In this document: piece by piece, positions 1-64,000 of the stretch
Layout: the number at the start of each line of letters is the position of its first letter
Position numbering within the stretch: the first letter of the stretch is position 1
Assembly: GCA_039555135.1 (NCBI GenBank)
Contig: CP114179.1
Coordinates: 62,001 to 126,000 of the forward strand
Length of the DNA stretch: 64,000 nucleotides
Reading direction: 5' to 3'
Origin: Phycisphaeraceae bacterium D3-23
Lineage (GTDB): Bacteria; Planctomycetota; Phycisphaerae; Phycisphaerales; Phycisphaeraceae
Program-made: the position numbers and the translations under genes
Notes under the pieces: generated by a model
Databases searched by the model: none
Seen by the model: the letters and a program-made list of their open reading frames with translations, nothing else
Told to the model about the DNA's origin: nothing

Positions 1-104
1 GCGGTCGAGTAGACGGCGACCGCCTCGACGCCCAGCTCGTGGGCGGCGCGGATGATGCGGACGGCGATCTCGCCACGGTTTGCGATCAGGATGCGGTCGA
101 ACAT
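1..104 (-). CDS. accC: Biotin carboxylase subunit of acetyl-CoA carboxylase, N-terminal fragment
   Basis: Only the first 34 codons lie in the window; the gene runs off the left edge. The start reads [20 protein letters not shown], the strongly conserved N-terminus of the biotin carboxylase fold. AccC carboxylates the biotin on AccB using ATP and bicarbonate, the first step of malonyl-CoA synthesis in the cytoplasm. It lies directly downstream of accB on the same strand, the usual accB-accC order. The 200-nt gap between them is filled by an inverted repeat. Pyruvate carboxylase has a similar N-terminus, but the accB neighbour makes AccC far more likely. Confidence 0.93.
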
Positions 105-114
105 GGTGGAGTGG

Positions 115-306
115 CTAGGGGTTAGGGCCTAGGGCCTGGGTGGCTTGGTTCAAGCCGTGGATGTCATGGAAGAGGCGGAGTAAAGATAAGGTGACCGGGG
201 ATTTTTTCCCGGGCGGAACGTCTGGATTGCGCGTCACGTGTTTCGTCGTGCCGGCGTCAAGCGTTGGCGTTCCAACCCAGGCCCTAGGCCCTAGCGCCTA
301 ACCCCT
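115..306. repeat. Inverted repeat of 7-nt word arrays in the accB-accC gap
   Basis: Left arm 115-141 and right arm 275-306 are reverse complements of each other. Read in the left-arm direction, both hold AGGGGTTAGG followed by 7-nt units of the GCCTAGG/GCCTGGG type. The left arm has two such units and the right arm three, so they differ by one whole unit. The right arm reaches the accB stop codon at 305-307. No protein is encoded here. The unit-sized difference suggests slippage or unit expansion. A transcript crossing the gap could fold into a long stem between accB and accC. Confidence 0.75.
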
Positions 307-775
307 ACGCAATCTCAAACAGCGGCTGGTCGAACTCGACGGCGTCGCCGTTGCTGAACAACACCTTGGTGATCGTGCCGGGCTGCTCGGCCTTGATCTC
401 GTTGAAGACCTTCATGGCTTCGACGATGCAGACGACGGTGTCGGCCGAGACCTTGTCGCCGACCTTGACGAAGTCGTCGGCGTCGGGGCTGGGCGCGGTG
501 TAGGCCGAGCCGACGATCGGGCTCTTGATGGTCTTGCCCGACGAAGGCGCAGGCGCGTCCCCCCCACCGCTTGCGGGTGCCGCGGCGGGTGCGGAAGTTG
601 CCGGTGCCGCAGCGGGCGCCGGTGCGGCGGCAGGGCCCTGGACATATTGCACGGGCCCGCCCTCGCCGCCACGCTTGAGCGTGACCTGTTCTTTTTCGTC
701 GGCCAGGTCGATGAGGTTCAGGTCGTTGTCGACCATGAGCCCGATGAGTTTCTCGAGTTTTTTTAGATCAATCAT
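305..775 (-). CDS. accB: Biotin carboxyl carrier protein of acetyl-CoA carboxylase
   Basis: A 156-residue BCCP carrying the biotin that shuttles CO2 from AccC to the carboxyltransferase. It has an N-terminal helical segment, an Ala/Pro-rich flexible linker at about residues 45-80, and a C-terminal biotinyl domain. The biotin attachment motif is EAMKVFNEI, with the modified lysine at residue 122, 34 residues from the C-terminus as is typical of AccB. It precedes accC on the same strand, and the Xaa-Pro peptidase gene lies just upstream, so the three probably form one operon. The start ATG sits behind a purine-rich stretch. Confidence 0.96.
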   Translation of the reverse strand: MIDLKKLEKLIGLMVDNDLNLIDLADEKEQVTLKRGGEGGPVQYVQGPAAAPAPAAAPATSAPAAAPASGGGDAPAPSSGKTIKSPIVGSAYTAPSPDADDFVKVGDKVSADTVVCIVEAMKVFNEIKAEQPGTITKVLFSNGDAVEFDQPLFEIA

Positions 776-817
776 GGGGGTTCGCTCTTCGCAGGCAAGG
801 GGCGGACAATCGTTGCG

Positions 818-1954
818 TCAAATGATCGACCATTCCAGCGAGGTCGGCAAGTCGCAGAGGTTGCGGTGGCCCTTGTCGGTCACGAGGATGTCGTCTTCGA
901 GCCGGACCCCGCCCTTGGGGCCGAGGTAGATGCCCGGCTCGATGGTGATGACTTGGCCGGGCTCGAGGACGGTGTCGCTCTGCCCGATGCCGGGGGCTTC
1001 GTGGATGTTGAGCCCGATGCCGTGGCCCAGGCCGTGGTCGAGGGTGTAGCCGGCTTTCTTCAGGATGCCGCGTGAGCAGTCGTCGAGCTCGCGCAGCGCG
1101 ACGCCCGGCGCAACCATGTCGATCGCGGCGAGCATCGCCTCTTCAACAACCTTGTAGATCTCGGCGATGTGTTTCTTGGGCTTGCCGAGGTTGATGACGC
1201 GTGTCATGTCCGAGCGGTAGCCCGCGACACAGGCGCCCCAGTCGATGAGGATCGACGAGTTCTTCTTGACCTTCCGGCTGCCGGGGATCGCGTGGCTGTG
1301 GCTGGCGTGGTCGTCAAACGCGACGATCGTGTCGAAGCCCGGCCCGTCCGCGCCCAGCGCCCGCATCCGGTACTCGAGGTACGCGCAGACCTCGTTCTCC
1401 GTCATGCCGACCTCCAGGAACTCGCGCGTCTCGAGGAAGGCCTGCTGCTGGATCTTCACGGCCTTGCGCAGCAGCCGCACCTCGCGGTCGTCTTTGACCG
1501 AGCGCTGCTGCAGGAGGCCGTCGTCGTAGTCCTTGATGCGTTTCGCGCCCAGGGCTTTGGCGATCTGCTTGCGGGTCGGGACGAGCATGTACTGCGCCTG
1601 GAGCCCGACGCGCTGGACGGAGCGCGGCAGCATGCGTGCGGCCGCGTCGGCGAGGGACTCGCGCTTCTTGTTTTTCGTGCCGCGCATGACGACGCGGACG
1701 TGCGGGGCCTCCTCGGGGATGTGGGCCTTGAAGCGGAGGTCGGAGAGAACGACGACCTTGCCGCCGCCGGCGGAGACGTAGCACCAGGAGTCGTCGCCGA
1801 TGAACCCGGTGAGGTAGCGGATGTCGCGGGCGTTGGTGACGAGCATGCCGTCGAGCCCGTCGGCGCGGAGGCGCTGTCGCAGCAGCTTGACCCGTTGGGC
1901 CAGGTGCTCGGGAGTTTTCGGGGCGGCGGATTTACGCTTGGTCTTTGGGCTCAT
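818..1954 (-). CDS. Xaa-Pro peptidase, M24 family
   Basis: A 378-residue creatinase/prolidase-fold metallopeptidase, expected to release N-terminal residues before proline or to cleave Xaa-Pro dipeptides in the cytoplasm. The N-terminal half is the creatinase-type domain. The C-terminal half has the dinuclear metal ligands: aspartates in ILIDWGACVAGYRSDMTRV, histidine in GHGIGLNIHE, and glutamates in ITIEPGIYLG and GVRLEDDILV. I chose the ATG at 1954 (MSPKTKRKS). A longer in-frame extension would run into the divergent DUF1844 gene and has no domain content. A pepQ/pepP homologue next to accB-accC is common in bacteria, often with efp between them; efp is absent here. A TACACT hexamer lies 9 nt before the ATG. 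Confidence 0.9.
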   Translation of the reverse strand: MSPKTKRKSAAPKTPEHLAQRVKLLRQRLRADGLDGMLVTNARDIRYLTGFIGDDSWCYVSAGGGKVVVLSDLRFKAHIPEEAPHVRVVMRGTKNKKRESLADAAARMLPRSVQRVGLQAQYMLVPTRKQIAKALGAKRIKDYDDGLLQQRSVKDDREVRLLRKAVKIQQQAFLETREFLEVGMTENEVCAYLEYRMRALGADGPGFDTIVAFDDHASHSHAIPGSRKVKKNSSILIDWGACVAGYRSDMTRVINLGKPKKHIAEIYKVVEEAMLAAIDMVAPGVALRELDDCSRGILKKAGYTLDHGLGHGIGLNIHEAPGIGQSDTVLEPGQVITIEPGIYLGPKGGVRLEDDILVTDKGHRNLCDLPTSLEWSII

Positions 1955-2052
1955 AGGCCGATGAGTGTAACGGCCCGTGCGACGCGCCGCCCGCCGATGC
2001 GCGGGCTGGATCGCCCCCGCCCGCGCGGGTCGCAGCGGCCCGCCAAGCGGTC

Positions 2053-2058
2053 TATACT
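2053..2058 (+). promoter_or_regulatory. Candidate -10 box (TATACT) for the DUF1844 gene
   Basis: TATACT lies 46 nt before the ATG of the DUF1844 gene, in the divergent gap with the peptidase gene. The same hexamer appears before tRNA-Ala, tRNA-Arg and yidC in this window. No convincing -35 is visible at 17 nt. Confidence 0.35.
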
Positions 2059-2104
2059 CCATACAACCCGCGACCGACTTTTCCAGCAAAGCACCGGCCT
2101 TACC

Positions 2105-2569
2105 ATGAGCGACAACGACCCCGGCACTCCTCCCCAGCTCCAGGTCGATTCGGACTGGAAGGCACAGGCCCAGGCCGAGAAGGCCAAACTCGCCGCCAAA
2201 GAGCAGCAGCGCAAGGCCCCCGCCCAGCCCGCGCCCGGCGCGAGCGCCCCGCGCGGCGCGGCGGCCCCCGAGGGCGAACGCTTCCCCCCCGCCGACTTCG
2301 CCGGGCTCATGAACATCTTCGTCTCCCAGACCGTCATGGCCCTGGGCGGTATGGCCCACCCGCAGACCGGCCAGCCCCACGTCGACCTCGACCTCGCGGG
2401 CCACTTCCTGGGCCTGCTCGGCGTCCTCGAAGACAAAACCAAAAACAACCTCAGCGACGACGACGCCAAACAGCTCGCAACAACCCTCTACGAGCTGCGC
2501 TCGTCCTACATCCAGATCTCCAACGCCTCACGCTCCCCCGCCACCGGCGGGCAGGGCCCGGGCATGTGA
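2105..2569 (+). CDS. DUF1844 domain protein
   Basis: A 154-residue protein of unknown function. Residues 1-60 are hydrophilic, Ala/Pro/Gln-rich and probably disordered. From about residue 60 comes the compact DUF1844 region (FPPADFAGLMNIFVSQTVMA, then a helix-rich segment ending near SSYIQI). This small domain is widespread in Planctomycetes and some Acidobacteria and delta-Proteobacteria, with no assigned activity. It starts 48 nt before sdhC on the same strand and may be co-transcribed with the sdh operon; that is inference. The ATG at 2105 is the only start that avoids overlapping the divergent gene. Confidence 0.85.
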   Translation: MSDNDPGTPPQLQVDSDWKAQAQAEKAKLAAKEQQRKAPAQPAPGASAPRGAAAPEGERFPPADFAGLMNIFVSQTVMALGGMAHPQTGQPHVDLDLAGHFLGLLGVLEDKTKNNLSDDDAKQLATTLYELRSSYIQISNASRSPATGGQGPGM

Positions 2570-2617
2570 CCCCCACGCGGACTGCTTGAAACCGCTATCA
2601 GGCCGAAGGAACGCATC

Positions 2618-3517
2618 TTGTCTGAACCAACGAACGCCGCCTCTTCCGCCGGGGGTGGGATGCAGGCGAAACACCACTTCCTGCTCCGCCGCCTGCACTC
2701 GCTCTCGGGCATCCTGCCTGTCGGGCTCTTCGTGTGCATGCACCTGTTCACCAACGCCCAGATGATCTGGGGCCAGGACGCCGGGCCCGCCGCCGAATCG
2801 ACCTTCCAGCACGAAGTCGATTTCATCCACTCCATGCCCGCGCTGCTCTTTATCGAGATCACCCTCTGGGTCTCGATCGGCTTCCACGCCGCGCTCGGCT
2901 TCTGGTACACCTTCACCGGCAAGTCGAACGTCAAGTCCTACAAGTACGGCGGCAACTGGCGCTACCTCTTCCAACGCATCACCGGCATCGTCGCCCTGCT
3001 CTTCATCCTCCTGCACATCGCAACCCTCCGCTGGCGACTCGACCTCTTCGGCTGGTTCACCCCGTTCTACGGCCACGGCGGCGTCATCGAAGACAAGGCC
3101 TTTGGCCACAACGTCCCCATGGCGATGCCCTACACCGCCTACGCCCTGCAGGTCAGCTGGCTGGTCCTCGCGTTCTACATCGTCGGCGTCGCCAGCGTCG
3201 TCTACCACTGGTCCAACGGGCTTTGGACCGCCGCGATCTCGTGGGGCATCACGACCTCCGAGCCCGCGATGAAACGCTGGGGCTACGCCTGTGCCGGGCT
3301 CTTCGTCGGGCTCACCGTCTTCTGGGGCGCGGCAATCGTCGGGGCGATGAACTACGACCTGATGACCGACACCACCGAAGATCAACGCGCGGTGCTGGCA
3401 CACATGATCCACGACACCGAGAAGGCGCAGGAGCTCTGGGACACGATGCCCGCCGAGCAGCGCGAGATTTATGAAGCCGAGATCCAGATCGAAATGCAGC
3501 GGCACGACGACGAATGA
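2618..3517 (+). CDS. sdhC: Succinate dehydrogenase cytochrome b subunit
   Basis: A 299-residue membrane anchor of succinate:quinone oxidoreductase, of the single-polypeptide cytochrome b558 type (Bacillus-like). It binds heme and quinone and docks SdhAB at the inner membrane. Five hydrophobic helices can be traced, with histidines in or next to them (RLHSLSG, MHLFTNA, GFHAALG, LLHIATL, YHWSNG) that are likely heme ligands. The start is taken as TTG at 2618 because GAAGGA lies just upstream; ATG at 2660 (MQAKHHFLL) is a reasonable alternative. The C-terminal 35 residues are a hydrophilic tail longer than usual. It is first in sdhCAB, 60 nt before sdhA. Confidence 0.9.
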   Translation: MSEPTNAASSAGGGMQAKHHFLLRRLHSLSGILPVGLFVCMHLFTNAQMIWGQDAGPAAESTFQHEVDFIHSMPALLFIEITLWVSIGFHAALGFWYTFTGKSNVKSYKYGGNWRYLFQRITGIVALLFILLHIATLRWRLDLFGWFTPFYGHGGVIEDKAFGHNVPMAMPYTAYALQVSWLVLAFYIVGVASVVYHWSNGLWTAAISWGITTSEPAMKRWGYACAGLFVGLTVFWGAAIVGAMNYDLMTDTTEDQRAVLAHMIHDTEKAQELWDTMPAEQREIYEAEIQIEMQRHDDE

Positions 3518-3577
3518 CCCCCCGGACTTTGCGGCAACACAACCCGAACGAACCGAAACGAAACGGCTGACAGCGAT

Positions 3578-5629
3578 ATGGCATCTGAACCCAGAGTGAT
3601 TGTGGTCGGCGGCGGGCTCGCGGGGCTCGCGGCGTCGGTCCGCGTGGCCGAGGCCGGCGTCGCGGTGGACCTGTTCTCGATGGTCCCCGTAAAACGCAGC
3701 CACAGCGTCTGCGCCCAGGGCGGCATCAACGCCTGCACCGAGCCCGTCCGACAGGAGGGCTTCTCCGAGTACGACCACTTCGACGAGACGCTCTACGGCG
3801 GGGACTTCCTCAACCACCAGCCGCCCGTCTACGAGATGACGCACTGGGCCCCGCGCATCATCGACCTGCTCGACCGCATGGGCGTGCCCTTCGACCGAAC
3901 GTCCGAGGGCTTCCTCGACCGGCGGTACTTCGGCGGGTCCGTCTTCCGACGCACGCATTTCACCGGCGCGTCAACGGGCCAGCAACTCCTCTACGGGCTC
4001 GACGAACAGACACGCCGCTACGAGACGCAGGGCAAAGTCACCAAGCACGAGTTCTGGGAGTTCCTCTGGCCCGTCGTTGACCCGGACGGCGTCTGCCGGG
4101 GCATCGTCGCGCAGGACATGCGGACGATGGAGGTTAAGTCTTTCCGCGCCGATGCCGTGGTGATGGCGACCGGCGGGTGCGGGCTGATTTTTGGCAAGTC
4201 CACCATGTCCGTCATCTGCACGGGCGGCGCGGCCAGCCGCTGCTACCAGGCCGGCGCCTGGCTGGGCAACCCCGAGATGATCCAGGTCCACCCCACCGCC
4301 ATCCCCGGCGAGGACAAGTGCCGGCTCATGTCCGAGTCCGCGCGCGGCGAGGGCGGACGCGTCTGGCTCCCCGGTATCCAGGACGAGAACGGCGACTGGA
4401 AGCCCCACCCCGACGCCGGCCGACACCCCAACGAGATCCCCGAGGACGAGCGCTACTACGTCCTCGAAGAGATGTACTCGACTTACGGCCCCACCAAACG
4501 CCACGGCAACCTCGTCTCCCGCGACGTCGCCACCCGCGGCATCTTCTTCGCCGTGCAGCAGGGCTTCGGCATCGGCGGCGGGAAGATGGCCTACCTCGAC
4601 ATCACCCACCTCCCGGCCGACACCAAGGAAAAACTCGCCGCGATCCTCGAGATCTATGAAAAGTTCACCGGCGACGACCCGCGCCACGTCCCGATGAAGA
4701 TCTTCCCGGCCGTGCACTACTCCATGGGCGGGCTCTACGCGATCTACGAGACCGAGCAGGAGCCCAAGCCCAAGTTCCTCACCGACCTGCTGCCCGACGA
4801 CGCGGGCCAGCAGAAGGACCCGAGCAAGCCCGCGCACCCCGGCATGGTGCAGGGCTCGCACTACAACATGATGACCAACGTCAAGGGGCTCTACGCCCTG
4901 GGCGAGGTCAACTTCTCCTACCACGGCGCGACCCGGCTGGGCGCAAACGCGCTCTTGTCGTGCATCTTTGACGGCCTGTTCTGCGGGCTGGGCATCGCGA
5001 ACTACGCGCGCGAGATGGCCAAGCACGACGCGGCGGCGGATGTCGACGCGGCCGTGTTCGACGCGGTGGTCAAGCAGGAGACCGACAAGTCCGACCGGTT
5101 CATCGCGACGGTCGACGCGGCCGACGAGGGCGTCAACCCTTACGAGCTGCACCGCAAGCTCGGCGAGATCATGACCGAAGAGCTCACCGTCGTCCGTACG
5201 CAGGAGGGTATGAAGCGCGCCCTCGACATCGTGCGCGGCTACATCGCCGACTACCAGAACATCAAGCTCGGCGACCAGGGCCACTGGACCAACCAGAACC
5301 TGAGCTTCACCCGTGCGCTGGGCGACATGCTCATCTACGCCGAGGCGATGCTGCTCGCAGGGATCGACCGCAAGGAGTCGCGCGGCTGCCACTACTGCTC
5401 GGACCAGGACGGCCGCAACGACGAGAAGTACATGAAGACCGCCGTGTGCCAGTACGACCCCGCCACCGGGCAGCACGCGGTCAAGTGGGAGGATGTCCCC
5501 ATCCCGCTGATCGAGCCCCGCATCCGCGACTACGGCGGGAAGAAGAAAGAAACCAAAGTCACCGTCAAACCCGAGTTGGCGACTGCCGCCGACCCGGGCG
5601 AAGACCGCAACAACCCCGACCCCGTGTAG
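3578..5629 (+). CDS. sdhA: Succinate dehydrogenase flavoprotein subunit
   Basis: A 683-residue catalytic subunit that oxidises succinate to fumarate and passes electrons through FAD to SdhB. The N-terminal Rossmann motif is VIVVGGGLAGLAASVRVAEAG. The FAD-linking histidine is in KRSHSVCAQGGIN (His42). Substrate-binding and capping-domain signatures include QVHPTAIPG, YSMGGLY and GATRLGANAL. Length fits the Bacillus/epsilon-proteobacterial type, which also pairs with a single cytochrome b subunit. The C-terminal tail (from about residue 650) is Lys/Asp/Pro-rich. It sits between sdhC and sdhB with gaps of 60 and 74 nt, indicating one operon. Confidence 0.97.
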   Translation: MASEPRVIVVGGGLAGLAASVRVAEAGVAVDLFSMVPVKRSHSVCAQGGINACTEPVRQEGFSEYDHFDETLYGGDFLNHQPPVYEMTHWAPRIIDLLDRMGVPFDRTSEGFLDRRYFGGSVFRRTHFTGASTGQQLLYGLDEQTRRYETQGKVTKHEFWEFLWPVVDPDGVCRGIVAQDMRTMEVKSFRADAVVMATGGCGLIFGKSTMSVICTGGAASRCYQAGAWLGNPEMIQVHPTAIPGEDKCRLMSESARGEGGRVWLPGIQDENGDWKPHPDAGRHPNEIPEDERYYVLEEMYSTYGPTKRHGNLVSRDVATRGIFFAVQQGFGIGGGKMAYLDITHLPADTKEKLAAILEIYEKFTGDDPRHVPMKIFPAVHYSMGGLYAIYETEQEPKPKFLTDLLPDDAGQQKDPSKPAHPGMVQGSHYNMMTNVKGLYALGEVNFSYHGATRLGANALLSCIFDGLFCGLGIANYAREMAKHDAAADVDAAVFDAVVKQETDKSDRFIATVDAADEGVNPYELHRKLGEIMTEELTVVRTQEGMKRALDIVRGYIADYQNIKLGDQGHWTNQNLSFTRALGDMLIYAEAMLLAGIDRKESRGCHYCSDQDGRNDEKYMKTAVCQYDPATGQHAVKWEDVPIPLIEPRIRDYGGKKKETKVTVKPELATAADPGEDRNNPDPV

Positions 5630-5703
5630 TCCATACCGCGCGACAGGACAAGGAACTCAAGCCCCTTGGCCCGTTCCCCAACAACCTCAACCGATCGAAC
5701 CCC

Positions 5704-6486
5704 ATGATCGCCTCCAACAAACCTGAAAAATTCACCGTCCGCATCAAGCGCCAGGACGGCAAGGACCAGCCGTCCTACTGGCAGTCGTTCGAGGTGCCCT
5801 ACACCGCGAACCAGAACATCATCACCGTGCTCCAGCAGGTCGCCGCGAACCCCGTCACGACCGACGGCAAGCGCGTCACACCCGTCGCGTGGGACTGCGG
5901 CTGCCTCGAAGAGGTCTGCGGCGCATGCACCATGGTCATCAACGGCAAGGTCCGCCAGTCGTGCTCCTGCCTCGTCGATGAACTCTTCACCGGCGCAACG
6001 AACCAGACCATCAGCATCGAGCCGATGAGCAAGTTCCCCGTCGTGCGCGACCTCTTCGTCGACCGCCAGCGGATGTTCGACAACCTCAAGAAGATCCAGG
6101 GCTGGGTCCCGATCGACTCCACCGCCGACCTGGGCCCGGGCCCGCGCGAGACCCAGGACGAGCAGCACGACCGCTACGCCATCAGCCGATGCATGACGTG
6201 CGGCTGCTGCCTCGAGGCCTGCCCGCAGTTCACCAAGGACAACGACTTTGTCGGCGCCCAGGTCATCGCCCAGGCCCTCTACTTCAACGAGCACCCCACC
6301 GGCGCGCAGCTCAAGGGCGAACGCCTCGACGTCCTGATGGGCCCCGGCGGCGTCACCGACTGCGGCAACGCACAAAACTGCGTCAAGGTCTGCCCCAAAG
6401 ACATCCCCCTGACCGAAGCCATCGCCAAGGTCGGCCGACAGGCAACCGTCCACGTCGTCAAGCAATTCTTTACGGGCAAGAAGTAA
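5704..6486 (+). CDS. sdhB: Succinate dehydrogenase iron-sulfur subunit
   Basis: A 260-residue electron-transfer subunit carrying three Fe-S clusters. [2Fe-2S]: C67-x4-C72-x2-C75-x11-C87 in a plant-ferredoxin-like fold. [4Fe-4S]: CMTCGCCLEACPQF. [3Fe-4S]: CGNAQNCVKVCPKDIPL, whose cysteines share the second ferredoxin-like module. The ATG at 5704 (MIASNKPEKF) is chosen because the frame upstream overlaps the end of sdhA. It is the last gene of sdhCAB. A 7-bp hairpin at 6513-6529 follows the stop. Confidence 0.97.
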   Translation: MIASNKPEKFTVRIKRQDGKDQPSYWQSFEVPYTANQNIITVLQQVAANPVTTDGKRVTPVAWDCGCLEEVCGACTMVINGKVRQSCSCLVDELFTGATNQTISIEPMSKFPVVRDLFVDRQRMFDNLKKIQGWVPIDSTADLGPGPRETQDEQHDRYAISRCMTCGCCLEACPQFTKDNDFVGAQVIAQALYFNEHPTGAQLKGERLDVLMGPGGVTDCGNAQNCVKVCPKDIPLTEAIAKVGRQATVHVVKQFFTGKK

Positions 6487-6512
6487 GCCGTACCCTGTCG
6501 CGCACAGCGCGT

Positions 6513-6529
6513 CGCGGCCACAGGCCGCG
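6513..6529. other. Compact hairpin after sdhB
   Basis: CGCGGCC-ACA-GGCCGCG, a 7-bp stem with a 3-nt loop, 26 nt after the sdhB stop. There is no T-run, so it is not a canonical terminator. It resembles the hairpins in the ribosomal-operon gaps. It could stabilise the sdh mRNA 3' end. Confidence 0.5.
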
Positions 6530-6558
6530 CGATGATTCCGGCACCCCGTATGCGCGGC

Positions 6559-6564
6559 TACAAT
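6559..6564 (+). promoter_or_regulatory. Candidate -10 box (TACAAT) 6 nt before an ATG
   Basis: TACAAT is followed by CAGGCG and then the ATG at 6571. With normal -10 to start spacing, transcription would begin at or beside the A of the ATG, giving a leaderless message. No Shine-Dalgarno sequence is visible. Confidence 0.45.
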
Positions 6565-6570
6565 CAGGCG

Positions 6571-6816
6571 ATGCACTCCGATACCTCCCCCGAGTTCGAC
6601 CGCCTCCAGATCGAACGGCTGCGCCAAGCCACCCCGGCCCAGCGGCTTGCGACGGCGCTCAGCATGAGCGACACCGTGATGTGGCTTTCGCGTCAGGCGA
6701 TTGCCCGTTTGCACCCGCAATGGAACGACCGACAGATACGACGCGAGTTCGCGCGGATCCACTACGGCCAAGCCGTCTCTAAACTTCTCGCAGTAGAAGA
6801 AGACACGCCGGCATGA
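6571..6816 (+). CDS. Small conserved protein, partner of the downstream nucleotidyltransferase
   Basis: An 81-residue hydrophilic protein with no named domain that I recognise. It is predicted helical: an N-terminal segment SPEFDRLQIERLRQATPAQR, then MSDTVMWLSRQAIARLHPQW and REFARIHYGQAVSKLLAV. Small ORFs with this layout often precede a nucleotidyltransferase-like gene in Planctomycetes and Cyanobacteria. Its stop overlaps the next start by ATGA, so the two are translationally coupled. The ATG at 6571 is preferred over an upstream in-frame start at 6532 because a TACAAT box sits between them. Antitoxin or accessory subunit is a guess from gene order. Confidence 0.6.
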   Translation: MHSDTSPEFDRLQIERLRQATPAQRLATALSMSDTVMWLSRQAIARLHPQWNDRQIRREFARIHYGQAVSKLLAVEEDTPA

Positions 6817-7415
6817 AACACACACCGAGCGAAGCCGCCGCGGCTGCTCGTCCGCTATTGACGGCGATGGCCCGCTTGGATATCCCCTGCTACATCGGGG
6901 GCTCACTTGCCAGCTCTGCACACGGCGCATCGCGATCCACGATCGACGCGGACCTGGTGGCCGACGTCCGCTCTGACCAGGCCGAGGCGCTGTTCCACGC
7001 GATCGAGCCCGAGTATTTCGCCGATGTGGAATCGATCCGTCGGGCGGCCCTGCAGCGCGACAGCTTCAATCTGCTGCACCGCAAATTGATGATCAAGATC
7101 GATGTGTTTGTACTCAAACACTACAAATACGAACGGCAGGTGATCGACCGGATTATCCGGCTACCCCTGGACCCCGCGCGACCCGACGACCTCCTGCCCT
7201 TCTGTTCGGTCGAAGACATCATCCTCAACAAGCTGATGTGGTACGACACGGGCGGACGGGTCTCCGAACGGCAGTGGTCGGACCTTGTCACCGTGATGCG
7301 GGTGCAGCGCGGCGCGATGGACCATGCGTATCTTGAGCAGTGGGCGGACTACCTCGATGTGGCCGAGCTGCTGCGTCAGGCGTTGGACAGAGCACGGGAA
7401 CAGGACGGCCTGTAG
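6813..7415 (+). CDS. Nucleotidyltransferase-like protein
   Basis: A 200-residue protein with a minimal nucleotidyltransferase signature: GGS at residues 29-31, followed by TIDADLV with Asp45 and Asp47, and a third possible metal-binding acid in MIKIDVFVL. This matches the AbiEii/DUF-type group of the polymerase-beta superfamily, whose members transfer NMPs to proteins or RNA. The C-terminal half is helical, with WYDTGGRVSERQWSDLVTVM reminiscent of the helical tail of these proteins. It overlaps the upstream small gene by ATGA. The pair has toxin-antitoxin-like architecture, but no toxicity can be read from sequence. It may instead be a housekeeping tRNA-type NTase remnant. Confidence 0.65.
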   Translation: MKHTPSEAAAAARPLLTAMARLDIPCYIGGSLASSAHGASRSTIDADLVADVRSDQAEALFHAIEPEYFADVESIRRAALQRDSFNLLHRKLMIKIDVFVLKHYKYERQVIDRIIRLPLDPARPDDLLPFCSVEDIILNKLMWYDTGGRVSERQWSDLVTVMRVQRGAMDHAYLEQWADYLDVAELLRQALDRAREQDGL

Positions 7416-7455
7416 CGACAAGGCCCGGCAATCGTGGGGCACGTGAGAGACCGAT

Positions 7456-7737
7456 TCACGAGAGCTCCGCCTCGCCCGCGATGGCCTCGGCACGCTCGCG
7501 GGGGGTGCCGACGGTGTTGACGCGGATGCCGAACTTCTCGCCGACCTTGACCGGCGAGCCGGTGCCGACGGGCTTGTTGTTGATCAGCACGTCAAGCTCT
7601 TCGTCCGCGTGCTTGCCCATCTCCAGGATCGTGCCCGGCCCAAGCGCGAGGACCTCGTCCACCGTCGCGCTACGCGAGGCGATCGAGACGATCAGTGGGA
7701 CCTTGAGCTGCAGGATAGTGTCAGTCGTGGTGGCCAT
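7456..7737 (-). CDS. FliN/SpoA-domain protein
   Basis: A 93-residue single SpoA (surface presentation of antigens) domain, the C-terminal fold of the flagellar switch protein FliN and of type III secretion C-ring proteins. Key features are LQLKVPLIVSIASRSATVDEVLALGPGTILEM, the PVGTGSPVKVGEKFGIRV strand pair, and a short tail. It lacks an N-terminal FliN extension. It lies outside any flagellar operon, downstream of a lipoprotein gene. It may be the organism's FliN, or an orphan SpoA protein; the window cannot decide. Confidence 0.8.
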   Translation of the reverse strand: MATTTDTILQLKVPLIVSIASRSATVDEVLALGPGTILEMGKHADEELDVLINNKPVGTGSPVKVGEKFGIRVNTVGTPRERAEAIAGEAELS

Positions 7738-7803
7738 GTTTAGCTCTATCGGCTTGGTCTGGCCCGCCGCTGGAATCGCCTCGCAAACGGCGTCGCTCAG
7801 TAA

Positions 7804-8925
7804 CTACCCGCCCACCAGCGCCCGGTCGGCCACGAACTCGATGTCCGTTAGCGTCCGCTCGGCACGTGCGACCGAGTTCTGATCGACGACGCGGATCTTC
7901 AGCAGGTAGCCCCCGCCGTCGAGGTTGGGCGGCAGGTCGATGGTCTGCGCGAGGAAGAAGTCCCGCCGGCGGTTGCGCGAGACGTCGGTGATCACCGCGG
8001 CCGGCTGACGCCAGACCGGGACCGTGCCCGTGCGGTCGTAGAGCTCGAGCTCCCACGAGACCTTGACCTCGTACGTGCCGTCGGCGAGCTCCCGGCGGAC
8101 GAAGTTTTCAAGCTCCATATACAGCACCGCGTCGTGGACCACCCCGCCGTTGAGCGTGTTGCGTCGGCCCGTGACAAAGCGGTGTGACGGCAGCGCGGTG
8201 TAGACGCCGTAGCCATCGACGCGACGGCAAAGCTCGATCGTCTCGAACTGCAGTGGCGGGTCGCCGAAGACCTCCTCGACCTTGGCGAACATCTCGCGGC
8301 GGGTGAGTTCGTCGGCCTGGCCCGCGGCGAGCTCCTCGAAGGTGATCGCGACGAGCTGGTGGAACCGCACGACCTGCTCGCGCGTCGCGGGGTCGAGCGC
8401 TTCGAGGTAGCGGAAGTCGAGGTCGTGCCGGCGGGTCAGCATGCTCAGCGCCGCGGCCCGGAGGGCACGGATGTGCGGCTCATCATTGCTGTCGGCGATG
8501 CGGTCGAGCAGCGCTTCGACCAGCGCCTCGTCGTCGAGCGAATCCAGCGGCACACCAGCGATTGCGCCGTCGGACGGCCCCGCCGCATCGGGCTGGCCAT
8601 CGACCGTCACCGGCCCGGGGTTCGCCCCGCCGGGCTCGGGTGAGCCCGCGCCGCGCTGCTGCTGCAAGAGCCGGCGGGCCTCGATCGCGGCGAGGTCGCG
8701 TGCGCCGAGCTCCTGCCGGAGGATGCGGTTGTCGTGTTCGATCGCTTCAAGCCGGGCGAGTAGCGCATCGAGCTGCGGGTTGGCGGGGGCCCGGTCCGCC
8801 GGAACGCCTGCGGGGTCTTGCGGTTCTGTGTTGGCCAAGGTCGGCTCGGGGTCGCCCCCGCAGCCCGCAAGCAGCCCGGCCAACACTGCCGCAGCGGTCA
8901 ATCGTAAGTAGTTCTGGCGTCGCAT
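7804..8925 (-). CDS. Predicted lipoprotein of unknown function
   Basis: A 373-residue secreted protein. Residues 1-22 form a lipoprotein signal peptide ending in the lipobox LLAGC, so Cys22 is the probable lipidated residue. Residues 45-75 look like a short coiled coil (LDALLARLEAIEHDNRILRQE). A Pro/Gly-rich linker follows, then a helical region at about 115-190. The C-terminal half reads like a beta-sandwich (YMELENFVRRELADGTYEVKVSWELELYDRTG) and ends in ALVGG. I recognise no family. The start has a GGAGG ribosome site. It is downstream of holA on the same strand. Confidence 0.8.
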   Translation of the reverse strand: MRRQNYLRLTAAAVLAGLLAGCGGDPEPTLANTEPQDPAGVPADRAPANPQLDALLARLEAIEHDNRILRQELGARDLAAIEARRLLQQQRGAGSPEPGGANPGPVTVDGQPDAAGPSDGAIAGVPLDSLDDEALVEALLDRIADSNDEPHIRALRAAALSMLTRRHDLDFRYLEALDPATREQVVRFHQLVAITFEELAAGQADELTRREMFAKVEEVFGDPPLQFETIELCRRVDGYGVYTALPSHRFVTGRRNTLNGGVVHDAVLYMELENFVRRELADGTYEVKVSWELELYDRTGTVPVWRQPAAVITDVSRNRRRDFFLAQTIDLPPNLDGGGYLLKIRVVDQNSVARAERTLTDIEFVADRALVGG

Positions 8926-9000
8926 CGGGCCTCCATGCTCGTTTTGGCGAACCCCGGGGCAGGGATACGCCGACCGTCATCCATGACGTCTACGCGGCAA

Positions 9001-10050
9001 CTACCGCGCAATCTTTGCGCTATGAGTTCTATCGGTCAGGGTGACGCACATCCCTTCAAGATTTCGCCGGGGGGTGCCTTGGCCGCTCTTGCTCCGACGA
9101 TCCGCCCGTAAGGCCTCGCGGAGCATCCCCGCCGCCGCCGCAGGGCTCAACTTCCGCACCACCGCCATAAACGGGTTGACCTGCGGGCCCCAGACCTTCG
9201 CCGCCTTCGCGATGGACTGCTCGCTCTCACCCGCCGCCTTCATCGCACACGCCACCGACAGCTTCCGCGTCAGGTCGATCAGCGCCCACATCACCGGCAC
9301 CTCGTCATGCCCCGCCAGGTCCACCAACTCCCGCACCATCTCCAGCGGCGCTTTCGCCGAGCCCGACGCGATCCCCTTCAAGAGCGGCTCCTGGATCACC
9401 CACGCCTTCTCCTCGCTCGCCTGCCCCACCGCACGGGCGACGAGGTCGGCCGTGACTTTCTGCTTGCCCCCCGCCGGGCCCTCTGTCATGAGCGACAGCT
9501 TCGCGAGCTCGGTGTCGAGCAGCATCAGGTGCGGCCCGAGCCGATCGACCAAGAGCGACGCCGCACGCTTCTCCAGCTCGACCCCGTGCACCGCGGGCGC
9601 ACGCGCGACCAGCCACGCCGCCGCCTCGGGGGGCTTAGGGGGCTCGCACTTGATCACCGCACCGACCTTCGCGATCTGCTTATCGACGTTGCCCTTGTGC
9701 CAGGTCGGCGCACGAAGCACCAGCGTCGCATGATCGACCGGCGCCTCCGCGTACCGCTGCAGCGCGTCGCGGTGCTGCTTGACCCACTGGTCCGCATCAT
9801 CCACCACGACCAGCTTGTACGTCATCATCAGCGAATAGCTGCGCAGCTCATCGAACACGTCCGCAACGGTCGCGCTCTTGCCGGCGAAGCTGAACACCTC
9901 GACCTCGCCGTGCTCGGCCGCGACGGCGTTGCGCAGCGTGTCCATGTGCTGCTTGGCGACCATCTCTTCGTTGCCGGCGAGCACGAGGATACGCGTCGAG
10001 CCATCGACGGGCGACGCGGCTTTGCGGGATGGGGTCTTCTTCTTGGCCAT
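9001..10050 (-). CDS. holA: DNA polymerase III delta subunit
   Basis: A 349-residue clamp-loader subunit that opens the beta clamp during replication. Weak overall conservation is normal for HolA. Supporting features are the AAA+-like N-terminal region without a Walker A (STRILVLAGNEEMVAKQHMD), the YKLVVVDDADQWVKQHRDAL segment equivalent to KLVIVRDAD, and the C-terminal collar region AHDEVPVMWAL-type (GHDEVPVMWALIDLTRKL). A Lys/Arg-rich N-terminus precedes the domain. It starts 2 nt after the mgtE stop, so it is co-transcribed with mgtE. Confidence 0.87.
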   Translation of the reverse strand: MAKKKTPSRKAASPVDGSTRILVLAGNEEMVAKQHMDTLRNAVAAEHGEVEVFSFAGKSATVADVFDELRSYSLMMTYKLVVVDDADQWVKQHRDALQRYAEAPVDHATLVLRAPTWHKGNVDKQIAKVGAVIKCEPPKPPEAAAWLVARAPAVHGVELEKRAASLLVDRLGPHLMLLDTELAKLSLMTEGPAGGKQKVTADLVARAVGQASEEKAWVIQEPLLKGIASGSAKAPLEMVRELVDLAGHDEVPVMWALIDLTRKLSVACAMKAAGESEQSIAKAAKVWGPQVNPFMAVVRKLSPAAAAGMLREALRADRRSKSGQGTPRRNLEGMCVTLTDRTHSAKIAR

Positions 10051-10052
10051 CG

Positions 10053-11444
10053 CTAAGCCCCTAACGATTCACGCAGCTTTTCAAGCATCAGTGACGCGAG
10101 CATGAGCACGGTAAAGAAGCCGACCAAGTCGACAACCGTCGTCACGATCGGCCCCGCCGCCATCGCAGGGTCGACGCCAATTTTTTTGAGCAGCACCGGC
10201 ACGGTCCCGCCGATGCACTTGGACACCGTGACGACGAACGGGATGGAGACCCCCAGGAGCAGCGCCAGATACAAGCTCTGCATCCAAACCAGGACGATGA
10301 CGAACAGCACGGCCCCCAGCCCAAGGCCGATCAGCCCCGCGACGACAAGTTCTTTGAATAGCACCCGCCGAAAGTCGCCCGGCCCGATGAGCCCCAGCGA
10401 CAGCTCGCGGATGCTCACCGCCACCGCCTGGTTCCCGCCGCTGCCGCAGATACCCGCGACGACCGGCAGGAAGGCCGCGAGGATCGGCAGCTCCTTCACC
10501 GTGCCCTCGAACAGCGCGATGATGGACGCCGAAGCGAGCAGAAGCAGCATGATGGGCAGCAGGAACGTCAGCCGACGCGCCGCGCGCGAGCCGATCGACA
10601 TCGAGCGCAGCTCTTCGCCGCCGATGATGCCGCCGAAGCGCAGGAACTGCTCGGCCTCACGGTCGCCGACCGCCTCCTGCACCGACGCACGCTGCACCAC
10701 ACCGACCAGCTTGCCCTGGTCCAGCACCGGGATCGCAAACAGGTCGACGCGGTCGAACAGGTCGTGCAGGTCGTCCAGGTGCGTATCGACATTAACCGTC
10801 ATCGCCTCGTCGACCTTGATCGAAACGATCGGCCTCGTCGGCGGGACGAGCAAGATCGAACGCAGCGGGACCACGCCCGTCAGCCGGCCGGCCGTGTCGA
10901 TCGCGTAGACGTAGCGCACCTCGTACTCGCCATACTGCTCGGCGTTTTCCTGCAGGTCCACCGTCACCTCGCGCACCGGCTGGTCCTCGTGGTACGCCAG
11001 GTACTCCGTGATCATCAGCCCCCCGGCCGTGTCTTCGTCGTACTCCAGACGCTTGCGGGTATCGTGCGCCTCCTCGGGCGTCATCTCCGCGAGGATCGCC
11101 TCGGCGTCGGCGTCGTCCATCTCCGCCAGGACATCGACCTGCTCGTCCGAGTCCATCTCGTCGACGATCAACGCCGCGGTGTCGGGTTCGAGCTGCTCGA
11201 TCATCTCCGCCGCGTGCTCGTCGACAAAGTGCTCGAGCAGGTCGGCCGCCAGCGGCGCGTCGTGTTCTGACAACAGCGACAGCATCTGCGTCCGCGTATC
11301 CTCGGTCAGGTGCGAGACGGTGTAGGCGGTATCTTCGGGCGGCAGCAGGTGCAGAAACGACGCGACCGCATCGCCCCCGCCCTCGGCCACAAGCGCCTCG
11401 AGCTCCACCACCGCGCCCGCCTTGTCGTCCGTCTCCTGAACCAT
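10053..11444 (-). CDS. mgtE: Magnesium transporter MgtE
   Basis: A 463-residue Mg2+ channel. Domains in order: an acidic N domain (about 15-130) made of short helical repeats, a CBS pair (about 135-260) that senses cytoplasmic Mg2+, and a five-helix membrane domain (about 285-460) with GICGSGGNQAVAVSIRELSLG, the conserved pore-lining region. I start at ATG 11444 (MVQETDDKAG). A longer frame to 11501 would reach into an inverted repeat. TACACT lies exactly 6 nt before this ATG, suggesting a leaderless message. No M-box riboswitch fits in the gap. Confidence 0.94.
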   Translation of the reverse strand: MVQETDDKAGAVVELEALVAEGGGDAVASFLHLLPPEDTAYTVSHLTEDTRTQMLSLLSEHDAPLAADLLEHFVDEHAAEMIEQLEPDTAALIVDEMDSDEQVDVLAEMDDADAEAILAEMTPEEAHDTRKRLEYDEDTAGGLMITEYLAYHEDQPVREVTVDLQENAEQYGEYEVRYVYAIDTAGRLTGVVPLRSILLVPPTRPIVSIKVDEAMTVNVDTHLDDLHDLFDRVDLFAIPVLDQGKLVGVVQRASVQEAVGDREAEQFLRFGGIIGGEELRSMSIGSRAARRLTFLLPIMLLLLASASIIALFEGTVKELPILAAFLPVVAGICGSGGNQAVAVSIRELSLGLIGPGDFRRVLFKELVVAGLIGLGLGAVLFVIVLVWMQSLYLALLLGVSIPFVVTVSKCIGGTVPVLLKKIGVDPAMAAGPIVTTVVDLVGFFTVLMLASLMLEKLRESLGA

Positions 11445-11450
11445 CGCATG

Positions 11451-11456
11451 AGTGTA
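11451..11456 (-). promoter_or_regulatory. Candidate -10 box (TACACT) 6 nt before mgtE
   Basis: On the minus strand TACACT-CATGCG-ATG. The 6-nt spacing places the expected transcription start at the ATG. No Shine-Dalgarno sequence and only a weak -35 are visible. Confidence 0.5.
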
Positions 11457-11487
11457 CCGCAGGAAGGTGTGCGCCGAGTGAAACCCA

Positions 11488-11587
11488 ATAGCCCGCAGCA
11501 AGCTTGCTGCGCGGTTCAGGGATCACCTCGTAACTCACTGTGTCACTAAGGATCAAGACACCGCGCAGCAAGTTTGCTGCGGGCTAT
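11488..11587. repeat. Nested inverted repeat between surE and mgtE
   Basis: Arms 11488-11515 and 11560-11587 are 28-nt reverse complements with one mismatch, separated by 44 nt. Each arm is itself a palindrome around GCAGCAAGCTTGCTGC (the second arm has GTTTGC). The transcript could form either one long stem or two short hairpins. It lies upstream of the mgtE promoter. The layout is that of a REP/BIME or MITE-like non-coding element. No terminal target duplication is obvious. Confidence 0.8.
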
Positions 11588-11652
11588 GGCAGCGCGGTCG
11601 CGTGTTACCGCCGCGACGCATGGGTACCCCTCGCGGACTCGTCCCACCCACC

Positions 11653-12414
11653 CTACGCGTCGAGGCGTTTGGCCAACCGTTCCACCGCGGCGTGGTCCGT
11701 CTGCTCGAAATGCAGCGGGGTCAGTGTCGTGTAGCCCGCGAAGACCGTATCGACGTCGGTGCCTTCGCCTCGGTCGGAGAACGACATCGAGTCCTGGGCC
11801 TGGTATCGCATCTGGCCGTCGGGGCCGGCGGTAACGGTGTAGCGGTCGTGCATGGCCGACGTGTTGAGCGGCACGGCCCGCATGCCCATAGGTGCCTTGC
11901 CATCATCGAGGATCGGCACGTTGATGTTCACTAGCGTCGCCGGCGGAACGCCCTCGGCCAGCACGACATCGATCGCCTCGCGCGCATGACCCGCGGCCCG
12001 GGCCCAGTGGTCGTGGCCCCAGTCGCCGATGTGCAGACTCAGCGCGATCGCGGGCAGCCCGAGGAACGCGCCCTCGCGGGCCGCGCCGACCGTGCCCGAG
12101 TAATGGACATTCACCCCGACGTTCGCCCCGTGGTTGATCCCGCTCAGGACCAGGTCCACCGGCCCGGGCAGCAGCTCCGCCACCGCGAGCTTCACGCAGT
12201 CCGCCGGCCGGCCGTGCACCGCGAGCCCTTCAAACAGGTCGCAGGGGTAGGGCGTCACGTCCATCGGCTTGTGCAGCGTGATCGCGTGGCTCGTCGCCGA
12301 CTGCACCTTCGCCGGGGCGACGACGTGGACCGTGCCCAGGTCCGCCACCGCGCGGTAGAGCGCGTGCAGCCCGGCCGCGTCGATGCCGTCGTCGTTGGTG
12401 AGGAGGATACGCAT
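11653..12414 (-). CDS. surE: 5'/3'-nucleotidase SurE
   Basis: A 253-residue metal-dependent survival-protein phosphatase that dephosphorylates nucleoside monophosphates. The N-terminal metal site is MRILLTNDDGIDA (Asn7, Asp8, Asp9). The second metal loop is SGINHGANVGVNVHYSGTVGAAREG. Length matches the family (about 250). ATG 12414 is chosen over an in-frame start at 12432 because the family begins MRILLTNDDG. It lies downstream of a strong palindromic terminator ending the ribosomal operon. A TATCCT box 6 nt before the ATG suggests its own leaderless transcript. Confidence 0.95.
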   Translation of the reverse strand: MRILLTNDDGIDAAGLHALYRAVADLGTVHVVAPAKVQSATSHAITLHKPMDVTPYPCDLFEGLAVHGRPADCVKLAVAELLPGPVDLVLSGINHGANVGVNVHYSGTVGAAREGAFLGLPAIALSLHIGDWGHDHWARAAGHAREAIDVVLAEGVPPATLVNINVPILDDGKAPMGMRAVPLNTSAMHDRYTVTAGPDGQMRYQAQDSMSFSDRGEGTDVDTVFAGYTTLTPLHFEQTDHAAVERLAKRLDA

Positions 12415-12420
12415 AGCGGG

Positions 12421-12426
12421 AGGATA
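12421..12426 (-). promoter_or_regulatory. Candidate -10 box (TATCCT) 6 nt before surE
   Basis: On the minus strand TATCCT-CCCGCT-ATG. A GGAG overlaps just upstream, but it lies about 16 nt from the ATG, too far for a normal ribosome site. Hence the leaderless reading. Confidence 0.4.
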
Positions 12427-12437
12427 CTCCAATGTAA

Positions 12438-12467
12438 AAGGCCTGGGGACTTAAGTCCCCAGGCCTT
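12438..12467 (-). terminator. Rho-independent terminator after rplQ
   Basis: A perfect 30-nt palindrome centred on CTTAAG (AAGGCCTGGGGACTT and its complement), 29 nt after the rplQ stop. On the minus strand it is followed by TTTTACATT. It would end the ribosomal transcript before surE. The palindrome could act on either strand, but the T-run is on the minus side. Confidence 0.8.
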
Positions 12468-12496
12468 GGGTGTGTTCAATGTGAGCCCGATTCTTG

Positions 12497-13096
12497 CTAC
12501 GCGTCGCCCTTTTCTTCTTCACCGCCGGCGTCGTCCGCGGCGGCTTCTTCCTTCGCGGGCTTGTCGTCCTGCTTGTGGTTCTTCGCGAGTTTCGCGGCGA
12601 ACTCCATGCGCTTGTTGGACTTGGCACGGCGGGGACGTTCGCCGGCGAGCTTGGGCCCGTCGTCGTCATCACGGACCAGCTGCAGGACGCAGAGGTCGGA
12701 GGCGTCGCCGATCCGGTGCTTGCCGATGCGGATGATGCGGGTGTACCCGCCGGTGCGGTCGGCGTAGATCGGGGCGATCTCTTCGAAGAGGTGCTTGACG
12801 ACCTTGGGGCCGCCCGTGACTTCGCCGTACTTGTTGCGTTCGACGTCTTCGTCGTTGTCGTGCTTGACCATGACCTGGTCGCCGCCGAGCTTGGCGATGA
12901 CGCGGCGTCGGGCGTGGAGGTCGCCCTTCTTCGCGGCGGTAATGAGTTTCTCGACGAACGGGCGCACGGCCTTGGCCTTGGGCACGGTCGTGGTGATCTG
13001 GCCATGTGTGAACAGGGAGACCGCCATGTTGCGGAACATCGCCCGGCGGTGGTTGGTTCGGCGGCCGAGGATGCGGCCGGCTACGCGGTGTCTCAT
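12497..13096 (-). CDS. rplQ: 50S ribosomal protein L17 (bL17)
   Basis: 199 residues against about 120-130 for most bL17. The core is clear: MRHRVAGRILGRRTNHRRAM, then NMAVSLFTHGQITTTVPKAKAVRPFVEKLIT. A charged insertion sits near residues 85-105 (HDNDEDVERNKYGEVTGG), and an acidic tail of about 45 residues ends in GGEEEKGDA. ATG 13096 is the family start; the longer upstream frame has no homology. It is the last gene of the ribosomal operon and is separated from rpoA by a 235-nt hairpin-rich gap. Confidence 0.95.
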   Translation of the reverse strand: MRHRVAGRILGRRTNHRRAMFRNMAVSLFTHGQITTTVPKAKAVRPFVEKLITAAKKGDLHARRRVIAKLGGDQVMVKHDNDEDVERNKYGEVTGGPKVVKHLFEEIAPIYADRTGGYTRIIRIGKHRIGDASDLCVLQLVRDDDDGPKLAGERPRRAKSNKRMEFAAKLAKNHKQDDKPAKEEAAADDAGGEEEKGDA

Positions 13097-13291
13097 GTTG
13101 AAGCTCCTTAGTCTTGACTGCCGGCTCGGTGAGATAGCCCAAGCCGGGGTGCCACTCCCGCGTGTGACTCGACGTGAACCGAGTCGCGGGGCAATGCCGC
13201 CGGCGGCTCGGCGACATGCCGGGCCTTGCCCGCAACAACGCGGGCGACCATACCGGGGGCGGGGCATCGTGGGCCCCATATTGAATCAAAA

Positions 13292-13322
13292 CCGCGGCGT
13301 CGAGCATCGCTCGGCGCCGCGG
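13292..13322 (-). other. 14-bp hairpin with 3-nt loop after rpoA
   Basis: CCGCGGCGTCGAGC-ATC-GCTCGGCGCCGCGG, a 14-bp stem with a single G-T pair, 9 nt after the rpoA stop. On the minus strand it is followed by TTTTGATTC, so it could act as a partial terminator between rpoA and rplQ. It could also be an mRNA processing or stability element. Confidence 0.6.
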
Positions 13323-13331
13323 GGGTTGGGT

Positions 13332-14417
13332 CTACTCTTCCGCTTCTGCTTCGACTTCTTCTTCGATGTCGGCCGAGGCCTCTTCTTCCGAATCCATCAG
13401 GATGCCGGCACCTTCGGTCCGGCGGACTTCGGCGGGCAGCTCCATACCGAGCTCAAGCCCGAGGTCGACGAGCTTACGCTTCACTTCACGCAGCGACGTG
13501 CGGCCGAAGCTGCGGACCTTCAGCAGGTCCGACTCGGGCATCGACACCAGGTCGGCGACCAGGACGATCTTCGCCGATTCGAGGCAGTTCGCAGCACGCA
13601 CCGACAGGTCGAGCTCGGCGACGGACATCTCCAGCTTGCGGATCAGGTCTTCGTCGACCTTCGCGGCCGCGGCGGCCGACTCGCTGGCGATCTCTTCGCC
13701 CAGCTCGAAGTACTGCACGAACGGGTTAAGATGCTTGCGCAGGATCTTCGCGGCCTCGACCAGCGCCATCTCGGGCGAGATCGTGCCGTTGGTCCAGACC
13801 TCAAGCGTCAGCTTGTCGTAGTTGGTCTTCTGACCGACACGGGTGTCTTCGACCTTGTAACGCACGCGCGTCACGGGCGAGAAGATCGCATCGACCGGGA
13901 TCATGCCGACTTCCTGGTCTTCATCGTCCGACTTCTGGTACTGCTCGGACGCGGGGACATAGCCCCGGCCGTTCTTGACGACGAACTCGATGTCGAAGTC
14001 GATCTGCTTGGTCAGCGTCGCAAGCACGCTCGTCGGGTTGTGGATCGTGACGGACGTGTCGGCCTCGATCAGGTCACAGGTCACTTCACCCGGGCCCTCG
14101 GCCTGGAGCCGCATCGTCCGGGTCTCTTCGCCGTCAAGCGAGACGACCATGTTCTTGACGTTGAGGGTGATGTCGGTGACATCTTCCATCACGCCTTCGA
14201 GCGAGGTGAATTCGTGGGCCGCGCCCTTGATCTTGATCGCGGTGACCGCCGCGCCTTCGAGCGACGACAGCAGGATGCGCCGAAGCGCGTTGCCGACGGT
14301 CGTGCCAAAGCCACGTTCGAACGGCTCGATGACAAACTTGCCATAGGTTTCGGTCAGGGTCTCCTCGGAAGGGACCACACGGTGGGGTAGCTCGAGGCCT
14401 CGCCAGCGGATACGCAT
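13332..14417 (-). CDS. rpoA: RNA polymerase alpha subunit
   Basis: 361 residues. The N-terminal domain dimerises and assembles the beta subunits; it holds the conserved FVIEPFERGFGTTVGNALRR and LLSSLEGAAVTAIKI. The C-terminal domain (about 265-335) binds UP elements and activators: ELDLSVRAANCLESAKIVLV and LLKVRSFGRTSLREVKRKL. A 25-residue acidic tail (EEEASADIEEEVEAEAEE) extends past the usual end. It lies between rpsK and rplQ. rpsD, which often sits between rpsK and rpoA, is absent. Confidence 0.98.
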   Translation of the reverse strand: MRIRWRGLELPHRVVPSEETLTETYGKFVIEPFERGFGTTVGNALRRILLSSLEGAAVTAIKIKGAAHEFTSLEGVMEDVTDITLNVKNMVVSLDGEETRTMRLQAEGPGEVTCDLIEADTSVTIHNPTSVLATLTKQIDFDIEFVVKNGRGYVPASEQYQKSDDEDQEVGMIPVDAIFSPVTRVRYKVEDTRVGQKTNYDKLTLEVWTNGTISPEMALVEAAKILRKHLNPFVQYFELGEEIASESAAAAAKVDEDLIRKLEMSVAELDLSVRAANCLESAKIVLVADLVSMPESDLLKVRSFGRTSLREVKRKLVDLGLELGMELPAEVRRTEGAGILMDSEEEASADIEEEVEAEAEE

Positions 14418-14537
14418 AGCAGTTTCCTAATCGTCGCAGCGGTTCTTGGAAGGAAGAAGACGCCGGGGATTCACGCTCTACCTGGCCTGCTGCGGAGGCC
14501 GGGCGTTGCTTCTGTTCCCTGGCGGGGAAAACAATCT

Positions 14538-14627
14538 GGTGATTTCGCGATTGTGTGATTTGGCGACTGACAAGGCGAGGAGGGTGGTACGGACGGTTTC
14601 GCCAGATCACCCAATCGCCAAATCGCC
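14538..14627. repeat. Inverted repeat of 8-nt word arrays in the rpsK-rpoA gap
   Basis: Arms 14538-14566 and 14599-14627 (29 nt each, about four mismatches) are reverse complements with a 32-nt spacer. Each arm is built of near-copies of an 8-nt word: GGTGATTT, CGCGATTG, TGTGATTT, GGCGACTG on the left, and AATCGCCA-type units on the right. No coding content. It would fold into a long stem in the ribosomal transcript just before rpoA. Confidence 0.75.
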
Positions 14628-14634
14628 AAACGAC

Positions 14635-15009
14635 CTACACGCGGCGCTTCTTGCGGGCGCGGCAGCCATTGTGCGGGATGGGGGTGTGGTCTTCGACGGC
14701 GGTGATCTTCAGCCCGCCGCGCTGCAGCGCGGTGACGGCGGATTCACGGCCCGGGCCGGCGCCCTTGACCTTGACCTCGACTTCACGCATCCCGAACTTC
14801 TTGGCTTTACCGGCACACTCCTCGGCCGCGCGGGTGGCGGCGAAGGGGGTGCTCTTACGCGAGCCCTTGAAGTTCACCGTGCCCGCCGAGCCCCAGCACA
14901 GGGTCTCGCCGTTGACGTCGGTGATGGTGACGATGGTGTTGTTGAAGCTGGCTTTGACGTGGGCGATGCCACGCGTGACGTTCTTGCGAATCTTCTTGCT
15001 CTTGGCCAT
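14635..15009 (-). CDS. rpsK: 30S ribosomal protein S11 (uS11)
   Basis: 124 residues, normal length. Lines the mRNA-exit platform of the 30S subunit. Conserved blocks: [43 protein letters not shown], and the basic C-terminus [18 protein letters not shown]. Lies between rpsM and rpoA with gaps over 200 nt on each side, both holding palindromic sequence. Confidence 0.97.
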
Positions 15010-15154
15010 GGGAGGCGCTCCTGGAAGTTACGGACCCACTCTCCAAACGGCGGGGTCCTGGCTTCGGTGGTCCGCGACGGGTCGCGGGGGATGGTTCGTT
15101 TGCGATCGGCCGGTAGTGTACGGACGCCGGTCGGGGTTGCGGTCGCCGGGGACG

Positions 15155-15173
15155 CGCCGCCCGTTGGGCGGCG
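15155..15173. other. 8-bp hairpin in the rpsM-rpsK gap
   Basis: CGCCGCCC-GTT-GGGCGGCG, a perfect 8-bp stem with a 3-nt loop, 52 nt after the rpsM stop on the minus strand. The rest of the 215-nt gap holds no gene. Confidence 0.55.
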
Positions 15174-15224
15174 GCGAAACGATCGCGGCGCGGTCTGCGG
15201 CGGTGCCGCGTGTAATCTTTCGGG

Positions 15225-15608
15225 TTACTTCATGCCCTTGACCGACTTCTTGCCGGCGACGGTCTTCTTGCGGCCCTTGCGGGTGCGGGCATTGGTCTGG
15301 GTGCGCTGGCCCCGGACGGGCAGGCCGTGGCGGTGACGGTCGCCGCGGTAGCAGCGGATATCACGGAGGCGCTGGATGTGCTGGGTCGTCTGGCGACGCA
15401 GGGCACCCTCGATGATGTACTTGGCCTCGATGATGCCGTTGATCTTGGCGATGTCGTCTTCGCTGAGTTCTTTGGCGCGCTGCGTGCCGTCCAGGCCCGA
15501 CTCGGTGAGCAGGTCGTCCGCAAACTTCGGGCCGATGCCGTAGATGTAGCGGAGCGCGTAGCGGAGTGGCTTGTTGTCGGGGACGTCGATACCGGCGATA
15601 CGGGGCAT
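15225..15608 (-). CDS. rpsM: 30S ribosomal protein S13 (uS13)
   Basis: 127 residues, normal length. Contacts the 50S subunit and the P-site tRNA through its basic tail. Starts MPRIAGIDVPDNKPLRYALRYIYGIG, with the H2TH region following, then the signature HRHGLPVRGQRTQTNARTRKG and a Lys-rich C-terminus. Located between rpmJ and rpsK, the normal alpha-operon order. Confidence 0.97.
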   Translation of the reverse strand: MPRIAGIDVPDNKPLRYALRYIYGIGPKFADDLLTESGLDGTQRAKELSEDDIAKINGIIEAKYIIEGALRRQTTQHIQRLRDIRCYRGDRHRHGLPVRGQRTQTNARTRKGRKKTVAGKKSVKGMK

Positions 15609-15700
15609 ATTCGTTTCCTTGAAGTTGAGCGGTTCCGCTTTCCGTTCGCGGCGGGAACCTGGCTTCGCCCCCGGAGGGGTGGTGGTTGGGCGGTTCGGGA

Positions 15701-15763
15701 TAAGACAGGCATCATGCCTGTCAACAGGTGCAAGGCAGGCGATAGGCCTGCCCAGCCGTCTTA
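15701..15763. repeat. Nested palindromic element in the rpmJ-rpsM gap
   Basis: Outer inverted repeat TAAGAC (15701-15706) and GTCTTA (15758-15763) encloses two hairpins: GACAGGCA-TCA-TGCCTGTC (15704-15722) and GGCAGGC-GATAG-GCCTGCC (15734-15752). The two stems share the core word GCAGGC/CAGGC. The right outer arm contains the rpmJ stop codon (15761-15763 on the minus strand). Confidence 0.65.
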
Positions 15764-15886
15764 GCGCTGGCGGGCCTTAAAGCGCGGGTTGGTCTTGCAG
15801 ATGACAAACACCTTGCCGCGGCGGCGGACGACTTTACAGTCGGCGTGGCGGACCTTGGCGCTGCGGAGGGAGCTGAGGATCTTCAT
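15761..15886 (-). CDS. rpmJ: 50S ribosomal protein L36 (bL36), zinc-free form
   Basis: 41 residues, read directly from the reverse strand: [20 protein letters not shown], then [20 protein letters not shown] and a final R. It matches the longer C-minus form of bL36: two of the four zinc ligands are missing (the zinc form has CxxC then Cx4H). Lies between infA and rpsM. Its stop codon forms part of a palindromic element. Confidence 0.93.
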
Positions 15887-15950
15887 GGGGTGGCCTTTCT
15901 ATCTCGGTCTTAGCGTTGTGGTTCGTTGCGGTCTGAGTAGTCCCGGCGGT

Positions 15951-15966
15951 GGGCACTTCAGTGCCC
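15951..15966. other. 7-bp hairpin in the infA-rpmJ gap
   Basis: GGGCACT-TC-AGTGCCC, 17 nt after the infA stop on the minus strand. No T-run. One of the series of compact hairpins in ribosomal gaps. Confidence 0.5.
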
Positions 15967-15983
15967 GGCTTTGCAATTCTAAA

Positions 15984-16199
15984 TCAGTGCCGGTACGTAA
16001 TCCGACCCTTGGTCAAGTCGTAGGGGCTGATCTCGACGGTCACCCGGTCGCCCGGAAGGATGCGGATGTAGAACTTGCGCATCTTCCCGGAGATGTGGGC
16101 GATGATCTCGTGATCGTTCTCCAGCTTCACCTTGAACATGGCATTGGGCATGGCGTCGATCACTTCGCCTTCAAGTTGGATCGTGTCTTCTTTGGGCAA
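15984..16199 (-). CDS. infA: Translation initiation factor IF-1
   Basis: 71 residues, a single S1/OB fold that binds the 30S A site during initiation. Starts [20 protein letters not shown], then [20 protein letters not shown], and ends [12 protein letters not shown], all matching the family. Sits between map and rpmJ as in many bacteria. Confidence 0.97.
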
Positions 16200-16277
16200 G
16201 TCGGGGGGCTTCCTGGCCGGTGGTATCCCGGCGGCAATCTCAAATCGGTGTGTACCCGGTGCAAACGGTTTCGGGGT

Positions 16278-17048
16278 CTAGTTGCCGTCGGTCAGGACTT
16301 CTGCCCCGGCGCTGGTGACGGCCACCGTGTGTTCGTAGTGGGCCGATGCTTTGCCGTCTTTCGTGACGACTGTCCATCCGTCGGCCAGTGTTTTGACGGC
16401 CCGCTTGCCGAGGGTGAGCATGGGCTCGATGGCGAGGACGATGCCTTCCCGCAGCTCGATGTCGTGTCGTCGTGTCTCGCGGTTTGCGTAGTTAGGGACC
16501 TTGGGGTCTTCGTGCATGCTCCGGCCGATGCCGTGTCCAACAAACTCTTGCACCACGCCGTAGCCCCGGGCCTCGGCGTAGCGCTGCATCAAGTCGGCGA
16601 TCTGGCTCCAACGCCGCCCAGGGCGGACGTTCTCGATCGCGATGTTCAGGCAGTGCTCGGTCGCTTCACACATCTGCCGTACGTCTTTGGGCACCTCGCC
16701 GACGAGGATCGTGGTCGCCGCATCCCCACACCAGCCATCGACCTTCACACCGCAGTCGATCCCAACGATGTCGCCGTCCTGGACCTGCCGATCCGAGCCG
16801 ATGCCGTGAACGACTTCTTCGTTCAGGCTGATGCAGAGCGTGCCGGGGAAGGGGGTCGGTCCGGGGTAGCCCTTGAACAGGCCGACCGCCCCGCTTTCGT
16901 CGATCACGCGCTGCGCTTCAACGTCGATCTCTCGGGTCGTGATGCCCGGCTTGCAGATCTCTCGGACCCGGTCATGCACCTTGCGGACCACCCGGCCCGC
17001 GACCCGCATCTTTTGTATCTCGTCTTGTGTCTTGAAAATCACTGCCAT
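16278..17048 (-). CDS. map: Methionine aminopeptidase, type I
   Basis: 256 residues. Removes the N-terminal methionine from nascent proteins. Metal ligands: Asp in GIDCGVKVDGWCGDAA (two aspartates), His in FVGHGIGRSMHEDPKVPNY, Glu in LAIEPMLTLG and the final EHTVAV region. Start at ATG 17048 (MAVIFKTQDEI); a GTG 9 nt upstream in frame is less likely. Lies directly after secY; adk, usually between them, is missing. Confidence 0.96.
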   Translation of the reverse strand: MAVIFKTQDEIQKMRVAGRVVRKVHDRVREICKPGITTREIDVEAQRVIDESGAVGLFKGYPGPTPFPGTLCISLNEEVVHGIGSDRQVQDGDIVGIDCGVKVDGWCGDAATTILVGEVPKDVRQMCEATEHCLNIAIENVRPGRRWSQIADLMQRYAEARGYGVVQEFVGHGIGRSMHEDPKVPNYANRETRRHDIELREGIVLAIEPMLTLGKRAVKTLADGWTVVTKDGKASAHYEHTVAVTSAGAEVLTDGN

Positions 17049-17162
17049 ACCGCACACCCGGCCGCCCGAGGCGACCCGCAGGCGAACCGAGGATTGTACC
17101 CCCGCCCCGCTACCCTGACAAGTCCTTGCAGGTAAGGCACTAACACCGTCTTACCGCCTGTT

Positions 17163-18560
17163 TTACCGAGTCCGGCGGATCTTGGACCCACCCCCGCCGC
17201 CCCCTTCGAGGAAGCCGCTGTAATTTCGCATCATCAGCTGCGCCTCGATCCGCTGAACAAAGTCCAGCATCACGCTCACGCAGATCAGCAGACCCGTCCC
17301 GCCGAGGAACTGGGTAATCATGAACGGGATCCCGAAGAAGGCCGAGACGATCGTCGGCACGATCGCGATCGCGCAGAGGAAGCCGGCCCCGACGTAGGTG
17401 ATGCGTTCCATCACGGTCTCGAGGTACTCGGCCGTGCGCGGCCCGGGCCTGAGGCCCGGGATAAAGCTGCCGTGGTCGCGGAGGTTGGTCGCGGTCTCTT
17501 CGGGGTTGAACTGGACGGAGGTCCAGAAGTAGCTGAAGAAGTAGATCATCGCGAGGTAGAGCACCGCGTAGATGTACCCGGTCATATCGCCCAGTTCGCG
17601 GTTGAGGAAGCCGACGATGCTGGCCATGACCGCCGTGAAGCCGGTGTCGCCCGGCGTCTGCGGGAACTGGGGCACAAGCCAGGCGAGCAGGATGGACGGG
17701 AAGATCATCAGCGAGGACGCGAAGATGATCGGCATGACGCCGCCGTGGTTGACCCGCAGCGGGAGGTAGCTTTTTTGTCCGCCGTAGACCCGTCGGCCGC
17801 GCGTGTGCTTGGCCTGCTGGATCGGGATGCGGCGCTGGCCCTGGGTGATGATGACGGCGCCCGCGACGACCAGGACAAAGGAGGCGACCAGGAAGATCAC
17901 CGTCATGATGTCGTACTCGCCGCCCTCGCCGGTGAGTGAGAACCCGCCGACGATCTGACCGATCGCGTTGGGCATGCCGGCGATGATGCCGGCGGTGATG
18001 ATGAGCGAGACGCCGTTGCCGATGCCGTACTTATCGATCTGCTCGCCCAGCCACATCAGGAAGACGGAGCCGGCCGTGAGGCCCAGCACACCGCAGACCC
18101 AGTAGATCGGGCTGGAGACGTACTCGGGATAGACCGCCCCGATGGACGGCATATAGCGAAGCCAGAATATCGCCTGTACAAGGCAGAGCGCGACCGTGGC
18201 GTAGCGGGTGTATTCCTGAATCTTCTGCTGGCCGACCGGGCCTTCTTTTTTCAGCGCCTTGAGTCGTTCGGAGACGCTGCCCAGGAGCTGAAAGATAATC
18301 GCGGCCGAGATGTAGGGCATGATCCCCAGGCCGAAGATCGTCGACTGGCTCAGCGAGCCGCCGGTAAAGATCTGCATGTAGCTGACGAGGTTGCCCAGCC
18401 CGCCGGTCGCGTTGCCGAGGGATTTGCTGAGGACTTCCTGGTTGACGCCGGGCAACGGGATAAAGAAGCCGATCCGGTAGATCGCCAGCATCGAGAGCGT
18501 GAACAGGAGCTTGTTGCGCAGCTCCTTGATCCGCCACATGTTGATGAATGCTTGAAGCAT
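17163..18560 (-). CDS. secY: Preprotein translocase subunit SecY
   Basis: 465 residues with ten transmembrane helices, the pore of the Sec translocon. Signatures: RIGFFIPLPGVNQEVL in TM1, SIFGLGIMPYI-type (QSTIFGLGIMPYISAAIIFQLL) in TM2, YGIGNGVSLIITAGI, and the cytoplasmic loop with PGLRPGPRTAEYLE. The C-terminus ends in a glycine run followed by SKIRRTR, longer than usual. Between rplO and map. A 6-bp hairpin (18609-18622) lies upstream in the 90-nt gap. Confidence 0.97.
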   Translation of the reverse strand: MLQAFINMWRIKELRNKLLFTLSMLAIYRIGFFIPLPGVNQEVLSKSLGNATGGLGNLVSYMQIFTGGSLSQSTIFGLGIMPYISAAIIFQLLGSVSERLKALKKEGPVGQQKIQEYTRYATVALCLVQAIFWLRYMPSIGAVYPEYVSSPIYWVCGVLGLTAGSVFLMWLGEQIDKYGIGNGVSLIITAGIIAGMPNAIGQIVGGFSLTGEGGEYDIMTVIFLVASFVLVVAGAVIITQGQRRIPIQQAKHTRGRRVYGGQKSYLPLRVNHGGVMPIIFASSLMIFPSILLAWLVPQFPQTPGDTGFTAVMASIVGFLNRELGDMTGYIYAVLYLAMIYFFSYFWTSVQFNPEETATNLRDHGSFIPGLRPGPRTAEYLETVMERITYVGAGFLCAIAIVPTIVSAFFGIPFMITQFLGGTGLLICVSVMLDFVQRIEAQLMMRNYSGFLEGGGGGGSKIRRTR

Positions 18561-18608
18561 GAATGCCCTTGGCGGTTTGCCGATGATGGAGCGTATCGGT
18601 CACAGACT

Positions 18609-18622
18609 CGGGCGTTCGCCCG
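18609..18622. other. 6-bp hairpin in the rplO-secY gap
   Basis: CGGGCG-TT-CGCCCG between rplO and secY. No T-run. Short enough that chance cannot be excluded in this GC-rich sequence. Confidence 0.4.
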
Positions 18623-18650
18623 TCACGCAGACCCCGCACACGAGGCGGGC

Positions 18651-19091
18651 TTACTGCACGGTGACGGAGCCGCCGGCCTTGGTGATTTTTTCCTCGGCGG
18701 ACTTCGAGAATTTCGCCGCGGTGACGGTGAACTTCTTCTTGGTGTCGCCGGTGCCGAGCACCTTGACGGGCATCTTGGCGTCGCGGATCAGGCCGTGCTT
18801 CACGAGCATCTCGGCGTTGACTTCGGCGCCGTCGTCGAAGCGTGCATCGAGTGCGGCGATGTTGACCAGCGCGAAGTGCTTCTTGAACATCGCGTTGGAG
18901 AAGCCGCGCTTGGGCAGCATCTTGTAAAGAGGCGTGCCGCCGCCGTCGTGGGGCTTGGAGTTGCCGCTGCGCGAGCTGTAGCCGTTGTGGCCCCGGCCAC
19001 AGGTCTTGCCGTGGCCCGAACCGATACCCCGGCCCACGCGCTTGCGTCGCTTATGGCGGCCAACCTTCTCGGTGATTTCGTGGATCATCAT
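18651..19091 (-). CDS. rplO: 50S ribosomal protein L15 (uL15)
   Basis: 146 residues. Conserved Gly/Arg-rich start: RKRVGRGIGSGHGKTCGRGHNG, then YKMLPKRGFSNAMFKKHFALVN and KVLGTGDTKKKFTVTAAKFS near the end. Two ATGs in tandem start the gene. It follows rpsE directly; rpmD (uL30), which normally lies between them, is missing and the 114-nt gap is too short for it. Confidence 0.96.
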   Translation of the reverse strand: MMIHEITEKVGRHKRRKRVGRGIGSGHGKTCGRGHNGYSSRSGNSKPHDGGGTPLYKMLPKRGFSNAMFKKHFALVNIAALDARFDDGAEVNAEMLVKHGLIRDAKMPVKVLGTGDTKKKFTVTAAKFSKSAEEKITKAGGSVTVQ

Positions 19092-19205
19092 GGCGGTGTT
19101 GTATCCCTTCGCGGGGCCCCGGTCTAGTGCGGGGCGAGCGTTCTTTGTTGGTTTTGGACGTTTCGTCGAATCGCTGTCAATCGGCGGTGGTGATGGACAG
19201 CCGGG

Positions 19206-19979
19206 TTACTCGGCGGGCTTCTCTTCGCCCGAGGCCTCTTCGGCAGGCTTGTCTTGGGCGGTATCAGCTTCCGACGCATCGGCCGAGGCCTCGGCGGCGG
19301 GGGCTTCCTCGGCGGCCTTCGCCTTGGCCTTGGGGGCGTCGGACGCGGGCTCCTCGGCCTTGGCTTCGGGCTTGGGCTCTTCCTTGGGCTTGACCGAGTC
19401 GTTCGCGGCCTTGAGCGGCTGAGCGGGGGCGGCCTCGGTCACTTCTTCCATAGTCTTCTGCGCCTGGTCGAGCATCTCGCTGACCTGCGACGACGCGATC
19501 TCGACGCCACGCATCGACGCGATCATCTCGCGGCTTCGCAGCTGCTTGAGTCCGTCGACCACGGCCTTGGTCAGGTTGATCGCGTTGGTCGAGCCGTACG
19601 CCTTGGTCAGCACGTCCTTGATGCCGGCCATCTCGAGGACGGCGCGGGCGGTGCCGCCGGCGATGACGCCGGTACCGGGCGCGGCGGGGATGAGCTTGAC
19701 GCTCGATGCGCCGAACCGGCCGAGCACGGCGTGGGGCAGCGTGCCGGCCTGTGCGCCGACGGTGAAGAGGTTGCGCTTGGCGGCCTTCTGGGCCTTCTCG
19801 ATTGCGGCGGGGACGCCTCGGCCCTTGCCGTAGCCGACGCCGACCTTGCCGTTGCGGTCGCCGACGACGACGAGCGCGGAGAAGCTCATGCGTCGCCCGC
19901 CCTTGACGGTCGTGGCCGTGCGGTTGATCGCGACGGTCGTGGACTCGAGTGTCGATGATCCTTCGAGGACTTCTGCCAT
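19206..19979 (-). CDS. rpsE: 30S ribosomal protein S5 (uS5) with long acidic tail
   Basis: 257 residues against about 165-170 usually. The double-stranded RNA-binding and S5 C-terminal domains are intact: [75 protein letters not shown]. From about residue 175 comes an Ala/Glu/Lys/Pro-rich tail of about 80 residues with no fold. ATG 19979 (MAEVLEGSS) is chosen; the frame upstream has no homology. Whether the tail is kept on the ribosome is unknown. Confidence 0.95.
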
Positions 19980-20019
19980 GGTAGGTCTTCCAGGTGGCCG
20001 ACCAAGGTCAGCCGATTCG

Positions 20020-20036
20020 GCCCCGCAAACCGGGGC
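20020..20036. other. 6-bp hairpin in the rplR-rpsE gap
   Basis: GCCCCG-CAAAC-CGGGGC, in the 66-nt gap. Compact GC stem without T-run. Confidence 0.4.
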
Positions 20037-20046
20037 GTTGCGTGAA

Positions 20047-20403
20047 TTAGAACTTGAGCCCGCCCTCGCGGGCGGCGTCGGCGAGGGCCTTGACCCGGCC
20101 GTGGTACTTGAACCCGTTGCGGTCAAACGCGACCTGCTCGATCCCGGCCGACTTCGCCTTCTCGGCGATCGTCTTACCGATCTCCGCGGCGGCGGCGATG
20201 TTGCCGCCCTTCTCGGTCTTGGACTGCACGGTGCTCGCCGAGGCGAGGGTGTTGCCGGTGAAGTCGTCGATCAGTTGCACATACACGTGCTTCGAGCTTC
20301 GGAAGACGCTGAGGCGCGGCTTCTGAGCGGACCCGAACACGCCCTTGCGGATGCCGGCCTTGCGGCGCGACCGGGCTTTTGCTTTGGCTTTTTGCTTGTC
20401 CAT
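20047..20403 (-). CDS. rplR: 50S ribosomal protein L18 (uL18)
   Basis: 118 residues, normal length; binds 5S rRNA. Basic start [20 protein letters not shown], then [19 protein letters not shown] and the C-terminal block [21 protein letters not shown]. Order rplF-rplR-rpsE is standard. Confidence 0.96.
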
Positions 20404-20505
20404 GTTTTGCTCCTGCCTCTTCAAAGGCGGGTCAGGGAGCCGGTCCATCTGCGTGCCCGGTTCAAGGACACATGGCGGCGGGCTCCGGGGTTTAGGTTCC
20501 GGGGG

Positions 20506-21048
20506 TTAGCTGCCGAAGGCCTTGCCTTGCTTACGCAGCACACGTTCGCCGACGAACATGACGCCCTTGCCGTTGTAGGGCTCGGGCTTGCGGTGCTGAC
20601 GGATCTTCGCGGCGAGCTGGCCCACGGCCTGCTTGTCGGCACCGGAGATCTTGATGCTCTGGCCCTTGACTTCGCAGTCGATGTGCGAGGGTACTTCGAC
20701 GACTCGGGTGTCGGCGTAGCCGAGGTTGAGCTCGACCTTGTTGCCCTTGAGGTTCGCGCCCCAGCCGACGCCGACGATCTGGAGGTCTTTCTGGTAGCCC
20801 TCGGTGACGCCGACGATCATGTTCTGGATGAGCGAGCGGGTCGTGCCATGCATCGCGCGGGCCAGGCGGGTCTCGCTGGTGCGTTCGACGACGACCTGCT
20901 TGTTGTCTTCGTCGAGTGTGACTTTGACCTCGGGGCGGGTGTTGATCTTGAGGTCGCCCTTGGGGCCGTTGACCGCGATCTCGTTGCCGTTGATCTTGAC
21001 GGTGACACCTTTGACGATGTCGATGGGTTTTCTTCCGACGCGGGACAT
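20506..21048 (-). CDS. rplF: 50S ribosomal protein L6 (uL6)
   Basis: 180 residues, two repeated domains near the factor-binding site. MSRVGRKPIDIVKGVTVKIN at the start; the signature RKPEPYNGKGVMFVGERVLR lies near the C-terminus. Normal length. Between rpsH and rplR. Confidence 0.97.
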   Translation of the reverse strand: MSRVGRKPIDIVKGVTVKINGNEIAVNGPKGDLKINTRPEVKVTLDEDNKQVVVERTSETRLARAMHGTTRSLIQNMIVGVTEGYQKDLQIVGVGWGANLKGNKVELNLGYADTRVVEVPSHIDCEVKGQSIKISGADKQAVGQLAAKIRQHRKPEPYNGKGVMFVGERVLRKQGKAFGS

Positions 21049-21114
21049 AGTGGGTTCCTTTCAGGCGGCGGTGTGTGGCTCGCCTTAATGCAAAACGGTG
21101 GGTGAGTTCTGCGC

Positions 21115-21131
21115 CGGGCCGTGACGGCCCG
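21115..21131. other. 7-bp hairpin in the rpsH-rplF gap
   Basis: CGGGCCG-TGA-CGGCCCG, just after the rpsH stop region on the minus strand's downstream side. No T-run. Confidence 0.45.
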
Positions 21132-21137
21132 TCTTGC

Positions 21138-21536
21138 TTACTCGACGGTGCAGAGCAGTTCGCCGCCGACGCTTTCTTCTCGGCACTGGCGGTCGGAGAG
21201 CACGCCCTTGGGCGTGGTGAGGATCGCGATGCCCAGGCCGCCCAGCGGGCGCGGGAGGTCGGCGACCTTGGTGTAGACGCGTCGGCCGGGCTTGGACTCG
21301 CGCTTGATCACATTGATGAGCTGCTCGCCGTGGGGCCCGTACTTCAGGTGCAGGCGGAGGATGCCCTGCCGGCCGTCGTCGATGACGTCGTGGCCGGTGA
21401 TGTAGCCCTCGTGCTGCAGGGTCTTGGCGATGCCGGCGCACACTTTAGAGTTGCGGCAGTCCACGCGCTCGCTCTGGTTGCGGGTGGCGTTTCGGACGCG
21501 GGTGAGCATGTCGGCGATCGGGTCGCTCTGTGCCAT
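21138..21536 (-). CDS. rpsH: 30S ribosomal protein S8 (uS8)
   Basis: 132 residues, normal length; a primary 16S rRNA binder and, in E. coli, the spc operon repressor. Starts MAQSDPIADMLTRVRNATRN; the C-terminal motif LGIAILTTPKGVLSDRQCRE is canonical. Between rpsN and rplF. Confidence 0.97.
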   Translation of the reverse strand: MAQSDPIADMLTRVRNATRNQSERVDCRNSKVCAGIAKTLQHEGYITGHDVIDDGRQGILRLHLKYGPHGEQLINVIKRESKPGRRVYTKVADLPRPLGGLGIAILTTPKGVLSDRQCREESVGGELLCTVE

Positions 21537-21590
21537 AAGTCGTCTCCGGGTGGGCGGGTTGTTGCCGCCTCAAGTACCTTCCGGGCAATG

Positions 21591-21606
21591 GCCCGGGGGT
21601 TTACTG
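21591..21606. other. 6-bp hairpin in the rpsN-rpsH gap
   Basis: CCGGGC-AATG-GCCCGG in the 99-nt gap between rpsN and rpsH. Confidence 0.4.
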
Positions 21607-21635
21607 TTCGTTCGTTTGTGGGTTTGCCAGCGGGA

Positions 21636-21905
21636 TTACCAAGAGGCCTTACGCATGCCGGGGATCTTGCCCTGGTGGGCGAGTTCGCGCAGCTTGATGC
21701 GGGACAGCTTGAACTTGCGGTACACGCCGCGGCTTCGGCCGGTCAGGGCGCACAGGTTTCGCACGCGGGTTGGGCTCGCGTCGCGCGGGAGCATCTGCAG
21801 CCCGATGTAGTCGCCCTCTTTCTTCATCTTCGCACGCTTCTCGGCGTACTTGGCGACGGTCTTCTTGACGCGTTCGTTGCGTCCGATGGTTGATTTCGAT
21901 GACAT
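21636..21905 (-). CDS. rpsN: 30S ribosomal protein S14 (uS14), zinc-free form
   Basis: 89 residues, the longer type. It lacks the CxxC pairs of the short zinc form (a single cysteine in [20 protein letters not shown]). The C-terminal [20 protein letters not shown] is diagnostic. Between rplE and rpsH. Together with the zinc-free L36 this points to low zinc demand by the ribosome. Confidence 0.96.
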
Positions 21906-21961
21906 CGTAGTTCTCGTTTGGGGCCCGGGTCGGGCGGGTCAGTCGTTTCGTGTCGCGGGTC

Positions 21962-22567
21962 TTAGGCCTGCTGCCTTTTCTTCTTCTTTTCGACGGGCTT
22001 GACGAAGGGGAAGCCCATCGTCTTGAGCGAGGCCTTGGTGATCTCGTTGGTCGAGTTCTTGAAGACCATCGTGATGTTCATGCCGTGCATGTACTGGGCG
22101 TTGGCCATGTCGATCTCGGGGAAGATGCCCTGTTCGGTGATGCCGAAGGAGTAGCTGCCCCGGCCGTCGAAGCTGGTGTCCTTGAGCCCGCGGAAGTCCT
22201 TGATTCGTGGGATGGCGAGCGAGACCAGGCGGTCGAAGAACTCCCACATGCGGTCGCCGCGGACGGTGACCATCGCGCCGACCTCGTAGCCGACACGCAG
22301 CTTGAAGTTCGACACGGCCTTCTTGGCCTTCTTCATGATCGGCCGCTGGCCGGTGATGAGCGCGAGGTCGGAGATGACCTGCTCGCGGGCCTTGGGGTTG
22401 AGCTTCGTGCCGTCGAGCTGGTTGCCCATGCCGACGGTGAGGACGATCTTGTCCAGGCGGGGCAGCGCCATCGGGTTGGTCACACCGAATTCGCTGCGGA
22501 CCATGTCCCAGACCTCGGTCTGAAACTTTTCCTTCATGCGGGGGACGGTGGGGGTTGCGGTAGTCAT
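21962..22567 (-). CDS. rplE: 50S ribosomal protein L5 (uL5)
   Basis: 201 residues. Binds 5S rRNA and contacts the P-site tRNA. Motifs: PRLDKIVLTVGMGNQL, ITGQRPIMKKAKKAVSNFKL, GRGSYSFGITEQGIFPEID. A Lys/Gln-rich tail (KKKKRQQA) extends the end. ATG 22567 (MTTATPTV) is favoured over an upstream in-frame start. Confidence 0.96.
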   Translation of the reverse strand: MTTATPTVPRMKEKFQTEVWDMVRSEFGVTNPMALPRLDKIVLTVGMGNQLDGTKLNPKAREQVISDLALITGQRPIMKKAKKAVSNFKLRVGYEVGAMVTVRGDRMWEFFDRLVSLAIPRIKDFRGLKDTSFDGRGSYSFGITEQGIFPEIDMANAQYMHGMNITMVFKNSTNEITKASLKTMGFPFVKPVEKKKKRQQA

Positions 22568-22631
22568 CGGTCTTCTCGTTGGCGGCGGCACGGGATGTGC
22601 GTGCTCGGCTTACGCGGGGTTGGGTTCGTTC

Positions 22632-22964
22632 TTAGCGGGCCTTCTTGAGGACCGAGAGTTCTTCGCCGGTGGTGGCGGCGACGCGGACCTTGCTGCCGTC
22701 GTCCTTGGTAACGAAGCGGACGCGGGTGGCCTTGTTCTTCTTGTCAACGGGCGAGACGTTCGAGATGTGGATGGGCATCTCGACGGTGATGATCCCGCCC
22801 TGGGGGTTGGACTGGGTCGGCTTCACGGTCTTGCGGCGGACGTTGACGCCCGAGACCAGGATGCGGTCCTCGTCGTTCTTGACGCGCGTGACCTTGCCGC
22901 GCTTGCCCTTGTCATTGCCGGCGGTGACGACCACTTCGTCGCCTGTTCGGATATGTCGTGCCAT
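22632..22964 (-). CDS. rplX: 50S ribosomal protein L24 (uL24)
   Basis: 110 residues. KOW motif near the start: TGDEVVVTAGNDKGKRGKVT, followed by VSGVNVRRKTVKPTQSNPQG. An assembly initiator protein at the exit tunnel. Between rplN and rplE. Confidence 0.96.
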   Translation of the reverse strand: MARHIRTGDEVVVTAGNDKGKRGKVTRVKNDEDRILVSGVNVRRKTVKPTQSNPQGGIITVEMPIHISNVSPVDKKNKATRVRFVTKDDGSKVRVAATTGEELSVLKKAR

Positions 22965-23018
22965 GGTGGTTTCTCAGCAATCAGCTATCGGCGTTGCCGG
23001 CAGCGAAGTAGGGGTTTC

Positions 23019-23405
23019 TTAGACGACCTCGTTGGCGAGGGAAACGATCTTCATGTAGTTCTGCTCGCGCAGCTCGCGGGCGACGGCGCCGAAGATACGG
23101 GTGCCCTTAGGGTTGCCGTCGTCATCGATCAGCACGATCGCGTTGCGGTCGAAGCGGACGTAGCTGCCGTCCTGCCGACGGATCGGGTAGTTGGTGCGGA
23201 CGACGACGCCCTTGACGATCGTGCCGGACTTGACGTCGCTGCCGGGCAGCGCCTTCTTGACCGAGCAGACCACGCGGTCGCCGATGCCCGCCGCGGGGCG
23301 GGTCGACTTGCCACGGGCCGTGGATCGGCCGAGCACACGGATGACATACGCGATTTTCGCGCCGCTGTTGTCCGCGACATCGACGCGTGATTCTTGCTGG
23401 AGCAT
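23019..23405 (-). CDS. rplN: 50S ribosomal protein L14 (uL14)
   Basis: 128 residues. [20 protein letters not shown] at the start, later [20 protein letters not shown] and [23 protein letters not shown] 23405 is the family start. Between rpsQ and rplX. Confidence 0.97.
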
Positions 23406-23477
23406 CTTGGGGCTTCCTTGTGCGGTCTTCGTCCGCACCTTGCGGGTCGGCGTATCGGCCGGCCGCGGTGTTCGGGG

Positions 23478-23801
23478 TTACTCGGTGACGGCGTCGACGA
23501 CGTCCTGGGTCGTCACGTGGGCGACTTCGGCCGGGGCCTTGTGCAGCACCCGCACCAGACGCCACGACTTGGTCTTGCTCAGCGGTCGGCACTGCGCGAT
23601 CTCAACACGGTCGCCCTTGCCGGCTTCGTTGTTCTCGTCGTGGACCTGGAACTTGGCGTCGCGCTTGAGGCGCTTGCCGTACTTGGTGTGTACCTTCTGG
23701 TACTCGACCGCGACGGTGCAGGTCTTGTCGCGCTTGTCGCTGGTGACGACGCCGACCTTCATGCCGGTCAGCCGGCGCTCGGGGGTGGTGTTCTCAGACA
23801 T
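23478..23801 (-). CDS. rpsQ: 30S ribosomal protein S17 (uS17)
   Basis: 107 residues, somewhat longer than the usual 80-90 because of a C-terminal extension after the OB fold ([20 protein letters not shown]). Core: [60 protein letters not shown]. Its ATG overlaps the rpmC stop by one base, so translation is coupled. Confidence 0.96.
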
Positions 23802-24010
23802 TAGCTGGCTTCCTTCTTCATCTCGCGCATCCGCTTCTCGGTATGCAGGCGGGCGATGTCGCGGCGGATGTTGCCGGGTTCACGGTTGTTCTCGAGCTTC
23901 TCGGTGACGGCCTGCTGACGCAGCTCGAACAGCCGGGCACGCAGTCGGCCCGTCTCTTCGACGATCTCCGGGTCGCTCATCTTGTGTAGTTCGGACTTCT
24001 TGATCGGCAT
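23801..24010 (-). CDS. rpmC: 50S ribosomal protein L29 (uL29)
   Basis: 69 residues, two long helices at the tunnel exit where SRP and trigger factor dock. [20 protein letters not shown] and [20 protein letters not shown] fit the family. Stop overlaps the rpsQ start (TAATG). Confidence 0.95.
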
Positions 24011-24046
24011 GGTTCTTACCTGGCTAAGCCGCGGGCGGCTGGGTGA

Positions 24047-24463
24047 TTAGGCGTGGCGACGCTCAACGAAGCGGCAGCGGAACGGCATCTTGTGGGCGAC
24101 ACGGGCGAAGGCGCTGCGGGCGGTGTCACGCGGGACGCCGGCGATCTCGTAGATGATCGTCCCGGGCTTCACGCGGGCACACCAGTACTCGGCGTCGGCC
24201 TTGCCCTTACCCATACGGGTTTCGAGCGGCTTCTTCGAGACCGGCTTGTCCGGGAACACACGCACGAACAGCTTGCCCTCGCGCGACACGTACTGACGTG
24301 CGGCGATTCGGCCGGCCTCGATCTGGCGGGCCGTAAGCCAGCCGCCTTCGATCAGCTGCAGGCCGTACTCGCCGTAGGCGACGTAGTTGCCGCGGTTGGC
24401 GTTGCCCTTCATCGTCCCGCGCATCTGCTTGCGGAACTTCACTCGTTTTGGCATCAGAGGCAT
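24047..24463 (-). CDS. rplP: 50S ribosomal protein L16 (uL16)
   Basis: 138 residues, normal length, near the peptidyl transferase centre. MPKRVKFRKQMRGTMKGNAN at the start; later WVRVFPDK-type segment (LFVRVFPDKPVSKKPLETRM) and GKGKADAEYWCARVKPGTII. The start could be ATG 24463 or 24454. Between rpsC and rpmC. Confidence 0.97.
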   Translation of the reverse strand: MPLMPKRVKFRKQMRGTMKGNANRGNYVAYGEYGLQLIEGGWLTARQIEAGRIAARQYVSREGKLFVRVFPDKPVSKKPLETRMGKGKADAEYWCARVKPGTIIYEIAGVPRDTARSAFARVAHKMPFRCRFVERRHA

Positions 24464-24514
24464 ATCAAGTCTCTCACAAAGCCGCGGCGGTCAGCCGCGG
24501 GCGTAGGGTTTGGT

Positions 24515-25219
24515 TTAGCGGCGGCCACGGGCACGGGGTCGGGCACCGGCGGCCTTCGAGGTGATCTCGCCTTCCTTCACTTCGCTGTAAAGGCCCTTGT
24601 AGATCCACACCTTGACACCGATGATGCCGTAGGTCGTGTGCGACTCGGCAAAGCCGTAGTCGATCTCGGCCTGAATAGTCTGCAGCGGGATCGCGCCCAT
24701 GCGGATGTCTTCGCTGCGGCTCATTTCGTGGCCACCCAGGCGGCCCGAGAGCTGGATCTTGACGCCCTTAGCGCCGGCGTTCATCGTGGCCTCGGCCTTC
24801 ATCTTCATCACCCGGCGGAAGCTCGCCCGCTTGGCCAGCTGCTCGGCGATCGAGTAGCACACCAGCTGCGCCTCGGCGTCGGGGTTGCCGACCTCAAGGC
24901 AGTTGATCGAGACCTTGCGGCCGGTCTTGGCCTGGAGCTGGCTGGTCAGCGCGTCGATGTTCGAACCTTTGGGCCCGATGACCAGGCCCGGGCGGGCGGT
25001 CTTGACGATGATCTTCATCTCTTCACGCGTGCGCTCGATATGGATATCCGAGACGGCGGCGAAGGGGCCCCGCTGGTTGAGCTCGCGGTTGAGGAACTCG
25101 CGGACCTTGAAGTCCTCGATGAGCAGCTCGCCGTAGAGCGCCTTGGGCGCGTACCAGCGGCTCTTGTGGGCCTCGGTGATCCCGACGCGGAAGCCAAAGG
25201 GGTGGATTTTCTGTCCCAT
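24515..25219 (-). CDS. rpsC: 30S ribosomal protein S3 (uS3)
   Basis: 234 residues. KH domain GPKGSNIDALTSQLQAKTGR and C-terminal S3 domain with SGRLGGHEMSRSEDIRMGAI. Starts MGQKIHPFGFRVGITEAHKS at ATG 25219. Ends in a basic GARPRARGRR tail. Helps hold mRNA at the entry channel. Confidence 0.97.
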   Translation of the reverse strand: MGQKIHPFGFRVGITEAHKSRWYAPKALYGELLIEDFKVREFLNRELNQRGPFAAVSDIHIERTREEMKIIVKTARPGLVIGPKGSNIDALTSQLQAKTGRKVSINCLEVGNPDAEAQLVCYSIAEQLAKRASFRRVMKMKAEATMNAGAKGVKIQLSGRLGGHEMSRSEDIRMGAIPLQTIQAEIDYGFAESHTTYGIIGVKVWIYKGLYSEVKEGEITSKAAGARPRARGRR

Positions 25220-25268
25220 GGTGGGTACTCGTCTTTGGAGTGAGTCACCCGACATCTCGCCGGGTGGT

Positions 25269-25284
25269 CGGCCGCAAGCGGCCG
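25269..25284. other. 7-bp hairpin in the rplV-rpsC gap
   Basis: CGGCCGC-AA-GCGGCCG in the 79-nt gap upstream of rpsC. Two-base loop; on RNA the loop would open by at least one pair. Confidence 0.45.
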
Positions 25285-25298
25285 GGGGTGTATCAGGT

Positions 25299-25628
25299 TT
25301 ACTTCTCGCCGACCGCCACGGTGATGTGGCTGGTCCGCTTCATGATCGGGTGGGCGCGGCCGCGGTCCTTGGGCTGGAACCGCTTCATGGTCGGGCCCGA
25401 GTCCACGCTCGCCTCGGTGACGACGAGCGCGCGGACGTTGGCCTCGGCCTGGTCGGCGTTGGCGACGGCCGCGTCGAGGACCGTGCGGATCAGCACCGCG
25501 GCGCGGCGCTTGGACATCTGAAGAATGACTGTCGCGTCTTCGACGGACTTGCCACGGATCATATCGATCACGGGGCGCACCTTCGTCGGGCTGATGCGGG
25601 CCATGCGGTGTCGGCTGGTATAAGCCAT
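25299..25628 (-). CDS. rplV: 50S ribosomal protein L22 (uL22)
   Basis: 109 residues. ARISPTKVRPVIDMIRGKSV at the start, AAVANADQAEANVRALVVTE in the middle, and the tunnel hairpin region FQPKDRGRAHPIMKRTSHIT. Normal length, between rpsS and rpsC. Confidence 0.97.
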   Translation of the reverse strand: MAYTSRHRMARISPTKVRPVIDMIRGKSVEDATVILQMSKRRAAVLIRTVLDAAVANADQAEANVRALVVTEASVDSGPTMKRFQPKDRGRAHPIMKRTSHITVAVGEK

Positions 25629-25654
25629 GGTTGAGCTCCGTTACTTCGGTCCGC

Positions 25655-25939
25655 TTATCGTGCGGCGCGTTGTGCCTTGGTGCCGGTCGTGTGTGCGCGG
25701 AAGGTCCGCGTCAGCGAGAACTCGCCGAGCTTGTGCCCGACCATGTCTTCGGTCACGAACACGCTGTTAAAAACTTTGCCGTTGTGCACCAGGAAAGTGT
25801 GCCCGACAAACTCGGGGACGATGGTGCAGGATCGGGCCCAGGTCTTCACCGGCTCGTGCCGGTCCTGCTGGTTCAACTTCTCGATCTTGCGATAGAGCTT
25901 GAAGTTGACGAAGGGGCCTTTTTTCAGTGAACGTGCCAT
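25655..25939 (-). CDS. rpsS: 30S ribosomal protein S19 (uS19)
   Basis: 94 residues. [20 protein letters not shown], then [20 protein letters not shown] and the C-terminal [20 protein letters not shown]. Normal length, between rplB and rplV. Confidence 0.97.
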
Positions 25940-25989
25940 AGAGGGCTCTCTGGGTTCTACTCTGGGGTCGGTCGCTTGCCCGTGATAGC

Positions 25990-26004
25990 CCGGCGTCTTG
26001 CCGG
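25990..26004. other. 5-bp hairpin in the rplB-rpsS gap
   Basis: On the plus strand CCGGC-GTCTT-GCCGG. The stem is short, and chance is a fair explanation. Confidence 0.3.
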
Positions 26005-26029
26005 CGGGCGGTCTTGCCTGTCAGTTGGG

Positions 26030-26890
26030 TTAGTCGCGGAGCTTGAGCTGGCCGTAACGCTTGCTGGTGCGTCGGCGGATGATGCGTTTGTTGCTCTGCT
26101 TGCCGCGTTTACGGGTTCCGCCACCCTTGGACAACACGCCGGTCTTGGACGACGGGGGCCGGTTGCCCGACGAGCTGTTGTCGCCGCCGCCCATCGGGTG
26201 TTCGTGGTGGTTCTTGGCCATGCCGCGGACGTGCGGGCGTCGGCCTCGGTTGCGGTTGATGCCGGCCTTACCGAGCTTGACGCGGTTGTGGTCGGAGTTG
26301 CCGACCTCGCCGATCGTCGCCTTGCACTCGACGCTGACCTGGCGGGTTTCGCCCGAGGGCAGGACGAGGGTCGCCCATTTTTCTTCGCGGTTGGTCAGGC
26401 GGGCCGTGTTGCCAGCCGAGCGGCACAGCTGCCCGCCCTTGCCGGGCTGGAGCTCGATGCAGTAGAGGTTCAGCCCCGTCGGGATGTGCTTGATCGGCAT
26501 GCAGTTGCCGGCCTTGGGCTCGATCTTCTCCAGCGAGGAAACAACCGTGTCGCCACTGGTCAACGTCTTGGGCGCGATGATGTACCGCTTCTCGCCGTCC
26601 TCGTACTGGAGCAGCGCGATGTTGGCCGAGCGGTTGGGGTCGTACTCGATGCCGACAACCTTCGCGGTCATGTCATCTTTCTTACGCGACCAGTCGATGC
26701 GGCGGTAGCGCTGCTTGTTGCCGCCGCCGATATTGCGCGCGGTCAGCTTGCCGTGGTGGTTGCGGCCGCCGGTCTTCGACTTCTTTTCCAGAAGCGACTT
26801 CTCGGGCTTGGTCTTGGTGACCTCCGAGTAGAGGTTGACCGAGGCGTTGCGTCGGCCGGCGGTTTTCGGTTTGTAGATGCGGATGGCCAT
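26030..26890 (-). CDS. rplB: 50S ribosomal protein L2 (uL2)
   Basis: 286 residues. Essential for subunit association and peptidyl transfer. The catalytic-region signature VRGMAKNHHEHPMGGGDNSS includes the conserved histidine. Also KTGGRNHHGKLTARNIGGGN and GIEYDPNRSANIALLQYEDG. Ends RRRTSKRYGQLKLRD. Between rplW and rpsS. Confidence 0.98.
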   Translation of the reverse strand: MAIRIYKPKTAGRRNASVNLYSEVTKTKPEKSLLEKKSKTGGRNHHGKLTARNIGGGNKQRYRRIDWSRKKDDMTAKVVGIEYDPNRSANIALLQYEDGEKRYIIAPKTLTSGDTVVSSLEKIEPKAGNCMPIKHIPTGLNLYCIELQPGKGGQLCRSAGNTARLTNREEKWATLVLPSGETRQVSVECKATIGEVGNSDHNRVKLGKAGINRNRGRRPHVRGMAKNHHEHPMGGGDNSSSGNRPPSSKTGVLSKGGGTRKRGKQSNKRIIRRRTSKRYGQLKLRD

Positions 26891-26931
26891 GGGGGCTCTC
26901 TCTCTACGAGCGTGGATCGCTCGGCTTCAAT

Positions 26932-27246
26932 TTAGAACAGGTCGATCCGGTCGTCGGGGTGGAGCTGGACGACGGCCTTCTTCCAGTTAGCGGTCTTTGC
27001 GGGGCCGAACTTCGTGCGGAAGTACTTGCCCTTGCGGATCTGCGTGGCGACCTTCTCGACGCGGACGCCGTAGAGCTCCTGGATCGCGGCACGGATCTCC
27101 GGCTTGCGGGCGGCCTTGTCGACGACGAAGGCGTAGCGGTTGACCGGCTGGCCCTCGCGTTTGCCCTTGGGGATCTCGCGGGAGGCCTCCCAGGTCGACT
27201 TCTCGGTGATGAGCGGACGCTTGATGATGGTGGTGGGCTGTTTCAT
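26932..27246 (-). CDS. rplW: 50S ribosomal protein L23 (uL23)
   Basis: 104 residues. IIKRPLITEKSTWEASREIP, RYAFVVDKAARKPEIRAAIQ, then VEKVATQIRKGKYFRTKFGP. Starts immediately after the rplD stop with no gap, so translation is coupled. Confidence 0.96.
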   Translation of the reverse strand: MKQPTTIIKRPLITEKSTWEASREIPKGKREGQPVNRYAFVVDKAARKPEIRAAIQELYGVRVEKVATQIRKGKYFRTKFGPAKTANWKKAVVQLHPDDRIDLF

Positions 27247-27909
27247 TTAGGCCGCGACCTCCTGGGCGTTGACTTCCTTGACGGAGGCCGTGGTCTTGCT
27301 GATGTAGTCCTCGAACGCCTGCTTGTCGGCGAGGAGGTAGCGGTGGTTGAGCACGTCGAAGGCGTTAAGCCGATCGACGCCGGTCACGTCCACATGTTCG
27401 AGGTTGCGGGCCGACTTGGCGACGGCTTCGCGGGTGTCGCCGAGCGCGACGAGGCAGGTACGGTCGATGCTGAGTGATTCAAGAATCGTGGCGAACTGCT
27501 TGGTCGAGGGGCCGTCAAACGCGAGGCCGTCGATCAGTTTGAGTTCGCCGTCCACGGCCTTGGCCAGGATCGCGTTGCGGTTGGCGAGCTTCCGCATCTT
27601 GGCGGGCATGTCCTGACGCCAGGAGTGGGCGACCTTGGCCTTCGCGCTGCCGCCGCCACGGAGGATGTTGGCTTTCTTGTCGCCGCGGCGGGCGTTGCCC
27701 GTGCCCTTCTGCTTGTAGAGCTTGCGGGTCGAGCCCTGCACCATGCTGCGGTTTTTGGTGGCCTGGTTGAGCGGGCGTTTGTTCGCGTGGAGGCGGACAT
27801 AGGCCTGCTTGAGCAGCGCGTGGCGCACCTCACCGCCGAGCTTCGACTCGTCGAGCTCGTAGGTGCCGGTCTGCTTGCCGGACGTGTTGTAGACGGGTAT
27901 TTCGATCAT
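27247..27909 (-). CDS. rplD: 50S ribosomal protein L4 (uL4)
   Basis: 220 residues. The long tunnel loop is present: STRKLYKQKGTGNARRGDKK, followed by GGSAKAKVAHSWRQDMPAKM. C-terminal Rossmann-like part has LNAFDVLNHRYLLADKQAFE. In E. coli L4 represses its own operon; no such regulation can be read here. Abuts rplW. Confidence 0.96.
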   Translation of the reverse strand: MIEIPVYNTSGKQTGTYELDESKLGGEVRHALLKQAYVRLHANKRPLNQATKNRSMVQGSTRKLYKQKGTGNARRGDKKANILRGGGSAKAKVAHSWRQDMPAKMRKLANRNAILAKAVDGELKLIDGLAFDGPSTKQFATILESLSIDRTCLVALGDTREAVAKSARNLEHVDVTGVDRLNAFDVLNHRYLLADKQAFEDYISKTTASVKEVNAQEVAA

Positions 27910-27973
27910 CGTTCTTTACCTACGGTGCCGGCCGGCCGGTGGGCCGACATGCGTTGGGTTCGCCGCGAGGGGA

Positions 27974-28071
27974 GGCCGATCAGTCGGCCAAATGCCCCTT
28001 CGACTCGGTACGCGAGCCATCATGTCGCGGCGAAGTAGTTTCAGGCCGACGCCCCACGCGGGGAGTCGGCC
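27974..28071. other. Two hairpins sharing the GGCCGA word in the rplC-rplD gap
   Basis: Hairpin 1 is GGCCGA-TCAG-TCGGCC (27974-27989). Hairpin 2 is GGCCGAC ... GTCGGCC (28044-28071) with an inner CCCC-ACGC-GGGG stem. Both lie in the 174-nt gap, the second only 12 nt after the rplC stop. The shared stem word suggests a common origin or alternative pairing. Confidence 0.5.
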
Positions 28072-28083
28072 GACTTTCAATGC

Positions 28084-28755
28084 CTAGGCGTTCTTTGCCT
28101 TGCGCTTGTACAAGCGGGTTGCCTCCCGAACCATCACCATGCCCTTGTTCGCGCCGGGGACGGGCCCCTTCACGAGCAGCAGGCCCTGTTCCTTATCAAT
28201 GCCGACGACCTCAACGGATCGCACGGTCACGCGTTCGTTGCCCATCCGGCCCGCCATGCGGATGCCCTTCTTGGGCTTGCCGGTACCGAGGTTGCTCGAT
28301 CGGCCGCCGATCGAGCCCGGGCTGCGGTGCTTGCGCTCGACGCCGTGGCTGGCTTCCTGGCCCTTGAACCCGTGACGCTTCATCGCGCCCTGGGTCCCCT
28401 TGCCTTTGCTTGTGCCGACCACATCGACGTACTTGATCTCGTCGAATGCGTCGACGGCGATCTCCTGGCCCAGCTCGTAGTTGGCCGACTCGCCCTCGCC
28501 CAGCCGCATCTCGCGGTGGAAACGCTTGGCGCCGAAGCCGGCCTTCGCGTCGTGGCCGATCATCGGGAAGGTCGAGTTGCGGGCCTTGACGTCTTCAAAC
28601 GCGATCTGGATCGCGTCGTAGCCGTCTGACTCCATGCTCTTGACCTGCGACACAAAGCACGGGCCGGCCTGGATGATGGTGACGGGGATGTTCTTCCCGT
28701 CGCCGTCGTAGTACCGGGTCATGCCAATTTTGCGGCCGAGGATTGCGGTAGCCAT
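28084..28755 (-). CDS. rplC: 50S ribosomal protein L3 (uL3)
   Basis: 223 residues. MATAILGRKIGMTRYYDGDG at the start, then KGKGTQGAMKRHGFKGQEAS and GSIGGRSSNLGTGKPKKGIR. ATG 28755 is the family start; a much longer upstream frame is spurious. The 136-nt gap to rpsJ holds no gene. Confidence 0.97.
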   Translation of the reverse strand: MATAILGRKIGMTRYYDGDGKNIPVTIIQAGPCFVSQVKSMESDGYDAIQIAFEDVKARNSTFPMIGHDAKAGFGAKRFHREMRLGEGESANYELGQEIAVDAFDEIKYVDVVGTSKGKGTQGAMKRHGFKGQEASHGVERKHRSPGSIGGRSSNLGTGKPKKGIRMAGRMGNERVTVRSVEVVGIDKEQGLLLVKGPVPGANKGMVMVREATRLYKRKAKNA

Positions 28756-28891
28756 GGTGGTCATCTCCTGAGGTGCTCGGCGGGCCGAGCGGATCGTGGC
28801 ACTTGCCAGAGGATCATGCCCCTGCTTGATTGCGTGTGAAGCGGGCCGTTTCCGGCCCGCGGTTTGTTCGTTCGATGCGTACCCGGCGGGG

Positions 28892-29200
28892 CTACGCCTT
28901 GATCTTGACGAAGACACCGGCGGGGACGACCAGGCGGTTGAGCGCCTCGATGGTCCGGGGGGTGTATTCCTTGATGTCGATGATCCGCTTGTGGGTGCGG
29001 ATCTCGAACTGCTCACGGCTCTTCTTATCAACGTGCGGGCCACGCAAGACGGTGTAGCGTTCGATACGCGTGGGCAGCGGGATCGGCCCCGAGACGCGTG
29101 CGTTCGTTCGCTTGGCGTGGTCGACGATATCTTTTGCCGAGGCATCGAGTGCCTGGTGATCGTACGCTTCCATCCGAATTCGAATCTTGCCTGCCTGCAT
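28892..29200 (-). CDS. rpsJ: 30S ribosomal protein S10 (uS10)
   Basis: 102 residues, normal length. [60 protein letters not shown]. First gene of the cluster: no tuf, fusA, rpsG or rpsL lies upstream within the window. Its promoter is at 29281-29308, giving a leader of about 75 nt. Confidence 0.97.
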
Positions 29201-29280
29201 GCCAAAGAGCCCTGCTTACGACGTTTACGTTCGTCATGCCGCCGCAAAACCCAACGGGTCCAGCCGGAGGCGAGCCGCGT

Positions 29281-29308
29281 AGTGTACCTATCCCCGGGCC
29301 CCTGTCAA
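29281..29308 (-). promoter_or_regulatory. Sigma-70-type promoter of the ribosomal operon
   Basis: On the minus strand TTGACA, a 16-nt spacer, then TACACT. This is the best promoter in the window. It lies 81 nt before the rpsJ start and should drive the S10-spc-alpha cluster. The rest of the 314-nt gap (29201-29514) holds C-runs and no gene. Confidence 0.8.
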
Positions 29309-29473
29309 CGCGACCCCCCTCGGCTTTTTGAGATTTTTCTGACGCCCTGGGCCAACCGATTCCTTCATCCCTGACCTGCCCCCCGAAGCCGACAGATTCC
29401 ATCGGTGGGTCACGCAGGGGCAACTCCCCCACCCCCCCGCAACCGGATACCCAAAAAACCTCCATCCCCCCAC

Positions 29474-29502
29474 TGGCCGACCCACGAATCAGCCGATATA
29501 CT
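29474..29502 (+). promoter_or_regulatory. Candidate promoter of tRNA-Ala
   Basis: TATACT at 29497-29502, 12 nt before the tRNA 5' end, with a weak -35 (TGGCCG, 17-nt spacer). The -10 is convincing; the -35 is not. Confidence 0.55.
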
Positions 29503-29514
29503 CCCCGCCCCCTT

Positions 29515-29587
29515 GGGGCGTTAGCTCAGTTGGTAGAGCGGTTGCTTTGCAAGCAACAGGTCATCGGTTCGACCCCGATACGCTCCA
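29515..29587 (+). tRNA. tRNA-Ala, anticodon UGC
   Basis: 73 nt. Acceptor GGGGCGT pairs with ACGCTCC; D arm AGCTCAGTTGGTAGAGC; anticodon stem GTTGC/GCAAC with loop TTTGCAA, so anticodon TGC; T arm with GGTTCGACCCC; discriminator A. CCA is not encoded. Its 3' end and terminator are duplicated at 31184-31271. Confidence 0.96.
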
Positions 29588-29650
29588 TCCCCCAAAGCCG
29601 CAGGGCCGGTTGCGACAGCAGCCGACCCGATGCGGCTTTTTTCATGCGCC
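29561..29650 (+). repeat. Direct repeat copy 1: tRNA-Ala 3' end plus terminator
   Basis: About 90 nt from the T arm of tRNA-Ala through its terminator to CATGCGCC. It is repeated with few differences at 31184-31271 in the same orientation. The copies enclose 1.5 kb carrying the PEP-CTERM gene. Confidence 0.85.
29594..29642 (+). terminator. Rho-independent terminator of tRNA-Ala
   Basis: Stem AAAGCCGCA / TGCGGCTTT with an inner GGTTGC/GCAGCC stem, ending in six Ts. Begins 7 nt after the tRNA. Confidence 0.85.
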
Positions 29651-29822
29651 AGCGGGATTTGATCTGGTTCTTGCGGCGTAGCGGGTACGTCGGCCTGCGA
29701 CACGCTACGGCCGTCGGCGACCGTGACGGGTATGTCTATGAGTGTGTCAAACCGCGATACCCGCCGCTTGCGTCGTCGGGTAAGCGGTTGAGGGCTTCGG
29801 CGAGGTTGGGGGCCTACAGGGG

Positions 29823-30887
29823 CTATCGCCGGCGTCGTAGCAAGGCGAAGCCGCCGAGGCCGAAGACAGCTAGCGTGCCGGGTTCAGGGACCACGTTAGG
29901 GGGTGTGCCATCGCCCCAGTTGTCGAGGACGATCTGGAGGTCGGCCTGCCCGATCAGGCCGTCGCCGCTGCCGTCGCCTTGCGCGAGGTTCCCGGCCGTG
30001 ACGGCGTCGCCCCAGTTGGCAAGGAGGATGTCAAGGTCTGCTGCTCCGACGAAGCCGTCTGCGTTGTAGTCGCCAAGTTCAGTGACATCGTCGATCCTCG
30101 CATTTACAGTCAGACCCGATAGGAAGTTGATGCTCAGGTCGCTGTCGCCGGGGTTGAAGGCCACGCTGAACGAGCCGGAAGCCGAGTCGCCTAGCGGGAG
30201 CACCGAATCCGCCGAGTGAAACTCGACGAAGTCAAAGTATGGCGTATCGGGGACCGCATCAAAGACTTCAAACATGTACTCGTTGCCGGAGGCGTCATCG
30301 ACGGCGCGGCCGTTGACGTTCAGCCCCTCGCCGAACACGGAAGTGGACCCCGGCAAAAAGGTTGTATCCAGCGAGCCGGTGAGCTCGGCCTCGTAGGAAA
30401 ACTCAAACGTGAACGCGACGCTTGTATCGCTGAAGGATGTGAAGAACAACTCGGCGTCACTGGCGACCTGGCCAAAGAACACGGCACCGGGAGTCGAGAC
30501 GGTGGCGAAGGCGTCCATCGTCAGCATGAAGCTGTCGCCGATCCCGAACGCGTCCATGTCGATGTCATCCACGAACGGGTCCAGCCCGTTGACAAGCTGC
30601 ATCTCGGACGCGCTGCCAAAGCCGACGCTGCCGGGCGGGTTGCTCGGCCCACCGCCCATGAACGTGTTCGTGTTGGGCCCAAAGTCCTCGAACTGCAAGT
30701 CTCCGACCTCCGACGAGGTCTCGAAGACGGCCGAGCGCATCTCGTTCGTGGCCGTGTCCGTGTAGATGACATCGTCCAGAGTGAAGGTCAATTGCAGCCG
30801 GGCATCGGCGGCATTGGCCCTGGCCTCGGAGACAACAAAGCAGGCCGAAACAGCCAGGCATCCGATCATTAGACGGCGATTGTTCAT
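29823..30887 (-). CDS. PEP-CTERM sorted extracellular protein with dockerin-like repeats
   Basis: 354 residues. Signal peptide at 1-24 (cleavage near ARANA). The middle (about 30-265) is a beta-rich, Asp/Ser/Thr-rich secreted domain with no recognised family. Two dockerin-type calcium loops follow: DYNADGFVGAADLDILLANW and DGSGDGLIGQADLQIVLDNW. The C-terminus is a PEP-CTERM signal: VPEPGTLAVFGLGGFALLRR ending in RR. An exosortase would process it for surface display; none is in the window. Strong AGGAGAG ribosome site. It lies between two copies of the tRNA-Ala 3' end, opposite in direction to the tRNA. Confidence 0.92.
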   Translation of the reverse strand: MNNRRLMIGCLAVSACFVVSEARANAADARLQLTFTLDDVIYTDTATNEMRSAVFETSSEVGDLQFEDFGPNTNTFMGGGPSNPPGSVGFGSASEMQLVNGLDPFVDDIDMDAFGIGDSFMLTMDAFATVSTPGAVFFGQVASDAELFFTSFSDTSVAFTFEFSYEAELTGSLDTTFLPGSTSVFGEGLNVNGRAVDDASGNEYMFEVFDAVPDTPYFDFVEFHSADSVLPLGDSASGSFSVAFNPGDSDLSINFLSGLTVNARIDDVTELGDYNADGFVGAADLDILLANWGDAVTAGNLAQGDGSGDGLIGQADLQIVLDNWGDGTPPNVVPEPGTLAVFGLGGFALLRRRR

Positions 30888-31183
30888 CTTGTAACTCTCC
30901 TAGAGGGAGTAGAGGTAGGCCCACCCAGCAACGCTGCGGGGCGGTAAAGGACACGGCTACCGTGGACCGACGGGCGGCACACGGGGATGCGCTCCTATGC
31001 CTATGCGACAACCAGCCGGGGGCGGGGCCATCGGGCTTCTTTTTTTTACAGACCTTCCTCGCCGGTCGCATGCCGCGTCCATCCCCGAGCCCGTTTTCGA
31101 GCGGTACGCCGCAGTATTGGTCCCCGGAGTAGGGCCGAGGTCGCACCAAGCAAAACCACCGAGCCGCCAGGGCCGGGGTTGTT
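30888..31183. other. Non-coding stretch upstream of the PEP-CTERM gene
   Basis: No credible gene. It should hold the promoter of the PEP-CTERM gene, but no clear -35/-10 pair is visible. A run of eight Ts lies near 31043 on the plus strand without a convincing stem. Confidence 0.5.
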
Positions 31184-31271
31184 TCATGGGTTCGACCCCG
31201 ATACGCACCACCCCCAAGCCGCAGGGCCGATTGCGACAGCAGCCGACCCGATGCGGCTTTTTTCATGCGCC
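31184..31271 (+). repeat. Direct repeat copy 2: tRNA-Ala 3' fragment plus terminator
   Basis: Repeats 29561-29650 with a few substitutions and a 2-nt shortening, including the GGTTCGACCCCGATACGC segment and the whole terminator stem with T-run. The 5' two thirds of a tRNA are missing, so it is a remnant, not a tRNA gene. It looks like an attachment-type flank or the scar of a tandem duplication. Confidence 0.85.
31216..31263 (+). terminator. Duplicated tRNA-type terminator
   Basis: AAGCCGCA / TGCGGCTT stem with six Ts on the plus strand. No plus-strand gene precedes it, so it seems vestigial. It is part of the second repeat copy. Confidence 0.7.
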
Positions 31272-31383
31272 GGTACCCCTGCCCGCCGCATGCGTCATAG
31301 CGCGGAGCACCTGCATCGACCCGCGACACCGCCAACGGCGGATGCCGGGCGGGCGATCGGCGATCTCGTGCGTTGGCTGATAT

Positions 31384-32571
31384 CTACGCCGTGACGGCCG
31401 ACCCGCGTCGCTTGCGATGAAAGAACCAGAGCAACGCTACCATTGCCCCCGCGATGAGCAAAAATGGGATCACGAATACAACCTTCGACGCTGTCAGATG
31501 GCTCAATCGGCCGGGCTTTCCACCCGCCTGGGCCACATCCAATGCCGGTGCCTTGTAATACTTCGCGGCGAACTCGGCATCGAGGTCTTTCCCCGCCGCG
31601 GCCCAAGCGCGCTGATCCGCTTCGATCTCGGCGAAAAACGCGTCGCCTTGAGCGATCTCTTTTTTTAGGTCCGCTTCGACTTGAGCAAGTGTTACGCCAC
31701 GTTGCATCTCCAGCGCCTCTTCGGCCAACACGCGATACGCGGCCGAGGCGTCGCCTTCCGTCTCATAGGACGCCTTCAAGTATGCACGGGAGGCCAGCAT
31801 TTTGGCATCGACGCCGAGCCCGACCGCAAGCATGAGGTCGCCCAGCGCTTCGAGCAGGATTGGCGAGTCGTAGTTCCCGAAACGCATCATGCCCAGGATA
31901 CCCTTGACCGCACGGGCCAATTCAACGTCGCGATCGGCCCTGTCGGTGCCCTGCATATGGAGGACGAACAACGAGAAACTCTCGGCATAACTCGGCCGCC
32001 CTTGTGCGTCTTCGTCTGACTGGTCCCAGGCCTCAAACCCAAAAACTGCCTGATCACGCAGCGGCAGCGTGCTCTCACCTTCCCCCGCACGCACCATCAG
32101 CACATACTCCACCAACAGCTTCTGATAAATCTCCCGGCCAAAGTGCGCCTCGGGGTTAATCTCGATCGCCTTCTCGATGTGCTCCAGACCCGCTTCGAGT
32201 TCGCCGGCATGGATGTGAAACGTGCCCAGGTTCGCGTGCGACTCGTACCGGCCTTCGTCGGGCCAGCGCTCCATCTTCGCGCGGATGGTTGCGATCGCCT
32301 CGTCCTGTCGGCCGAGTTTGTCGTAGGACACGGCGATGTCGTCGTAGTCGGCCGGGGTGCGCTGGGCCAAGGGCGTTTGCTCGCGGTCTTCGATCCGCCA
32401 TTCGTAATGGGCCGGCGAGTGCCGGACAAACAGCCCCGCGATCAGCTCGTGCGCCTCGGGGAAGCGTTCCCGCTCCATCGCGATCGTGTCGTAGTCCCAC
32501 TCACACGCCTGCAGCATGTCTGGTGTCGCGAGCATCAGGCCGGCCAGGATCAACGCCAGAAAAGTTCGCAT
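31384..32571 (-). CDS. TPR-containing membrane-anchored protein
   Basis: 395 residues. Signal peptide at 1-22 (MRTFLALILAGLMLATPDML), then helical repeats; SYDKLGRQDEAIATIRAKME and NLGTFHIHAGELEAGLEHIE look like TPR units at about residues 80-150. A single transmembrane helix near the C-terminus (VVFVIPFLLIAGAMVALLWF) is followed by HRKRRGSAVTA. The bulk of the protein is thus expected in the periplasm. Function unknown; TPR proteins usually scaffold complexes. Ribosome site GAGGAAC. Confidence 0.8.
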   Translation of the reverse strand: MRTFLALILAGLMLATPDMLQACEWDYDTIAMERERFPEAHELIAGLFVRHSPAHYEWRIEDREQTPLAQRTPADYDDIAVSYDKLGRQDEAIATIRAKMERWPDEGRYESHANLGTFHIHAGELEAGLEHIEKAIEINPEAHFGREIYQKLLVEYVLMVRAGEGESTLPLRDQAVFGFEAWDQSDEDAQGRPSYAESFSLFVLHMQGTDRADRDVELARAVKGILGMMRFGNYDSPILLEALGDLMLAVGLGVDAKMLASRAYLKASYETEGDASAAYRVLAEEALEMQRGVTLAQVEADLKKEIAQGDAFFAEIEADQRAWAAAGKDLDAEFAAKYYKAPALDVAQAGGKPGRLSHLTASKVVFVIPFLLIAGAMVALLWFFHRKRRGSAVTA

Positions 32572-32870
32572 GTCGGGTTCCTCGGAGGTTGTAACGCCAG
32601 ACTCTGCACACCGCCCGCGCCGGCGGTATCACACTGCCGTCGCGAGTACTGATAGGATTTTATCGCACCTGCGCTGTGAACCGAAGCGTCGTGTTGGAAA
32701 GCACTACGTTTTCGGCGGGTGTGTGTGCCCCGCAGATCGCGGGTTAGCGCGGCCTACCTGCGATTGCCCGCTAAGCCGCGAGCGGCGGGCTGTGGAGAGC
32801 GGAGCGCTCGGCGCGGATGGCGGACTCTGGTAGCTTGAGCGCGCCCCCTACCGCCTACCGGAGACGACCG
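32572..32870. other. Divergent gap with a GGTTAGC-type palindrome
   Basis: Separates the TPR gene and the sppA-like gene. Holds GCGGGTTAGCGCGGC (about 32739-32753) and a related inverted segment GCCCGCTAAGCCGCGAGCGG (from 32766). They share the GTTAGC/GCTAA word seen at other loci. No gene; promoters presumably lie here but none is clear. Confidence 0.45.
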
Positions 32871-33881
32871 ATGCGCTACCCCCTGCCGTTTGTTGTGCTT
32901 GCCCTGACCGCACTGTCGCTCGTCGGCTGCGGGCCGATGACGTTTGTCGTCGGCGTGTCGCCCGGCGACCAGCAGCTCGAATCAACCGTCGTGCAGGAGG
33001 CGGACGGCTGGACGCGCAACCGCGTCGCGGTGATCGACGTGTCGGGCATGATCATGAACGCCAGGACGCCGGGCCTGCTCTCGGCCGGGGAGAACCCGGT
33101 CAGCACGTTCCGTGAGGAACTCGACGCTGCGGCCGAGGACAGCCGCGTCAAGGCGGTCATCGTCCGGCTCAACACGCCGGGCGGGGGCGTGACGGCGAGC
33201 GACGCGATGTACCGCGATGTCCTGCGTTTCAAGGAACAGACCGGCAAGCCCGTCGTCGTCCTGATGATGGACGTCGCGGCCAGCGGCGGGTACTACCTCG
33301 CCTGCGCGGGCGATGAGATCGTCGCGTATCCCACCACCGTCACCGGCAGCATCGGCGTCATCATCCAGACCGTGAGCTTACAGCCCGCGCTGTCGCGCAT
33401 CGGCATCTCGACCGAGGCGCTGACGAGCGGGCCCAACAAAGACGCCGGCTCCCCGTTTGGCGAAATGACCGATGAACACCGCGCGGTGTTGCAGGGCATG
33501 GTCGATGAGTTTTATGCGCGGTTTACAGCAATCGTGCGCGAGGCAAGGCCGAGCATCCCTGCGGACCGTTTCGATGAGGTGACCGATGGACGCGTCGTCA
33601 GCGGCGACCGCGCGTTGGAGGTCGGGCTGGTCGATCAACTGGGCGATCTTGATGATGCGTTTGTCCGGGCCAAGGCGTTGGCGGGTGTGGGCGATGCGCA
33701 CCTCGTGGTGTACCATCGCTCGCTGGAGTATGTGGGATCGCCATACGCCTCGACGCCCGGCGGCCTTCCCCAGGCGGTCGGCTCGCAGATCAACCTGCTG
33801 CAGCTCAATCTGGACGGCACGCTGGGCGGGCTCGCGTCGCCTTCGGGGTTCTACTACCTCTGGCGTCCGGATGTGCCGTGA
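32871..33881 (+). CDS. SppA-like signal peptide peptidase, lipoprotein (S49 family)
   Basis: 336 residues. Lipobox ALSLVGC places the lipidated Cys at residue 20. The S49 catalytic dyad is visible: Ser138 in MMDVAASGGYYLA and Lys190 in SGPNKDAGSPF, 52 apart as in Bacillus SppA. TPGGGVTASDAMY is the conserved region before the serine. A single S49 domain, so it should act as an oligomer at the membrane, degrading cleaved signal peptides or membrane segments. ATG 32871 is chosen because GGAG lies 7 nt upstream; the longer frame from 32817 has no signal peptide. Confidence 0.93.
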   Translation: MRYPLPFVVLALTALSLVGCGPMTFVVGVSPGDQQLESTVVQEADGWTRNRVAVIDVSGMIMNARTPGLLSAGENPVSTFREELDAAAEDSRVKAVIVRLNTPGGGVTASDAMYRDVLRFKEQTGKPVVVLMMDVAASGGYYLACAGDEIVAYPTTVTGSIGVIIQTVSLQPALSRIGISTEALTSGPNKDAGSPFGEMTDEHRAVLQGMVDEFYARFTAIVREARPSIPADRFDEVTDGRVVSGDRALEVGLVDQLGDLDDAFVRAKALAGVGDAHLVVYHRSLEYVGSPYASTPGGLPQAVGSQINLLQLNLDGTLGGLASPSGFYYLWRPDVP

Positions 33882-33946
33882 TAAGCTGGTAGCGGTTAGC
33901 GACTAGCCCGATCCATATAGACCTGCCCGCAGCGAGATCGTTTTCT

Positions 33947-35119
33947 ATGCAGACACTTGAACTGGAATGCCCCGCGTGTGGGGAGCTGCTTGAACTGGAC
34001 ATGGGGTTTGCGGGCGGGGTCTGCCGGTGCTCGGCCTGCGGGACGCTGATGACTGTGCCCCAGGACGCCGCCGCGGGCGCACAAGCCGAGCAGCTGTCAA
34101 GACCCGATCGCCCCGACGACCCCAGCGGGCTGTCGGGCATGGCCGACGCGGCGGAGGCAGCCCCGACGCCCCACCGACAGCGTGCGACCACTTCGCGCCG
34201 CAGCCCCAAGAGCAAGCGTGGCAAGCCCGACCGACGCGGCAAGAAGAAAGGCAAGCCGCGCGGCCGATCATCCGCACGCGCCGGCGAAACGATCGAGCAA
34301 GGCGTCTACACCACCGCGAGTGGCCGCAAGGTACAGATCGACCGCACGACCAACGTCCCCGTCGCGCGGACCCGCCGCACCGGGGTGCGCATCGCTACGA
34401 TCGCCGTATTCTTCTCGATCGTCGGGGCCGTCGTGCTGGTCGGCGCGATCGCGGTGATCTACATGATCCAGAACCCCAAGGGCGGCAAGCCCGTGGATCC
34501 CAGTGCGGACGCCCCGGTTGTCGATACCGACCCGACCCAATTCATCTACAGCAAAGGCGAAAACCCTTACCTGCTCGAACAACCCAACGCACTGGGGCTC
34601 CCACTCAAGGGCACGGTCGCGATCATCCTCCAGACCGGGCCCGACAACGAAAACTGGATTGTGACCATGGCCGAGATGATCGGCACCGGGCTGCGCCAGC
34701 CCGGCAGCGAAGCGGAAATCCTCGTCCTCGCGACGGGGCCCGAGGGCTTGCGTGCCTTCCGTGACCAACCGACGGTGCCCACGGTCGTGACGCCCGAGGC
34801 GCTCATGGCCTTTGTCCAGGACGAGGGCGGTGCCGGCTCGGACGCGGTCGAGGAAGCGCTCCAGGAAGCGCTGGGCTCGAAGCCCGACAGCATCATTCTC
34901 GTCCTGGGCCAGCCCGCGAGCGCGGACATCATCGAGTGGGGCCGGCTGATGGAGAACCACCCGGGCGTCGCGCTGCACGGCGTGCTGGTCGATGGCTACT
35001 CACAGGCGTTCGAGGACTGGGTGCTTAGCCGAGAGGACGGGTACTACATCAGCCTGGTAACAGACGACCTGCTTGATTGGCGCGACGCGTGGGAGGCGGA
35101 AGGCGAAGACAGCGAGTAG
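33947..35119 (+). CDS. Zinc-ribbon, single-TM protein with a possible vWA-like C-terminal domain
   Basis: 390 residues. N-terminal zinc ribbon: C8-x2-C11 and C28-x2-C31. Then a long basic, disordered segment (about 75-140, rich in Lys/Arg/Gly), a transmembrane helix at about 148-173 (IATIAVFFSIVGAVVLVGAI), and a C-terminal domain (about 200-380) with alternating strands and helices (GTVAIILQTGPDNENWIVTM, DSIILVLGQPASADIIEWGR) that resembles a von Willebrand A or Rossmann-like fold. Topology suggests a cytoplasmic zinc ribbon and a periplasmic C-terminal domain. Function unknown. Confidence 0.75.
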   Translation: MQTLELECPACGELLELDMGFAGGVCRCSACGTLMTVPQDAAAGAQAEQLSRPDRPDDPSGLSGMADAAEAAPTPHRQRATTSRRSPKSKRGKPDRRGKKKGKPRGRSSARAGETIEQGVYTTASGRKVQIDRTTNVPVARTRRTGVRIATIAVFFSIVGAVVLVGAIAVIYMIQNPKGGKPVDPSADAPVVDTDPTQFIYSKGENPYLLEQPNALGLPLKGTVAIILQTGPDNENWIVTMAEMIGTGLRQPGSEAEILVLATGPEGLRAFRDQPTVPTVVTPEALMAFVQDEGGAGSDAVEEALQEALGSKPDSIILVLGQPASADIIEWGRLMENHPGVALHGVLVDGYSQAFEDWVLSREDGYYISLVTDDLLDWRDAWEAEGEDSE

Positions 35120-35196
35120 CGCAACGCTGATCCGGGCCTTCGCGGACTCAGGCCTCGGCTTGAGGGATGAGTTGTGGGTTCTTTGAAGCGACAGCG

Positions 35197-36030
35197 CTAC
35201 AGCGACAGCGCGTTGGGCGTGTTGCCGTAGATCATGATGAAGAGGTCGTTGAGGAACTTCGCCAGGAAGAAGTTGGCGATGATGATGGCGATGAAGCTGG
35301 TGACAAAGGCGTCGGTCGCGGCCTTGCCGACGCCGGACGCGCCGGGCTCGCAGTTGAACCCCTTGTAGCAGCTGATGAGCCCAATGAGCAGGCCGAACGC
35401 CGTCGCCTTGGCCAGCCCGATGAAGACGTCGAAGCTGGTGACGAGCGCGGCGGAGAAGCGCCAGTACTCGTTGGAGTCGACGCCGAGCCCGATGACAACG
35501 ACGAGCCAGCCGCCGACCATGCCCATGAGGTCGCTGACGATCGTGAGCAGCGGGACCATGATGACACACGCGATGACGCGCGGCACGACGAGGTAGGTGA
35601 TCGGGTCGGTGCCCATGACGCGCAGCGCATCGACCTGCTCGGTGACACGCATCGTGCCGATCTGCGCGCTGACCGCCCCGCCGACCCGGCCGGCGATCAT
35701 CACCGCGGCGAGCACCGGGCCGATCTGCTTGACCACCGACAGGTTGATGATCCCGCCGATGCGGGCCTCCTGCCCGACCGCACGGAACTGCTCAAACATC
35801 TCGACGCCGAGCACCGCGCCGACGAACCCGCCGACGAGCAACACCACAGGGATGCTGCGGGTGCCGATCTCGTAGAGCTGGGGCATCAGGAGCTTGAGCC
35901 GGCCCGTGCCCGATCGGCCAAAGACGACCCGGTGCAGGGTCGCCCCGGCGAAGCGCGTGAAACGCCCAAAACCGTCGAGCTTGCTCACAAGCCCGTGACC
36001 CAGCAGCGCAAAGCTCTCGACCAAAACCAT
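35197..36030 (-). CDS. mlaE: MlaE-family ABC transporter permease
   Basis: 277 residues. Permease of the Mla-type phospholipid transport system that maintains outer-membrane asymmetry. Signatures: SIPVVLLVGGFVGAVLGVEM, GPVLAAVMIAGRVGGAVSAQIGTM split over the conserved MlaE loop, EQVDALRVMGTDPITYLVVP, and KATAFGLLIGLISCYKGFNC. ATG 36030 (MVLVESFALLG) is chosen; the longer frame crosses tRNA-His. No mlaF (ATPase) or mlaD neighbour is present here. Confidence 0.92.
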   Translation of the reverse strand: MVLVESFALLGHGLVSKLDGFGRFTRFAGATLHRVVFGRSGTGRLKLLMPQLYEIGTRSIPVVLLVGGFVGAVLGVEMFEQFRAVGQEARIGGIINLSVVKQIGPVLAAVMIAGRVGGAVSAQIGTMRVTEQVDALRVMGTDPITYLVVPRVIACVIMVPLLTIVSDLMGMVGGWLVVVIGLGVDSNEYWRFSAALVTSFDVFIGLAKATAFGLLIGLISCYKGFNCEPGASGVGKAATDAFVTSFIAIIIANFFLAKFLNDLFIMIYGNTPNALSL

Positions 36031-36176
36031 CCGGGGCTCCCGCCGGCCGCAACACGCGGGCCGTGACGCACCATCGTACCGCGTCGCCGGCGGGCGACGC
36101 GACGCGATGCATACGACGTCCATCGCTACACGCCACGACACCAAGAAAAAAGCCCCGGCAACACGCCGGGGCGAAG

Positions 36177-36251
36177 GGTGGCTGAGGGGATTCGAACCCC
36201 CGACCCCCAGGATCACAACCTGGTGCTCTAACCAACTGAGCTACAGCCACC
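36177..36251 (-). tRNA. tRNA-His, anticodon GUG
   Basis: Acceptor GTGGCTG pairs with CAGCCAC, with an encoded G at -1 opposite discriminator C73, the hallmark of tRNA-His. Anticodon stem CCAGG/CCTGG with loop TTGTGAT gives GTG. CCA is not encoded. Confidence 0.97.
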
Positions 36252-36282
36252 AACAACTCGACGAAGCTGCGTCGAGACGAGA

Positions 36283-36311
36283 AAAGTAAGCGCGCGGCCG
36301 GGCTCTGTCAA
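36283..36311 (-). promoter_or_regulatory. Sigma-70-type promoter of tRNA-His
   Basis: On the minus strand TTGACA, 17-nt spacer, TACTTT, ending 32 nt before the tRNA. A short hairpin with TCGACG arms lies between -10 and tRNA. Confidence 0.75.
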
Positions 36312-36350
36312 GCCATCGCACGGCACAGCCCGCCCGCCCGCCGACACCCG

Positions 36351-37016
36351 CTACTGCGGCTCGGCCCCGATCTCGCGTTGCCAGGCCCGCAAGACCTGCC
36401 GTGCCTCTCGGTTTTTACTGAACAGCGCGATCGGCAACAGCCGGTCGTCGCCGAAGCTCGCCGCCAGGACCGGGACCCGCTTGTTCTTCTTTTTGCCTTT
36501 GGATCCCATGTATAGCGCGAGTGTTGCGAACACACCGACCGGCCCCAGCAACGCGGAGAGACAGCCCAACGCCACGATGCCCCCGAGGTGCTGCTCGTCG
36601 CCGCGCACCTGCATGCGTCGGCCCGCGATCTCCATCTCCCCGCCCGCGAGGTCGATCCACGTGCTGCGGTACGTCCAGCGGTGCCACACCCAGCGGTACT
36701 CGGCGACGCCTTCGAGCGGGTACAGCCAGAGCGTCTGCCGGAACGCGAGCCGCCAGCCGATCGCCCAAGTCAGGGGGAGCCCCATGAATACGCCGCCGAA
36801 CACTAGCAGCATCACCCGGGCCACATCATCCGTCGCGGGGCTGTGGTATAGACGCCAGCCGGGCACGCTTAGCCCCGCGATGAGCACGGCCAGCCCCCAG
36901 AACGCGAGCCACTCGCCGCGCTGATCCGAAACGACACGGATCACGCTGCTGCTCACCCGGATCTTGATCTTCTCAAACGGCACCTGCTTATGGAGCGGCT
37001 TGGTCGTCATACCCAT
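36351..37016 (-). CDS. Hypothetical integral membrane protein
   Basis: 221 residues, no recognised family. Two hydrophobic helices near the N-terminus (WLAFWGLAVLIAGLSVPGW and VMLLVFGGVFMGLPLTWAIG) and a third at about 150-172 (IVALGCLSALLGPVGVFATL). A soluble segment between helices 2 and 3 has a beta-rich pattern (YRSTWIDLAGGEMEIAGRRM). A basic KGKKKNKR loop follows helix 3, suggesting a cytoplasmic C-terminus. Start at ATG 37016 (MGMTTKPLH). Divergent from ptsI. Confidence 0.7.
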   Translation of the reverse strand: MGMTTKPLHKQVPFEKIKIRVSSSVIRVVSDQRGEWLAFWGLAVLIAGLSVPGWRLYHSPATDDVARVMLLVFGGVFMGLPLTWAIGWRLAFRQTLWLYPLEGVAEYRWVWHRWTYRSTWIDLAGGEMEIAGRRMQVRGDEQHLGGIVALGCLSALLGPVGVFATLALYMGSKGKKKNKRVPVLAASFGDDRLLPIALFSKNREARQVLRAWQREIGAEPQ

Positions 37017-37118
37017 CCCCGAAACGGAATCGATCTCGGCACAGGCGCGATTGTATCGCACGACCCTGCCGGGTTGGTCAGAACAGACCCGGCGGCGACG
37101 CCACCCCCCACACACCGC

Positions 37119-37124
37119 TAAACT
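37119..37124 (+). promoter_or_regulatory. Candidate -10 box (TAAACT) 6 nt before ptsI
   Basis: TAAACT-ACGCCC-ATG. Expected transcription start coincides with the ATG. No ribosome site is visible before the ATG. Confidence 0.45.
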
Positions 37125-37130
37125 ACGCCC

Positions 37131-38900
37131 ATGCAGACGCGTAAAGGCATCCCGGTCTCGCCCGGCGTGGCGATCAGCCGTGCCGTCGTCCTCGACACCG
37201 ACGAGGAGGCCGTCCCGCGCCGTTCGATGGCCGCCGAGCTGCTACCCGCCGAACACGACCGGCTGGCGAACGCGATCACGGCATCGATGGACGAGCTGCG
37301 CGGGCTGCACGCCGAGACCGCCAGCGTCCTGGGCGACCAGCTCGCCGACATCTTCTCGTTCCACCTCGGGATGCTCGCGGACAAGACGCTGACGGCGCGG
37401 ATGGACGCGGTCATCGACAGCGAGCAGGTCACCGCCGAGTTCGCCGTGTACACCGTGATGCAGGACCTGGCGGACCAGTTCCTGGGCCAGGACAACGCGT
37501 TTTTCCGCGAGCGGGTCGTCGATATCTACGACCTCAAGCGTCGGCTGCTGCACCAGCTCGTCGGTGAACGCGCGAGCGTGCTGGACTCGATCGACCAGCC
37601 CGCGATCGTCGTTGCCCACGACCTGACGCCCAGCCAGACGGCGTCGCTGGACCGGTCCAAGATCCGCGGGATCGCGATCGACGTCGGCGGGCGGACCAGC
37701 CACACCGCCATCCTCGCCCACGCCCTGGGCATCCCCGCCATCGTCGGGCTCAAGGACATCACCCGCCGGGCGACCAACGGCCAGCAGGTCATCATCGACG
37801 GCAACCGCGGGCTCGTGCACATCGAGCCCAACGCCGACCAGCTCCTCGAAACCCGGCAGGAAGCCCGCGAACTGCGCGAGCAGGCCAAGCTCCTGCGCAA
37901 GCTCCGCAACGAGCCAGCGATCACCACCGACGGTACCGAGATCAAGCTGCTCGCCAACATCGAGTTCCCCGAGGAGATCCCGCAGGCGCTCGACTACGGC
38001 GCGACCGGCGTCGGGCTCTACCGCACCGAGTTCCTCTTTATGGGTGCCGACCACGAGCCCACCGAGGAAGAGCAGTACGAGGCCTACGCGACCGCGATCA
38101 AGCTGCTCGATGGCCGGCCGCTCACGATCCGCACCCTCGACCTTGGGGCCGACAAAGTCGCCCCCAGCGTCGCCCAGCTCCACGACCACCACGAATACAA
38201 CCCGTTCCTGGGCTGTCGGTCGATCCGGCTGTGTCTGCAGCACCTGGACCTGTTCCGGACCCAGCTAAGAGCGATTCTGCGGGCCTCGGCTCTCGGACCC
38301 ATCCAGATTATGTTCCCGCTGATTTCCAACATCATGGAGCTTCGCCAGGCCAAGATGATCCTGGGCGATGTCCGGGAAGACCTCGAAGATCAGGGCTATG
38401 AGCTGGGAAACAACGTCCCCATCGGCATGATGATGGAGGTGCCCTCGGCCGCACTACAGGCCACAGCCTTCGCGAAGGAAGTGGATTTTTTCTCGATCGG
38501 CACCAACGACCTGATCCAGTACACTGTGGCAGTTGACCGATCAAATGAACGGATCGCCAACCTTTACTCAGGAGCGCACCCCGCGGTGCTCACCCTGGTG
38601 AAGGAGATCGTCCGGGCCGCGAATCGGTCGAAGATCGGCGTGAGCCTGTGCGGCGAGATGGGCGGCGAGCCGGAGTTTACGATGCTCCTGCTCGGCTTAG
38701 GGCTAAGAACCCTCTCGATCTCCCCGCCAGCGATCCCGGAGATCAAACAGCTGACCAGGACGGTCGGCATCGAGCGCTGCAAGCGCGTCGCCCGGCGAGC
38801 CGTCGGGTACGACTCAGACAGGGAGGTCTATAATTACCTGCGTGATGAGATGAACAAACTGATGCCCGGGACGTTCACTGGACGTTCCATGAATTACTGA
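37131..38900 (+). CDS. ptsI: Phosphoenolpyruvate-protein phosphotransferase (PTS enzyme I)
   Basis: 589 residues. Transfers phosphate from PEP to HPr. The phosphorylated histidine is His191 in GGRTSHTAILAHALGIPAIV. The PEP-binding TIM barrel carries GVGLYRTEFLFMG, TLDLGADK, FLGCRSIRLCL, MMMEVPSAAL, FFSIGTNDLIQYTVAVDRSN and the proton-donor cysteine in SLCGEMGGEP. No GAF domain precedes it, so it is enzyme I rather than PtsP. No HPr or EII gene adjoins it. A TAAACT box lies 6 nt before the ATG. Confidence 0.95.
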   Translation: MQTRKGIPVSPGVAISRAVVLDTDEEAVPRRSMAAELLPAEHDRLANAITASMDELRGLHAETASVLGDQLADIFSFHLGMLADKTLTARMDAVIDSEQVTAEFAVYTVMQDLADQFLGQDNAFFRERVVDIYDLKRRLLHQLVGERASVLDSIDQPAIVVAHDLTPSQTASLDRSKIRGIAIDVGGRTSHTAILAHALGIPAIVGLKDITRRATNGQQVIIDGNRGLVHIEPNADQLLETRQEARELREQAKLLRKLRNEPAITTDGTEIKLLANIEFPEEIPQALDYGATGVGLYRTEFLFMGADHEPTEEEQYEAYATAIKLLDGRPLTIRTLDLGADKVAPSVAQLHDHHEYNPFLGCRSIRLCLQHLDLFRTQLRAILRASALGPIQIMFPLISNIMELRQAKMILGDVREDLEDQGYELGNNVPIGMMMEVPSAALQATAFAKEVDFFSIGTNDLIQYTVAVDRSNERIANLYSGAHPAVLTLVKEIVRAANRSKIGVSLCGEMGGEPEFTMLLLGLGLRTLSISPPAIPEIKQLTRTVGIERCKRVARRAVGYDSDREVYNYLRDEMNKLMPGTFTGRSMNY

Positions 38901-38990
38901 CCCGGGCTGCCCACCGAACACCGCTACCCGACCGATCGCCGCGCGGACCTGCGCTGGCTGAGCGAGCCCGGGGGCCTACAAAAAGGAAGT

Positions 38991-39104
38991 CTTGAGACTT
39001 GAGGCTTGAGACTTGTGTAACCCAGAACCGACACGACACGCGCCACCCGTGGTGCGTAGCGGTCGGCTGAACACACAAGACTCAGGACTCGGGCCCCAAG
39101 CCTT
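38991..39104. repeat. Inverted repeat of 7-nt word arrays upstream of RNase E/G
   Basis: Left arm 38991-39018 is four 7-nt units: CTTGAGA, CTTGAGG, CTTGAGA, CTTGTGT. Right arm 39073-39104 is a more diverged reverse-complement array (on the opposite strand ... GTCCTGA, GTCTTGT). It ends 8 nt before the RNase E/G start codon. It occupies most of the 212-nt gap after ptsI. Confidence 0.7.
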
Positions 39105-39112
39105 AGACAACT

Positions 39113-41578
<2,466 letters not shown>

Positions 41579-41590
41579 GAGTAACGGCGC

Positions 41591-42820
41591 GTGGCGACCC
41601 CCACCCACAACCCGTCCGCCTCAAGCGAAGACGACGCACCGCGTGTGCGCCGGCTGATCGTGCTCGGCTCGACCGGCTCGATCGGCGGCAACACGCTCGA
41701 CGTCGCCGAGCACTTGGCAACGCACACCGGTCTGGACCTCCAAGTCGTCGGCCTCGCCGCGATGCGCAGCACCGAGACGCTCATCGAGCAGGCCAAGCGG
41801 TTCGATGTCCAGCACCTCGCGGTGGCCGATCGCGACGCGGCGCAGCAGGTGCAAACCGCGCTGCCAGACGCCACCATCTACACCGGCGACGACGCGGCCG
41901 AGCGGCTTGTCCGCGCGATCGATTGCACCGACGTCGCCGCCGCGATCGTCGGCTCGGCGGGCCTGGGCGCAACGCTCGCCGCGGCGGAGCTTGGCCGAAC
42001 GATCCATCTGTCGAACAAGGAAACCCTCGTCGCCGCCGGCGCATTGGTGATGCCGATCATCGAGCGATCCGGCAGCGCGCTCTTGCCCGTCGATTCCGAA
42101 CACTCCGCAATCTTCCAGTGCCTGCACGGGCGCGACGCATCGGATGTCCAGCGCGTCGTCCTCACCGCGTCGGGCGGCCCGTTCCGCGACGCCGACCCCG
42201 CGACGATCTACGACGCCACCCCCGAGCAGGCGCTCGCGCACCCGACCTGGGACATGGGGCCCAAGGTCACGATCGACTCGGCCACCATGATGAACAAGGC
42301 CCTCGAGATCATCGAGGCCCATCACTTGTTCAAGCTCCCGCCCGAACGGATCGAGGCGATCATCCATCCGCAATCCATTGTCCACAGCTTCGTCGAGATG
42401 CGCGACGGCTCGGTGCTCGCGCAGCTCGGGCCGCCCGATATGCGCAGCCCGATCCATGCCGCGATGACCTGGCCCGAGCGCACCCCCGGCCTCGCGACGC
42501 CGATGGACTGGGCGTCGCTTTCGCAGCTCGACTTCGAGCCCGTTGATGCAGCGCGCTTCCCGGCCTTGCAACTCGCTTACCGCGCGATCCGCGCGGGCGG
42601 CACCGCGGGGGCCGTGATGAATGCCGCGAACGAGCAAGCGGTATCGGCCTTCCTCGACGGACGCATCCCGTTTGGCCGGATTGTCGAACTCGTCGCCTCG
42701 GCGATGGATACTATTGCCGCAGGCCCGGCCGAGACGCTCGCGGGCATCCTCGACGCCGACGCCCAGGCCCGGCGGTATGTGGAAGATGCGTTGTCCCACA
42801 GCCCCGCCACGACTGATTGA
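41591..42820 (+). CDS. dxr: 1-deoxy-D-xylulose 5-phosphate reductoisomerase
   Basis: 409 residues. Converts DXP to MEP with NADPH, the committed step of the MEP isoprenoid pathway. NADPH site GSTGSIGGNTLDV near residue 27; active-site loop DSEHSAIFQCL; SGGPFRD; DSATMMNKALEIIEAHHLF; HPQSIVHSFVEMRDGSVLAQ. GTG start at 41591 with a GGAG site. Lies 12 nt after rne and before rseP; dxr-rseP is a widely conserved neighbourhood. Confidence 0.97.
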   Translation: MATPTHNPSASSEDDAPRVRRLIVLGSTGSIGGNTLDVAEHLATHTGLDLQVVGLAAMRSTETLIEQAKRFDVQHLAVADRDAAQQVQTALPDATIYTGDDAAERLVRAIDCTDVAAAIVGSAGLGATLAAAELGRTIHLSNKETLVAAGALVMPIIERSGSALLPVDSEHSAIFQCLHGRDASDVQRVVLTASGGPFRDADPATIYDATPEQALAHPTWDMGPKVTIDSATMMNKALEIIEAHHLFKLPPERIEAIIHPQSIVHSFVEMRDGSVLAQLGPPDMRSPIHAAMTWPERTPGLATPMDWASLSQLDFEPVDAARFPALQLAYRAIRAGGTAGAVMNAANEQAVSAFLDGRIPFGRIVELVASAMDTIAAGPAETLAGILDADAQARRYVEDALSHSPATTD

Positions 42821-42878
42821 ACCCGACCGGCCGCGGGCCAACCCGCCGTCGAAACCCCTACGAAAACACAGGCAGCAC

Positions 42879-45077
42879 GTGAAAGAAATCCTCCTCATCA
42901 TCCTCGGCTTCGGCTTCCTGATCTTCGTCCACGAGCTGGGCCACTTCCTCGTCGCCAAGTGGGTCGGCATCCGCTGCCCGCAGTTCGCGATCGGGTTTGG
43001 ACACGCGATCTGCTCGTTCCGCAAGGGCGTCGGCTTCCGCATCGGGGGCACGGAGAAGGAGTTCCAAACCCGCGCGATCAAGCAACTCCACGCCGACGGC
43101 GTCAAGCCGTTGGGCGTCAAGGAAGAAAAAGACAAGGACCGAGACGCCGAGGATGTCGGGCTGGGCGACCTCGATCTGGGCCCGGAGCTCGAAGACGACA
43201 GCGACCGCTACTACACCGCCGAGCAGATCTACGAAGCCAGCGACAAGATGGGGCTCAGCGAGACCGAGTACCGGCTCAACTACCTCCCGCTGGGCGGCTA
43301 CGTCAAGATGCTGGGCCAAGAAGACATCGACCCCAACGCGAAGTCGAACGACCCGCGGGCCTACAACAACAAACCGATCTGGGCGCGGGCGTGTGTGATC
43401 TCGGCCGGCGTCGTGATGAACATCATCTTCGGCGCGCTCTTCCTGACCGCCGCGTTCATGATGGGCAAGCAGTCCCCCTCCGCCACGGTCGGCTTCGTCG
43501 CGCCGGGCATGCCCGCATCGACCTCATTCGCCCAGGGCCACGAAGGCGACCTCCGCTACCTCGGCATGCAGAACGGCGACCGCATCGTCGGTGTCAACGG
43601 GAAGAAGCCCGAAGAGTTCACCGATGTCGTCATCGCCACCGCGCTGGGCAGCCGGAACCGCGCCGTCGAGCTTCAAGTCGAGCGCCGCGGCGAGGAAGAC
43701 CCCCTCACCTTCGTCCTCACCCCCGAACGCGAACGAAACGGCGAACGCCTGCTCTCGGTCGGCTTCATGCCCGGCCTGTCGCCCGAGATCCTCTACGAAC
43801 TCGAAGGCGAAGGCGAAACCATCGATTGGCTCAACGGCCGCATGGAGGCGCATCCCGCATCGACACGCACGAGCGACCAGGCCATCCGCATCTCCCGCGC
43901 CGGCGAAATCGAAGTCGAAGACTACAGCGATATCCTTGCCGCCTTCGCCGTCTCCGACGGCCACCCCGTTGCCGTGACACTCCACGACCCGGCCGACGGC
44001 GGCGAAACATTCGAGACGAGCATCGAGGCGCTGCCCACCTTCGTCCGCTACCCCGAAGGCCCGGCCAACCTGCTCGGGCTCGTGCCCGTAGGTGAGGTCG
44101 TCGCCGTCTCGGACGACATGCCCGTGAAGGAGGCCGGGCTCGAAGTCGGCGACATCCTCGTGCAACTGGGCGACCTGGAGTGGCCCTCGACCACGCTGCA
44201 GATCGCGGAGCTGCTACACGCCAACGACCGCGAACCGCTCGCGCTTGTCGTCGAGCGCGACGGCAAGGTCGTGGACCTGGGCGAAGTCACACCGACGCGT
44301 AAAAACATGCTGGGGCTCGCGATCCAGCCGGTCTATGACGGCACCGCCGTCGCGGCGATCGTCGAGGGCTCCCCCGCCGCTGCCGCGATGAACCAGCCCG
44401 ACCGATTCATCCCCGGCACGCGCATTACGCAGGTCAACGGCCAGGCGGTCGAGACCTGGGCCGACATCCAGCGCACGCTCATCGCGCTGACTCGGCTAGA
44501 CGAAGCACCGACGCAGATCTCACTGACCTACGTGATCCCGATGGACGGCACGCAGGCCGAGCGCGTCGACCTCGCCCTCACCGAACAACACGTCAAAGAC
44601 CTCCGCGCCGCGAGTTGGGAGCCCGCCTACAAGAGCATCCAGCCCACCAGCGACCTCATCACACGCAAGGCCGACGGGATCGGCGAAGCGCTAGTCATGG
44701 GCGCGGACAGCACACGCGACTTCATCGTCCAGACCTACATCACCCTGCTCCGCCTGATCCAGGGGGATGTGAAGCTCTACAACCTCCGCGGCCCCGTCGG
44801 CATCGTCCACGTCGGCACGACCGTCGCCAAACAGGGGATGCCGTACTTCCTGTTCTTCCTCGGGCTCATCAGCGTCAACCTCGCGGTTATCAACTTCCTG
44901 CCGATCCCGATCGTCGACGGCGGCCACATGGTCTTCCTCGCGATCGAGAAGATCACCGGGGCGCCGCCCAGCCCGAAGGTGATGAACGTCGCGCTGTACA
45001 TGGGCCTCGCCGTGATCGGCTTCGTCTTCGTGATGACGCTGTTCTACGACGTGACCCGGCTGGTGACAGGCGGCTAA
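42879..45077 (+). CDS. rseP: RIP metalloprotease RseP-like (site-2 protease), three PDZ domains
   Basis: 732 residues against about 450 for E. coli RseP. Intramembrane zinc protease. Zinc motif HELGH at residues 18-22 in the first helix; the second motif NFLPIPIVDGGH lies near residue 670. Extra length comes from a charged cytoplasmic-type insertion (about 60-130) and three PDZ-like domains in place of two: about 204-285, 405-475 and 488-560. Start is GTG 42879 (MKEILLIILGFG). It would cleave anti-sigma factors or remnant signal peptides. Adjacent to dxr as in many bacteria. Confidence 0.92.
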   Translation: MKEILLIILGFGFLIFVHELGHFLVAKWVGIRCPQFAIGFGHAICSFRKGVGFRIGGTEKEFQTRAIKQLHADGVKPLGVKEEKDKDRDAEDVGLGDLDLGPELEDDSDRYYTAEQIYEASDKMGLSETEYRLNYLPLGGYVKMLGQEDIDPNAKSNDPRAYNNKPIWARACVISAGVVMNIIFGALFLTAAFMMGKQSPSATVGFVAPGMPASTSFAQGHEGDLRYLGMQNGDRIVGVNGKKPEEFTDVVIATALGSRNRAVELQVERRGEEDPLTFVLTPERERNGERLLSVGFMPGLSPEILYELEGEGETIDWLNGRMEAHPASTRTSDQAIRISRAGEIEVEDYSDILAAFAVSDGHPVAVTLHDPADGGETFETSIEALPTFVRYPEGPANLLGLVPVGEVVAVSDDMPVKEAGLEVGDILVQLGDLEWPSTTLQIAELLHANDREPLALVVERDGKVVDLGEVTPTRKNMLGLAIQPVYDGTAVAAIVEGSPAAAAMNQPDRFIPGTRITQVNGQAVETWADIQRTLIALTRLDEAPTQISLTYVIPMDGTQAERVDLALTEQHVKDLRAASWEPAYKSIQPTSDLITRKADGIGEALVMGADSTRDFIVQTYITLLRLIQGDVKLYNLRGPVGIVHVGTTVAKQGMPYFLFFLGLISVNLAVINFLPIPIVDGGHMVFLAIEKITGAPPSPKVMNVALYMGLAVIGFVFVMTLFYDVTRLVTGG

Positions 45078-45164
45078 GGGTCCATCTGCGAGAGCTACCC
45101 CGGGGTTGGGAGTCGCGATGATGCATTTCGCGGATGCGGCGGCCTAGGGGCCGCGCGGTTTGGG

Positions 45165-45170
45165 TATACT
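45165..45170 (+). promoter_or_regulatory. Candidate -10 box (TATACT) for yidC
   Basis: TATACT lies 102 nt before the yidC ATG in the 195-nt gap after rseP. A GCGGCC-TAGG-GGCCGC hairpin (45137-45152) lies just upstream. The -35 is weak. Confidence 0.4.
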
Positions 45171-45272
45171 TTGCGGCTCGCTCGCGCCCGGGTTGGTTGT
45201 CGCTCACGACACGCTCCAAGGTGCGTTACCCGACCCGGCCGACCGGGGCCACCCCATTGAGCTAGACCCACG

Positions 45273-47642
45273 ATGAGACTCGCGCTTACGATCGCCGCCG
45301 TCGTCCTCGGCCTCACGGTCGTGCTTGCCGTGACGTTCTACGAGCCCAAAGCGCCCGACACGGGCACGGACGCCGAGCAAGAAGCCCGACAAGCCGATGC
45401 CGACGAAGGCGAACAGGCCGATGAAGGTGTTGAGGCGGACCCCGGTCGCGTCGCGGATGCAGGCGACAGCGACACAGGCACCGACGAATCCGACGCCGAG
45501 CCAGACAACGCTGCCGATTCGCCCGCAGAGACCGACCCCCCCGACGACGACGCGACGGCCGACGCAGCCGATGCGAACGCTGAGGACGCGGATGCCGAAG
45601 CGCCCGAAGCCGCGCCGGCCGCCACGCTGCACGCACGCTTCGTCGAAGAAGACGGCACCGCGATCACGCCCATCGAGATCGGCAGCATCGAAGACGGCTC
45701 GGCCTACAAGCTCCGCGCAACGATCTCCCCCTACCGCGCGGGCGTCCTCGAGGTCCGCCTGGCCGACTACTTCGAACTGGTCGACCAGGTCGAGCACCAC
45801 ACGCTCCTCAAGCCGATCGCCGAAGCCGACGACGACAACCACCGCCCGGCCATCGGCTCGTACGCCGCGCGCTACATCATCATCGACGGCGGGGACCCGA
45901 TCGCCCTGTTCCGACAGGACGCGCAGGGCCACTGGATCGGCGGCTGGGAAGTCATCGACCACAACGCGAGCAGCGTCACGCTCAGGCTCGTCATCGAGTC
46001 GCACCTCGGCGAAGTGCGTACCCCGATCGCCGAGGTCACCCGCATCTACCGCCTGGCGGAGGACGCATACACGCTGCAACTCGAACAGTCGGTGAAGAAC
46101 CTGACCGACGACCCGATGCGGGTGCAGTGGGAGCAGTACGCCCAGGGCGACGTGACCTGGGACTCCGGTGACTACCTTCGTGGGCGCAGCCGGCAGTACG
46201 TGCTGGGCTACTTCAACCTCAAGCACGACCCGGGCCGGTTCAGCATCAGCAGCCGCTACCTCCCGCGCGATTCCCTGGTCAACGAGATGACCAGCGACAA
46301 GAATCCCTGGCCATCGGTCTGGCCCAACCCCGACGTCGACCTCGACCCCGCGAAGGCAGAACTCGCCTGGCTCGCCTCGGTCAACCGCTACTTCACCGTC
46401 GTCACCTCGTCGCACGTTGACCCCAACGCGACCGACTCGTCGGGCGTCGTCGGCCTCGAAGCCATCTACCCCGAGATCGGCACGATCCTCAGCCCCAGCG
46501 CCGCCAGCGATCCCGACGCCAAAGCCAACGACCGCGCCGTCATGTTCACCCTCCGCAGCCAGACCCTCACCGTCGGGGCGGGCAAGTCCACGGACCCCGC
46601 CGACCTTGGGCTGGATATCTTTACCGGCCCGCGCAAGAAGCAGGTCTTCAGCGAAGGCGCCTACGCGCCGATGCGTCTGGGCCAACTCGTGCGCTACTCG
46701 CTGGGCGGCATGTGCGGATTCTGCACGTTCCAGTGGCTCGCCGACGGACTCATGGGCCTGCTCCAGCTGTTCCACACCGTCCTGTTCGACTGGGGCGTCG
46801 CGATCATCCTGCTCGTGCTGATCGTCCGGCTGTGCCTGCACCCGATCACCAAGCGCGGCCAGACGAGCATGATGAAGATGGGCAAGCAGATGGCCGCCAT
46901 CCAGCCCGAGGTCGCCAAGCTCAAGAAAAAGTACGCCGACAACCCGCAGAAGATGCAGCAAGAGCAGATGAAGCTGTTCCGTGAGAAGGGCATCAACCCC
47001 GCGGCCGGCGCGATGGGCTGCCTGCCGATGCTCTTGCAGATGCCGATCTGGATCGCGCTCTACGCCATGCTCTACTACGCGATCGAGCTGCGCCACGAGC
47101 CCGCGTTTTACGGCTTCTTCCAGCTCTTCGGCGACTGGCAGTTCCTCGCCGACCTCTCACGCTCCGACCACTTCATCACCTTCTTCAAAGAACCCAAGAC
47201 GTTCAGCTTGCTGTTCATTACGTTCGACTACTCGGGTATCAACATCCTCCCGCTGCTCATGGCCGTGACCTTCTACATCAATATGAAGTTCACGACCCCG
47301 CCGCCCGCGAATGAGCAGCAGGCCCAGCAGCAGAAGATCATGCGGATCATGCCGTTCCTGTTCCCGATCATGCTCTACTCCGCGCCGTCGGGGCTCACGC
47401 TCTACATCTGCGCCTCGACTGCGGCGGGCATCATCGACAGCTACATCGTGCGTAAGCATGTCAAAGAGCTCGAAGAGTCCGGCAAGCTCTTCGAGAAGAA
47501 GGAACGCAAGCCCGGTGGGCTGATGCACCGGATCCAGATGGCGGCCGAGAAGGCGCAGCAGGCCCAACAGGAACGCGACAAGCCGGGCGGCGGCGGCGAC
47601 AAGAACCGCGGGCCGCAGAACTTCAAGAAACGCAAGCGGTAG
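45273..47642 (+). CDS. yidC: Membrane protein insertase YidC
   Basis: 789 residues. First helix at 3-21, then an Asp/Ala/Glu-rich low-complexity linker (about 28-115), a large periplasmic beta-sandwich domain (about 115-470), and the conserved 60KD_IMP insertase core (about 490-740). Key features: the hydrophilic-groove arginine in LLVLIVRLCLHPITKRGQTS, the cytoplasmic hairpin MKMGKQMAAIQPEVAKLKKK, MLLQMPIWIALYAMLYYAIE, and FPIMLYSAPSGLTLYICAST. Ends in a basic KKRKR tail that may touch the ribosome. The neighbour mnmE follows after 2 nt, a common pair. Confidence 0.96.
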   Translation: MRLALTIAAVVLGLTVVLAVTFYEPKAPDTGTDAEQEARQADADEGEQADEGVEADPGRVADAGDSDTGTDESDAEPDNAADSPAETDPPDDDATADAADANAEDADAEAPEAAPAATLHARFVEEDGTAITPIEIGSIEDGSAYKLRATISPYRAGVLEVRLADYFELVDQVEHHTLLKPIAEADDDNHRPAIGSYAARYIIIDGGDPIALFRQDAQGHWIGGWEVIDHNASSVTLRLVIESHLGEVRTPIAEVTRIYRLAEDAYTLQLEQSVKNLTDDPMRVQWEQYAQGDVTWDSGDYLRGRSRQYVLGYFNLKHDPGRFSISSRYLPRDSLVNEMTSDKNPWPSVWPNPDVDLDPAKAELAWLASVNRYFTVVTSSHVDPNATDSSGVVGLEAIYPEIGTILSPSAASDPDAKANDRAVMFTLRSQTLTVGAGKSTDPADLGLDIFTGPRKKQVFSEGAYAPMRLGQLVRYSLGGMCGFCTFQWLADGLMGLLQLFHTVLFDWGVAIILLVLIVRLCLHPITKRGQTSMMKMGKQMAAIQPEVAKLKKKYADNPQKMQQEQMKLFREKGINPAAGAMGCLPMLLQMPIWIALYAMLYYAIELRHEPAFYGFFQLFGDWQFLADLSRSDHFITFFKEPKTFSLLFITFDYSGINILPLLMAVTFYINMKFTTPPPANEQQAQQQKIMRIMPFLFPIMLYSAPSGLTLYICASTAAGIIDSYIVRKHVKELEESGKLFEKKERKPGGLMHRIQMAAEKAQQAQQERDKPGGGGDKNRGPQNFKKRKR

Positions 47643-47644
47643 GC

Positions 47645-49012
47645 ATGACGGGTGTCACCCCACCCACCATCGTCGCGGCCGCCACCCCGCCGGGGCGTTC
47701 GCCGCGCGGGCTGGTCCGGATCAGCGGTGCCGCGACCGCTCAGGTCTTGGCCTCCCTCGTGCAACACGTGCCCGGCACGCTGCGCACGCTCACGCCCGTC
47801 CGCCTGCAGCAGCCCGCCCTGCCCGCTTTGCTCCTGCGTTTCGCCGCGCCCTTCAGCTACACCGGCGAAGACGCGGCCGAGCTTCAGGTCCCCGGCAACG
47901 CCGCGCTGCTCGACCGCCTGCTCCACCGCGCGATGGACGCGAGTGGTGGCGTCCGTCTCGCCGAACCCGGCGAATTCACCTTCCGCGCCTACACCGCCGG
48001 CAAGCTCGACCTCACCCAGGCCGAGGGCATCGCCGCAACGATCCACGCGACCAGCGACAGCCAACTCCGCGCCGCGACACTCCTCCGCGAAGGCAAGCTC
48101 GGCCGCGCGGCGGGCACACTCGTCGACACGCTGGGCAACCTCCTCGCGCTCGTCGAGGCCGGCATCGACTTCACCGACCAGGAAGACGTCGTCCCGATCG
48201 CGCACAGCGTGCTCGATGCGAACCTCGCCAAACTCCACACCGAGCTCCGACACATCCTCGATCACAGCCGGCCCTGGGGCGCGATCGAGTCGCTCCCCCG
48301 CGTCGTGCTCGTCGGCAAGCCCAGCGCGGGCAAGTCGACCCTCTTCAACGCCCTGCTCGGCAAAGAACGCGCTGTCATCGACGCCCTGCCCGGCACGACC
48401 CGAGACGTCCTCGAAGAACCGCTCACGCTCGCCGACGCCGACGGCCGCCCCGCCGAGGTTATGCTCGTCGACCTCGCCGGGCTCGACGACCCCGCCTCCA
48501 CCCTCGACCAGCGTGTCCAGCAAGCCGCGCAAGATGCGCTGCGGCGGGCCGACCTCATACTCGCCGTGCAAGACCACGCGGCCGATCCCGCGCAGCCCCC
48601 GCCCGACACACACGCGCCGATCCTCCATGTCGTGACGAAGATCGACCGCCCCCCCCGATCGGCTTGTAGCAGCCCGCCCGACGCCTGCCGCGTCAGCGCC
48701 CTCACAGGCGAGGGGCTCGACGCGCTACGCCGGCAAATCGTGCGGCGGCTCAGCGTCCTGCCTGTCAGTGTGCAGGGCGACATGCTTGCACTCCAGCCGC
48801 GACACGAAAACGAACTTAGGGCCGCTACCGAACAGATCGAAGCCGCGCGTGCGATGCTCGCCGCACAGCCAAACCTCCAAACCCTGCCCAGCATCGAGCT
48901 GCTCGCCGACGCGATGCGTGCCGCGCTGGATAGGCTCGCCGCACTGGGCGGGCGGCTCACCCCCGACGAAGTCATCGGCCGCGTCTTCGCGACCTTCTGC
49001 GTCGGGAAGTGA
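47645..49012 (+). CDS. mnmE: tRNA modification GTPase MnmE
   Basis: 455 residues. With MnmG it makes 5-carboxymethylaminomethyl uridine at tRNA position 34. N-terminal THF-binding domain (GRSPRGLVRISG, FSYTGEDAAELQVPGN, AEPGEFTFRAYTAGKLDLTQ). G domain: P-loop GKPSAGKSTLFN at about 222-233, then DALPGTTRDVLEE and VDLAGLDDPA. The last residues are CVGK, with the conserved C-terminal Cys-x-Gly-Lys. The NKxD motif is replaced by VTKIDR. No mnmG nearby. Confidence 0.96.
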   Translation: MTGVTPPTIVAAATPPGRSPRGLVRISGAATAQVLASLVQHVPGTLRTLTPVRLQQPALPALLLRFAAPFSYTGEDAAELQVPGNAALLDRLLHRAMDASGGVRLAEPGEFTFRAYTAGKLDLTQAEGIAATIHATSDSQLRAATLLREGKLGRAAGTLVDTLGNLLALVEAGIDFTDQEDVVPIAHSVLDANLAKLHTELRHILDHSRPWGAIESLPRVVLVGKPSAGKSTLFNALLGKERAVIDALPGTTRDVLEEPLTLADADGRPAEVMLVDLAGLDDPASTLDQRVQQAAQDALRRADLILAVQDHAADPAQPPPDTHAPILHVVTKIDRPPRSACSSPPDACRVSALTGEGLDALRRQIVRRLSVLPVSVQGDMLALQPRHENELRAATEQIEAARAMLAAQPNLQTLPSIELLADAMRAALDRLAALGGRLTPDEVIGRVFATFCVGK

Positions 49013-49078
49013 GGGTGGAGGGTATGGGGTTCAGGGAATAGACAAGATTGATACTGCCTACACCAAGTGCCTTCCCGC

Positions 49079-49084
49079 TACAAT
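49079..49084 (+). promoter_or_regulatory. Candidate -10 box (TACAAT) for smpB
   Basis: GCTACAATC with TACAAT ending 12 nt before the smpB ATG. The expected leader is about 5 nt, so nearly leaderless. The same GCTACAATC word precedes the small gene at 6571. Confidence 0.4.
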
Positions 49085-49096
49085 CCCCGCCTACCC

Positions 49097-49582
49097 ATGG
49101 CCAAACGCAAGAAACAAAAGCAGAACCTCGAACCGCGCATCGAGAACCGACGCGCCCGGCGGGACTACAACATCCTCGACACCCTCGAGTGCGGCGTCGT
49201 CCTCCAGGGCAGCGAGGTTAAGTCCATCCGTTACGGCCGGGTCTCGCTGGGCGAGGGCTATGTCGCTGTGAACCCCAACGCCATGGAGTTGTGGATGTAC
49301 AACGTCGATATCGCCATGTACCCCAACGCCGGCGTCAACCAGCACGCGCCCAAGGCCATCCGCAAACTCCTCGCGCACAAGCGGCAGATCCAGAAGCTCT
49401 ACGGCCTCACGACCGCCAAGGGCGTGACGCTTATCCCGATCGCGCTCTACTTCAAGGAAGGCCGGATCAAGATCGAGGTCGCGGTCGGCGAGGGCAAGCG
49501 CAGCTACGACAAGCGCGACGACATCAAGAAGCGTGACGCCGACCGCGACATGCGCCGCGCGATGACGCGCAAGCGGATCTAG
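49097..49582 (+). CDS. smpB: SsrA-binding protein SmpB
   Basis: 161 residues. Binds tmRNA and delivers it to stalled ribosomes. NRRARRDYNILDTLECGVVL, GSEVKSIRYGRVSLGEGYVA, and the basic tail YDKRDDIKKRDADRDMRRAM are diagnostic. ATG 49097 (MAKRKKQKQN) is chosen. No ssrA gene is in the window. Confidence 0.97.
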   Translation: MAKRKKQKQNLEPRIENRRARRDYNILDTLECGVVLQGSEVKSIRYGRVSLGEGYVAVNPNAMELWMYNVDIAMYPNAGVNQHAPKAIRKLLAHKRQIQKLYGLTTAKGVTLIPIALYFKEGRIKIEVAVGEGKRSYDKRDDIKKRDADRDMRRAMTRKRI

Positions 49583-49584
49583 CT

Positions 49585-50799
49585 TTGCGCTCCGCCCCCC
49601 TCCTGCTTGCGGTGTTTCTGCTCAGCATGGCGACGGCCTCGGCCGAGCACGCGGTGTTCTTCTTCACCAAAGAGGCCCTGGGCTTTGGCGTGATGGCGAA
49701 CCTGCTGCTCGCACTTGTTTTCGGTGCGACGTATCTGCTCGGTGCGCGGCTCAGCCATCCGTGGGTGGAGTGGCTTGTGCGGCGGCTGCCGGGCGTGGGC
49801 AGCGAGCGTTTCGTGCTGGTCCTGATCCTCGCGTCGCAGGTGGTGATCGGCGGCTTGCTCGCGTGGTCGCCGACGCCTGCGATGTTCTGGTCGCTCTGGC
49901 CCGTGCTGGGGCTGGTCTCGGGCGTGCAGTGGCCGATCTTCGAGAGCTACGTCGTCGCGGGCCGGCCGCCGCGTGCCGCGGCCACCGCGATCAGCCGGTT
50001 CAACGTAACCTGGGCTACCGCCGTCGTGATCGCCGTCGCGATCTCGGGCCTGCTCATCGCCTGGTGGGAGCCCGCACTCTTCGCGCTCGGCGGGCTGCTC
50101 AACCTCGCCGGCATCGTGATCCTATTGACGACCTTCCCCGAGCGCGCCGCGCACCTGGAAGACAACCACCCCGATCGCATTCCCGCCGAGGTTGTGCGCA
50201 GCTACCGCCCGCTCATCGCATCGTCGCGCTGGTCGATGCTGTCGAGCTACACGCTCATGTTCGTGCTGGGCCCGTATCTGCCCGAAGTGTTTGATGCGCT
50301 GGGCTACGGTGTTGTGACGGCGACACTCCTCGCCGGCGTGCTCTACGCGTTGCGCGTCGTCAGCTTCGCGTGGATGGGCATGTGGCCGGGCTGGCACGGC
50401 AAGAAACTCCCGCTCGCGCTGGGCGCGGTCGCGTTGCCGGTCGGCGCGCTGCTCATCCTGCTACCCAGCACCGTCGCGCCGGTCCTCATCGGCGAAGTGA
50501 TCTTCGGTTTCACCGCCGGCGTCATCTACACCGCGTCGCTGTACTACGGCATGATCGAGAAGAACGCCTCGGTCGAGGCCGGCGGCGACCACGAAGCCGT
50601 CATCGGCGTGGGCTTCTGCCTGGGCCCGCTGCTGGGCATGGCCGGCCACAAACTCAGCACAACGCTGGGCAGTGCGGTCGCCGGCATGACGCTGGGGCTG
50701 TCGCCGATGATCGTCGGCGGTCTGGTCGGCGGGTTGTGGCCTTTGCGGAAAAATGTGAACCACGAAGTCACGAAGGGCACGAAGGAAGGCGAATTTTAG
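49585..50799 (+). CDS. MFS-type transporter
   Basis: 404 residues, about eleven or twelve hydrophobic helices, major facilitator pattern without clear substrate signature. Examples: LLLALVFGATYLLGARLS, VLILASQVVIGGLLAW, VIAVAISGLLIAWW, APVLIGEVIFGFTAGVIYTA. The start is TTG 49585, only 2 nt after smpB; ATG 49627 is an alternative. The last 15 residues (KNVNHEVTKGTKEGEF) are encoded by the left arm of an inverted repeat, so the true ancestral C-terminus was probably replaced. Substrate unknown. Confidence 0.8.
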   Translation: MRSAPLLLAVFLLSMATASAEHAVFFFTKEALGFGVMANLLLALVFGATYLLGARLSHPWVEWLVRRLPGVGSERFVLVLILASQVVIGGLLAWSPTPAMFWSLWPVLGLVSGVQWPIFESYVVAGRPPRAAATAISRFNVTWATAVVIAVAISGLLIAWWEPALFALGGLLNLAGIVILLTTFPERAAHLEDNHPDRIPAEVVRSYRPLIASSRWSMLSSYTLMFVLGPYLPEVFDALGYGVVTATLLAGVLYALRVVSFAWMGMWPGWHGKKLPLALGAVALPVGALLILLPSTVAPVLIGEVIFGFTAGVIYTASLYYGMIEKNASVEAGGDHEAVIGVGFCLGPLLGMAGHKLSTTLGSAVAGMTLGLSPMIVGGLVGGLWPLRKNVNHEVTKGTKEGEF

Positions 50800-50905
50800 C
50801 CACCAAGATGCACAAGAATCACAGAACGGTATTCGCCTGTGTTTGTCTTGTGTGCATCTTTACGGCAAAACTCATCCGCTGCCTTCCTTCGCGCCCTTCG
50901 TGGCT
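50759..50905. repeat. Large inverted repeat of CACGAAG words between convergent genes
   Basis: Outer arms 50759-50790 and 50881-50905 are reverse complements built of CACGAAG-type units (ACGAAGTC, ACGAAGGGC, ACGAAGGAAGGC). An inner pair AAGATGCACAAGAATCACAG (50805-50824) and its diverged complement (50837-50860) is nested inside. The left arm codes for the last residues of the MFS protein and the right arm ends 4 nt before the photolyase stop codon. It may serve as a two-way terminator. The CACGAAG word type occurs in intergenic repeats of several bacterial phyla. Confidence 0.8.
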
Positions 50906-50908
50906 AAA

Positions 50909-52357
50909 TCAATCCCCGCTGACTTGCGCCAGCGCATCCAGCGCCCGCTCGCGGGCTTCCTTGTGGTCGACGATCGGCTCGGGGTAGTCCTCGCCCAGCG
51001 TCACACGCGCCTGCTGCATCACCAGCGACGGCGCGGCCCACGGCTTGTGCAGGAACTTATCCGGCACGTCCTTTAGCTCGGGGCACCACTTGCGGACGTA
51101 GGCGCCGGCCTTATCAAACTTCTCGCCCTGCAAAATCGGGTTGAAGATCCGGAAGTACGGCGCGGCGTCCGCCCCGCAGCCGCCCGCCCACTGCCAGCCC
51201 AGCGTGTTGTTCGCGAGGTCCGCATCGACCAGCGTGTCCCAAAACCACCGCGTGCCTTCGCGCCAGTCGATGAGCAGGTGCTTCACGAGAAAGGATGCGA
51301 CGACCATGCGGACGCGGTTGTGCATCCAGCCGGTGTGCCAGAGCTCGCGCATGCCCGCATCGACGATCGGGTAGCCGGTCTGCCCGCGCTGCCACGCGTC
51401 GAGCGTGTGCCTCCCCTTACGCATATCGATCCACGGGAAGTCCGCGTACTTCTCGCGCAGCGGGTGGTCTGGGGTCTGCGGGAAGTGGTAGAGCAGGTGG
51501 TAGCCGAAGTCGCGCCAGGCGAGTTGGCGGAGGTAGCCGTGCGCGTTTTTCTTGAGTGCGGCCCCGGCGTTACCGGCCGTGCGTTTGCGGGCGGCGTGAT
51601 AGGCCTGCCGGACGCTGACTTCGCCGTGGTGCAGGTAGGGCGAGAGGCGGGATGTGCCTTGCACCGAAGGCGTGTTCCGCTCGCCGAGGTACTCGCCGAT
51701 CGGGTCATCGACGAATCGTTTGAGTTGCTTGCGTCCACTGGCTTCGCCGGGCCGCCAGGTGTCGGCGAGGCCGGCGTACCACTCGATGGTCGGCATCAAC
51801 CCCAACGCATCAAGCGGCTCGCTCGAGGGCCAGGACTTCGGCGCGGCGAGTTTCTTCGGCGCGGCGAGCGGCGTGTCCGGCTCGGGCAGCCGCTGCATCG
51901 CGTTGTGGAACGGCGTAAACACCTGGTACGGGCTGCCTTGCTTCGTCGCCAGCTCCCACGGCTCAAACAGCAGGTGCCCATTGAAGCTGCGCGCCTCAAG
52001 CCCCTCGTCGGCGAGGCCGCGTTTGACTGCCTGATCGCGCGCGATCGCTGCGGGCTCGTACCGCCGGTGCCAGACGACCGTGTCCGCCTGTGTTTCTTCC
52101 GCCAGTTGCTTGAGCGTTTCGAGTGCTGACCCTTGCCGCAGGACCAGCCGGCTGCCAAGCTTGTCTAGTGCATCTCCGAGAGCGGCGAGCGACTGGTGCA
52201 GCCACCACCGCCGTGCCTCGCCGGGCGGCCAGCCACCCTCCTCACCGGGCGACCAGATAAACACGGGCACGACCGCGCCGCGCTCCACCGCCGCGCAGAG
52301 TGCCGGGTGGTCGGTAAGGCGGAGGTCTTGTCGGAACCAGACAATCGTCGTAGGCAT
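50909..52357 (-). CDS. phrB: Deoxyribodipyrimidine photolyase (CPD class I)
   Basis: 482 residues. Light-driven repair of cyclobutane pyrimidine dimers. N-terminal antenna Rossmann domain (TTIVWFRQDLRLTDHPALCA) and C-terminal FAD domain: TSRLSPYLHHGEVSVRQAYH, WRDFGYHLLYHFPQTP, PIVDAGMRELWHTGWMHNRV, VDADLANNTLGWQWAGGCGA, FRIFNPILQGEKFDKAGAYV. These FAD motifs fit class I CPD photolyase or 6-4-like members; CPD is more likely. Convergent with the MFS gene. Confidence 0.95.
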   Translation of the reverse strand: MPTTIVWFRQDLRLTDHPALCAAVERGAVVPVFIWSPGEEGGWPPGEARRWWLHQSLAALGDALDKLGSRLVLRQGSALETLKQLAEETQADTVVWHRRYEPAAIARDQAVKRGLADEGLEARSFNGHLLFEPWELATKQGSPYQVFTPFHNAMQRLPEPDTPLAAPKKLAAPKSWPSSEPLDALGLMPTIEWYAGLADTWRPGEASGRKQLKRFVDDPIGEYLGERNTPSVQGTSRLSPYLHHGEVSVRQAYHAARKRTAGNAGAALKKNAHGYLRQLAWRDFGYHLLYHFPQTPDHPLREKYADFPWIDMRKGRHTLDAWQRGQTGYPIVDAGMRELWHTGWMHNRVRMVVASFLVKHLLIDWREGTRWFWDTLVDADLANNTLGWQWAGGCGADAAPYFRIFNPILQGEKFDKAGAYVRKWCPELKDVPDKFLHKPWAAPSLVMQQARVTLGEDYPEPIVDHKEARERALDALAQVSGD

Positions 52358-52405
52358 AACAGCGGGTGATTCGTAGCGGTGGCAGAATCAGATTCAGATG
52401 CGGCG

Positions 52406-53341
52406 CTAACGATCGAGCTCATGCCGCAGCGCCGCCTCGAGCGTCGGATGGTCAAACACGAAGCCCGCGTCTCGCAGGCGTTCGGGCACCACGCGGATGC
52501 TGCCCAGCACGAGCGCCTCGGCGGCCTCCTTGCCGTAGAGCAGCTTGGGCGCGAACGACGGGACGGGCAGCAGCGTGGGTCGGCCCAGCACCTTGCCCAG
52601 CGTCTGGGTGAATTCGCGGTTCGTTGCCGGCTCGGGCGCGGCGGCGTTGACCGGGCCTTGCAGCGTCGGGGTGTCGAGCGCGAAAAGGAGGATGCGTGCC
52701 ATGTCGGCGAGCGAGACCCAGCTCATCCACTGCCTGCCATCACCGAGCCGACCGCCCAAGCCGATCCTAAACGGCATGAGCATCGCGTCGAGCGCGCCGC
52801 CCTGGGGCGAGAGCACGATGCCGACGCGGGCGTTGACGACGCGCAGTCCCGCCGCGCGGGCGGCCTCACACGCGGCTTCCCACGCGACGCAGACCTCGGC
52901 CAGGTAGTCGTCGCCCGGTGGTGCGTCTTCGGTGTGTGCGTCGGACTGGCCCGTGTCGCCGTAGTACCCGATGGCCGAGGCGCAGATGAGCGTCCGGGGG
53001 CCGTCATCCAGCTTGGCCAGCGTTTCGCTCAGCGCCCGCGTCCCCTCTACCCGGCTGTCGCGCACCCGCTGCTTCTTCTCGGGCGTCCAACGCCCAACGA
53101 TGTTCTCGCCCGCCAGGTGTACCACCGCATCGCACGCGGCGAGCGCGTCGGCATCAAACGCCTGCGCCTCGGTGTCCCACACCACCTCGCCCGGCTGGCC
53201 TTTGGCCGAGCGGACGATCGGGCAGACCACGTCGCCGCGCGCCCGGAGCGCATCGCACAGCGCCTTACCAATCAGCCCCGTCGCGCCCGATACGGCGATC
53301 TTTCGTGATGACCGTGTTGATCTGTCGGCTACAGAAGCCAT
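52406..53341 (-). CDS. TIGR01777 family epimerase-like protein (SDR39U1)
   Basis: 311 residues, extended short-chain dehydrogenase fold. NAD(P) motif KIAVSGATGLIGKALCDALR near the N-terminus; VVHLAGENIVGRWTPEKKQR and CASAIGYYGDTG are hallmarks of the TIGR01777/YfcH group. C-terminal DUF1731-type region (FAPKLLYGKEAAEALVLGSI). Substrate unknown. ATG 53341 is chosen (MASVADRSTR); TACAGT lies exactly 6 nt before it. Divergent from the WGR-like gene with an 89-nt gap. Confidence 0.9.
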   Translation of the reverse strand: MASVADRSTRSSRKIAVSGATGLIGKALCDALRARGDVVCPIVRSAKGQPGEVVWDTEAQAFDADALAACDAVVHLAGENIVGRWTPEKKQRVRDSRVEGTRALSETLAKLDDGPRTLICASAIGYYGDTGQSDAHTEDAPPGDDYLAEVCVAWEAACEAARAAGLRVVNARVGIVLSPQGGALDAMLMPFRIGLGGRLGDGRQWMSWVSLADMARILLFALDTPTLQGPVNAAAPEPATNREFTQTLGKVLGRPTLLPVPSFAPKLLYGKEAAEALVLGSIRVVPERLRDAGFVFDHPTLEAALRHELDR

Positions 53342-53347
53342 GCCGAT

Positions 53348-53353
53348 ACTGTA
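53348..53353 (-). promoter_or_regulatory. Candidate -10 box (TACAGT) 6 nt before the TIGR01777 gene
   Basis: On the minus strand TACAGT-ATCGGC-ATG; no ribosome site. Part of a divergent pair with 53419-53424. Confidence 0.45.
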
Positions 53354-53418
53354 CCCTCTAGTTCGTGGGTCAGGCGGCAACGGTCATGACTTTCCCGGAC
53401 ATCCTTCGTCCAACCGGC

Positions 53419-53424
53419 TATCCT
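53419..53424 (+). promoter_or_regulatory. Candidate -10 box (TATCCT) 6 nt before the WGR-like gene
   Basis: TATCCT-TTCCGA-ATG, again a 6-nt spacing and no ribosome site. Confidence 0.4.
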
Positions 53425-53430
53425 TTCCGA

Positions 53431-53913
53431 ATGCAGAAATTGTATCTACAACATGACGGGCGGATCACTGCTTACCACGAGGCGTGGATGCACAATGACG
53501 CGATCACAGAACACTGGGGCGACCTTGGCCAGAAGGGGGAAACCCGAGAGCATCGGCGCGATCCCAAGCTCAGCGAAGAGGAAAACCTAGCCTTGGTCTT
53601 AGCGAGAGCCATTGAGAAAGGCTACCAATCGATCGACCCTGACGACGAGGTCCCGCTGATCGTCGAGTACCGCGTCAAGGGCTTCGGAACCCCCGAGGAT
53701 CTCAACAAGCGACACGCATTGGAAGACCGGTTGAATGAGGCACTCGGCTGGGCCGGGCTTGGGGCGTGTGACGGCGGGAGCATCGGCTCGGACACGATGG
53801 AAGTTTGCTGCTATGTGGTTGATTTCGAGGTCGCTAAACGTGTCATCGAGGCCAATCTCGCCGACTCACAGTTCTCAGACTTTAACCGGATCTACGACGA
53901 GAGCGCCGAATAG
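53431..53913 (+). CDS. Hypothetical protein with WGR-like motif, upstream of uvrB
   Basis: 160 residues. The N-terminal 50 residues resemble a WGR domain: MQKLYLQHDGRITAYHEAWM followed by TEHWGDLGQKGETREH, where WGD replaces WGR. The rest is acidic and helical (SEEENLALVLARAIEKGYQS; later EVAKRVIEANLADSQFSDFN), resembling a small standalone domain. WGR domains are known from PARPs and from bacterial DNA-associated proteins. The gene ends 12 nt before uvrB, so the two may be co-transcribed. Function unknown; ATG 53431 is favoured over an upstream in-frame start. Confidence 0.7.
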   Translation: MQKLYLQHDGRITAYHEAWMHNDAITEHWGDLGQKGETREHRRDPKLSEEENLALVLARAIEKGYQSIDPDDEVPLIVEYRVKGFGTPEDLNKRHALEDRLNEALGWAGLGACDGGSIGSDTMEVCCYVVDFEVAKRVIEANLADSQFSDFNRIYDESAE

Positions 53914-53925
53914 GCGGACGCCGAC

Positions 53926-56037
53926 ATGCCGATCCAGACCGAGCAGCGCGAGTTCCAGATCGTCAGCGACTTCCAGCCGATGGGCGACCAGCCCACGGCC
54001 ATCGATTCGCTCACCGACAGCATCGAGGCCGGGGCGAAGTACCTGACCCTGCTGGGCGCGACCGGCACGGGCAAGACCTTCACGATGGCCAACGTGATCG
54101 AGCGCATCAACCGTCCGACCCTCATCATCAGCCACAACAAAACCCTCGCCGCGCAGCTCTACGAGGAGATGAAGGAGCTGTTCCCCAACAACGCGGTCAG
54201 CTACTTCGTCTCGTACTACGACTACTACCAGCCCGAGGCGTACATCCCGCAGCGCGACATCTACATCGAGAAAGACTCATCGCGCAACGACGACCTCGAC
54301 CGCCTCCGCATGGCCGCGACGACCAACCTCGTCTCCCGCAGCGACTGCATCGTCGTCGCGTCGGTCTCCTGCATCTTCGGCCTGGGATCGCCCGACGAGT
54401 ACAAAAAATCCGTCATCACCCTGGAACGCGGGCAGCACCTGGACCGCCGGGCCTTCCTGCTCAAGCTCGCCGACCTGCAGTACAAACGCAGTGACATCCA
54501 GCTCGAGCGCGGCAAGTTCCGGGTGCGCGGCGATGTGATCGAGCTGATCCCCGCGGCCGAGGAGTTTGCGTACCGCATCGAGCTGTTCGGCGACGAGGTC
54601 GAGACCCTCGCGCTCATCAACCCGACCACCGGCGAGCTCCTGGCCGAGGACGACAAGCTCCACATCTACCCGGCCGTGCAGTACGTCATGCCCGAGGAGC
54701 AGCAGCACAGCGCGATCGCCGCCATCCGTGCCGAGCTCGATCAACAGGTCAGCAAGCTGCGCACCGAGGGCAAACTACTCGAAGCCCAGCGGCTCCAGGC
54801 CCGCACGAAGTACGACCTCGAGATGCTCGAAGAGGTCGGCGTCTGCTCGGGGATCGAGAACTACTCACGCCACTTCGACGCGCGCCCGCCGGGCAGCCGC
54901 CCGTTCACGCTGATCGACTACTTCATGCAGAACAGCGAAGACTGGCTCATGCTCATCGACGAGAGCCACGTCACGCTCCCGCAGGTCCGCGCGATGTACA
55001 ACGGCGACCAGGCCCGCAAACGCACCCTCGTCGAGCACGGCTTCCGCCTGCCCTCGGCGCTGGATAATCGGCCGCTGAAGTTCGACGAGGTCGAGGAGCT
55101 GTGGAAACAGGTCGTTTTTGTCAGCGCGACGCCCGGGCCCTACGAACTGGAGAAGACGCACGACGTCTCGGCCGGCGGCGCGGGCGAGCTGGCCGAGCAG
55201 GTGATCCGGCCGACGGGGCTGGTGGACCCAGTCATCGAGGTCCGCCCGGCCGACGGGCAGGTGCCCGACCTGCTGATCCGGGCGCGCGAGCGCGTCGCCA
55301 ACGGCGAGCGTGTACTGGTCACGACGCTGACCAAGCGGCTGGCCGAGGACCTCGCGCGTTATCTGAAGGAGCAGGACATCCGCTGCCGGTTCCTGCACAG
55401 CGATGTCGAGACGCTGGACCGCGTGCAGATCCTGCGCGAGCTGCGTGAGGGGCAGTTCGATGTCCTGGTAGGCGTGAACCTTTTGCGTGAGGGGCTCGAC
55501 CTGCCGGAAGTGTCGCTGGTTGCGATCATGGATGCGGACAAGACGGGGTTCCTGCGCAGCGAGACCTCACTGGTACAGCAGATCGGCCGGGCGGCACGCA
55601 ACGTCAACGCGCGCGTCGTGCTCTACGGGGACACGGTATCCCCCGCGATGCAGGCGGCGATCGACGAGACCGAACGCCGACGGGTCAAGCAACTCGCCTA
55701 CAACGCCGAGCACGACATCACCCCGCAGACGGTCAAGAAAGCGATCCGCATGGGGATCGAGCTGGAGCTGCGTGCCCGCAAGACCGCGCAGCAGGCGCTC
55801 TCGCCCGATGAGAAGGAGTACGACCGCGCGGAGTTGATCGCCGAGATGGAGTCGCAGATGCTGGAGGCGGCGCAGGCGCTGGAGTTCGAGAAGGCGGCGT
55901 CGATCCGCGACAAGCTGGCCGAGGTCAAGCAGGCCCCGGCGTTCGAGAAGGTGCGGGTCAATAAGTCGAAGCGTGCGGGCGTGAAGCCGGGGACGCCCGG
56001 GGTCAAGCCGAACAAGCGGCGTAAGAAGAAGTACTAG
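53926..56037 (+). CDS. uvrB: UvrABC excision nuclease subunit B
   Basis: 703 residues. Damage-verifying helicase of nucleotide excision repair. Walker A GATGTGKT at 44-51; beta-hairpin region FVSYYDYYQPEAYIPQRDIY; DESHVTLPQ Walker B; helicase motifs VLVTTLTKRLAEDLARYL, VGVNLLREGLDLPEVSLVAI and QIGRAARNVNARVVLYGD; C-terminal UVR motif EKAASIRDKLAEVK that contacts UvrC. A basic tail KPNKRRKKKY ends it. Normal length. Confidence 0.98.
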   Translation: MPIQTEQREFQIVSDFQPMGDQPTAIDSLTDSIEAGAKYLTLLGATGTGKTFTMANVIERINRPTLIISHNKTLAAQLYEEMKELFPNNAVSYFVSYYDYYQPEAYIPQRDIYIEKDSSRNDDLDRLRMAATTNLVSRSDCIVVASVSCIFGLGSPDEYKKSVITLERGQHLDRRAFLLKLADLQYKRSDIQLERGKFRVRGDVIELIPAAEEFAYRIELFGDEVETLALINPTTGELLAEDDKLHIYPAVQYVMPEEQQHSAIAAIRAELDQQVSKLRTEGKLLEAQRLQARTKYDLEMLEEVGVCSGIENYSRHFDARPPGSRPFTLIDYFMQNSEDWLMLIDESHVTLPQVRAMYNGDQARKRTLVEHGFRLPSALDNRPLKFDEVEELWKQVVFVSATPGPYELEKTHDVSAGGAGELAEQVIRPTGLVDPVIEVRPADGQVPDLLIRARERVANGERVLVTTLTKRLAEDLARYLKEQDIRCRFLHSDVETLDRVQILRELREGQFDVLVGVNLLREGLDLPEVSLVAIMDADKTGFLRSETSLVQQIGRAARNVNARVVLYGDTVSPAMQAAIDETERRRVKQLAYNAEHDITPQTVKKAIRMGIELELRARKTAQQALSPDEKEYDRAELIAEMESQMLEAAQALEFEKAASIRDKLAEVKQAPAFEKVRVNKSKRAGVKPGTPGVKPNKRRKKKY

Positions 56038-56051
56038 GGTCAGTCAGAAAA

Positions 56052-56143
56052 GTGGGGCGGGCTTCCAGCCCGCCGTCAGGCCGCAGGCCTGAGTGCATGG
56101 ATTCGCGACTATGTCGCGATGGCGGGCAAGATGCCCGCCCCAC
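56052..56143. repeat. Nested palindromic element between uvrB and mnmC
   Basis: Outer inverted repeat GTGGGGCGGGC (56052-56062) and GCCCGCCCCAC (56133-56143) encloses four hairpins: GCGGGC-TTCCA-GCCCGC, CAGGCC-GCA-GGCCTG, TCGCGAC-TAT-GTCGCGA, and GGCGGGCA-AGA-TGCCCGCC. 92 nt, no gene. It fills most of the gap between two convergent genes and could act as a two-way terminator or cruciform. Confidence 0.8.
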
Positions 56144-56175
56144 CGATTGTTTTTCAGACACAACATAGCGCAGGT

Positions 56176-56203
56176 GGTTAGCGGTTAGCGGTTAGCGGCG
56201 AGC
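56176..56203. repeat. Tandem 7-nt repeat at the mnmC stop codon
   Basis: GGTTAGC repeated three times, then GGCGAGC. On the minus strand it encodes the last residues of MnmC (LAANR) and supplies the TAA stop at 56185-56187. The same word appears at about 32740 and 33890. Confidence 0.7.
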
Positions 56204-58029
56204 GTATCGGCCTCGATGGCATCGGCGATGTGGTGTGCGCTCTGGCAAGCCGAGACAACGCCGTGCGAGCCGTGGCCCAGCGATGCGTAGAGCCCCGAGT
56301 GCTTTCGGCCTTGGTATGCGACCCGGCCCGCGTAGGGCTGACGCGTCGGCGTGGTGCAGCGGATGCCGACCCAGCCGGCGGGTGCGGGTGCTTCACGCAG
56401 GCGTTGGGCGAGGCAGGGAAGCATCGATTCAAACAGGTCGCAGACGTCCGAGTGTTCGGTGTCGCGCCAGGCCGCGTTGGTGTCGTTGAGAACAAACGAA
56501 GCGCCCATCGTGTGCAGGCCGTCGGCCGCGGGCGTGAGGTAGCCCGCGCCGCAGATGACTCGGCGAAGCCGGGCCAAGTCGCCGCGTTCATCAAACGCCG
56601 AGGGCACGAGCGAGGCCTGCCCGCGCACGGGGATCAGGTCGAGGTGACGGGTCGGGCCCAGTTGCAGCGCGTCCATCGCGCTGGCGACAATGACAACGGG
56701 CCTACGCAGCGCATCGCCATCAGACACGGCCGCGCACCATTGCCCCTCGACGAACGCCAGCGATCCGACCTGCGTACCAGGCCTGAGCGCGATGCCTGGG
56801 TGGTCGAGTAGCGCGGCGCACAGGCCTGCGGGGCGCAAAGTGCCCGCGCTGTCGATCACCACCCCGCCGACGTTGAGCGTGAGGCCGAGCTCGTCGCGCG
56901 TCTCCTCCGGCTCGATCCACCGGCAAAGCCCGGCCGGGCCGAACTGATCGACGAAGCGGCGCAGCTTGGCCGCCCGGGCCGTGTCGTACGCCGCGTGGAA
57001 AACACCGCAGGGCTCCCAGCCAACGCGTGGGTCGCTGCCCCAGCGTTCGCGCAGTTGCTGCTCGACCCGTGCGAACCCGTCGCGCAGCCGCCGCCCGATC
57101 GGGTCGTCGCCGTCGCCGACCTTGGGCTGGACAATCGCGACTCGCCGCCGAAGCGTCGGCCACTCCCCCGCCTCCATCGGCTGACGCTCCACCACGGTGA
57201 CGGCCCAGCCCCGGTCGGCCAGCGCCCGTGCTACGAAGCTGCCCGCCACACCCGCGCCGACCACCAACGCTTCGCGCGGCGCGGCGGCGCTCCGTTTTTG
57301 CCCGGCATCGCCAGTCACGTCCGGCATCCGCCCCGCCGTCATGTCGCGCTTGGTCCCAAAGCCCGGCCGCTTCTCGACCGCGAACCCCGCCGCCGCCAGC
57401 CCCCGCCGGACCAGGCCCGCCGCGGTGTAGGTCGCCAGTGTCGTGCCCGCGTGCGACAACCGAGCGACTTCGGCGAAAACGGCTGGCGACCACATCCCCG
57501 GATTCCGAGCCGGCGTGAAGCCATCAAGAAACCAAGCGTCGCCAGGCGTTTGGCATGTCGCAAGCCCCGACGCGGCATCCCCGACGAGCAGCGTCAACTC
57601 GACACGCCCCGCATCAAACACAAGCAGATACGAGCCCGGCGCGCCCGGCGGCTGATACTGCTTGAGCAACTGGTAGGCATAAGGCCGCAGCAGATCCCAG
57701 GGCGACAGCGCCTGCCGCATCGTCTCGCGCGACAGCGGGTGCTTCTCGACGGTAACAAACCGCAGCGCCGCCCCACGCGGCGCAAGCTGGTCGAACAACT
57801 GCCAGCAGGCGAGGAAGTTCAGCCCGGTGCCAAAGCCCGTCTCCCCGACGGTGAAGGTGTCGCCGGGCGCGAGGCGTTCGAAACGCTGGGCCAGGCGGTT
57901 GCCGGTGAGAAAGACATGGGTGGTCTCGGCGAGGCCGCCGGCTTCGGAGAAGTAGACGTCGCCGTAGCGTGGGGCGACGAGTCGGCCGGCGTCGTCGAAG
58001 TGTGGCGTGAGGTCACTGGCGTCTTGCAT
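56185..58029 (-). CDS. mnmC: Bifunctional tRNA wobble-uridine modification protein MnmC
   Basis: 614 residues. The N-terminal domain (about 1-235) is the SAM-dependent MnmD methyltransferase: GETGFGTGLNFLACWQLFDQ and DAWFLDGFTPARNPGMWSPA. The C-terminal FAD oxidase (from about 250) has EALVVGAGVAGSFVARALAD and a terminal block YAGRVAYQGRKHSGLYASLG. It completes mnm5(s2)U34 on tRNAs after MnmE/MnmG. The stop codon lies in a GGTTAGC array, so the end may differ between strains. mnmE is 7 kb away in this window. Confidence 0.93.
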   Translation of the reverse strand: MQDASDLTPHFDDAGRLVAPRYGDVYFSEAGGLAETTHVFLTGNRLAQRFERLAPGDTFTVGETGFGTGLNFLACWQLFDQLAPRGAALRFVTVEKHPLSRETMRQALSPWDLLRPYAYQLLKQYQPPGAPGSYLLVFDAGRVELTLLVGDAASGLATCQTPGDAWFLDGFTPARNPGMWSPAVFAEVARLSHAGTTLATYTAAGLVRRGLAAAGFAVEKRPGFGTKRDMTAGRMPDVTGDAGQKRSAAAPREALVVGAGVAGSFVARALADRGWAVTVVERQPMEAGEWPTLRRRVAIVQPKVGDGDDPIGRRLRDGFARVEQQLRERWGSDPRVGWEPCGVFHAAYDTARAAKLRRFVDQFGPAGLCRWIEPEETRDELGLTLNVGGVVIDSAGTLRPAGLCAALLDHPGIALRPGTQVGSLAFVEGQWCAAVSDGDALRRPVVIVASAMDALQLGPTRHLDLIPVRGQASLVPSAFDERGDLARLRRVICGAGYLTPAADGLHTMGASFVLNDTNAAWRDTEHSDVCDLFESMLPCLAQRLREAPAPAGWVGIRCTTPTRQPYAGRVAYQGRKHSGLYASLGHGSHGVVSACQSAHHIADAIEADTLAANR

Positions 58030-58091
58030 GGGGCCATCGGCTCGGTGGCCGGCACGGCCGAAGGTTGATGAAAGACAGTCCGGCCCACCAA

Positions 58092-58165
58092 TACCCCCGG
58101 CAGGATTCGAACCTGCAACCGTCGGCTTAGAAGGCCGATGCTCTATCCAGTTGAGCTACGAGGGC
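58092..58165 (-). tRNA. tRNA-Arg, anticodon UCU
   Basis: 74 nt. Acceptor GCCCTCG pairs with CGGGGGT using two G-U pairs; anticodon stem TCGGC/GCCGA with loop CTTCTAA gives TCT; T arm GCAGGTTCGAATCCTGC; discriminator A. CCA is not encoded. Confidence 0.95.
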
Positions 58166-58177
58166 GGCTGTTTCGGC

Positions 58178-58183
58178 AGTATA
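58178..58183 (-). promoter_or_regulatory. Candidate -10 box of tRNA-Arg
   Basis: TATACT on the minus strand, 12 nt before the tRNA 5' end, the same distance as for tRNA-Ala. The -35 is weak. Confidence 0.5.
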
Positions 58184-58273
58184 CCGGGCCAAGAAAATGG
58201 TTCGGCGGTGATCCCTGTTGGCTCTGGGGTTTCCCCGATGTATGCTTGCCAGCCGGTTCGCCTGCGCAAAGTG

Positions 58274-58302
58274 TTGGTTGACTGCAACCTTTTTGTTATA
58301 AT
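58274..58302 (+). promoter_or_regulatory. Sigma-70-type promoter of the prepilin-like gene
   Basis: TTGGTT, 17-nt spacer, TATAAT. A perfect -10; transcription would start near 58309, leaving a leader of about 155 nt. Confidence 0.75.
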
Positions 58303-58308
58303 CATGTA

Positions 58309-58463
58309 AGCACGGTAGCACGCTGTCGTCCCGTATCCAGTCTGTCAAGGCGGACTGAGCCCGGGAATCCACGCGGCTGCCACAGAAGGTTGGGTGCGAC
58401 GTTAGGCCGCAGCGTTTGGTTTTGCGGCCACGAAAAGATGCCCAGATAGGACAGGAGTCCGTT
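58309..58463 (+). promoter_or_regulatory. Long structured 5' leader of the prepilin-like gene
   Basis: About 155 nt between promoter and start. Two clear stems: AGTCTG-TCAAGG-CGGACT (58339-58356, one G-U pair) and GGCCGCA / TGCGGCC with an 11-nt loop (58405-58429). The second stem ends 25 nt before the GGAG ribosome site. It does not match the c-di-GMP-I, cobalamin or TPP riboswitch signatures I know. A regulatory RNA element is possible. Confidence 0.45.
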
Positions 58464-59171
58464 TTGTTGAGACCTACCTCCCCCCACACCCGTCGGGGCC
58501 AACGCGGTTTTACGCTGATCGAGCTGCTCGTCGTGATCGGGCTGATCGGGGTGCTGATCGCGATCCTCTCGGTTGCACTGCGCGGGGCCAAGGAGAATGC
58601 CCGGGCGACCAAGTGCTCGAGCCACCTCCGGCAGATCGGTGTCGCGACCGACGCCTACACCACCGACAACCACTTCTACCTCCCGTACGAAGACCGCGGC
58701 GACGAGGCCATGGGCAATGAGTGCTGGGTGGATGCCTTGCAGGACGGCCAGTACCTCGAGGTCGGCGAGACCGATGAATCGCTGCTGGCCTGCCCGAGCG
58801 TGGTCAGCGCGAACCCGATTGCCGGGGCCGACCCCGTGATTGAGAGCTACCGCATGAACAGCAAGCTGGCGGAGACCAACCCGCTGGACCCGGACTACAA
58901 CGGCAGCCCGCACCGCCAGGTCACCCAAATCATCGAGCCCTCGCGCACCGTCGTCTACTTTGATGGTGATGTCGGCGGGGACACGATCTCCTTCAAGGGC
59001 CGGTGGCGCGACGGCGACGATGATGTCGCCTACCGGCACAACACCTCGACGATCCTGACGTTCGCCGACTGGCACGTCGAACGGATCACGAAGAAGGAGT
59101 TGGACGAGGACTCAGCCGGCAACGACATCATCATCTGGCAGTTGGTGGGCCAGTGGGACCCGAGCCCGTAA
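58464..59171 (+). CDS. Type IV prepilin-like protein (pseudopilin)
   Basis: 235 residues. Prepilin peptidase site G|FTLIELLVVIGLIGVLIAIL after a 15-residue basic leader, so it should be cleaved, methylated and assembled like a pilin or type II secretion pseudopilin. The C-terminal globular region carries an H-x9-D motif (HNTSTILTFAD) typical of the large prepilin-like families of Planctomycetes; the usual Gly after Asp is Trp here (DWHVERI). Start is TTG 58464 with GGAG 6 nt upstream; a GTG at 58416 is an alternative. No pilus assembly gene is adjacent. Confidence 0.88.
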   Translation: MLRPTSPHTRRGQRGFTLIELLVVIGLIGVLIAILSVALRGAKENARATKCSSHLRQIGVATDAYTTDNHFYLPYEDRGDEAMGNECWVDALQDGQYLEVGETDESLLACPSVVSANPIAGADPVIESYRMNSKLAETNPLDPDYNGSPHRQVTQIIEPSRTVVYFDGDVGGDTISFKGRWRDGDDDVAYRHNTSTILTFADWHVERITKKELDEDSAGNDIIIWQLVGQWDPSP

Positions 59172-59214
59172 ACTACGGGCTGACCGCACCGCCCCATCTC
59201 ACCGGAGTCTCGAC

Positions 59215-59796
59215 TTGCTGATCCAACTGCTCGCGCAGGGCACCGAGTTTTCGTTCTTTGAACAGTTCGCCGCCGAGCTCTCTTCTTCCGAAGGCGAGAA
59301 AAACCTTGGGGAGATTTTTCTGCGCCTGGGCTGCGCGGCGCTCGTCGGCTGGGTCATCGGGCTGGGCTACCGCCTCTCGTTCACCGGCAAAAAACTCAAA
59401 CCCACCATGCACCACACCCTCGTGATGCTCTGCATCGGCGGGGCGCTGGTCTGGCTCGTCGTGGGCAACAACCTCGTCCGCGCCTTCGGCCTCGCGGGCA
59501 CCATCGGGCTCATCCGATACCGCACCACCGTCCGCGACCCCAAAGACACCACCGTCCTCTTCTTCGCCATGATCCTCGGCATGGCCATCGGGCTGGGCCA
59601 CTACTCCACCGCGATCGCCGGCTGCCTCTTCGTCTTCGCCGTGCTCGTCATCATGCGTGTGACGCACACCCCGGAACCGCCCAAAACCGACAAGAAAAGC
59701 GTCGGCAGCGTCGACCCGCAGGAGACGGACGACACGGGTGAGGCCCTGCCGGACGCAGCACGCGATACCGCTCCGCCCGGCCCGCCCGCTGGCTGA
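59215..59796 (+). CDS. DUF4956 family membrane protein
   Basis: 193 residues. Four helices; the conserved block VGNNLVRAFGLAGTIGLIRY followed by RTTVRDPKDTTVLFFAMILG marks DUF4956. Function unknown; members often neighbour polyphosphate-polymerase (VTC-like) or CotH genes, absent here. The C-terminal 40 residues are a hydrophilic Asp/Pro/Thr-rich tail. TTG start with GGAG 7 nt upstream. Confidence 0.82.
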   Translation: MLIQLLAQGTEFSFFEQFAAELSSSEGEKNLGEIFLRLGCAALVGWVIGLGYRLSFTGKKLKPTMHHTLVMLCIGGALVWLVVGNNLVRAFGLAGTIGLIRYRTTVRDPKDTTVLFFAMILGMAIGLGHYSTAIAGCLFVFAVLVIMRVTHTPEPPKTDKKSVGSVDPQETDDTGEALPDAARDTAPPGPPAG

Positions 59797-59891
59797 CCGC
59801 CCGGCTCCGCCCGATCACAATGCCGCGCTGCGCGAAATCGCAAGCCCGACCGCCGCAGGCCCGCTAGGATGGAGCACTTGGCCAAAGCGTT

Positions 59892-60902
59892 TTGGCCAAC
59901 TCTATTGCTACACCCACAGCGCTCAACGGGATGCTCCAGGACACCACAGGACGCGGGATCGGCTACCTCAGGCTGTCGCTCACCAAAGCGTGCTCGATGC
60001 GCTGTACCTACTGCAGGCCGACCTGGCTCGAACAGCCGCGCGACGAAGCCATGCTCACGCCCGCCGAGCTCGAACAGCTCGCGCGACACCTCGTCTCGAA
60101 CCACGGACTGCACAAGGTTCGGCTCACCGGCGGCGACCCGACCAGCCGGCCCGAGCTGGTCGAGATCATCCGGCGCATCGCGTCGATCGACGGCATCAAC
60201 GACCTCGCGATGACGACCAACGGGCTCACCCTCCCGCGCATGGCCGAGCAGTATGCCCGCGCCGGTCTGAAACGCATCAACCTCAGTCTGGACACGCTCG
60301 ACCCCGAACGCTTCAAACGGATGACGGGCGTGGACGGGCTTCGCCGCGTCCTGAAGGGGCTGGACGCTGCCAAAGCGGCGGGCATCTCGCCGATCAAGAT
60401 CAACTCAGTCGTGCTGCGCGGCGAGAACGATGCCGATATCCCGGCGATGGTTCGATTCGCGGCCGCCAACGATGTCCCGATCCGGTTCATCGAGCTGATG
60501 CCGATGGGCCCGCTCGCGTCGAGCTGGGCCGACCGCTATGTGCCCGAGTCGGAGATGCGGGCCCGGCTCGCGCCGATCGTGCGCGAATCCGAAGATTTGG
60601 AGCAAGGCCACGACGCGGCACGCTGCGCGCGAGTGGTACTGGACGACGGGTCGGTGGCAAAGGTCGGGTTCATCACGCCGATGAGCTGCAACTTCTGCGC
60701 CCAGTGCAACCGTATGCGCATCGCGGCGGACGGCGCGATCTACCCCTGCCTGATGGACGAGCCCCGTGGGTCGCTGCTCGAGGCGGTGCGCCCGGTATTC
60801 GATGGCGACGCGGTCGATGAAGCGATCCGTGCTTCGCTCGAACACAAACAGGCCGAGCACCCGCACGACGGGTTCGTCACGATGACCCACATCGGCGGGT
60901 AG
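59892..60902 (+). CDS. moaA: GTP 3',8-cyclase MoaA
   Basis: 336 residues counted from TTG 59892. Radical SAM enzyme that starts molybdopterin synthesis from GTP. SAM cluster C34-x3-C38-x2-C41 (KACSMRCTYC), LTGGDPTSRPEL, TTNGLTL, RINLSLDTLDPERFKRMTG. C-terminal cluster CNFCAQCNRMRIAADGAIYP then Cys. The last residues are Gly-Gly, as needed for activity with MoaC. The start is uncertain: TTG 59892 and ATG 59931 both lack a clear ribosome site. First gene of the Moco operon. Confidence 0.95.
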   Translation: MANSIATPTALNGMLQDTTGRGIGYLRLSLTKACSMRCTYCRPTWLEQPRDEAMLTPAELEQLARHLVSNHGLHKVRLTGGDPTSRPELVEIIRRIASIDGINDLAMTTNGLTLPRMAEQYARAGLKRINLSLDTLDPERFKRMTGVDGLRRVLKGLDAAKAAGISPIKINSVVLRGENDADIPAMVRFAAANDVPIRFIELMPMGPLASSWADRYVPESEMRARLAPIVRESEDLEQGHDAARCARVVLDDGSVAKVGFITPMSCNFCAQCNRMRIAADGAIYPCLMDEPRGSLLEAVRPVFDGDAVDEAIRASLEHKQAEHPHDGFVTMTHIGG

Positions 60903-60922
60903 CAACACTCACGAAGCAAGCC

Positions 60923-61273
60923 ATGACCGACAAGAAACTCCCCGGCACCTACCGCAAGTTCGTCGCACGCTTCCCCGAGCTGGGCGACACCCACGAGCGC
61001 ATCGCGCAGGTCGTGCAGGACTGCGGCCCGCTGGATGACAAGGCGTGCTCGCTGATCAAGATCGGCATCTCGCTGGGGGCCGGTCTCGAGTCCGCGGTGC
61101 GCAGCCACGTCCGCCGGGCGGTGGAAGCCGGCGCGACCGAACAGGAGATCGAGCAGGCCCTGATGCTCGGCATGAACACCGTCGGCTTCCCGCGTACCGT
61201 CGCCGCCTGGAGTTGGGCGCAGGTCCAGTTCGAACGTAATCGCAAAGAACAATCGGCGGGCAAGCCGGCATGA
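60923..61273 (+). CDS. Carboxymuconolactone decarboxylase (AhpD-like) family protein in the Moco operon
   Basis: 116 residues, all-helical AhpD/CMD fold: DDKACSLIKIGISLGAGLES then VRSHVRRAVEAGATEQEIEQ and LMLGMNTVGFPRTVAAWSWA. It has the conserved histidine and one nearby cysteine, but no CxxC, so AhpD-type peroxidase-partner activity is unlikely. It lies between moaA and moaD, 20 nt after moaA, and its stop overlaps the moaD start by ATGA. The tight coupling suggests a role linked to Moco or to a molybdoenzyme substrate. That is inference. Confidence 0.85.
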   Translation: MTDKKLPGTYRKFVARFPELGDTHERIAQVVQDCGPLDDKACSLIKIGISLGAGLESAVRSHVRRAVEAGATEQEIEQALMLGMNTVGFPRTVAAWSWAQVQFERNRKEQSAGKPA

Positions 61274-61521
61274 CGACGATCACGGTCAAACTCTTCGGCC
61301 CGCAGGCCCGGCTCGCGCAGAAGCGTGAAGTCGCCGCGCGATGTACCACCGATGCGCCGACCGCAAGCGAAGTCCTCGCGGCCGTCGCCGAGGCCTGCCC
61401 CGCGCTGGCCGAGCACATTGGTAACAGCAAGCTAGCGGTGAACCATGAACTGGTGAAGCCCGCCGACCCCGTCTGCGCGGGCGATGAGGTCGCCGTGATC
61501 GGGATGCTGGGGGGCGGGTAA
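61270..61521 (+). CDS. moaD: Molybdopterin synthase small subunit MoaD
   Basis: 83 residues, beta-grasp sulfur carrier. Starts MTTITVKLFGPQARLAQKRE and ends VAVIGMLGGG; the terminal Gly-Gly becomes a thiocarboxylate that donates sulfur to precursor Z. Overlaps the preceding gene by ATGA and precedes moaE by 3 nt. Confidence 0.93.
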   Translation: MTTITVKLFGPQARLAQKREVAARCTTDAPTASEVLAAVAEACPALAEHIGNSKLAVNHELVKPADPVCAGDEVAVIGMLGGG

Positions 61522-61524
61522 GCG

Positions 61525-61932
61525 ATGTCGCAGGCGGCAACACAGGTCGAGGTGCAGCTCTCCGAGGGCCCGCTGGGTGCGGCGATCCAGTGGCGGCCGA
61601 CGGGTGCGGGTGCCGTGGTGCAGTTCGAGGGCGTCGTTCGGCCCACCGAGTCGGGCCGGGCGCTGCGCGGGCTGACGTATGAAAGTTATGAGCCGATGAC
61701 CCGCCGGATGCTCCGCGATCTCGGTCGCGACATCGTGCAGCAGCACACGCTCACCGCGCTGCGTGTCGAGCACAGCGTCGGCTTTGTTGCGAACCACGAC
61801 GTGTCGTTCCGGCTCTACGTCGCGGCCGCGCACCGTAAGGCCGCGCTCGGCGCGATGGATGCATTCATCGACCGCATGAAGCAGGATGTCCCGCTATGGA
61901 AGGTGCCCGAGTGGGGGCTTGGTGATGGCTGA
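61525..61932 (+). CDS. moaE: Molybdopterin synthase large subunit MoaE
   Basis: 135 residues. Active-site region GAVVQFEGVVRPTESGRALR, then LTYESYEPMTRRML, and C-terminal AAAHRKAALGAMDAFIDRMK followed by PLWKVPEW, with the conserved lysines. Forms a heterotetramer with MoaD. Overlaps the moeA start by 8 nt. Confidence 0.95.
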   Translation: MSQAATQVEVQLSEGPLGAAIQWRPTGAGAVVQFEGVVRPTESGRALRGLTYESYEPMTRRMLRDLGRDIVQQHTLTALRVEHSVGFVANHDVSFRLYVAAAHRKAALGAMDAFIDRMKQDVPLWKVPEWGLGDG

Positions 61933-63127
61933 TGCCGCACATCCGGATGCTGCCGTGCGGGCGTGGGCGGATCGTTGCGAGCCCGTCGCGACAGAGCCAG
62001 TCGCGATCGACCACGCGGCCGGTCGTGTGCTCGCCGAGCCGATCCACGCCGACCGCGACAGCCCGGCCCACGACGTCTCGGCGATGGACGGCTACGCGGT
62101 GCGGCTGTCGGACTTCGACGACGCGGGCCGACTGCCCGTCGCGGGGGAAGTCACGACCGGCGCTGCGCCGCCCGACCTGCTGCCGGGCCATGCGCTGCGC
62201 ATCTTCACTGGCGGATGTGTGCCCAGTCAGGCCGAGCTTGTCATCAAGCGTGAAGACGTCGCCGAGACACGCGAGCTGATCGAGCTCAATGTCACGCGTG
62301 AATCACTCAAGCCCGGCCAGCACATCCGACGCCGCGGCGAAAACGCGAAACAGGGCGACGAAATCGTAGCCGCCGGGGCTGCGATGACCCCCGCCGTGGT
62401 CGGCGCCGCCGCGAGCTTCGGGGCCTGTACGCCCGGCGTGTACCGCAAAGTACGCGTCGGCCTGCTCATCACCGGCGACGAGTTACGCGCGCCCGACGAC
62501 CGGCCCGAGCCGTGGCAGATCCGCGACAGCAACGGCCCGGTGATTGCCGCCATGCTCCAAGGCGTGCCGTGGCTCGATGTTTTCGCCACCGAGCGCGGCA
62601 ACGACAACCCGAAGCAACTCACCGCGCAGCTCGGCGGGCTGCTCGAACAGTGCGACGCGGTCATCACCACCGGCGGCGTGTCGATGGGCGACCACGACTA
62701 CATCCCCGCCGTGGTCCGCGCGGTCCGCGGCGAAGTGGCGTTCCACAAACTCCCCGTCCGCCCCGGCAAGCCGATGCTTGGCGCGACCGGGCCCAACGGC
62801 CAGGCGATCCTCGGGCTCCCCGGCAACCCGGTCTCCGCAATGGCCACGCTCCGGCGCTTCGGCAACGCGGCGCTGCGCCGGCTTGCAGGATTTACGCAGT
62901 CCATGACACCCGCAGGAATAATCGAATGCGGTGAGCCCATCGCCAACCCGACCGCGCTGTGGTGGTTCCGCCTTGCCAAGATCAACGACAAGGGGTTCGC
63001 CGAGTGTGTCGCGACGCGTGGGTCGGGCGATTTGGCCTCGGCCGCGCGGAGCGACGGGATACTCGAAGTCCCGCCGGGTACGATGGACGCGACACGCCTT
63101 GTGTTTCACCCATGGACCCTGGGCTGA
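61925..63127 (+). CDS. moeA: Molybdopterin molybdotransferase MoeA
   Basis: 400 residues. Inserts molybdate into adenylated molybdopterin. AMDGYAVRLSDFDDAGRLPV and AGEVTTGAAPPDLLPGHALR in the first half; ITTGGVSMGDHDYIPAVVRA and ILGLPGNPVSAMATLRRFGN in the MoaB-like domain. ATG 61925 is chosen (MADAAHPDAA), overlapping the moaE end by 8 nt. Normal length. Confidence 0.96.
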   Translation: MADAAHPDAAVRAWADRCEPVATEPVAIDHAAGRVLAEPIHADRDSPAHDVSAMDGYAVRLSDFDDAGRLPVAGEVTTGAAPPDLLPGHALRIFTGGCVPSQAELVIKREDVAETRELIELNVTRESLKPGQHIRRRGENAKQGDEIVAAGAAMTPAVVGAAASFGACTPGVYRKVRVGLLITGDELRAPDDRPEPWQIRDSNGPVIAAMLQGVPWLDVFATERGNDNPKQLTAQLGGLLEQCDAVITTGGVSMGDHDYIPAVVRAVRGEVAFHKLPVRPGKPMLGATGPNGQAILGLPGNPVSAMATLRRFGNAALRRLAGFTQSMTPAGIIECGEPIANPTALWWFRLAKINDKGFAECVATRGSGDLASAARSDGILEVPPGTMDATRLVFHPWTLG

Positions 63128-63136
63128 TCGACCATC

Positions 63137-63670
63137 ATGCACCCCCCCCCACCCCCCGAACCCGGCACCGACTCCCCCGCACTGTCGCATGTCGATGCGC
63201 AGGGCAGAGCGCGCATGGTCGATGTCGGCGACAAAGATATCACCAGGCGAACCGCGATCGCACGCGGCCGGGTACGTATCAGCGACGCGCTCGCACAGCG
63301 TATCGCCGCGAACGACCTGGCCAAGGGTTCGTTGCTCGACGTCGCCCGCCTCGCCGGGGTGATGGCGGCCAAGCGCACGGACGAGCTGATCCCGCTGTGC
63401 CACTCGCTCCCGCTCGACCATGTCGATGTTGTTGCGCATGTTGAAGGCAATTATGTCCATCTCGAAGCGACCACCTCTGTTTCCGCACGCACCGGGATCG
63501 AGATGGAGGCGCTCACAGCCGTGAGTGTCGCAGCACTGACGGTCATCGACATGGGCAAAGCCGTCGACCCCGCGATGGTGATCGAAGAGGTCAAGCTCAT
63601 CGAGAAGCGCGGCGGGCGTCGCGGCACGGTTCGGCCACACGACCAACCTGACGGTGGTGTCCATGGCTAA
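63137..63670 (+). CDS. moaC: Cyclic pyranopterin monophosphate synthase MoaC
   Basis: 177 residues. Converts 3',8-cH2GTP to cPMP. LSHVDAQGRARMVDVGDKDI, ARLAGVMAAKRTDELIPLCH, VEGNYVHLEATTSVSARTGI and MEALTAVSVAALTVIDMGKA cover the family signatures. A Pro-rich N-terminus (MHPPPPPEP) and a short C-terminal extension are unusual. Overlaps the next gene by 8 nt. Confidence 0.96.
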   Translation: MHPPPPPEPGTDSPALSHVDAQGRARMVDVGDKDITRRTAIARGRVRISDALAQRIAANDLAKGSLLDVARLAGVMAAKRTDELIPLCHSLPLDHVDVVAHVEGNYVHLEATTSVSARTGIEMEALTAVSVAALTVIDMGKAVDPAMVIEEVKLIEKRGGRRGTVRPHDQPDGGVHG

Positions 63671-64000
63671 GCCCGCCCCACTCCACCCGCCGATGCGTGT
63701 CGCGGTGCTGACCGTGAGCGACCGCTGCTCACGCGGCGAAACCGAAGACACGACCGGCCCCGCCGTCGCGGCGTTGTGCCGTGTCGCACTCGACGCCGAA
63801 GTGGTCGCCACGCAGTGCGTCCCCGACGAGGTCGAAGCGATCCGTGGCGCGATCCTCGGCTGGGCCGACGCGGGCAACACACCCACTCCGCGCGAGCGCC
63901 TCGACCTGATCCTCACTGCGGGCGGCACCGGCCTCGCGCCGCGCGATGTCACACCCGAGGCCACCGCCCCACTGCTTGAACGCCGACACCCGGCCCTGCT
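63663..64000 (+). CDS. mogA: Molybdopterin adenylyltransferase (MogA/MoaB family), N-terminal part
   Basis: About 112 residues before the window ends. MRVAVLTVSDRCSRGETEDT is the start of the MogA/MoaB fold, and LILTAGGTGLAPRDVTPEAT is the pterin-binding signature. It adenylates molybdopterin before MoeA acts. ATG 63663 overlaps the moaC end by 8 nt. MogA and MoaB cannot be separated on this fragment. Confidence 0.92.
   Translation, partial: MAKPAPLHPPMRVAVLTVSDRCSRGETEDTTGPAVAALCRVALDAEVVATQCVPDEVEAIRGAILGWADAGNTPTPRERLDLILTAGGTGLAPRDVTPEATAPLLERRHPAL

Follow-up and report, generated by a model that had tools for sequence, protein, structure and literature searches.

Integration at tRNA genes is an ordinary and well-known kind of event, and several described systems resemble the locus analysed here. 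The site used lies in the T-stem region in 1836 of the 3919 islands of the Islander collection, where an intact tRNA gene is followed by a 3' fragment in the same orientation (PMC4383910). The mycobacteriophage Ms6, a complete phage, uses the T-loop of a tRNA-Ala gene, the core being given as 26 bases only (PMC1762012). Long att repeats have been reported in Pseudomonas fluorescens Pf-5: one of 104 bp lies at tRNA-Ser, and direct repeats of 84 bp that overlap the tRNA-Cys gene flank Prophage 05, a very small remnant (2.6 kb) that retains a truncated integrase and a tail gene (PMC2647930). Judged by titles and the opening of abstracts, the literature offered nothing on point regarding terminators inside att repeats, islands in Phycisphaerae, or repair duplications.

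The locus belongs to Phycisphaeraceae bacterium D3-23 and lies in a stretch of 64,000 nucleotides (the window) corresponding to bases 62001-126000 of a single 4.62-Mb contig. A preliminary description of this stretch had claimed that the 3' end of tRNA-Ala and its terminator are directly repeated 1.6 kb downstream, and this was confirmed (Table 1). Copy 1 of the repeat comprises about 30 nt of the 3' end of tRNA-Ala(TGC), from tRNA position 48, and 60 nt with the terminator, ending 8 nt past its T run. Copy 2 is in direct orientation, at a start-to-start spacing of 1621-1623 nt, and a global alignment of the two gives 85 identical bases out of 88 aligned, with three substitutions and two 1-nt gaps. 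When the whole genome was searched with the tRNA and terminator as query, copy 2 was recovered with an E value of 6.2e-32, and no third copy of tail plus terminator was found in the 4.62 Mb; two further matches cover the tRNA part only (query positions 2-74 and 2-57) and fall at other tRNA genes. The repeat is therefore real and not due to chance, nor does it represent a terminator family, since no third copy was found in the genome.

Table 1. Features of the tRNA-Ala locus (positions within the window; a dot marks a feature without strand)
Feature	Position	Strand	Support or remarks
tRNA-Ala (anticodon TGC), intact, read as integration target	29514-29590	+	ARAGORN; Rfam RF00005, 70.2 bits
Copy 1 of the repeat (tRNA from position 48 to its 3' end, then the terminator), interpreted as attL side	29561-29650	+	
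Hairpin and T run forming the copy 1 terminator	29594-29642	+	Predicted RNA fold at -32.4 kcal/mol (z -6.1); G003, G004 and IMG/VR L100 have homologues following the same tRNA tail
Enclosed segment, 1533 nt	29651-31183	.	No second copy in the genome, apart from the part coding for the dockerin-like/PEP-CTERM C terminus
Gene of a 354-aa surface protein with a PEP-CTERM motif and, by eye, two dockerin-like repeats	29823-30887	-	PF07589, E 3.1e-6
Copy 2 of the repeat (detached tail of tRNA-Ala followed by the terminator), decaying and interpreted as attR side	31184-31271	+	
Terminator of copy 2, weakened	31214-31263	+	RNA fold -24.5 kcal/mol
Right flank, TPR-domain gene, patchy distribution	31384-32571	-	

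Like Islander-type islands, the locus presents an intact tRNA gene, a same-orientation 3' fragment downstream and a repeat starting on the T-arm side, and this start fits a known att class, given the T-stem-region sites of Islander and the T-loop site of Ms6. Unlike them, as far as that source describes them, it has no integrase inside or overlapping the interval, its repeat includes the terminator, and its length (1.5 kb between the copies, or about 1.6 kb measured from one start to the next) falls below the Islander range of 2-200 kb. Prophage 05 shares with it the small size and the long repeats but not the loss of every recognisable phage gene, and Ms6 shares the tRNA-Ala and the T-loop site but not the extent of the repeat. 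Closest by location are integrase elements of three same-genus genomes (G001, G002 and G003) and of the viral contigs L096 and L100, which occupy the same tRNA gene with a homologous terminator; in them, however, the repeat runs from the anticodon stem-loop to the tRNA end (stopping within about 5 nt of it in G003 and the viral pair) and only one terminator is present. It is thus the boundary of the repeat that is unusual. Because the integrase is absent and the length insufficient, the locus is described as a remnant resembling a tRNA island and not counted as an active one.

The single long ORF between the copies encodes a protein with the features of PEP-CTERM exosortase substrates (a C-terminal PEP motif, a transmembrane stretch and a basic end), scoring above the cut-off of TIGR02595 (E 5.8e-5) as well as of the Pfam profile. 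None of the 10 PF00589 hits of the genome falls in the window, so that the earlier claim of one surface-protein gene and no integrase between the copies stands, and PHROGs gave no match for five ORFs from 29530-31391 or for the TPR ORF. Other genome matches of the segment lie only within query positions 232-491 or on the tail repeat. Among 397 genomes of the class, only the one carrying the gene itself matched the N-terminal part of the protein, and no relatives of this part were found in plasmids; peptide patterns of the whole protein retrieved nothing from viral contigs. Its single-sequence structure model was uninformative (mean pLDDT 30.7), and base composition did not distinguish the enclosed segment.

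Some other candidates at the locus were discarded. A decayed second PEP-CTERM gene before copy 2 (minus strand from 31183), convincing by eye, was rejected at -2.5 bits, with a rank of about 9250 among 14504 six-frame segments scored with an HMM of 33 PEP C-termini from the same genome, no Pfam match up to E 10 and no DNA match among the stretches compared. The idea of copy 2 as a small RNA gene is unsupported: the sole promoter-like site in 29300-32700, at 30082-30110, is far from it, in a scan limited to the sigma-70 consensus for which 0.5 sites are expected by chance. Integron gene cassettes are defined by an attC with a GTTRRRY core and by an integron integrase; no such core was seen by eye in copy 1, the copy inspected, and the window has no PF00589 hit.

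Comparison of the two copies indicates which of them is derived. At all three substitutions copy 1 has the state of G003, G004 and L100 and copy 2 the derived one, and the hairpin of copy 2 is predicted to be weaker than that of copy 1. Copy 1 appears to be the working tail, and copy 2 is decaying, as expected of a displaced att fragment. With end gaps set aside, the terminators of the two copies are identical at 47 of 49 positions, while they share 36-41 of 47-49 positions with those of G003 and G004, and 43 of 46-47 with that of L100. As both terminators resemble each other more than those of the congeners, the duplication is younger than the split from G003 and G004, and the attP tail of an integrating element would need to have originated in this same lineage.

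The tRNA query was matched in 57 of the 61 genomes searched. An integrase gene or its debris lies directly behind tRNA-Ala in three of the four congeners, as a tyrosine integrase in G003 (PHROG integrase, E 8.7e-32) and as broken pieces in G001 and G002; in G004 the tRNA and its terminator carry no insert and are followed by a gene that is sulfatase-like by eye. A scan of 19 tRNA-Ala loci, those returned by the tRNA search, with 17 integrase queries gave matches at five, each downstream of the tRNA and within 1.5 kb; the queries include sequences from two of the five positive genomes, which other queries match too. On another contig of G003, a detached tRNA tail and a homologous terminator lie beside another gene (L024:4301-4399), presumably the other end of the island at the tRNA-Ala of this genome. 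Ten IMG/VR contigs match the tRNA-tail pattern: L096 has the full tRNA-Ala, followed after about 0.6 kb by an integrase, a detached tail and homologous terminator (11340-11450) form the end of L100, and the other eight yielded neither an integrase match nor such a terminator. Both L096 and L100 derive from metagenome 3300029585 and look like two ends of proviruses at the tRNA-Ala of this bacterial group. These integrases, debris and detached tails show tRNA-Ala(TGC) to be a hotspot of recurrent integration within the genus.

The proposal in the preliminary description of an integration at the tRNA 3' end is thereby made likely, although none of the genomes searched showed the empty site, in which tRNA-Ala and terminator would run directly into the sequence after 31271. 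G004, lacking the insert, has a different downstream gene, and the right flank is in place in no relative. The TPR gene of this flank is present in none of the four congeners; strong relatives (E below 1e-80) occur in 3 of 50 other family genomes, with weak TPR-level matches in six more. Between rpsJ and the SppA-like peptidase, G002 has other ORFs, and tRNA-Ala is absent there. The tRNA-Ala(TGC) lies behind metH in G001, G003 and G004, and elsewhere in G002 and in the genome of the window. With a patchy TPR gene, a different interval in G002 and a shifting tRNA position, the region is variable beyond the repeat, and no relative gives a clean before-and-after comparison. The tail-repeat arrangement itself was found in none of the four congeners, so the conservation in relatives that would have spoken against an integration was not observed; three of these assemblies are fragmentary (250-420 contigs, completeness 70 to 100%), and absences in them are for this reason weaker evidence.

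Rfam detects 71 tRNAs in this genome, 24 of which, several low-scoring, are packed into a dense 6.3-kb array at 2.780-2.787 Mb (2780282-2786616), outside the window. For the tRNAs outside this array, each tRNA plus 80 nt was compared with up to 15 kb downstream, in 53 tests on 47 distinct genes (duplicates arise from overlapping stretches, and each test includes a trivial self-overlap). Four loci gave a repeat with E < 1e-4 that was not another tRNA gene: tRNA-Thr (46 nt, 100%, 9.2 kb away, a place that the neighbouring tRNA-Thr gene matches as well), tRNA-Gly (44 nt, 100%, 3.7 kb), tRNA-Ser (30 nt, 90%, 11.1 kb) and the tRNA-Ala of the window (90 nt, 93%, 1.6 kb), the only one whose repeat includes a terminator. 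Six more matches at other tRNAs (E 0.002-0.04) are at chance level. Tyrosine integrases lie between the paired repeats at tRNA-Thr and at tRNA-Gly; each of these repeats begins at the anticodon loop and ends within about 5 nt of the tRNA end. The tRNA-Thr island (288400-304000 region), its integrase recognised by PHROG, contains ORFs that by eye are large primase/ATPase-like and tape-measure-like. The tRNA-Gly(CCC) island (L076:5889-9656, at 3.53 Mb) has a PEP-CTERM gene on the opposite side of its tRNA, and it is the one locus here matched by the G003 integrase.

Eight of the PF00589 hits lie 0.1-15 kb from five other tRNA genes, namely tRNA-Ser (3.6 and 14.6 kb), tRNA-Gly (0.1 kb), tRNA-Glu (0.2 and 1.5 kb), tRNA-Met (0.8 kb) and tRNA-Thr (0.7 and 9.5 kb, the latter just beyond the repeat), and none is near tRNA-Ala. 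The two strongest hits are presumably the XerC/XerD recombinases. Comparison over about 54 kb revealed no tail repeat for tRNA-Met or tRNA-Glu, and tRNA-Ser has an additional 19-nt match about 35 kb away.

Among the three options offered by the preliminary description, a remnant island is the best supported, and we consider it somewhat probable that copies 1 and 2 are the attL and attR of a tiny, immobile remnant at a T-arm-type site. Site-specific recombination within the T-arm portion of tRNA-Ala would have inserted a small element, whose new tail and terminator (copy 1) became joined to the tRNA, while the tail and terminator of the host would have been displaced and now be decaying as copy 2. 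The 1.5 kb that remain, in which a single PEP-CTERM gene is present but an integrase is not, would be either the residue of a larger island after deletion or a piece brought in by an integrase acting in trans. This reading is favoured by the orientation and side of the tRNA fragment downstream of the intact gene, the T-arm start, the use of the same tRNA in the genus and the decay of copy 2, as well as by the integrase-bearing islands with perfect tail repeats at tRNA-Gly and tRNA-Thr and by the long att repeats of strain Pf-5. Against it stand the unremarkable base composition, the missing empty site and an attP tail that would need to derive from the same lineage; a repeat running 60 nt past the tRNA, through the terminator, and a segment in which no integrase or other mobile gene is recognised call for caution. 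That an integrase made this pair, that the crossover fell in the T arm and that the remainder of the island was lost are inferred.

Next in rank, and possible though on balance doubtful, is a duplication scar formed without an integrase, in which the block of about 90 bp was copied locally and came to flank the PEP gene by a repair accident, for instance when a 1.5-kb fragment was inserted at a staggered break with filled-in ends, or by template switching. Such an origin would suit two copies that both carry the terminator and are closer to each other than to the terminators of two congeners, block ends that fit no att class at the other islands compared here, and the lack of a mobility gene. 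Nevertheless, the start inside the tRNA, the inclusion of its whole 3' end and the downstream, same-orientation placement would all be due to chance, the accident would have hit a tRNA that is an integration site in three of four congeners, and it would have produced the sole terminator-including repeat among the tRNA genes tested. The option of a minimal cassette, in which one surface-protein gene lies between att blocks made of tRNA tail and terminator and is moved in trans by the integrase of another element, fared worse in the comparison: the integrases of this genome are presumably Xer proteins or sit at other tRNA genes, nothing positive points to it, and we regard it as unlikely.

Even less likely is a tandem duplication that produced a second tRNA-Ala gene, terminator included, of which 5' truncation left copy 2 as a relic. 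Copy 2 does have tail and terminator exactly like a full gene, and the tRNA position is unstable in the genus; yet nothing before 31184 resembles a tRNA 5' half by eye, no duplicated PEP segment is seen behind copy 2, and the truncation must have been clean, because the copies differ at so few positions while the 5' half is absent. A genome-wide terminator family unrelated to the tRNA, which the preliminary description had named as a possible refutation, has nothing in its favour and can practically be discarded: it is contradicted by the presence of two copies only and by a degenerate 45-nt hairpin pattern, which occurs in two contigs among 84,980 genomes and in one among 2.9 million viral contigs, all three sites sitting behind a tRNA-Ala tail.

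In sum, the locus is probably a further trace of integration at a tRNA gene, and tRNA-Ala(TGC) emerges as a recurrent site for it in the little-studied Phycisphaeraceae. The terminator-bearing repeat is notable because the compared elements at tRNA-Ala separate the gene from its terminator. If the minimal-cassette reading were true, integration would never leave the tRNA without a terminator.
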